A stretch of DNA of 10,103 nt from Cyanobacteria bacterium NC_groundwater_1444_Ag_S-0.65um_54_12 (GTDB taxonomy: Bacteria; Cyanobacteriota; Sericytochromatia; S15B-MN24; VGJW01): the NCBI GenBank assembly GCA_016267585.1, contig JACQUT010000302.1:1-10103 (forward strand). The letters run 5' to 3'. This document shows positions 1 through 10,103 of the stretch, one piece after another; positions within the stretch are counted from its first letter, which is position 1, and every line of letters begins with the position of its first letter. Both the position numbers and the translations under genes were made by a program. The notes beneath the pieces were generated by a model that saw only the letters and a program-made list of their open reading frames with translations, was not told the DNA's origin and did not search any database.

Positions 1-1259
1 ACCGCGGACAATATGACATCGGTGAAGTGATAGAACGGTTCGCTCGACTCACTGACGAAACACTCGAAGCGAGCACGCTGTTCGAGCACTATTGCAACTT
101 GGCCGCGGAAACAGTTCGTCCACGTTATCTCACTATCTCGGTGCACGATCGCCATAAGGGCTCATTCAAGTTCAAGGCGACCCGGAACCTGGAAGAAAAC
201 GCCTTGTCAAACCAATTTCCGGCATTCGTGCAGCAGGAAGAGCAGGTAGAAAGTATTGCTGAGCGCTCTGATTGCCCGACAGTATTACAGGTGCCGCTAG
301 TCTGGCAAAGAGAACTCATCGGTCAAGTGAATTTAGGTCCCAAACGTTCCGAAGAAGAATACTCGTTCCGGGATCGGCAATTACTTACCGCCATGGCACA
401 TCGTCTGGCAGACAAACTGCGCATTGCTGCCATGCTTCGGGTGGCTATCGCCAAGGCTAGATTGGATCAAGAGCTTTCGACGGCTCAAGCGATTCATTCA
501 GCCATGCTTCCCGCTAACCTGCCGCAAATTCCAGGTATAGAGATAACTGGCAGTAGCAAGCCGGCTGCTGAATTTGGTGGAGACTACTACGAATTGTTCC
601 CTTTACCAGACGGCAGATTGGCCTTGGCAATCGGCGATGTGGTGGGTAAAGGCGTGCAGGCTGCCATGGTGATGGCGATGACCAAGGCGTGTCTTTCGAC
701 ACTCGTCAATATTAATCCGGCAATCGCTGTGGTAATGAGCGAACTGAACCGCATGATCTGTGAGACCATTCCAGATAGAACCTATCGCAAGACTACTTTC
801 TGTTATGCCATCCTCGATAGGTCAGCTGGGCAGCTAACCTATGCTTGTGCTGGTCACCCGCCGCCACTGTTATTCAACTCTGTCAGTGGTGGCTGCAAGA
901 CACTCAAGGCGCCTGGTTCCTTTCCACTAGGGACGACACACCGGGCCCAGTACCAGCAGCTGGCCATTAAACTTGGTCCGGGTGACGGGCTGGTGTTATT
1001 CACCGACGGCATAACAGAAGCGCGATCGCCAAGTGGCCGATACTTCTACGACGTAATCAAGCATCCTGATGGTAGAGAGCTAGAAATCGATGAATTAGCT
1101 GACACAGTAGCTGCCCATGCCAGCCAGCCAGTTGCCAGCATTCGAGACGCTGTAATGCAACGCTTGCAGCTGTTCACCGGGAACCGGGAAATTACCGACG
1201 ATATTACCCTGCTAGTCCTGCGCTGGCTACAACCGATAGAGCAGCTGCTAAAGCAATGA
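1..1259 (+). CDS. GAF-domain SpoIIE-type serine phosphatase (5' end outside window)
   Basis: This is a PP2C-like (SpoIIE/RsbU family) phosphatase, expected to dephosphorylate a STAS-type anti-sigma antagonist or similar target with Mn/Mg. Counting from the GTG at 27, residues about 10-140 look like a GAF sensor domain, followed by a short helix and then the phosphatase domain at about 150-400. Metal-binding motifs are visible: GGDYY (D186), IGDVVGKG (D204), FTDGITEAR (D327) and DDITLLVL (D391/D392). The reading frame stays open upstream of 27 to the window edge, and that GTG has no well-placed ribosome site, so the protein very probably begins outside the window and may carry further sensor domains. 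The gene converges with the minus-strand operon. STAS and HATPase partners lie about 7.6 kb to the right. The family call is firm; the target is unknown. Confidence 0.92.
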   Translation, partial: RGQYDIGEVIERFARLTDETLEASTLFEHYCNLAAETVRPRYLTISVHDRHKGSFKFKATRNLEENALSNQFPAFVQQEEQVESIAERSDCPTVLQVPLVWQRELIGQVNLGPKRSEEEYSFRDRQLLTAMAHRLADKLRIAAMLRVAIAKARLDQELSTAQAIHSAMLPANLPQIPGIEITGSSKPAAEFGGDYYELFPLPDGRLALAIGDVVGKGVQAAMVMAMTKACLSTLVNINPAIAVVMSELNRMICETIPDRTYRKTTFCYAILDRSAGQLTYACAGHPPPLLFNSVSGGCKTLKAPGSFPLGTTHRAQYQQLAIKLGPGDGLVLFTDGITEARSPSGRYFYDVIKHPDGRELEIDELADTVAAHASQPVASIRDAVMQRLQLFTGNREITDDITLLVLRWLQPIEQLLKQ

Positions 1260-1334
1260 CTGCTCACCGGTTCGTTTTCTGGCTCTTGCCCGGTCGTGCA
1301 AGCTCCGCTGCCGGGAACCCGGTAGGTGAGCAGT
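1259..1334. terminator. Inverted repeat between convergent genes, possible bidirectional terminator
   Basis: Perfect 10-base arms ACTGCTCACC (1259-1268) and GGTGAGCAGT (1325-1334) bracket further complementary segments: GGTTC (1270-1274 region) with GAACC, and CCCGG (1289-1293) with CCGGG (1311-1315). The arms start on the last base of the phosphatase stop codon and end just before the stop of the opposing DUF4388 gene. The position between two converging genes suggests a shared terminator. There is no clean T-run after either arm, so a classical intrinsic terminator is not proven. Confidence 0.4.
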
Positions 1335-1337
1335 TGC

Positions 1338-2183
1338 CTACAGCAAGCTAGTGATGCGAGCGCGTAGTTTGCGCATAGCATCTTGCCCCTCGTCAAATCC
1401 TACCATCCGCGAAATCGCCAGACCCAAGCGATCGGAAAGATCCACCATCTGTCCGAAGGTTAGACTTTCCATGGCCTCTGCTCCTATCTCCTGCACGGCG
1501 GATTCCACCAGACTGCGCGCCACATCATAACCTACATATTCCATCACTATCAAAGAGAACGAATCGAAGCGCGTGCGCTGAATTGGCGCATGAGCCGGAT
1601 CTACATCACCATCTACCGTATGAGCCACTGTCGCATTGGTGTATAGCAGTGATTTTAAAGCAGCGCAGGATTCCTCGGCACCCAGCGTGGAAATATCAAA
1701 AAGTTGGGCGATCGAAAAACTACGTGGTAAGCGCCGCATCCAGTGCGGAATCCACTCTGGCGGATCGGAGCGATCCCATTTAAAGGCATCCAGAGCTTCT
1801 TGCGTAAAACTTACTGCTGAAGCGAGATCCGGTAGGAGGGCCTTGAATTGATGGCACTCATCCATGCGGCGCATGCCTTCTAGCAAAATCCAATCGATCT
1901 GCTTGGTGATGTTAGGTGAGGGCATTTCTGCCTGATCCACTGCCAAAACTTTGAATTCTCCACAATTCCACCAACAGATTATGCGAAGCATGGCATCTTC
2001 GCCCGTCAAGGTATTGACAGCCGCGTACTTGAGCTGACCTTTGCTGAAATACATTTCGGCGGATTGGGAGACTGCTACCCGACTAAGCTCGAGCTTGCAA
2101 TCCTTTTGCTCGAGCCGCAGTAGCTGAACAAGATTAGGAAAACTGATGGACGCCAGGTTTCCTTCAAGCAGAATATTGGCCAT
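1338..2183 (-). CDS. DUF4388 (PatA N-terminal-like) domain protein
   Basis: 281 residues. The N-terminus (about 1-115) has the DUF4388 pattern: LEGNLASISFPNLVQLLRLE, then a short beta segment, a YFSKGQLKYA hairpin and GEDAMLRIICWWNCGEF. This domain is common in bacterial signalling proteins and also occurs at the start of cyanobacterial PatA. Residues about 150-190 (FSIAQLFDISTLGAEE...) read like the small helical or winged-helix unit often following DUF4388. The C-terminal 75 residues are helical and unassigned. There is no signal peptide or membrane segment. The gene is the last in the conjugation operon, 35 bases after the JAMM gene. An AAGGAG lies 15 bases before the ATG, rather far, with a weaker GAAGAG closer. 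Its role here is unknown; regulator, adaptor or substrate are all possible. Confidence 0.82.
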   Translation of the reverse strand: MANILLEGNLASISFPNLVQLLRLEQKDCKLELSRVAVSQSAEMYFSKGQLKYAAVNTLTGEDAMLRIICWWNCGEFKVLAVDQAEMPSPNITKQIDWILLEGMRRMDECHQFKALLPDLASAVSFTQEALDAFKWDRSDPPEWIPHWMRRLPRSFSIAQLFDISTLGAEESCAALKSLLYTNATVAHTVDGDVDPAHAPIQRTRFDSFSLIVMEYVGYDVARSLVESAVQEIGAEAMESLTFGQMVDLSDRLGLAISRMVGFDEGQDAMRKLRARITSLL

Positions 2184-2218
2184 TGCTCTTCAACGCGTCT
2201 CCTTACCCAGGTTAACTA

Positions 2219-3472
2219 TCATACCATCTCAACACCAGGCCAGGTTTGGCTAATCCAGAGCGCTAGCAATTGCTTATTGCCCCTGGCTATTCCACCTCGC
2301 AGCATGCTCACCGGGTTGAAACTGGGCAATTGAGCCCGCAAAGGCTGGCTGGCGAGTGCCTGTAGCAAATCACTCTGTGCTTTACATGCGTAGGGATAAG
2401 ATCGCCGCAGAAACCAATGACTTAAACTGAAAAGCCCAAAGCAGCGGCAGAAAGCTGGGCGTGCCTGATAAACCGCGCAACGCTCCGCTATCAAGAAGGG
2501 ACAAGCCAATGGTAAACGTTCGCGTGTCGGCATGACCGGCAACGGGAAGTCAAGCAACCAGTTGTACCAGCGCAACCGCCACCAATAAGGCCGGGCCTCA
2601 CGATAAAAGCGTCGCAAGAACTGCTGCAAGCGTTCTGCGGTCCACTGCTGTTGCAGATAAGCGAATATGGCTTCCCATTCTTCCCGGGAAACCGTGAAGA
2701 GCGCCACCGGATAATAACAACAGTGACTGCAGCCATCGCGGCAAAGTGACTCAGGATAGGCGGCTCGCGCAGCTTTGGCCAGCTCGTCGATCAATTGATA
2801 AAGATCTTGCTGGCCACCACCACCTAGACGATTGGCTAGTGGCAAACGAGCTCGTACTTTTTCATAAGCCGCAGCAAGTTCTGCCGAGCCAGGATTTAGT
2901 AATTCTTCCGCCAGCATGATGGCATGGAAATCATGTGGAAAATAGCGGTGCAGGGCCACGGGCAATCCTGCTCCTCGGAAAGCGGCCTCGTTGCCGGTGA
3001 GCGGATCGAGTACGATTGCTACTTGCCAGTCTTGTGAAAAGCAGGATCGCTGCGTTTGTAAATCAGTAGCGGAAAGGAAAGTACCTAATCCGGGATGGGT
3101 ATGATACCAACCTACTATCAGAAGATCTTCCGGGAGTTCGGCTCGCCCGACAAAAACTGTTTCCCAGGCGCTGGACGTGAATGACAAGTGAACCGCTGTA
3201 CCAATAGCCTGGTGTGCTGGCAAAGCAGCCACTATGTCCACCACCAGCTGGCTAGCATTGCGATAAATTCGGCCCCAAAGAATGCCGCCCACCTCGCTGG
3301 AACAATCGGATTCACCGTGCTGGCGAGCTGCTTCCAGCGCCGCGGTCGTCATGAAGACGGTTACCGGTTCGCCAGGCGGCGCCATTGTCAGAGATCTGGC
3401 CTGGCAAAAATCGATCCAGTCCAGTGGCAAGAAAGGAAGTGGCTCTGGCAGTAATTCATGCCACTCGATCAT
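2219..3472 (-). CDS. JAMM/JAB isopeptidase fused to a YkgJ-type cysteine-cluster domain
   Basis: 417 residues. The N-terminal part is a JAB/MPN metalloprotease of the deubiquitinase type. E60 in SEVGGILWG and the motif H124-T-H126-P...S134-A-T-D137 give the complete HxH(x7)SxxD zinc site, so it should be catalytically active. Its expected job is to cut the modifier from targets and/or trim its precursor. From about 240 the protein changes: C244xxxC248xxC251C252, then CPF (C324), C332 and CRC (C342, C344) match the YkgJ/UPF0153 zinc- or iron-cluster family. Between them lies a Trp/Arg-rich segment (about 285-310). The gene starts 12 bases after the E2 stop, with only a weak ribosome site, suggesting translational coupling. 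Both domains are recognised confidently; the fusion is unusual, and the role of the cysteine cluster (substrate recognition or redox/metal sensing) is inference. Confidence 0.93.
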   Translation of the reverse strand: MIEWHELLPEPLPFLPLDWIDFCQARSLTMAPPGEPVTVFMTTAALEAARQHGESDCSSEVGGILWGRIYRNASQLVVDIVAALPAHQAIGTAVHLSFTSSAWETVFVGRAELPEDLLIVGWYHTHPGLGTFLSATDLQTQRSCFSQDWQVAIVLDPLTGNEAAFRGAGLPVALHRYFPHDFHAIMLAEELLNPGSAELAAAYEKVRARLPLANRLGGGGQQDLYQLIDELAKAARAAYPESLCRDGCSHCCYYPVALFTVSREEWEAIFAYLQQQWTAERLQQFLRRFYREARPYWWRLRWYNWLLDFPLPVMPTRERLPLACPFLIAERCAVYQARPAFCRCFGLFSLSHWFLRRSYPYACKAQSDLLQALASQPLRAQLPSFNPVSMLRGGIARGNKQLLALWISQTWPGVEMV

Positions 3473-3484
3473 TGCTGAACCAGG

Positions 3485-4030
3485 TTATTTTTCATTCATT
3501 CCTGGGGTGTCTACCCAGCTGATGGAACGCTCCGGTATAGCTACCGGACCAGTACTGGCAGCAAACGGATCGGGATCGAGCGGGAAAAGTGCCAAGTGCT
3601 GCTGGGCCCATTTGGCGGCCTCACGATTGGCTGCGCTGTCGAAATCCAGATAGACGGGCTCATACCGCAAAATAGCACCTATTCTGATCAGCAGATTATC
3701 TAATCCCTCACCCACTTGCCAGCGCGCTCCCAGGCAAACGTCGCCATTTTCGAAAACATGCGGATGAAAAATCGGAGTATTCACATGTACTGATGGTGAC
3801 TGTAGCGGGTAGCTGCTCGGCAAACGCAGCTCGAGCTGATGCGTGGTACGGAAGACGGGTTCATTTTCCGCAAGCTTCGCTATGCCCCGGCAACGATAAA
3901 GTAGCCAGTAAGCGGCCGGCGGTGAGCCGCCAGTGCGCTCCAGCAATAGCGCATCATGATTCTTGGCTAGCAGAGCCAGCACCTTCTCGTGATCCGAATA
4001 CAAGCGTCGCGCGCGAGCATCGATATTCAT
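3485..4030 (-). CDS. E2-like ubiquitin-conjugating enzyme (UBC fold)
   Basis: 181 residues. An N-terminal helix (about 3-24, RARRLYSDHEKVLALLAKN) is followed by the UBC beta-meander with Y74-P75-LQSP, then PIFHPHVFENGDVCLG. This aligns with the eukaryotic E2 signature, in which HPN is followed by the catalytic cysteine, here C99. After it come W104, the LDNLLIRIGAILRYEP helix (110-125), and NREAAKWAQQ, as in E2 C-terminal helices. It should accept the modifier from the E1 as a thioester and pass it to a target, probably with the RING-like protein. The HPN asparagine is histidine (H91). The start is the ATG at 4030, which overlaps the UBL stop as ATGA, with AGGAG just upstream inside the UBL gene; a longer reading from 4087 would lie within the UBL gene and is rejected. 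The proline-rich tail (about 150-181) is extra to the core. Confidence 0.93.
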   Translation of the reverse strand: MNIDARARRLYSDHEKVLALLAKNHDALLLERTGGSPPAAYWLLYRCRGIAKLAENEPVFRTTHQLELRLPSSYPLQSPSVHVNTPIFHPHVFENGDVCLGARWQVGEGLDNLLIRIGAILRYEPVYLDFDSAANREAAKWAQQHLALFPLDPDPFAASTGPVAIPERSISWVDTPGMNEK

Positions 4031-4287
4031 GCTCCTGCCTCCAAGAGCGGGACCACTTCCAGAACGTCGCCCGCAACCAGACCGCAACTGCCTACCATGT
4101 CACGGCTAGCAAGCTGCCGGCCCAGTCGCTCGGAACGGACAAGATAGTCAGTATCCGGCGAGAGTTTCCAGTTTTGTCGGCTGGCTTCTAGCAGTTCAGC
4201 GACCGTGTAATCGATTGGCAAGGTCACCTGGGCTTGTCGCGATTTATCAAGGGTACGGAGGTTCAAACTGATTCGATCATCTGTCAT
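4027..4287 (-). CDS. Ubiquitin-like modifier protein (beta-grasp, UBL)
   Basis: 86 residues, near ubiquitin's size. The pattern is a beta hairpin (ISLNLRTLDKSRQAQVTLP), a helix (TVAELLEASRQNW), short strands with LGRQLASRDMVGSCGL, and a final strand AGDVLEVVPLL, as in ubiquitin and YukD/EsaB-like beta-grasp proteins. The C-terminus is E-A-G-A: a glycine (G85) followed by one alanine, instead of a free Gly-Gly. This suggests trimming by the JAMM enzyme before activation, though direct use of the end cannot be excluded. The start is the ATG at 4287, 8 bases after GGAAGGTGA; an upstream ATG at 4353 would add 22 basic residues overlapping the E1 gene and lacks a comparable site. The UBL identity rests mainly on pattern plus position between the E1 and E2 genes. 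It is not a ThiS/MoaD-like sulfur carrier by context. Confidence 0.85.
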   Translation of the reverse strand: MTDDRISLNLRTLDKSRQAQVTLPIDYTVAELLEASRQNWKLSPDTDYLVRSERLGRQLASRDMVGSCGLVAGDVLEVVPLLEAGA

Positions 4288-4327
4288 TTTGCTATTCACC
4301 TTCCTTTCACGCTGGCTTGCCAAACTT

Positions 4328-5464
4328 TTACCAAAGCGAGCCAGCCAGTTCAATATTACGGATGGTTTCTACTGTTATTACCCGTACGATGTGGTGCTCC
4401 GGCACTCCCAGATCCTGCAAAGGATAGGTAGCCAATTCCATTTTATCGGAGATGTCGCTAACCCACTTTGCTGATCGCATACTACCGCAATCGGGACACC
4501 AGAGCTCTTCTAATGGCACTTTAGAACGTGGACGCAGAATGGTGGCTGGCCCACAATGCCGGCAATTCAGGGACAAGACCAGGTCAAATCCCAACTCTAG
4601 TGTTCCCGCTTTCCCGCCTAATAGATCCGCTGCCGTAACTTGGCTCGGGTCACCTGCTAGCTCTACCGCATCTATTACGCCATGGGCACAGCATTCCGGA
4701 TCATGAGGCAAATCATCAACGACGAAACGATATGGCGCTAGCTGTGCAGTCAAACGTTGTCCTGGCAGCAAGCCACCCGCACGCTCATGCCAAAACAGCA
4801 GAGCTTCTTGTACCATCAAGGAGGCACACAGCGCCGCCGGCACAACTGTCAAAGGCACTGGTTGATTGCCCGGCATCCGCAGCAAGCCAGCGCAGGAATA
4901 GCGCTCCGAAAAACGCTTGATCATGCCTGGCGTGGCCTGGCATTCATAGCAGGCTCCGCCCACTGGATGATGAAAAGATACCTGGCAAGCTGCCATACCC
5001 AAGCCGCCGTTCAACCAAGGCGTTCCGGCACGCAATGCCATGCGGTTCAGTATAAAGCGCGCGTTGACCGAGTCCAGACAACCAAAAACCAGATCAGATC
5101 GACGCAACAGCCCTAGTCCCAGGTCACACCAAAGATCGCCCACTACCGGGATCATTCGCCCGGCTGGAAAAATTTCGGCAAGCCGTTCGGCCAGCACTTC
5201 AGCCTTCGGACGCCCGAGATCAGACGGACCAAAGAGCACACTGCGCGCCAGGTTTGATATTTCAATGCGATCGAAATCAACGAGGATAAGCGTGCCTACT
5301 CCTAGCAAGGCAAGGTTCTTTGCCACTTCGTTGCCCAGCGCACCACAGCCTGCCACCATGGCCACCGTACCGGCAAGCTTATCTTGATTCCACCACGCGA
5401 TCGCCCGCTGACGGTCGAAGCGGTCGTGCGCCGGAAGCTGGAAACCGAGACCTTCACTTGTCAT
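4328..5464 (-). CDS. E1-like ThiF-family UBL-activating enzyme
   Basis: 378 residues. It should adenylate the C-terminus of the neighbouring UBL with ATP and hand it to the E2. The ThiF/MoeB/E1 Rossmann fold is clear: GCGALG (39-44) for nucleotide binding, VDFD (D63/D65), NLAR (N71, R74), K87 in GRPKAEV, and D131 in GCLDS. C172xxC175 plus C258, C259 and H261 could hold the usual structural zinc. C191 in ERYSCAGLL is a candidate thioester cysteine. The last 80 residues add a zinc-ribbon-like module, C301xxC304 and C323xxC326, after the adenylation domain. The ATG overlaps the RING-OB stop codon as ATGA, and the gene ends 40 bases before the UBL start. The family is certain; the E1 role rather than MoeB/ThiF sulfur transfer comes from the adjacent UBL, E2 and JAMM genes. 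Confidence 0.94.
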   Translation of the reverse strand: MTSEGLGFQLPAHDRFDRQRAIAWWNQDKLAGTVAMVAGCGALGNEVAKNLALLGVGTLILVDFDRIEISNLARSVLFGPSDLGRPKAEVLAERLAEIFPAGRMIPVVGDLWCDLGLGLLRRSDLVFGCLDSVNARFILNRMALRAGTPWLNGGLGMAACQVSFHHPVGGACYECQATPGMIKRFSERYSCAGLLRMPGNQPVPLTVVPAALCASLMVQEALLFWHERAGGLLPGQRLTAQLAPYRFVVDDLPHDPECCAHGVIDAVELAGDPSQVTAADLLGGKAGTLELGFDLVLSLNCRHCGPATILRPRSKVPLEELWCPDCGSMRSAKWVSDISDKMELATYPLQDLGVPEHHIVRVITVETIRNIELAGSLW

Positions 5465-6099
5465 GTAATTATCCGGATCTGCACCGGTGTTTTAGGCAGA
5501 ATTTCCAGGCCATATTGGGGATGTTCGAGCAAGAGGCCACGAACTTGGATGAGATGATGTTCGTAACTCACCGGATCGATCCCCCGTTGCTCCCACTTGT
5601 AGAGTTCGCTGGCAAAGATGACTAATTTGAATCCTTTAAAAGGATTACGATCATTATGAAACTTGACAAAATGAGTTCCGGTAGCAGTTGAAATCTGATG
5701 GTGCAATACCCATCCTTCGAAGACAATGGCCTGACCAAGATGATCGGGCAAGGCCTCCAGACGGATGACCGTGGCGTGAGGATCAGCCCGTGTAGCACTG
5801 GTGCTGACGCTCGCCAGCGCCAGGACTGAAAAGCGCGAGGTACGGCGACAGTTGCAACAGGCGCCGGCATTGTGCATCGCGAGAAAATCCCACGAGGTCT
5901 GATGGTAGCCGGTACCACAAGCCAGACAAACCACCGCACGCTCACCAGCCACCAGTACGGTTCCATCCAGCGGATCGTAGCAACCGACCAGATCACTGGC
6001 ACCAGCTAACTCCCACCTGAGCTCCGAAGTAGCTGCTAGTTCGCCACCCGGGGCCATTTCCTGCCAGGTCAAGCCTGGCCGACGCGAGCGACGAGTCAT
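5461..6099 (-). CDS. RING-like zinc domain fused to OB-fold, candidate E3 ligase
   Basis: 212 residues from the ATG at 6099, chosen because AGGA sits 5 bases upstream and it overlaps the previous stop as ATGA; a start at 6135 would add 12 residues. Residues about 38-86 carry C40, then C58xxC61, H66, W70, and C81-C82-x-C84. The CxxC...YHxxSW...CxxC spacing resembles RING/treble-clef fingers, though one expected ligand near C40 is not evident. Residues about 120-212 (from LGQAIVFEGWV to VRGLLLEHPQYGLEILPKTPVQI) read like an OB-fold of the type found beside nucleases and tRNA-anticodon-binding domains. The gene directly precedes E1, UBL and E2, so an E3-like role bridging the E2 to a target is the natural proposal. 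No signal peptide or membrane segment is seen. The domain calls are by eye, and the E3 function is inference. Confidence 0.75.
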   Translation of the reverse strand: MTRRSRRPGLTWQEMAPGGELAATSELRWELAGASDLVGCYDPLDGTVLVAGERAVVCLACGTGYHQTSWDFLAMHNAGACCNCRRTSRFSVLALASVSTSATRADPHATVIRLEALPDHLGQAIVFEGWVLHHQISTATGTHFVKFHNDRNPFKGFKLVIFASELYKWEQRGIDPVSYEHHLIQVRGLLLEHPQYGLEILPKTPVQIRIIT

Positions 6100-6596
6100 G
6101 GTCCTCGCTGCACGGTTAGCTGCAGCTTGAGCCAAAGCGGCAGGGAAGGGAAGTTAGCTTTGCCATCAATCGAAATAATATGGCCGCAAGCCGGAAGATA
6201 TTCTATGAGAATTGGTTGATCGAGTTTTTTGGCGTCGAACAGCCTACTGGGAACATAGTAAGTGCGCTCACCCAGGTCAAGTGGAATGAGTTCGGTGGTG
6301 AGTACAAGGCTTCCAACTCGCCCGATCAGCGATTCCACACGATTGTCTCGGAGGTCCCGGTAGATGGGGCGTAGATAGCGCTGCAAATGCCGGCCGATTA
6401 TCAACAAGGGAAGCAGCAAGATGGCACTCAAGTAGCGCAAACCAATATCCTCGCTAGCGATCGCCCATGCCAAAAAAACCGCATAACTGCCCAGCATTGC
6501 GAGCTGGCAACCCAGTAAAATAAAGCAATGTCTGCGCAAGTAACGCCGTTCCCGCGACTTCAAGGCACGTTTACCACGAAAAACTACACCACCCAC
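6096..6596 (-). CDS. Two-helix membrane protein of unknown function
   Basis: 166 residues starting at a GTG (6596); an in-frame TAA lies 18 bases upstream, so no longer start exists. The first 23 residues are strongly basic (several Arg/Lys). Two hydrophobic segments follow at about 24-47 and 51-71, then a soluble C-terminal domain (about 75-166) with beta-rich character (YYVPSRLF, ILIEYLP, HIISIDG). The basic start suggests that both ends lie in the cytoplasm. The ribosome site is weak. The stop codon overlaps the start of the RING-OB gene as ATGA, so the two are likely translated together. I do not recognise the family. Position suggests a membrane anchor or sensor for the conjugation machinery, which is inference only. 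Confidence 0.78.
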   Translation of the reverse strand: MGGVVFRGKRALKSRERRYLRRHCFILLGCQLAMLGSYAVFLAWAIASEDIGLRYLSAILLLPLLIIGRHLQRYLRPIYRDLRDNRVESLIGRVGSLVLTTELIPLDLGERTYYVPSRLFDAKKLDQPILIEYLPACGHIISIDGKANFPSLPLWLKLQLTVQRGP

Positions 6597-6614
6597 GGGA
6601 TCCGCAGTTACTTC

Positions 6615-6932
6615 TTAACACTCCTCGCGCTTTTGCCGCACCTTGGTGATCAATTCTTGCAAACTCTGCTTTGCCGGATATTTGCCAGTCAAAGCCGTCT
6701 TATCCTGAAATAGTTCGATAGCGCTTCGTAATTGTCCCATGCTTTGCGGGGAAGTAGCAAAAAGCGTGACGGTCAAGAAGGTAGTACCGTCTTCGAGATT
6801 CTTGGTGCCAATCAGCACGTTAGTCTGCTGTTTTCGAACGATGCTCTTGACTTCGCTCACGTACTCGGTCGGAATGACGAAATCGCAAGCTGGCTTGGCG
6901 AAACTTTCACTGGCCGGTGCTTTATCTTTCAC
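6615..6932 (-). CDS. Small conserved-looking hypothetical protein
   Basis: 105 residues from a GTG at 6932, with AGGTG five bases upstream. It has no signal peptide, membrane helix or cysteine motif. The pattern suggests a compact alpha/beta fold: a helix at EYVSEVKSIVRKQ, strands NVLIGTK and TFLTVTLFAT separated by an acidic turn, a helix at QLRSAIELF, and a basic C-terminal helix ending in EEC. It lies between the glycine-zipper gene (42 bases upstream) and the two-helix membrane protein (18 bases downstream), all on the same strand, so it belongs to the operon. I do not recognise the family. It could be an adaptor, a regulator or a modification target of the pathway. Confidence 0.7.
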   Translation of the reverse strand: MKDKAPASESFAKPACDFVIPTEYVSEVKSIVRKQQTNVLIGTKNLEDGTTFLTVTLFATSPQSMGQLRSAIELFQDKTALTGKYPAKQSLQELITKVRQKREEC

Positions 6933-6974
6933 GTTTCACCTATCAAATAACGGTCGCCTTTCAATCTCGGCCAA

Positions 6975-7391
6975 TTAATTGGCCGCTGGCGGCGGCTCGC
7001 TGGCAGCGACGAATTGCTTGGCCAGCTCCGGGGGAAACTCATCATACTCGACGCCTAGTGTCAGCTTGTTTTTGATGTCTCGCCACTGTTCGGCACTGAT
7101 GTAGACTTTACGAGTTTCCTCGAATAGTGGATCTTTGATCAGGATCCCGCGGTTTTGAATTTTTTGCGGATCAGAAGAATTGAATCCCCAAACTGCTCCG
7201 GCCAGGCCGCCTATAATGGCACCCGCTATGGGAAGTGCTCCACCCGTCGCGATACCAGACAAGACGACAACGGATCCCAGAACCAACCCGCCGATCGCCC
7301 CCAGCACGCCGCGCTTGGCTGTACGCTCTGCCGCGCCTGCCTCGAAACGCGCTGGCGTATCACGAAAACTTCGTCTCAAGCTATCGGACAT
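6975..7391 (-). CDS. Glycine-zipper membrane protein, first gene of the operon
   Basis: 138 residues from the ATG at 7391; the ribosome site is weak (AGG eight bases upstream). A basic N-terminal 27 residues leads into a long hydrophobic, glycine-rich stretch (about 28-69) with Gly at three- to four-residue spacing (GAIGG, GIATGG, GAIIGGLAGA). This is the glycine-zipper pattern of packed membrane helices, either one hairpin or two tightly packed segments. The C-terminal half (70-138) is soluble and charged, with a helix around EQWRDIKNKL and a Pro/Ala-rich tail. The molecule is too generic for a family name; glycine-zipper proteins include membrane oligomers and envelope proteins. It appears to open the minus-strand operon, facing away from the SRPBCC gene. 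Confidence 0.75.
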   Translation of the reverse strand: MSDSLRRSFRDTPARFEAGAAERTAKRGVLGAIGGLVLGSVVVLSGIATGGALPIAGAIIGGLAGAVWGFNSSDPQKIQNRGILIKDPLFEETRKVYISAEQWRDIKNKLTLGVEYDEFPPELAKQFVAASEPPPAAN

Positions 7392-7507
7392 TTCGGCAAC
7401 CTGGATCTTTCAACTCTCTATGGCATGCTGATAACCAAGTTCATCTTTCCACGAAGCGTTGGATATAAAACCTGTTACACTGTCATCTTTCGAGGAAGAA
7501 CTATCAT
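7392..7507. promoter_or_regulatory. Divergent promoter region
   Basis: This 116-base gap separates the first gene of the conjugation operon (minus) from the SRPBCC gene (plus), so it should hold both promoters. For the plus strand a TATAAA at 7464-7469 lies 18 bases after a poor TTCATC (7440-7445), 38 bases before the ATG. A good ribosome site, GAGGAAG (7492-7498), lies nine bases before that ATG. On the minus strand I see no convincing -35/-10 pair. The promoter elements are weak matches and the assignment is tentative. Confidence 0.3.
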
Positions 7508-8107
7508 ATGATATTGACCTTGGTGGTCGCTGCGGTTCAACAGCTGGTATTCAGCTCGGACCTGCTCGCCAATTTCGAACCCACCGTCACAGAGCGCCGC
7601 GCCCAAGAAAAAGGGACGGCAACCGTACGAATTCACGATACCAGAAGTACCACTAGCAAAGTGGTGCAGGGCGAGTTGTTAGTTCGTGCACCAGTCCGGG
7701 TCGTCTGGGGTGTCGTTACCGATTACAGTTATTATCCACGGCTATTTTCTCGGATGTTGCGCAGTGAAGTACGACAGCAAGCAGGCGACTGGGAAGAACA
7801 CTACAGCTTGGTGCAGTATCCCTGGCCCTACGGTCCGCGCTGGGTGCTAACTACCATCCATCACGACAACGAGCAGCAAACGGTCCGTTTCAGGCGGCTT
7901 GATGGCACCATTCGCGAGCTAGAGGGCATCTGGCAGATGCGCGAACATCAGCTAGGAGCGAGATTACAGTATGCAGTGCGCCTGGATCCCGGTTTGCCAT
8001 TCATACCCAGCTGGATCATAACCTGGGGCACCAGTTTCATGCTTCCCGATATCCTCCGTTCAGTAAAGACGGAAGCCGAGCGGCGTAACAGCAAGCAGTC
8101 ACCATAA
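7508..8107 (+). CDS. SRPBCC/START-like (polyketide cyclase/COQ10-type) protein
   Basis: 199 residues. After a hydrophobic N-terminus (1-15) that could be a weak signal peptide or anchor, residues about 36-195 have the pattern of the SRPBCC helix-grip fold: GELLVRAPVRVVWGVVTDYSYYPRLFSRM is the typical opening strand, helix and 'tDY..yp' segment. It is followed by beta strands with YPWPYGPRW and a C-terminal amphipathic helix (FMLPDILRSVKTEAERR). These proteins bind hydrophobic ligands in a deep pocket; the ligand cannot be told here. Translation starts at ATG 7508 after GAGGAAG. The gene runs divergently from the operon and ends before a strong hairpin. No link to ubiquitin-like chemistry is evident. 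Confidence 0.8.
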   Translation: MILTLVVAAVQQLVFSSDLLANFEPTVTERRAQEKGTATVRIHDTRSTTSKVVQGELLVRAPVRVVWGVVTDYSYYPRLFSRMLRSEVRQQAGDWEEHYSLVQYPWPYGPRWVLTTIHHDNEQQTVRFRRLDGTIRELEGIWQMREHQLGARLQYAVRLDPGLPFIPSWIITWGTSFMLPDILRSVKTEAERRNSKQSP

Positions 8108-8155
8108 ACAATCTCCTGTCTCTCGACTGATATCTTCCAACAACTTGAAATCAAG

Positions 8156-8190
8156 GCTAAACGGCTGTGCGGCAAATTCAGCCGTTTAGC
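8156..8190. terminator. Perfect 12-bp hairpin between convergent genes, likely terminator
   Basis: GCTAAACGGCTG (8156-8167) and CAGCCGTTTAGC (8179-8190) form a perfect 12-base-pair stem with an 11-base loop. It lies between the end of the SRPBCC gene (plus) and the end of the YceI-like gene (minus), the place for a bidirectional terminator. There is no long T-run on either side, only short A/T patches, so termination may be inefficient or assisted by other factors. Confidence 0.6.
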
Positions 8191-8214
8191 GCTGAAAAAC
8201 AGAACCAGGAAATG

Positions 8215-8763
8215 TTAATTGGCCATTGCCGGAACTGGAGCGTCTTGCAATACCGCTTCGACATCCAGCTCGATCTTTACTTTATCGCTGACGGCAACGC
8301 CGCCAGTCTCCAGCACCGCATTGAAGCTGACGCCGAAATCCTTGCGATTGATGGTGCCCCGCGCGCTGAACCCGGTAACCATCATGCCGTAAGGATTCTT
8401 GGAAAGACCAGCATATTCGACATCCAGTGCGACTTCTTTAGTAACCCCGCGGATGGTCAGATCACCATACAAAGTGTACTCATCGCCATCCTGGCGTTCT
8501 ATTCTGGTACTCTTGAAAGTGATCTTGGGGAAGTCGATTGCAGCGAAGAAATCGTTGCTTCTCAGGTGGTTGTCCCGATCAATGTTGCCGGTATCGATGC
8601 TTGCTACTTCGATTTCGCCTTCTACCGCGGAGCGAGTGAAGTCTTTTTCATCTAGCTTGATTTTCCCGTGGTACGTCTTGAACTGGCCACGTACCGTGGA
8701 AACCATCATGTGTTTGACTGAAAAGCCGATATGAGTGTGCAGCGGATCGATTGTCCAGGACAT
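8215..8763 (-). CDS. YceI-like family protein (cytoplasmic form)
   Basis: 182 residues, a usual length for the YceI lipocalin-like family. The hallmark opening W-x-I-D-P-x-H-T-x-I-G-F-x-V-K-H-M (residues 3-19) and the later motifs SIDTGNxDRDNHLRSxDFF (about 55-73), FxSTRI, LTIRGVTKEV (102-111) and INRKDFGVSF are all present. Members bind isoprenoid-like lipids inside a beta barrel. Many are periplasmic, but this one starts directly at the motif, with no signal peptide, so it is probably cytoplasmic. The ribosome site AGAAAGGA lies about six bases before ATG 8763. The gene is transcribed divergently from the STAS gene, with a 147-base gap. The physiological ligand is unknown. Confidence 0.95.
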   Translation of the reverse strand: MSWTIDPLHTHIGFSVKHMMVSTVRGQFKTYHGKIKLDEKDFTRSAVEGEIEVASIDTGNIDRDNHLRSNDFFAAIDFPKITFKSTRIERQDGDEYTLYGDLTIRGVTKEVALDVEYAGLSKNPYGMMVTGFSARGTINRKDFGVSFNAVLETGGVAVSDKVKIELDVEAVLQDAPVPAMAN

Positions 8764-8822
8764 GTTAAATCCTTTCTGACAGTGCCAATTTTCAGGGTTA
8801 CTCGATAAGGTATTTGCTGGAG

Positions 8823-8834
8823 GCTAATATTAGC
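8823..8834. promoter_or_regulatory. 12-bp palindrome in a divergent intergenic region, candidate operator
   Basis: GCTAATATTAGC is a perfect 12-base palindrome with no loop. It lies in the 147-base gap between the divergent YceI-like and STAS genes, about 60 bases upstream of the YceI start and 77 bases upstream of the STAS start. A homodimeric regulator could bind there and control one or both genes. Its central TAATAT could instead be part of a -10 element. No strong -35 partner was found on either strand. Confidence 0.35.
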
Positions 8835-8910
8835 ATGCTTTCTACCCTGATAAGCGTCGAGTGAATTGGGAATAATAGCCCCAGCAAGAATAGCAGCTGA
8901 AGGTGATTAG

Positions 8911-9276
8911 ATGTCATTAGCGTTGAGCCAAAAGACGATCGGTAATATTCAGGTCCTTGTTTTGGCCGGTGAGATCGATGCCCAGACACTCCCGCCACTG
9001 GAAGGCAAGCTTCAAGAATTGCTTGATAAAGGGCATTATTCATTCGTTCTTGATTTCCAGCAGGTGTCTTTTATCGCTTCAGCTGGATTAGGAGTGTTGA
9101 TGAGCGTAATCGGAACGATACAAGAAAATAACGGCGATCTCGTGATAGCCAGCGCGCAGCCCGAGGTGTACCGTACTTTTGATCTCCTCGACTTCACTAC
9201 CTTGTTCAAATTTACCGATAGCGTGGCAGCTGGAGTGGCGCTTTTCCCGAATGCAGCTGGTGTACAGGGGGACTGA
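8911..9276 (+). CDS. STAS-domain anti-sigma factor antagonist (RsbV/SpoIIAA-like)
   Basis: 121 residues. The STAS fold is clear: an N-terminal strand NIQVLVLAGEID, a first helix (PPLEGKLQELLDKG), strand FVLDFQQVSFI, then the phosphorylation loop A-S57-A-G-L-G-V-L, where the family usually has D-S-S/A-G-L-G. S57 is the likely serine phosphorylated by the neighbouring HATPase kinase; the preceding Asp is Ala here. In partner switching, the unphosphorylated antagonist traps the kinase and frees its target. AAGGTGA lies before ATG 8911. The stop is one base before the next ATG, so the two genes form a co-translated pair. The matching phosphatase class is at the left end of the window. Confidence 0.92.
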   Translation: MSLALSQKTIGNIQVLVLAGEIDAQTLPPLEGKLQELLDKGHYSFVLDFQQVSFIASAGLGVLMSVIGTIQENNGDLVIASAQPEVYRTFDLLDFTTLFKFTDSVAAGVALFPNAAGVQGD

Positions 9277-9277
9277 T

Positions 9278-9736
9278 ATGGAAGATGCTCACCAATCTGC
9301 CGATTCACCATCTTTCAAACCAATATCTGTTAGTTTACCCTCGGATGTCAGTTATCTGGACATCGCGCGTACTTTCGTAGCAGATGTTGGTAATAAAGTT
9401 GGTCTGTTGGCCAGTGAGATACATGATCTGCAACTTGCCGTAACTGAAGCGGTAACAAATGTTATCGAGCATGCTTACGCTGGAGATAGTAGCCAACGTA
9501 TAGAACTAGCCTTCGAAAAAGCGGGGGAATGCTTCACCATTGTGATTACTGATAATAGTGGAAATCGTTTCGATCCAGTCAATTACCCGGAGCCTGATAT
9601 GAAGGAATACCTCTCTCAATATCGCGCCGGGGGGCTAGGCTTATTTCTTATGCGGAAATTGATGGATCAGGTTGAATTTTTCTCTGATAGCTCTGGAACT
9701 AATCACCTGAGATTAATAAAGCGGGTAAAAAGCTAA
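9278..9736 (+). CDS. RsbW-like anti-sigma factor serine kinase (HATPase_c_2)
   Basis: 152 residues. It has a GHKL ATPase domain in its short RsbW/SpoIIAB form: the N-box L-x-L-A-V-T-E57-A-V-T-N61-V-I-E-H-A-Y, the G1-type segment TDNSGNRFDP (91-100) and the G2 glycines AGGLGLFLM (117-125). The start is the ATG at 9278, just after the STAS stop and preceded by CAGGGGG; a start at 9179 would lie inside the STAS gene and is rejected. Expected roles are to phosphorylate the adjacent STAS protein on serine and to bind a sigma factor or other output protein. No sigma factor gene follows: the next gene is on the opposite strand nine bases on. The output partner is therefore unidentified. Confidence 0.92.
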   Translation: MEDAHQSADSPSFKPISVSLPSDVSYLDIARTFVADVGNKVGLLASEIHDLQLAVTEAVTNVIEHAYAGDSSQRIELAFEKAGECFTIVITDNSGNRFDPVNYPEPDMKEYLSQYRAGGLGLFLMRKLMDQVEFFSDSSGTNHLRLIKRVKS

Positions 9737-9745
9737 GATATGTGG

Positions 9746-10103
9746 CTATAGTGCAATTTCCGTTGCTTTGAATCCCTCGATTTGAGCCCAATCAAATTTC
9801 CAGCAGTTCCGGATAATCTCGCGTCGCGCGCCCCCATCTCGCTTCATGGTGAACACTATATAGGTATTACCCATCAGATCCGGAGCATAGCCTCCCATCG
9901 TCTCGTAAAGATCCATATCCATGAGGCGATTATCAGGGATGCCTGATAATCCACAAATAAATGATATTGCTTGAGAATCGGGTGACCAGCGAAGCCGAAA
10001 AAGCGATTCTGCTATCCCATCAAAAATTACAGTGCTGGTCAAAGTTTTTATTTCTAGCACGGCAATTCGCCAGCCCAATATCCATTTGTGGTAAGGATAG
10101 CTA
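9746..10103 (-). CDS. C-terminal part of a TolB/WD40-like beta-propeller protein (5' end outside window)
   Basis: At least 119 codons are visible, and the frame stays open through the right edge, so the start lies outside the window. One clear propeller blade motif is seen, FRLRWSPDSQAISFICGLSG, typical of TolB-like/WD40-like (PD40) repeats. Upstream residues (WRIAVLEIKTL) read like the preceding blade's strand. The final approximately 60 residues (YAPDLMGNTYIVFTMKRDGG...) look like another blade ending in KRDGG. A TTG at 10078 is a possible in-frame start but has no supporting ribosome site. The gene converges with the HATPase gene at nine bases. Function cannot be given beyond a propeller-type scaffold. 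Confidence 0.7.
   Translation of the reverse strand, partial: SYPYHKWILGWRIAVLEIKTLTSTVIFDGIAESLFRLRWSPDSQAISFICGLSGIPDNRLMDMDLYETMGGYAPDLMGNTYIVFTMKRDGGARREIIRNCWKFDWAQIEGFKATEIAL

Follow-up and report, generated by a model that had tools for sequence, protein, structure and literature searches.

A nine-gene operon for a candidate RING-type ubiquitin-like conjugation pathway in Cyanobacteriota

What does a compact bacterial set of ubiquitin-like conjugation genes do, and to which of the known systems does it belong? Such a set lies in the window (the whole stretch of DNA analyzed here, 10,103 nucleotides), which is one entire contig (C259) of a Sericytochromatia MAG in Cyanobacteriota that is 64.6% complete. 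A first-pass annotation had described adjacent same-strand genes for a RING-like/OB protein, a ThiF-type E1, an 86-residue ubiquitin-like protein (UBL), an E2 with catalytic C99 and a JAMM peptidase. It had suggested a pathway fuller than the Bil antiphage systems and possibly a distinct subtype, whose purpose was left open.

Gene content and core enzymes

The frames, order and strand of these five genes were as described. The cluster begins further upstream than proposed, with nine genes on the minus strand running from 7391 to 1338 with intergenic gaps of at most 42 nt. From 5' to 3', the order is Gz138, p105, TM166, RING-OB, E1, UBL, E2, JAMM-CxxCxxCC and DUF4388. Overlaps of 4 nt of the ATGA type join TM166 to RING-OB, RING-OB to E1, and UBL to E2. 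The features are as follows, with corrected coordinates for UBL, E2 and RING-OB.

6975..7391, minus strand: Gz138, a glycine-zipper-like membrane protein (weak matches), which opens the unit and is also present in L024
6615..6932, minus strand: p105, a small protein
6096..6596, minus strand: TM166, a membrane protein with two predicted transmembrane (TM) segments
5461..6099, minus strand: RING-OB protein, candidate E3, 212 aa
5836..5988, minus strand: RING-like domain of RING-OB, residues 38-88, assigned by eye on the alignment
5464..5772, minus strand: OB-fold domain of RING-OB, residues 110-212
4328..5464, minus strand: E1, 378 aa, with an adenylation domain, Cys191 (codon 4894-4892) and a C-terminal zinc-ribbon/UFD-like domain
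4027..4287, minus strand: UBL, 86 aa, a single ubiquitin-like domain with the C-terminus ...PLLEAGA; Gly85 codon 4035-4033
3485..4030, minus strand: E2, 181 aa, UBC family, with an HPH motif and catalytic Cys99 (codon 3736-3734)
2219..3472, minus strand: JAMM (HTHPGLGTFLSATD) fused to a CxxCxxCC metal-binding domain; two genes in relatives
1338..2183, minus strand: DUF4388 protein, which closes the unit
7508..8107, plus strand: START/SRPBCC-fold (Polyketide_cyc) gene, a divergent neighbour that also adjoins the operon in L024 and L025

Pfam searches of the window proteins matched ThiF (E=1.6e-41), UQ_con (6.1e-11), Prok-JAB (1.6e-9), JAB (1.1e-8) and DUF4388 (2.5e-12). The peptidase gene needs one amendment: it is a JAMM domain fused to the CxxCxxCC domain. 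The Rfam search of the window gave no match, and its promoter and terminator scan gave scores not above those of shuffled sequence.

Two calls fell below Pfam cut-offs when the window proteins were searched alone, and both were backed by relatives. The UBL scored 15.9 bits against YukD (cut-off 27), and a profile of 26 operon UBLs matched ubiquitin, at 8.1e-13 for polyubiquitin and between 0.0008 and 0.02 for ubiquitin variants and single ubiquitins. The RING-like domain scored 15.7 bits against Prok-RING_1 (cut-off 29.1), and its pattern was kept in all 11 aligned sequences including the window. The E2 profile matched Rad6-type E2s, and the profile matches of UBL and E2 are compatible with the folds proposed for them. 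The UBLs usually end in Ala-Gly, which was the very C-terminus at 55 of 74 loci as counted from printed termini; in the window, one extra Ala follows (EAGA).

Catalytic residues and gene order were retained. E1 C191, the counterpart of the catalytic Cys that follows the adenylation core in canonical E1s (UBA1/UBA3/SAE2 type), was invariant in 40/40 aligned sequences including the window (40 of the 71 E1s in the tree set described below), and E2 C99 in 18/18 including the window. The order RING-OB, E1, UBL, E2, JAMM was conserved in L023, L024 and L025, while in G004 the genes were split over two short contigs.

The E1 has one adenylation domain and no inactive half. When the whole-E1 model, with its C-terminal domain not separated, was compared to structures, 5 of the 50 listed rows (9dqb, 2nvu, 9jtc, 6nya and 4ii2) aligned to residue 375-376 with rmsd of 4.4-7.9, and 28 of the 50 ended at or before residue 265. 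These alignments partly support a predicted UFD-like fold, with the model reaching in the direction of the UFD that eukaryotic E1s carry. A ThiS/MoaD-like sulfur-carrier pathway would also use a UBL and an E1 of the ThiF type. However, the same operon encodes an active-site E2, a RING and a JAMM protein, no rhodanese or cofactor gene was found among the window proteins, and the E1 sequence profile was closest to eukaryotic E1s. We rejected a sulfur-carrier pathway as extremely improbable.

The RING-OB protein as a candidate E3

The pattern of the RING-like gene held, but its zinc-ligand set is incomplete. The CLxC/CxxC zinc site was retained in the window, and the other site was replaced (DPLD, HxxSW; ligands assigned by eye). 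The two-zinc cross-brace was absent, with site I ligands C2 and C6 missing by eye in 11/11 aligned sequences, and site I was replaced by DP[LV]-x and HxxS in Cyanobacteria and the window. Two scanned Chloroflexota RINGs exceeded the Prok-RING_1 cut-off (31.3 and 39.5 bits), and one cyanobacterial RING was below it (19.8). The Foldseek/VIA lists for RING-OB were taken up by OB-domain matches. A RING-OB relative was found in a Desulfobacterales MAG (L105, 9.8e-15). Two zinc-ligand pairs are missing from bacterial RINGs according to the consulted part of a review (PMC11354881).

SPA loop-7 residues of eukaryotic E2s bind RINGs, and U-box E3s are active without zinc. Because the window E2 lacks the SPA loop-7 residues and the RING retains one zinc site at most, E3 activity is putative. 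RING-OB could instead be an adaptor for nucleic acid or the UBL, with the E2 modifying substrates directly. We consider this unlikely, since Chloroflexota relatives have a fuller zinc-ligand set in the same operon, Trp70 was invariant across the 11 aligned sequences, and zinc-free E3s of the U-box kind function. We keep RING-OB as a candidate E3. In a separate observation, some cyanobacterial TM-RINGs finish with a segment that looks by eye like an OB fold (L033, L044).

Relatives, known systems and distribution

Bacterial RING-type UBL conjugation operons were reportedly predicted by comparative genomics by Burroughs et al. in 2011, and the window operon belongs to these systems. Operons with UBL, E1, E2, JAB and a RING-type E3 have been described in prokaryotes (PMC7159879, in the portion consulted), so the added RING gene, to which the first-pass annotation pointed, is not new. 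Like those operons, the window has UBL, E1, classical E2, JAB and RING together, and membrane-linked RINGs occur in the group. Unlike them, it combines a lost zinc site I, a RING-OB fusion, a JAMM-CxxCxxCC fusion and a tail motif. What appears new from sequence comparison is the RING without zinc site I fused to an OB fold, together with the Ala-Gly end of the UBL, the E1 extending towards a UFD, and the common tail motif.

The Ub/E1/E2/srfp/Rpn11 cascade of Caldiarchaeum subterraneum has the same enzyme set with a JAMM gene adjoining the operon, and has been reconstituted. It also shares an extension past the terminal Gly and an E1 with a C-terminal UBL-fold domain, but is archaeal, with a GG terminus and a small RING protein (all from the consulted part of PMC5654768). 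BilABCD likewise has UBL, E1, E2 and JAMM. In the sections of PMC11354881 consulted, BilA has two UBL domains, BilD has inactive and active adenylation halves, and the four-gene operon is named without a RING, in contrast to the single 86-aa UBL, 378-aa one-domain E1 and RING-OB protein here. Bil membership was rejected, as the tandem UBL and the two-half E1 are both absent from the window; the view of a fuller and distinct subtype was supported. Cap2/Cap3 (CBASS type II), 6A-MBL and EAD1-UBL-E2 conflict systems have E1, E2 and JAB domains in common with the operon, but carry E1-E2 or UBL-E2 fusions, whereas UBL, E1 and E2 are separate genes here.

The full set was present in 5/5 genomes of the GTDB family (own genome included), two of which belong to one genus. 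With the E2 as a single query, 5/5 family genomes and 4/93 other genomes of the same search matched, one of the four, G009 of the same order, being marginal (E=8e-4, within an 879-aa frame). With the E2 profile, 13/386 genomes in the phylum matched, made up of all 5 family genomes, none of the 13 others in the class (G009 included) and 8/368 elsewhere. RING-OB was found in 5/5 family genomes and in 2/54 others searched, both marginal with fewer than 50 residues each.

For the wider group, one genome per species was scanned with the E2 alignment, and the best 80 of 222 relatives were read. E1, UBL, E2 and JAMM were all present at 59 of the best 80 loci, and many others stop at contig edges. A RING gene was also present at 59 of these 80, 57 by pattern and two (L047, L105) by profile; 42 patterns had the upstream CxxC and HxxC, and 15, all cyanobacterial, had HxxS. 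Among the gene clusters of the relatives are a handful of ORFs that are TPR-only (L034, L039), as well as L091, a RING-cluster locus without the RING pattern. Profile seeds for JAMM (L023, L025), CxxC (L025) and TM166 (L024) came from a wrong frame, contributing just their final stop-free piece, and the family matches were redone by BLAST. In Chloroflexota, the E2 occurred in 47/52 genomes of one family, picked via a carrier genome, and in 48/56 of its order; it is thus near-universal in at least one Chloroflexota family.

A tree of 71 E1s (11 rows unlabelled, several long branches) grouped largely by phylum, with 1 change for the titled rows of Cyanobacteriota, 1 for Chloroflexota and 3 for Planctomycetota. 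Two Cyanobacteriota loci on long branches (L027, L028) were placed on the Chloroflexota/Planctomycetota side, and an Acidobacteriota row adjoined Cyanobacteria; these placements and the long branches count against a simple vertical story.

The distribution bears on whether the operon is a Bil/Bub-type antiphage system, attaching its UBL to phage proteins during infection. The enzyme classes are identical to those of Bil/Bub, PADLOC E1-E2 and JAB models match the window, and the 8/368 occurrence makes the operon patchy in Cyanobacteriota beyond the family. L028 also carries EAD1 fused to UBL-E2, a trait of conflict systems, and published bacterial relatives have a role in phage defence, as stated in the consulted text of PMC12687455. 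Against this, the UBL is single, the E1 is separate and without an inactive half, and the BilD model matched at only 1.3e-6. No mobile or phage domain was found in the 15 window proteins scanned, and the E2 as a single query, which catches close relatives only, gave 18 pattern matches and no relative in IMG/VR. Presence across families (5/5 and 47/52) and an E1 tree mostly by phylum point to a resident role rather more than to defence by a mobile system. We consider an antiphage role quite unlikely, and family-wide presence argues against bacterial UBL conjugation as mainly antiviral.

A shared tail motif and the proposed pathway

One motif recurs in the tails of three window proteins.

3506..3523, minus strand: ISWVDT, in the C-tail of E2
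3452..3469, minus strand: IEWHEL, in the N-tail of JAMM
6055..6072, minus strand: LTWQEM, in the N-tail of RING-OB

The form [ILVM]xWx[DEN] was found in 5/5 E2 C-tails, 5/5 JAMM N-tails (a count biased by locating four relatives' segments through the motif itself) and 9/11 RING-OB N-tails, the two exceptions both beginning later. Mechanically chosen flanking ORFs had it in 5/507 C-tails and 11/507 N-tails. JAMM segments taken at a fixed distance from HxHP had the motif in 4/4; the window JAMM was left out because its best profile there was CxxC. In Cyanobacteria, the same form, a relaxed one picked after the sequences were inspected, occurred in E2 (15/19), JAMM (16/18), RING N-regions (11/22) and the C-terminal tails encoded by another operon gene (cluster 7, 12/13). 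The strict regex matched 1/14 cyanobacterial JAMM regions, as the residue following the acidic one varies. Shuffled segments never matched the family or cyanobacterial counts in 1000 or 2000 trials, although kinship inflates every shuffle test; the argument rests on non-homologous proteins having the motif in common.

The relaxed aromatic motif was found in 0/67 JAMM proteins and 0/40 E2s of Chloroflexota. Strict forms were rare in the Planctomycetota-and-other set (E2 1/23, JAMM 2/21, RING regions 0/14 and 1/14). In L038, L047 and L105, the motif occurred in 2/3 JAMM and 1/3 E2 proteins; out of 1000 shuffles, 15 and 49, respectively, did at least as well. The aromatic form was not enriched in E1 and UBL, as expected if either is the receptor, and a second form was enriched in cyanobacterial E1 and UBL (5 sites, against a mean of 0.4 in shuffles). 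Written phi-x-phi-[TS]-x-[DEN]-[DEN]-phi, this second form preceded the RINGs of Chloroflexota on the N-terminal side in 13/16. It was also present there in 4/5 for a CAP-domain gene and in 10/16 for a gene adjoining a dynamin-family GTPase, and Chloroflexota E2s finished in DDxGINIL-like tails (36/40).

Judged from these sequences, the tail motif looks like a SIM-style docking code. SIMs place a hydrophobic beta-like core beside acidic residues, within disordered parts of E3s and their partners (PMC12751080, in the part consulted), and the tail motif is alike, but Trp-centred, with putative UBL binding. We tentatively suggest, with some doubt, that in bacterial RING-type UBL systems such a motif marks E2, E3, deconjugase and partners and binds the UBL, as a SUMO-SIM counterpart from outside eukaryotes usable for finding substrates. 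On the same tentative reading, proteins of the cyanobacterial branch would carry it as phi-x-W-x-[DE]-phi, and those of Chloroflexota as phi-x-I-[TS]-x-[DE]-D-phi with the E2 C-terminal DDxGINIL. A literature search for such a tail motif found no bacterial case. If true, the motif would offer an interaction map, and possibly substrates, open to direct test, and it is the part most deserving one.

Taking all steps together, we somewhat favour the explanation that the operon encodes a ubiquitin-like conjugation pathway that is resident and probably linked to the membrane. The UBL precursor (EAGA) would be cut back to Gly85, with the JAMM enzyme as the probable protease. The E1 would adenylate the UBL, load it on Cys191 and pass it to E2 Cys99, the E2 perhaps being recruited by the UFD-like C-terminal domain. 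RING-OB, possibly aided by TM166/Gz138, would then take E2~UBL to substrates selected via the OB domain, and the JAMM enzyme, here CxxCxxCC-fused, would remove the tag. Through the tail motif, E2, JAMM and RING would dock on one shared partner; the likeliest is the UBL, in the way that SIMs dock on SUMO. The pathway has the E1-E2-RING-JAMM chain thought to prefigure eukaryotic ubiquitylation. A literature search covering few subscription papers found no experiments on this class of bacterial pathway. The role of published relatives in phage defence, the patchy distribution beyond the family, and the fact that some of RING, TM166, p105 and Gz138 are missing from part of the relatives count against this explanation. 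So do the incomplete RING, the window JAMM and RING-OB having no predicted TM segment, the tree position of L027 and L028, and the missing aromatic motif in JAMM and E2 of Chloroflexota.

Envelope or membrane-protein homeostasis is a more likely purpose than phage defence. A membrane role is suggested by TM segments predicted for the RINGs and JAMMs of relatives and for TM166 and Gz138, and by dynamin-like, FHA-membrane and trypsin-like partners in other phyla. TM segments were predicted in 20/24 cyanobacterial RING-cluster proteins, 29/54 of the other RING cluster and 58/110 JAMM proteins. The membrane link of the first-pass annotation stood in part, as no segment was predicted in the window JAMM or RING-OB, and TM166 was found in 3/5 and p105 in 2/5 family genomes. 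DUF4388, also proposed as a component, was dropped: no copy turned up beside the cluster in relatives (tblastn among the window, L021, L022, L024 and L025; L023 by blastp only), with L024, which stops just past JAMM, and L022, which falls short of that side, both uninformative there.

In the window the CxxCxxCC domain is fused to JAMM, and four relatives encode it separately, no more than about 5 kb away from RING-OB; domains of this type are common, with a match in 18/18 searched genomes of the class and 18/20 overall. Between CxxCxxCC and RING-OB, the four relatives carry a 220-aa gene, acetyltransferase-like by eye, for which Pfam gave no match and a search of the window yielded no copy. 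Pfam matched 2/10 ORFs among the relatives' flank proteins, several of which may be spurious. A second JAMM was frequent in Chloroflexota loci.

Genes flanking the operon

The minus-strand operon is flanked by three plus-strand genes of the window, which together make up a partner-switching set:

27-1259, plus strand, SpoIIE phosphatase
8911-9276, plus strand, STAS protein
9179-9736, plus strand, RsbW-like kinase

Neighbouring genes in related loci

In the Planctomycetota loci L059, L070, L081 and others, the E2 gene was adjoined by genes for an FHA-membrane protein and a trypsin-like protease, and the N-termini of both proteins resembled the hydrophobic-acidic tail motif. In the Chloroflexota loci L048-L101 (e.g. 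L052:2099-4861), a dynamin-family GTPase gene (cluster 5; 16 loci) and a motif-bearing gene (cluster 4; 20 loci) were found near the E1 gene. Pelolinea submarina carried two E2-like genes side by side (L093:7902-9269), both products having acidic-hydrophobic C-terminal tails.

Second RING copy, fusion and probable decay

The relative's genome G001 had an extra RING-only copy (L024:2696-3193) between the RING-OB and E1 genes, sharing 58-61% identity with the RING part. An EAD1-UBL-E2 fusion protein was encoded at L028:8502-9956, with a UBL/E2 boundary reading AG|A; this is the arrangement that PMC7159879 describes for conflict systems. The Hormoscilla locus L041 is probably decayed, judging from its short E1 frame and a UBL lacking the terminal Gly.
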